Shown here piece after piece: positions 1 through 9,877 of a stretch of DNA of 9,877 nucleotides; position 1 is the stretch's first letter, and each line of letters opens with the position of its first letter. Origin of the DNA: Candidatus Atribacteria bacterium (GTDB lineage: Bacteria > Atribacterota > JALVIU01); NCBI GenBank assembly GCA_027028665.1, contig JALVIU010000256.1, forward strand, positions 1-9,877, read 5' to 3'. Under the pieces are notes generated by a model. It was not told the DNA's origin and made no database searches. It saw only the letters and a list, made by a program, of their open reading frames with translations. A program made the translations under genes and the position numbers.

Positions 1-1034
1 AGGGGAAATACCATATGCACTACTATCCATGGTGCTTTTTCTCCTGCATATGCATATATGATAAGTGAGAGTATTGACCACCATGTGGCAAGCCTAAATA
101 GAGAACTTTTTTTATATAAATCTACTACCTTTTTCCATGCTATAGCTATTCCTCCGAATATAATGTATATCAGTATGGGTTCATATAGAGCAATTAGTGG
201 AAGATAATAGGTAGGAGGTCCCCCTAATCTTTGTTTTTTATGCTGTACCCACCAATATTTAAGCGCTGTACCTAAGCCAAATATACCCTTTGGATACACA
301 AAAAATGATGTATAGAGAGCTGCGTATACTACAAAAAATACTATAAAAAGTCTTACAAATAGATCTTCATTAAGGCCATAATGAAGAAATACCTTTGTAG
401 GTTTTATTTTTTCTCTTATTATACCTTCATATAGCATATATAGGAATATGATAAATGCAATGATGTATGAATTTTCTTTGCTTGTAAATATAAGGGTCCA
501 AAAAAATGCAGCAAGGTACCAATACCCTATATATTTTGTATCTATTATCTTTGAGACAAAATACATAACCAAAAATCCAAAAACTACTATATATATATCA
601 TTTCTTATGAATCTGCCATAATATGTAAGAGTGGGGGATATAAGAAATAGAACTGACATAGTAATTTTTGCAGGCCTTGATAATTCTCTTATAAAAAACG
701 GGAAAATTACAAGGAATGAGCCTAAAAGAGCAGGAAGTAGTCTTGCTGTAAAGTTGGATGCCCCAAATATAAGATATATAAGAGCATTTGTGAAAAATAG
801 AAATGGGCCATGCATCATAGGATTATATGCATAATCATAGCTTTTTATTATTTTGTATGCATAGTATGCATGCAAACTTTCATCATGATGGAATGCACGT
901 ACTCCTAATTGAAAGAAATGAATAAAAAGTGCAATTGCCCCCAATATAGCTATGTATAAAAGGTCACTTTTTTCAATTTTAAATGTTTCTTTTAGTCTTA
1001 TCCAGACGTCCTTTAAGTCGTTTTTTATGCTCAT
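1..1034 (-). CDS. Agl23/TIGR03663-type polytopic membrane protein, N-terminal part (3' end outside window)
   Basis: Partial gene: translating the minus strand from ATG at 1034-1032 gives 344 codons without a stop before the left edge. The start has a good ribosome binding site (GAGGTG, 5 nt upstream). After a charged head of about 25 residues there is a membrane segment (about 26-42), then a conserved-looking loop with HHDES at 49-53 and NPMMHGP at 71-77, and further hydrophobic segments (about 100-115, 125-136, 148-160, 172-184, 188-201, 227-246, 276-296, 317-330). The motifs FTSKENSY (183-190), the QHKKQRLGGPPTYY stretch (264-277) and AGEKAPW (330-336) match what I remember of the 'flippase activity-associated protein Agl23' family. 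It resembles GT-C/oligosaccharyltransferase-like glycosyltransferases with an acidic catalytic motif in the first loop. Family members are linked to surface glycan or lipid-linked sugar assembly; enzymatic function is inferred, not shown. It is transcribed divergently from the GH-like gene. Confidence 0.8.
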   Translation of the reverse strand, partial: MSIKNDLKDVWIRLKETFKIEKSDLLYIAILGAIALFIHFFQLGVRAFHHDESLHAYYAYKIIKSYDYAYNPMMHGPFLFFTNALIYLIFGASNFTARLLPALLGSFLVIFPFFIRELSRPAKITMSVLFLISPTLTYYGRFIRNDIYIVVFGFLVMYFVSKIIDTKYIGYWYLAAFFWTLIFTSKENSYIIAFIIFLYMLYEGIIREKIKPTKVFLHYGLNEDLFVRLFIVFFVVYAALYTSFFVYPKGIFGLGTALKYWWVQHKKQRLGGPPTYYLPLIALYEPILIYIIFGGIAIAWKKVVDLYKKSSLFRLATWWSILSLIIYAYAGEKAPWIVVHMVFP

Positions 1035-1063
1035 ATATTCACCTCTTTCTTTGAAACTGTTAA

Positions 1064-1093
1064 ATTATATCATAAATATGGAAAAAATGTAAG
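1064..1093 (-). promoter_or_regulatory. Predicted promoter of the Agl23-like gene
   Basis: Reading the minus strand, CTTACA (1093-1088) and an exact TATAAT (1069-1064) are 18 nt apart. Transcription would start near 1057, giving a leader of about 23 nt that ends in the GAGGTG ribosome binding site. The -10 box is convincing and the -35 box is only moderate. Confidence 0.5.
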
Positions 1094-1118
1094 TGGAGCA
1101 TAAATTTCTATATATAAC

Positions 1119-1147
1119 TTGAAAATGATTAAAAAAACTATTATACT
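1119..1147 (+). promoter_or_regulatory. Predicted promoter of the GH-like gene
   Basis: TTGAAA (1119-1124) and TATACT (1142-1147) are separated by exactly 17 nt, a near-consensus sigma-70/sigma-A promoter. The predicted transcript begins near 1154. That leaves only about 17 nt before the first ATG (1171) and about 29 nt before the better-supported ATG (1183), which favours the second start. Confidence 0.6.
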
Positions 1148-1182
1148 AAAGATAAAATTTAAATATAAACATGGAGAAGGTC

Positions 1183-2931
1183 ATGGAAAAAATTTTAGAA
1201 AGCAAAACCATTAATATTAGGGTAACTGATAAAGGGGAGTTTTTTGTTTACGATAAAATAGGGGATATCGAGTGGAATATGGGAGAAGATTTTGTGATGG
1301 CCCAACTTTTTTTGAAAGATGGAGATATTATTCCCCTTACTAATTTTAATATAAAGGAACTATTTAATACTGCTATCCTTATTTATGAAGATAAAGAAAA
1401 AGATATATCTATAAGGATAAATTTGAGACTTATTCCCCCAGGAGATAAGTTTGATATTGTTATAAATGGAAGAAGTAAAACACCAATAGAGAAATTGGTA
1501 TTTTTAAAGGGCGCTTTTTCTATAGAAGAGGGCTCTGGTGGTTTCTATCTTTTACCTATTGAACTGGGTAAAGTCTTTTCTCCTGATGGATTCGCAGGAT
1601 CAAAAGAGTTTTCTCCTGGGGAACTGAGTATGTTTATGTATGGTATAATAAATGATACTTCCCTCCTTCTTCCTGTATGGGATGATCCTTCTCTTTCTAT
1701 CTCTTTGATGCGAGATAATAATGCCCTTGTAGCAAGTTTTATTACTCCTAAACTCCCCCAGAGGGTTCAATTTAGGATTATACCAGAGGGAGAAGTGGAA
1801 AGCTTAATCCATGAATATAGGGAATATATAAAGAGAAAGGGCTATATATTAGAATGGGAAGAAAAGCTAAAAGGAAGAAGAGAAGAAATTCAGCAGCTAT
1901 TAGTGTCTGGTGTATTTGATTTACAAAAAATAGATGATGAAAATCTATTATCCTTTATGGAACATGCAAGAAGAGATCTTAAAATCTATCATCTTGGCTT
2001 TTCTACGCTAAGATATGAAAAAGATGAAAAAAAAGTGATAGAGAAAGGAAAAGAGTTGGGCTATCCTGTTTTTTCATCAAAAGGTGAAATCTCTATGTAC
2101 TATATGGATACACCACTGGGTGAAAAAAAGATTGAAAGAAATAATGTTATCTTATCTGCCACCCAATTAAAAGAAATATTTTTACCCTGGGTAGATATTT
2201 ATATGGACATTTCTTTTGATTTATCCCCTTCTTTTTATCCTTTATTTAAGATGGTATATGGAGATATAGTAGAGATGCAGGGGAAACCTACAGGGCCCTC
2301 ATCTTTTGATGATTATATGTTGGATTTATTATTTTTAGGCTTTTTCCCCTGGTATCCTGAGTGGCTTTTACCAGAGGGGAATTATTGGAAAAAAGAGGAA
2401 AATGAAGATACCAGGGAGGAATATCTTTCTATGTTTGAAAGAATTCCATTTTTTATGATGGGAGAAGGTGGATGGGGAGAGGATATGCACCCCTTTGATA
2501 TCTTTCTGAAAAATATGGAAGAGATTATACTTCCTTTTAGAGAGCTTATCTTTGGTAAGAGGATTATAAGATTTGAATATCTGGATGATAAAGGAAATGT
2601 AATTTTTGTAGAGTTTGAAAATGGTGTAGAGATTATAGTAAATAAGGATTTGAAAGACTATGAGTGTTTTTCTACTCTCTATGGAAAAACCTTCCTCCCC
2701 CCCTATGGATACATAGTATCATCTGATAGATTCCTTTCATTTCATGCCTATGGGATAAATGACCATAGGGAAAACAAGCCTCTTTTAGTTTCTGTAAGGA
2801 CTCTTGATGGTAAAATCTTTAAAGAGACAACTAAATTAAAGGTTTATCATGCATTTGGTCCTTCTACGTTTAAGTTTATGAGAAAAATTATTGATGTAGG
2901 AGGAGAAAAAATATATACGATAAAGACTTAG
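1183..2931 (+). CDS. Glycoside hydrolase-like protein (GH101/DUF5696-like layout), catalytic status unclear
   Basis: Cytosolic protein of 582 residues with no signal peptide. I chose ATG 1183 over 1171 because GGAG at 1173-1176 is a ribosome binding site 6 nt upstream of 1183, while 1171 has none. Residues 1 to about 210 look like an all-beta, sugar-binding sandwich domain. They are followed by the helix EYREYIKRKGY (near 211-221), typical of the junction into a glycosidase barrel. The middle (about 225-455) carries PLFKMVYGDIV (353-363) and DLLFLGFFPWYPEWLL (381-396), which resemble the PLF-x-VYHD and LLYG-x-P signatures near the end of GH101/DUF5696-type barrels. Residues about 460-500 (RFEYLDDKG, then VEFENGVEIIVNKD) resemble the C-terminal beta domain of these enzymes. 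The barrel part seems short, about 230 residues, and I could not identify a catalytic acid pair. It may be a divergent hydrolase or a binding pseudo-enzyme. The family call rests on motif resemblance only. Confidence 0.5.
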   Translation: MEKILESKTINIRVTDKGEFFVYDKIGDIEWNMGEDFVMAQLFLKDGDIIPLTNFNIKELFNTAILIYEDKEKDISIRINLRLIPPGDKFDIVINGRSKTPIEKLVFLKGAFSIEEGSGGFYLLPIELGKVFSPDGFAGSKEFSPGELSMFMYGIINDTSLLLPVWDDPSLSISLMRDNNALVASFITPKLPQRVQFRIIPEGEVESLIHEYREYIKRKGYILEWEEKLKGRREEIQQLLVSGVFDLQKIDDENLLSFMEHARRDLKIYHLGFSTLRYEKDEKKVIEKGKELGYPVFSSKGEISMYYMDTPLGEKKIERNNVILSATQLKEIFLPWVDIYMDISFDLSPSFYPLFKMVYGDIVEMQGKPTGPSSFDDYMLDLLFLGFFPWYPEWLLPEGNYWKKEENEDTREEYLSMFERIPFFMMGEGGWGEDMHPFDIFLKNMEEIILPFRELIFGKRIIRFEYLDDKGNVIFVEFENGVEIIVNKDLKDYECFSTLYGKTFLPPYGYIVSSDRFLSFHAYGINDHRENKPLLVSVRTLDGKIFKETTKLKVYHAFGPSTFKFMRKIIDVGGEKIYTIKT

Positions 2932-2960
2932 ATTTTATAATTATTTTTATGTAATTTCGT

Positions 2961-3054
2961 TTTTTAGCAATTTTGTAATTGATTTATAAGTGTTTTTTAA
3001 GAATTAAAAAAACTATAAAAAATTATCTAAAACTATTTACAAATTCGCTAAAAA
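2961..3054. repeat. Nested inverted repeats in an AT-rich spacer
   Basis: TTTTTAGC-AAT-TTTGTA (2961-2977) is answered by TACAAA-TTC-GCTAAAAA (3038-3054): 14 of 17 positions pair around a 3x3 internal loop. Nested inside is an 8-bp A/T stem (TTTTTTAA 2993-3000 with TTAAAAAA 3004-3011, loop GAA). Two AAAACTAT copies lie at 3009-3016 and 3029-3036, exactly 20 nt apart. GC over 2941-3060 is about 16% by count. There is no strong intrinsic terminator for the upstream gene. The repeats could be a weak terminator, an operator or AT-rich coincidence. Nothing coding is seen between 2932 and 3090. Confidence 0.45.
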
Positions 3055-3055
3055 G

Positions 3056-3086
3056 TTGTACAATATTTTGTCGTCGAAAATAAAAT
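3056..3086 (+). promoter_or_regulatory. Predicted promoter of the speD-speE operon
   Basis: TTGTAC (3056-3061) and TAAAAT (3081-3086) lie 19 nt apart. The spacing is slightly long, and an overlapping TTATAG hexamer (3087-3092) is an alternative -10. The predicted start falls at about 3091-3094, exactly where the AT-rich spacer ends and the more GC-rich structured leader begins with GAAAGGAG. Confidence 0.4.
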
Positions 3087-3090
3087 TATA

Positions 3091-3252
3091 GAAAGGAGCG
3101 GGATAGCTAAGAAAGAATGAAAAAGAGATTTGAAAGTATTTCTATGTATGGGTTTACTTCCCTTCACATCCTCTGGCTTACCCTCCTTTCATACCTTCTT
3201 GTAAGGATCTCTTATGTTTTTTTACTAAATAACTATGAAAGGGGTGATTACA
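3091..3252 (+). ncRNA. Structured 5' leader of speD, candidate RNA switch
   Basis: About 39% GC over 3091-3210, against about 16% in the preceding 120 nt, which suggests selected structure. Segment A, GAAAGGAG (3091-3098), pairs perfectly with segment B, CTCCTTTC (3183-3190). The helix continues after a bulged C with GG 3100-3101 / CC 3181-3182, then AGCTA 3105-3109 with TGGCT 3174-3178. An internal hairpin is possible: ATGT 3144-3147 with ACAT 3166-3169, and GGG 3150-3152 with CCC 3160-3162. Segment B can also pair with the speD Shine-Dalgarno GAAAGGGG (3237-3244), with one G.U. A weaker hairpin, CATACCTT (3190-3197) with AAGG (3203-3206) and TATG (3213-3216), runs into seven T residues (3217-3223) and could act as an attenuator. 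I do not recognise it as a known SAM or polyamine riboswitch class. The pairings are seen in the sequence; the regulatory role is inference. Confidence 0.5.
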
Positions 3253-3269
3253 ATGAAGCATTTAGGTGA
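3117..3269 (+). CDS. Possible 50-codon leader ORF overlapping the speD start (doubtful)
   Basis: An open frame of 50 codons starts at ATG 3117 with [10 protein letters not shown], has a hydrophobic middle (about 16-38) and ends at TGA 3267-3269, 17 nt inside speD in another frame. An in-frame TAA at 3108-3110 fixes its upstream limit. Against it: no Shine-Dalgarno at a normal distance (GGAG at 3095-3098 is 18 nt away), codons such as ATC, CTC and ACC that neighbouring genes favour less, and overlap with the paired leader RNA. If translated, ribosomes would cross the speD ribosome binding site, so it could modulate speD. I rate a structural RNA as more likely. Confidence 0.2.
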
Positions 3270-3606
3270 ACACATTATACTTGAACTTTGGGGCTGTGAT
3301 CCTCAAGCACTCGACTCTGAAGAACTCGTTACCAAGATGCTCCTGGAAGGAGTTGAGGCTTCAAAAGCTACTTTACTAAAGATTAACATGCACAAGTTTT
3401 CTCCTCAAGGTGTTACCGGTGTTGCTGTACTTGCAGAATCGCATATATCTATACATACATGGCCAGAACATGGCTATGCAGCCCTGGATGTATTCACCTG
3501 TGGTGATGATGTAAGGCCAGGGGATGCAGTGCCTGTTTTTGAGAAATATCTAAAACCTAAACATATAGATATAGTAAATCTTAAGAGAGGAGTAACACCC
3601 AAATGA
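3253..3606 (+). CDS. speD: S-adenosylmethionine decarboxylase proenzyme, class 1B
   Basis: Decarboxylates S-adenosylmethionine to make the aminopropyl donor for polyamine synthesis. It is a pyruvoyl enzyme that cleaves itself between Glu62 and Ser63; Ser63 becomes the pyruvoyl group of the alpha chain. With the start at ATG 3253 the protein has 117 residues and places Ser63 (in AESHIS), His68 (IHTWPE) and Cys83 (FTCGD) at the numbers known for the Thermotoga maritima enzyme. That supports this start over ATG 3235, as does the strong ribosome binding site GAAAGGGGTGAT (3237-3248) directly in front. The short class 1B form works as a dimer. The stop overlaps the speE start by 4 nt (ATGA at 3603-3606), so the two genes are translationally coupled. 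Expression is probably controlled through the structured leader upstream. Confidence 0.95.
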
Positions 3607-4442
3607 CTGAAATATGGTTCACTGAACGTCAAGAGGAACATTCTGGCCTTACTGTACGTGTTAGAGATGTTTTATTCTCTGGTAAATCAAAGTACCAAGA
3701 GATTCAGATCTTGGATACATATTCCCTTGGAAAAGTACTTGTATTAGACAACACATATCAAACCACTGAAAGAGATGAGGCCTATTATCATGAGGCCCTC
3801 GCTCATATCCCCTTATTTACTCATCCAAATCCCCGTCATGTCCTTGTTGTAGGTGGTGGAGATGGAGGCACCGTAAGAGAGGTTTTGAAACACAAATCTG
3901 TGGAGAGTGTGGATCTTGTGGAGATTGATGAAGTTGTAGTGAGAGAGTGCAAAAAGCATATGCCTACATTGAGTAAAGGCTTTTCTGATGAAAGGGTTAG
4001 TGTGATATTTGAGGATGGTGCCAAATATGTAAAAGAAACAAATAAGAAATATGATGTGGTGATAGTGGATTCCCCTGATCCTGTGGGACCTGCTGTGGTC
4101 CTTTTTGAAAAGGAGTTTTATGAAAACATAAAAGGGATACTAAATGATGGGGGACTTATGGTGGAGCAGACAGAATCTCCTCTCTTTAGTAAGGATTTTG
4201 TGATAAATATTAGAAAGACCTTTTCAGAGGTATTCCCTATTGTAAGGCAATATCTTACTGTAGTATATACTTATCCTGGTGCTACATGGTCATTTACAAT
4301 GGGCTCTTTGAAGCATGACCCTCTTAAAGTAGATGAGGAAGAATTAAATAAGAGATTTAAAGGAATGGAAACGAAAATATATTATCCTGGGATTCATAAG
4401 GCCTTTTTTGCATTACCAAGATATATAAAAGAAGAGGGGTAA
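3603..4442 (+). CDS. speE: Spermidine synthase / polyamine aminopropyltransferase
   Basis: Transfers the aminopropyl group from decarboxylated AdoMet to putrescine or a related amine, releasing 5'-methylthioadenosine. The protein is 279 residues, normal for the family. An N-terminal beta domain (about 1-55) leads to the acceptor-site motif ERDEAYYHE (56-64). The Rossmann core has the glycine-rich loop GGGDGGT (84-90), the ribose-binding acidic stretch VEIDE (106-110), EDGAKYV (137-143) and the catalytic-loop DSPDPVGPA (156-164), where Asp156 and Asp159 correspond to the conserved aspartates. The usual family form is DS(T/S)DPxGPA, so Pro158 is a mild variant. Acceptor preference (putrescine, agmatine or a longer polyamine) cannot be read from sequence. 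The start overlaps the speD stop; the stop lies in the palindromic terminator shared with the convergent ParA-like gene. Confidence 0.95.
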
Positions 4443-4457
4443 TTACCCCTCTTCTTT
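4428..4457. terminator. Bidirectional terminator with both stop codons in its centre
   Basis: The arms AAAGAAGAGGGG (4428-4439) and CCCCTCTTCTTT (4446-4457) form a perfect 12-bp stem around TAATTA (4440-4445), which is itself palindromic. TAA 4440-4442 ends speE on the plus strand; the adjacent 4443-4445 is TAA for the minus-strand ParA-like gene. T-rich sequence follows on the plus strand and A/T-rich sequence on the other side. The two coding regions abut with no gap. Confidence 0.85.
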
Positions 4458-5441
4458 ATTTAAGTCATATCCTAACCTCTCCAGTACTTCATTGGTGAAA
4501 TAGAGATAATCTCTATAGCCTGATGAATTCATGTTTTCATATTCAAATATAGTCTTTCTCTCCAGAGGTAATGCCTTTATTCTTGTATTCTTTCTGATTT
4601 TTGTATTAAATACCTTTTCTCCAAATTGATCATTCAAAATTTCTTCTACGATCTTTGTTATCCTTTCTCGTGCATCATACATTGTGATGAGATAGCCAAG
4701 TATCTCTATATCTCTTTGTGTGAGATTTCTTACTTTTTGTATAGACTTCAAAAGCCACTTTATTCCTATGAGCGGAAAGTACTCACATGCCACAGGAACT
4801 ATTATATAGTCTGATGCAGCCATAGCATTTAGCGTGAGAAGCCCGAGATATGGTGCTGTATCTATTATAATGAAATCAAAAAATTCTATTATGGGATTTT
4901 CAAGGGCTGCTATAAGTCTTGATAAGTCTCCATTCATAGTTTGTGCAAGTTCCATATCTACAAGAGATAGATTTTCTCCTGCGGGTGCAATATAAAGATT
5001 GCGTGTGTGAGTTTCTGTAATAATTGTACTTATATCTTCTCTTCCTAATATTACATCAGATAGACTCTTTTCATCATCTTCTAATTCTCTGTATAATGCA
5101 TGTGTAGCATTACACTGTATATCAAGGTCTACAAGGAGTACTTTGTACCCCTTCATGGCCATTCCAGCTCCAAGATTTATTGCACTGGTACTTTTTCCTA
5201 CACCACCCTTTTGATTTGCAAATGTTATAACAGGATGTAGTATTTTTTCCCCTCTTTTTACATCTTCTCTTGCCATCTCTCTTTTTAACCATTCATCCAG
5301 ATCCTTTTTCTTTATATTCCAGTTATTTTTTGTTTTTATAGCTGGAATAAGGCCAATCTTTATATATACCTTTAGTGTATCAGGGGATATATTTAAATAT
5401 TCTGCCCCTTCCTGGAGATTCATCAATTCTTTTCTACTCAT
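4443..5441 (-). CDS. ParA/Soj-family ATPase with N-terminal MerR/Xis-like helix-turn-helix
   Basis: A 332-residue two-domain protein. Residues about 6-52 (MNLQEGAEYLNISPDTL, then IGLIPAIKTKNNWNIKKKDLDEWL) form an excisionase/MerR-type winged helix-turn-helix of the kind that binds short DNA sites. Residues about 70-330 are a ParA-type ATPase. It has a deviant Walker A KGGVGKST (78-85) with the signature lysine, the VDLDIQCNAT switch region (104-113; DLDPQGNAT is commoner) and Walker B IIIDTAP (191-197). VPVACEYFPLIGIKWL (215-230) is typical of chromosome and plasmid ParA. Such proteins dimerise on DNA when bound to ATP and position cargo or DNA. No ParB-like gene or obvious parS repeat is in view. 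The gene follows the isomerase by 4 nt, with its AAGG ribosome binding site inside the isomerase end, so the two are co-transcribed. The HTH fusion suggests site-specific DNA binding or autoregulation, as in P1-type ParA. Its role is unknown. Confidence 0.85.
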   Translation of the reverse strand: MSRKELMNLQEGAEYLNISPDTLKVYIKIGLIPAIKTKNNWNIKKKDLDEWLKREMAREDVKRGEKILHPVITFANQKGGVGKSTSAINLGAGMAMKGYKVLLVDLDIQCNATHALYRELEDDEKSLSDVILGREDISTIITETHTRNLYIAPAGENLSLVDMELAQTMNGDLSRLIAALENPIIEFFDFIIIDTAPYLGLLTLNAMAASDYIIVPVACEYFPLIGIKWLLKSIQKVRNLTQRDIEILGYLITMYDARERITKIVEEILNDQFGEKVFNTKIRKNTRIKALPLERKTIFEYENMNSSGYRDYLYFTNEVLERLGYDLNKEEG

Positions 5442-5445
5442 TGTG

Positions 5446-6903
5446 TTACCTTATCACTATAGGTTTTACACCAAGGGATTCACATACGGCAATAAGTTCA
5501 GGTACATAGTATCCTACTGCTGCATGAATATGATTGGCAGAGAATGTATCTGCAAAGTTTTCATAATTTACGTTGAACTTTGCGTATATATGAGGCCACT
5601 CATATGTGGTTTGTTTTGCGAGCTCTTCCATCTTATCTTTTGGTAATTCTACAAAACTTCCTGTAAATATGTGCATAACAAATTGTCCTTCCACTCTTAC
5701 AATTCTTGCAAATGTTACTATATCTGCAGGTGCACCATAAAATGCAACAGATGCACCTCCTCCTCTGAAGTAGAATTCAGATGCAGGATAAAGGGTTACC
5801 TCTTTCCAGTTTTCTCTATAGTCATCACTTCTTTTTGCAAACCATGGGGCATGTTGCCCAGAATTTACAAGATCAAAGAGATCAAGATCTTTGTGATAAT
5901 GTCTTAGGTCTGCAAAAAGTACAGGAGTCCCTGATAAAAGATTTAATATTTTCATGGTAAGTGCGCCATTGCTATCACATTCCGTAGCTGTGATTACAGG
6001 ATCTTTGTGTTCATCTTCCCAATCTGCTATATCATTTAAAAGGGCCTCTGGGATATCCATTGTACAGTGATTTTCCCATTCTGTAAAATCAAGCTGTCCA
6101 GTAAGACCTAAGAAATCGATCCCCTCTTCTTTTACGAAGTCCTTTATGGCAAGATATAATCTTATCTGTCTTGCAAGTGTTCCATCAAGCCCAGGTGTAA
6201 GCATTTTCCCATCCCATTTTATCTCCCCCGCTACAGATTCTATCCATTCGAGTCCTTGTTTCACACGTTTTTCATCTATTCTCTTTGCGAGTTCTGCAAG
6301 GTGGAGCTGTCCTCTATGATATACATGCACACCCAACTGCTCCATCCACTGACTGGGGTCTACATGTCCTGTATACATACCCATAGATGGACCATCAAAC
6401 TCTCCGTATCTCATGCCAAAGAGTCTTTCTGCGGCTTCTATTCCTTTCCTTCTTGCATCTGGGTCATGTTCTTTTAAGAAGATATCTATCTTTTTTTGAA
6501 CATCTTTATCTTCTATATCTCCCAATGCTCTTCCGTATGGAATGCCGATCTCTTCCAGAGTTCCTGCACTTGCAAAAAATGCTACCCATCCAGGATATGA
6601 TGGATTTATATTTCCTATAAAGAGTATAGGGGCATCTATTCTTATTGCTACTTGTGCTGTTAGGTCAGGAAAGGACCACACAGAAAAATTAAATACAACT
6701 ATATCAGGAGAGAAATTATTGATACGTTCCGCCTGCTCTTTGGCAGTCTTCCAGTTCCATACGATTTCATCTCCTTCTAATACCTCATGACCTTTGTCTT
6801 TAAAGTACTCTGCGATCTTTTTCTGAAACTTAAAACATATTTCTCGTGTATTTTCAAAAACTCTTTTTCTCCCATCTGTAAATGAGACTATGCCTATTTT
6901 CAT
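5446..6903 (-). CDS. L-fucose isomerase-family ketol isomerase
   Basis: Interconverts an aldose and a ketose with a divalent metal, usually Mn2+; L-fucose/L-fuculose and D-arabinose/D-ribulose are the usual substrates. The protein has 485 residues, about 100 fewer than E. coli FucI. An N-terminal Rossmann-like domain (MKIGIVSFTDGR at the start, DIVVFNFSVWSFPD at 67-80) is followed by GPSMGMYTGHVDPSQWMEQ (171-189), close to the FucI substrate-site region. The metal ligands look intact: Glu308 in ATECDSNGA and Asp332 in FADLRH lie 24 residues apart, the same spacing as E. coli Glu337/Asp361. A histidine in SANHIHAA (His458 or His460) would be the third ligand. The start is supported by AAGGGGG, 7 nt upstream. 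It is the first gene of a minus-strand operon with the ParA-like gene. The exact sugar is inferred; the AOR-aldolase operon facing away from it favours L-fucose, a similar deoxy sugar or D-arabinose. Confidence 0.8.
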   Translation of the reverse strand: MKIGIVSFTDGRKRVFENTREICFKFQKKIAEYFKDKGHEVLEGDEIVWNWKTAKEQAERINNFSPDIVVFNFSVWSFPDLTAQVAIRIDAPILFIGNINPSYPGWVAFFASAGTLEEIGIPYGRALGDIEDKDVQKKIDIFLKEHDPDARRKGIEAAERLFGMRYGEFDGPSMGMYTGHVDPSQWMEQLGVHVYHRGQLHLAELAKRIDEKRVKQGLEWIESVAGEIKWDGKMLTPGLDGTLARQIRLYLAIKDFVKEEGIDFLGLTGQLDFTEWENHCTMDIPEALLNDIADWEDEHKDPVITATECDSNGALTMKILNLLSGTPVLFADLRHYHKDLDLFDLVNSGQHAPWFAKRSDDYRENWKEVTLYPASEFYFRGGGASVAFYGAPADIVTFARIVRVEGQFVMHIFTGSFVELPKDKMEELAKQTTYEWPHIYAKFNVNYENFADTFSANHIHAAVGYYVPELIAVCESLGVKPIVIR

Positions 6904-6933
6904 GTCTCTACCCCCTTAGTGTTTTATATATTA

Positions 6934-6962
6934 ATTATATAAAAAACTTTTCTAAATTACAA
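6934..6962 (-). promoter_or_regulatory. Predicted promoter of the isomerase-parA operon
   Basis: On the minus strand, TTGTAA (6962-6957) and an exact TATAAT (6939-6934) are 17 nt apart. A second register, TTGACT (6967-6962) with TTTTAT (6944-6939), also has a 17-nt spacer. The first has the better -10 box. Transcription would start near 6927, about 24 nt before the ATG. The inverted-repeat arm CAAGTCAA (6960-6967) overlaps the -35 region. Confidence 0.55.
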
Positions 6963-7138
6963 GTCAAGAATACAAAATACAAAAAATTAGTTAACCGTTC
7001 TTATTTTATTGTTTGATTGTTTGACTTGATTTAAAATGTATAGTAAATATAGAATATAAAATATAAGTAAAAGAGTAATAATGAGATTCAGCGGGGATGT
7101 CTTTGCTGTCAAATGTGTCAAATGTTAAATATCTTAAC
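6960..7138. promoter_or_regulatory. Cluster of repeated TTTGAC-like elements, candidate operators
   Basis: The 469-bp gap between the divergent operons (6904-7372) holds no convincing gene. It has CAAGTCAA (6960-6967) inverted with TTGACTTG (7021-7028), an exact tandem repeat of TTGTTTGA (7009-7016, 7017-7024), an exact tandem repeat of TGTCAAATG (7107-7115, 7116-7124) and GTTAA/TTAAC (7124-7128, 7134-7138). The TTGAC core or its complement occurs in four of these elements. The segment 7086-7124 is visibly richer in G and C than its surroundings. This could be a regulator-binding array controlling one or both operons; no regulator is identified. Confidence 0.35.
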
Positions 7139-7282
7139 TACATTTTATTTTAGTATTTCATATTTTTAATTTGTAATATTTTATATATATTATATTATTA
7201 TGGAAAAGAAGTTTTATAGATATTATGGTTATTGCGACAAATAGCCCAATTTCAGAAAATGTAGAAGGGACCTGAGGAATTG

Positions 7283-7311
7283 TTGACATCATATTAGTTT
7301 AGTGTTACAAT
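7283..7311 (+). promoter_or_regulatory. Strong predicted promoter of the AOR-aldolase operon
   Basis: A perfect -35 box TTGACA (7283-7288) and a near-perfect -10 box TACAAT (7306-7311) are separated by the ideal 17 nt. The transcript would start near 7318 with a leader of about 55 nt before GTG 7373. Confidence 0.75.
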
Positions 7312-7372
7312 CTTAAAAGAGATAAAAGCTCATTTAATGAACAAAATTTCATTTTGGAAAGGAGTAGAAACG

Positions 7373-9154
7373 GTGTATGGATGGATGGGTAAAGGCTTAG
7401 AAGTAGATCTTACTTCTAAAGAGATTAAAGAGTTTGATTTATCAGAAGAGATTTTGCATAGCTATATCGGGGGAAGGGGGCTTGAGGCAAGGATTATATA
7501 TGATAGATTAGCACCCCATACAGATCCTTTATCACCAGAGAACCTCCTTATATTCTCTACAGGTCCCCTTACGGGAACAACTGCTCCTACTCCAGGTAGA
7601 TCCAGTATGACTACTAAATCACCCCTTACCGGTACTGTCTTTAATTCAAACCTCGGCGGCACATGGGGTTATTATTTGAAAAGTACTGGATATGATGTAG
7701 TTATCATATCTGGAAAAAGTGATATCCCTGTACTTTTGGAGCTTATTGATGGAAAAGTAAATCTTTTGGATGCACAACATCTATGGGGTAAAGGTGTAGA
7801 GGAAGTCACAGATTATATATATAGTAAGTATGGTAAAACAATAGGGAATCTACTTATAGGACCCGCAGGAGAAAATCTTGTTAAATTTGCAGCTATTATG
7901 AATGATAAGCATAGGGCATTTGGTAGAGGGGGAGTTGGGGCTGTAATGGGTTCAAAAAATTTAAAGGGTATTATTGCAAAAGGAAAAAATAAGATCCAGG
8001 TCTATGACAAGGCACGCCTAAAGGGTGTTGTATATGAGGCTAATAAATTACTAAAGGCAAGTCCTCTCACCTCTAAAGCACTTCCTAAGTTTGGAACATC
8101 AGTACTTGTAAATGTAATGAATGAATTTGGTATGCTCCCTACAAGGAACTTTAGAGAAGGACAGTTTGAAGGGGCAGAGGAAATATCAGGTGAGGCTATT
8201 GCTCAAAACTATCTCATAAGAAAGGTAGGTTGTTGGGGTTGTGTCATTCAGTGTGGTAGATTGACAAAGGCAGGAGGTAGAGAGGGTGAGGGTCCAGAAT
8301 ATGAGACTGCCTGGGCTTTTGGAGCAAATTTAGGTATATCTGATCTTGAAAAAATTATAATTGCCAATTATTATGCAAACGATTTGGGAATGGATACTAT
8401 TACTCTTGGAGGTACATTGGCAGTAGCTATGGAACTTACCGATAAAGGGATAAAGGATACAGGTATTAACTTTGGTGATGCAGATAAACTTCTTAAATAT
8501 GTGGAGGATGTGGCATATAGAAGAGGTATAGGTGATGAACTTGCAGAAGGGGCATATGAATTTGCAAAGAGATATAATGCAGAGGAGTATGCTATGCATG
8601 TAAAGGGCTCTACATTTTCTGCATATGATCCAAGAGGAGCCCAGGGTATGGGGCTGGGGTATGCAACATCTCCTCGTGGTGCATGTCACTTAAAAGCAGG
8701 TTATTCTGTGGGACAGGAGATCCTTGGTGTGCCAAAGAGGATAGATAGATTCTCTGCAACAGGGAAGGGTAGTATTGTAGCTCGTGCACAGGATATCTCT
8801 GCTTATATAGATTCTATTACAGTATGCCAATTTGCTGCTTTTGCTATTACAGAGTTTCTGTGGGCCAGGATACTCTCTGCAATAACAGGTATGGAAATAG
8901 AAGGAGAAGACCTTGTAAAGATTGGGGAGAGAATATTTAATCTGGAGAGATTATTTAATTTAAGAGAAGGATTTGATAGAAGACACGATACATTACCTAA
9001 GAGATTACTGGAAGAATCATTTTCAAAGGGTCCTTCTAAAGGAAGGGTAGTAGAGCTTGATAAGATGTTGGATGAGTATTATGAATATAGAGGCTGGGAT
9101 AAAAATGGTGTCCCTTATGATTGGAAATTAGAAGAATTGGGACTTTCCAGATAG
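7373..9154 (+). CDS. aor: Aldehyde:ferredoxin oxidoreductase (tungsten/molybdenum, AOR family)
   Basis: Oxidises aldehydes to carboxylic acids and passes electrons to ferredoxin in the cytoplasm; it binds a tungsto- or molybdo-bispyranopterin and one [4Fe-4S] cluster. The start chosen is GTG 7373, which gives 593 residues and the usual AOR opening (YGWMGK). AGGAG (7360-7364) lies 8 nt upstream, whereas ATG 7337 has no ribosome binding site and adds 12 atypical residues. The N-terminal domain has GGRGLEARI (33-41) and the GPLTGTTAPTPGR loop (64-76). The cluster ligands are Cys287, Cys290 and Cys294 in CWGCVIQC, plus Cys485 in ITVCQFA, close to Cys288/291/295/494 of the Pyrococcus furiosus enzyme. 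YDPRGAQGMG (418-427) and SPRGACHLKAGY (433-444) line the cofactor site. The aldolase follows after 9 nt, so the physiological substrate may be the aldehyde it releases. Confidence 0.92.
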   Translation: MYGWMGKGLEVDLTSKEIKEFDLSEEILHSYIGGRGLEARIIYDRLAPHTDPLSPENLLIFSTGPLTGTTAPTPGRSSMTTKSPLTGTVFNSNLGGTWGYYLKSTGYDVVIISGKSDIPVLLELIDGKVNLLDAQHLWGKGVEEVTDYIYSKYGKTIGNLLIGPAGENLVKFAAIMNDKHRAFGRGGVGAVMGSKNLKGIIAKGKNKIQVYDKARLKGVVYEANKLLKASPLTSKALPKFGTSVLVNVMNEFGMLPTRNFREGQFEGAEEISGEAIAQNYLIRKVGCWGCVIQCGRLTKAGGREGEGPEYETAWAFGANLGISDLEKIIIANYYANDLGMDTITLGGTLAVAMELTDKGIKDTGINFGDADKLLKYVEDVAYRRGIGDELAEGAYEFAKRYNAEEYAMHVKGSTFSAYDPRGAQGMGLGYATSPRGACHLKAGYSVGQEILGVPKRIDRFSATGKGSIVARAQDISAYIDSITVCQFAAFAITEFLWARILSAITGMEIEGEDLVKIGERIFNLERLFNLREGFDRRHDTLPKRLLEESFSKGPSKGRVVELDKMLDEYYEYRGWDKNGVPYDWKLEELGLSR

Positions 9155-9163
9155 AGGTGAATT

Positions 9164-9778
9164 ATGGATATCGAAAAATATAGAGATGTTTATGAACAAT
9201 TTAAGAAGATAGGAAGAATTACATATGAGAAAAAACTAAACAATTCCCACAGTGGAAATATGAGCCTTAGAGTAGGAAATAGGATTTTTATAACAAGACG
9301 TGGCTCTATGCTGGGATTTCTGGAACCAGAGGATATTATAATGACAGGCTTTGAAGAAGATGATAGTGGTATAGCCCTTGCCTCTACAGAGATTGGTGTT
9401 CACAGAGCCATACTTAAAAAAACTGGTGCCCTTGCAGTAGTACACGGTCACCTAATAAAGGCAACAGCTCTTTCTCTGGTTCAGAATGAGATCATCCCTA
9501 TAGATGTGGAGGGTTCATACTATATTTATAAAATTCCTGTCCTTTCCTTTGAGTATGCATCTGGCTCCACCGAACTTGCAGAAGGGGTATCAGATGCATT
9601 GCGAGACTATAAAGTCGTAATGGTGAAGGGCCATGGTGCATTTGCCATTGGAAATACCCTGGAAGAGGCACTTCAGTGGCTCTATCAAACAGAAAGCATC
9701 GCAGAGATTATATACTATGTAAAGGCTATGGGTTATGATGTGAAACAGTTTGAAAAGGATTACTATAAAAAGTGGTAG
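9164..9778 (+). CDS. Class II zinc aldolase, L-fuculose-phosphate aldolase type
   Basis: Reversible cleavage of a ketose 1-phosphate to dihydroxyacetone phosphate and a short aldehyde. L-fuculose 1-phosphate would give L-lactaldehyde; D-ribulose 1-phosphate would give glycolaldehyde. The protein has 204 residues, near the family norm of about 215. It shows SGNMSLR (30-36, phosphate binding), TRRGS (44-48), STEIGVHRAI (74-83) with Glu76 as the likely catalytic acid, zinc ligands His94 and His96 in VVHGH, and the third zinc ligand His157 in KGHGAFAIG (155-163). ATG 9164 has AGAGGTG directly upstream, overlapping the AOR stop codon, which indicates tight coupling. The family also includes 5-deoxyribulose-phosphate and methylthioribulose-phosphate aldolases (the DHAP shunt for 5'-deoxyadenosine/MTA salvage) and RhaD/AraD-related enzymes. 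The substrate is therefore inferred from the fucose isomerase-like neighbour. It is the last gene of its operon. Confidence 0.85.
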   Translation: MDIEKYRDVYEQFKKIGRITYEKKLNNSHSGNMSLRVGNRIFITRRGSMLGFLEPEDIIMTGFEEDDSGIALASTEIGVHRAILKKTGALAVVHGHLIKATALSLVQNEIIPIDVEGSYYIYKIPVLSFEYASGSTELAEGVSDALRDYKVVMVKGHGAFAIGNTLEEALQWLYQTESIAEIIYYVKAMGYDVKQFEKDYYKKW

Positions 9779-9806
9779 CTTAAAAGTTTGTTATTAATAT
9801 AGTGAA

Positions 9807-9850
9807 TACATATAAAAAAGGTGGCCTTGTAGCCACCTTTTTTATATGTA
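9807..9850. terminator. Strong bidirectional terminator after the aldolase
   Basis: ACATATAAAAAAGGTGGC (9808-9825) and GCCACCTTTTTTATATGT (9832-9849) form a perfect 18-bp stem, extended to 19 by T9807-A9850, with loop CTTGTA (9826-9831). The GGTGGC/GCCACC core next to six T residues on either strand gives termination in both directions, so a convergent gene may lie to the right. The remaining 27 bases show nothing identifiable. Confidence 0.9.
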
Positions 9851-9877
9851 GATGGTTTAAAAAAGGGTTGAAACTTT

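Follow-up and report, generated by a model that had tools for sequence, protein, structure and literature searches.

The leader of the S-adenosylmethionine decarboxylase gene speD in a Candidatus Atribacteria bacterium contains one segment able to pair either with the 5' end of the predicted transcript or with the speD Shine-Dalgarno (SD) sequence, and we put at roughly 45% the probability that this is a real cis-acting leader, controlling translation of speD and speE by hiding the speD SD. The double pairing is confirmed, and is somewhat stronger than a preliminary description of the same DNA had stated; the simple on/off switch that was built upon it is only partly supported, the predicted folding not bearing it out in the form in which it was proposed. 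In the computed ensembles the leader adopts three mutually dependent foldings, here called P1, AS and LS, of which P1 and LS together are dominant and AS appears on loss of P1. The committed step of spermidine synthesis is the one catalyzed by SpeD, for whose gene few RNA-based controls are known in bacteria; if our reading is correct, polyamine control is built here differently from the known spermidine riboswitch, with a start site hidden in two exclusive ways and an overlapping open reading frame (ORF).

The speD locus and its leader

The window, by which we mean the whole stretch of 9,877 nt that was analyzed (contig JALVIU010000256.1 of assembly GCA_027028665.1, forward strand), belongs to a genome represented by a 1.79-Mb bin of 413 contigs that is 90% complete. 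The nearest genomes available for comparison have only the phylum in common with it. The bin contains no 16S gene, one tRNA was found in the contigs sampled, and no match over the cut-off to reverse gyrase was obtained in the genome. On the plus strand, speD occupies positions 3253 to 3606 (Pfam PF02675, AdoMet_dc, E = 3e-41), and its stop codon is overlapped, through the sequence ATGA, by the start of speE (3603–4442, plus strand; PF01564, E = 1.5e-66), which encodes an aminopropyltransferase of the spermine/spermidine synthase type. This is the only aminopropyltransferase found in the 90%-complete genome; two have been reported for Dictyoglomus thermophilum (PMC11107197). Upstream of speD lies a gene for a 586-residue protein (1171–2931) with no Pfam match, and on the minus strand at 4443–5441 a single protein joins a ParA-type ATPase (AAA_31) to an N-terminal excisionase/MerR-like helix-turn-helix (HTH_17). 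An alternative start for speD at ATG 3235 was ruled out because homologues begin at the residue encoded at 3253, a start from which GAAAGGGG is then normally spaced.

The gap before speD measures 321 nt and is made up of an AT-rich spacer (2932–3090, 15.7% GC) followed by the leader (3091–3252, 35.8% GC). The contrast with a low-GC spacer, previously put at about 16%, therefore stands as described, but the figure of about 39% given for the leader itself was too high, a value of 40% applying to 3091–3190. A consensus scan yielded two overlapping sigma-70-like promoter candidates on the plus strand (3036–3064 and 3057–3086), with predicted starts near 3071 or 3093; both are of a quality found at chance frequency. 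The transcript 5' end at 3091 that had been proposed is fitted by the downstream candidate, which scores 9/12 and suits a start near 3091–3093, but the upstream candidate, TTTACA-17-TACAAT, is the better of the two (10/12). No intrinsic terminator was found within 2900–3400, despite a U7 tract at 3217–3223.

Pairings of the leader and their predicted folding

Direct reading of the sequence places the three segments of the double pairing exactly where they had been claimed, with GAAAGGAG at 3091–3098, CTCCTTTC at 3183–3190 and GAAAGGGG at 3237–3244, all on the plus strand; the last is part of the speD SD, GAAAGGGGTG (3237–3246), which is recognized by its sequence and its spacing to ATG 3253. 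The first segment, a spare strong SD word and a candidate anti-anti-SD, forms the 5' strand of P1 (3091–3098/3183–3190), a helix that has, as described, eight perfect Watson-Crick pairs and a flanking extension, the latter consisting of GG/CC and AGCUA/UGGCU. P1 closes a 5' folded domain (3091–3190, plus strand; MFE −26.6 kcal/mol, z = −1.70) that may be a sensor domain. The anti-SD strand, CTCCTTTCATA (3183–3193, plus strand), whose first 8 nt double as the 3' strand of P1, pairs with 3234–3244 to form AS. Here the pairing and its one G.U were correctly noted before, but the length of eight pairs was an underestimate, since the helix comprises 11 contiguous pairs. The third structure, the local hairpin LS (3195–3258, plus strand; −14.0 kcal/mol), had been missed. 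Its strands CUUC/UUGUAA/AUCUCUU pair with AAGGGGU/UUACAA/GAAG, and it hides both the SD and the start codon: AUCUCUU pairs with the SD (AAGGGGU), and UUGUAA and CUUC pair with the start-codon region.

In the predicted ensemble of the full leader at 37°C, P1 is formed with a probability of 0.98 and LS with 0.90, and AS is near zero. When the RNA is begun at 3099 or 3117, AS rises from 0 to 0.73–0.74 and the SD is again paired, so two of the original proposals, that the pairings are mutually exclusive and that loss of the 5' pairing would let the anti-SD strand hide the SD, agree with the model. The complementary proposal, that pairing with the 5' segment frees speD, does not follow from the model: even in a leader that has P1 in place, LS still pairs the SD, whose unpaired fraction is 0.03 at 37°C. 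Because LS occludes the SD even in the presence of P1, the original logic is incomplete, and P1 by itself would not suffice to free the SD. In the growing transcript P1 appears once position 3190 has been made, about 50 nt ahead of the SD, and LS once 3250–3260 has been made; since P1 forms before the SD exists, the default would be P1 together with a hidden SD. Heating weakens P1, from the value at 37°C to 0.89 at 60°C and 0.61 at 70°C, but with regard to an RNA thermometer the predicted unpaired fraction of the SD is only 0.05 at 60°C and rises no further than 0.11 at 70°C, the energies at these temperatures being rough. Ranked among 134 gene starts from this genome by the share of unpaired bases, the region around the speD start belongs to the lowest 7% at 37°C and the lowest 4% at 65°C, and its opening energy of 10.3 kcal/mol lies in the top 18%; the initiation region as modeled is structured, not extreme.

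The preliminary description envisaged a metabolite riboswitch, in which the 3091–3190 domain would bind spermidine, SAM or a relative and the exchange between P1 and AS would set speD translation. Such an arrangement has the merit that the two helices share 3183–3190 and exclude each other, and the cost of forcing AS falls from 6.4 kcal/mol at 37°C to 1.8 kcal/mol at 70°C, which brings P1 and AS close in energy at high temperature, with both states populated at 70°C (energies far from 37°C are rough). In addition, speD is a sensible target for feedback, and an association of spermidine riboswitches with speE, speB and speD is on record (PMC10853860). However, the SD is hidden by pairing whichever of the two helices is formed; the leader matches no Rfam family, SAM classes included; it is present as a single copy, both in its own genome and across 50 genomes of the phylum; and the 3091–3190 domain folds just slightly better than shuffled sequences, as its z value indicates. 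We thus regard a riboswitch of this kind as unlikely.

The rarity of the pattern was assessed against 1000 shuffled leaders, in which the SD was kept fixed and the upstream part was dinucleotide-shuffled, and against other gene starts in about 255 kb of contigs of the same genome, defined by crude gene calls; all of the rarity statistics are post hoc, having been selected after the pattern was seen. An SD partner of eight pairs alone is found in 18% of shuffled leaders, and the double-partner geometry, in which the SD partner itself has a perfect eight-pair partner upstream, in 0.2%. Among the 149 other gene starts called in the sampled contigs, an SD partner of eight or more pairs was present in 7 and the double geometry in none; 1.3% of these genes reach or surpass the 11 pairs of the speD SD helix. 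The geometry was likewise absent from all 59 leaders taken from speD contigs of other phyla and from viral contigs. The 5' segment had been called in effect a copy of the ribosome binding site, and this is well founded: a count over 510,770 strand-bases of the genome gave 16 copies of GAAAGGAG, 11 of them with a start codon 3–14 nt downstream, so that it is a true SD word in this organism, one that speD alone among 150 genes carries at −180 to −100. On contig C408, the 12-mer GAAAGGAGCGGG directly precedes an ATG. As for stability, the leader folded as a whole has an ordinary energy (z = −1.09; 30 of 200 shuffles as stable), and the AS hairpin (z = −3.57) and LS (z = −2.70; 1 of 200 shuffles as stable), both chosen after the fact, are more stable than their shuffles.

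Alternatively, this could be an ordinary 5' leader without any regulation, in which a purine-rich SD meets a pyrimidine-rich stretch by chance. The unremarkable energy of the whole leader fits such a view, as do the frequency of eight-pair SD partners among shuffled leaders, the opening energy (as high in 18% of gene starts) and the lack of this leader in sister families; by simple arithmetic, a post hoc pattern with a frequency of 0.2% would be expected about three times among roughly 1,800 genes. Yet three rare features coincide in one leader, namely the double partner, a spare SD word and a long ORF, although they are not fully independent, and a leader of 35.8% GC adjoining a spacer of 15.7% is for that reason unlike drifting intergenic DNA. 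We consider chance a possible, if somewhat unlikely, source of the pattern.

The overlapping leader ORF

The ORF list contains a candidate 50-codon hydrophobic leader ORF with an AUG start (3117–3269, plus strand), overlooked in the preliminary description, which spans P1, AS and LS and extends 17 nt into speD in a different frame. ORFs of at least 50 codons arise in 0.2% of shuffled leaders. The peptide consists of ILMFVWY residues to the extent of 52% (26/50), with basic residues at its start and one long hydrophobic stretch, whereas upstream ORFs that occur incidentally at 67 other speD loci reach no more than 44%. One could therefore envision a small gene, encoding a real 50-residue membrane peptide that is translated with speD, with the RNA pairings arising as by-products; the improbable length, the composition of the peptide and the coding-like GC content of the leader would all be in keeping with this. 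However, the codon score of the ORF, about −0.04 to −0.06 per codon, falls within the non-coding range, at the 3rd–4th percentile of real coding windows, the peptide matches nothing in Pfam and lacks a homologue in the phylum, and the AUG has no SD at normal spacing, the sole strong one, GAAAGGAG, being located 18 nt upstream. We hold a small gene of this kind to be very improbable. Initiation at AUA 3103 following GAAAGGAG, which would yield five codons (I-A-K-K-E), was rejected as too unusual.

To return to a cis-acting leader, the reading that we prefer, translation of the ORF was modeled thermodynamically, by folding the leader around a ribosome footprint set at positions along the ORF. 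In these models the SD is exposed ahead of the ribosome only near codons 28–31, where its unpaired fraction at 37°C is 0.32–0.59; with the ribosome at codon 31 it rises from 0.03 to 0.59, P1 is re-formed behind the ribosome (0.93) and AS stays at 0.05. In the reading that we prefer, speD would be translated poorly by default, and its translation would be raised when LS is opened while P1 occupies the anti-SD strand; because P1 keeps that strand busy, AS could not take over. As P1 would have a sensible role in these models, holding the anti-SD strand off while LS is opened, we rank coupling to the leader ORF as the likeliest opener, that is, a ribosome traversing 3117–3269 may open LS in a manner analogous to that of Salmonella speF and orf34. 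The balance could be set by a general stabilization of hairpins by polyamines, or by a metabolite bound by the 3091–3190 domain.

Relatives of the leader and known systems

The absence of a recognizable riboswitch class, already remarked upon, was upheld by an Rfam scan that included the SAM classes and the Dictyoglomi-1 motif. On the leader strand nothing was found at gathering level or at E ≤ 10 other than a chance match to a eukaryotic snoRNA over the speD start; the sole match to a SAM class at E ≤ 10 is a meaningless one on the minus strand, in AT-rich sequence outside the leader. The Dictyoglomi-1 motif (RF01703) was found neither in the window nor in the rest of the genome, the latter search having been run without a positive control, and Rfam likewise gave nothing for 20 loci, the majority of which were speD loci from the phylum. 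DNA searches with the leader in its own genome, and with the leader plus speD in 61 genomes, recovered only the query itself. Similarly, when the P1 domain was turned into a covariance model and run against 50 genomes of the phylum and 40 sources, no second copy was detected. One weak match to this domain, in genome G049 (E = 0.013 per genome), was discarded because the sequence looks protein-coding and a search of 50 genomes should give one such match by chance. The leader word is absent from the viral contigs searched, and a scan of genome contigs for speD gave matches from other phyla only. In sister families speD is present, with leaders that are short and unrelated.

Different structures were observed near the speD start in other lineages. 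In family f5, a strongly conserved hairpin, GCGATATA-loop-TATATCGC, separates the G-rich SD from the speD AUG in all 10 of the upstream regions read (L090, L093, L096, L097, L099, L100, L101, L102, L103 and L105); in proper register, 98.6% of cells pair in nine aligned rows, with one-sided changes only, and those f5 loci that were scanned gave no Rfam match for it. This hairpin may serve as an RNA element drawing the SD and the AUG together, or else as an operator. Structured speD start regions thus recur in the phylum, in unrelated forms. In three speD loci of Candidatus Kryptonia type (L044, L053 and L056), an A/T-rich hairpin directly precedes the SD, upstream of a start at 3001; it is formed around TTTTTTAGA ... 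TCTAAAAAA in L053, and related sequence is present in all three.

The expression platforms of translational riboswitches use anti-SD and anti-anti-SD strands. The speD leader resembles them in that one strand is common to a helix of the aptamer-closing kind and an SD-hiding helix, but it differs in having a third hairpin, LS, which is predicted to keep the SD covered in the presence of the aptamer-like helix as well. The spermidine riboswitch is a variant of SAM-I, and the example that has been studied acts on transcription via a terminator (PMC10853860). Like the control proposed for the present leader, it acts on polyamine genes, speD in some cases, from within the leader (PMC10853860). In contrast to it, the speD leader here has no terminator, and it is unmatched by the covariance models of the SAM-I clan, although Rfam may lack a model for the spermidine variant.

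The nearest parallel in mechanism is the Salmonella speF leader, in which translation of orf34 is reported to help unfold a structure hiding the speF ribosome-binding site (PMC6386406). Both cases involve a polyamine-biosynthesis gene and a long leader that contains a short ORF, a candidate one here, and a structure, here a predicted one, hiding the ribosome-binding site; leader translation can open that structure in Salmonella and may do so here, and the alternative structures depend on the progress of the ribosome in Salmonella as they do in our models (PMC6386406). Unlike in Salmonella, the gene is speD and the organism is a different one, and we claim no sequence relation; the ORF, itself a candidate, overlaps the start of speD and differs in having no consecutive arginine codons.

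Plant SAMDC mRNAs carry a small upstream ORF of about 50-codon size. Polyamine-responsive upstream ORFs of plants are also mentioned in the literature (PMC3426882). It is conceivable, albeit a long shot in our estimation, that the 50-codon overlapping ORF and the three-way RNA fold described here jointly gate translation of SAM decarboxylase, and would thus be a bacterial counterpart of the plant SAMDC upstream ORFs.
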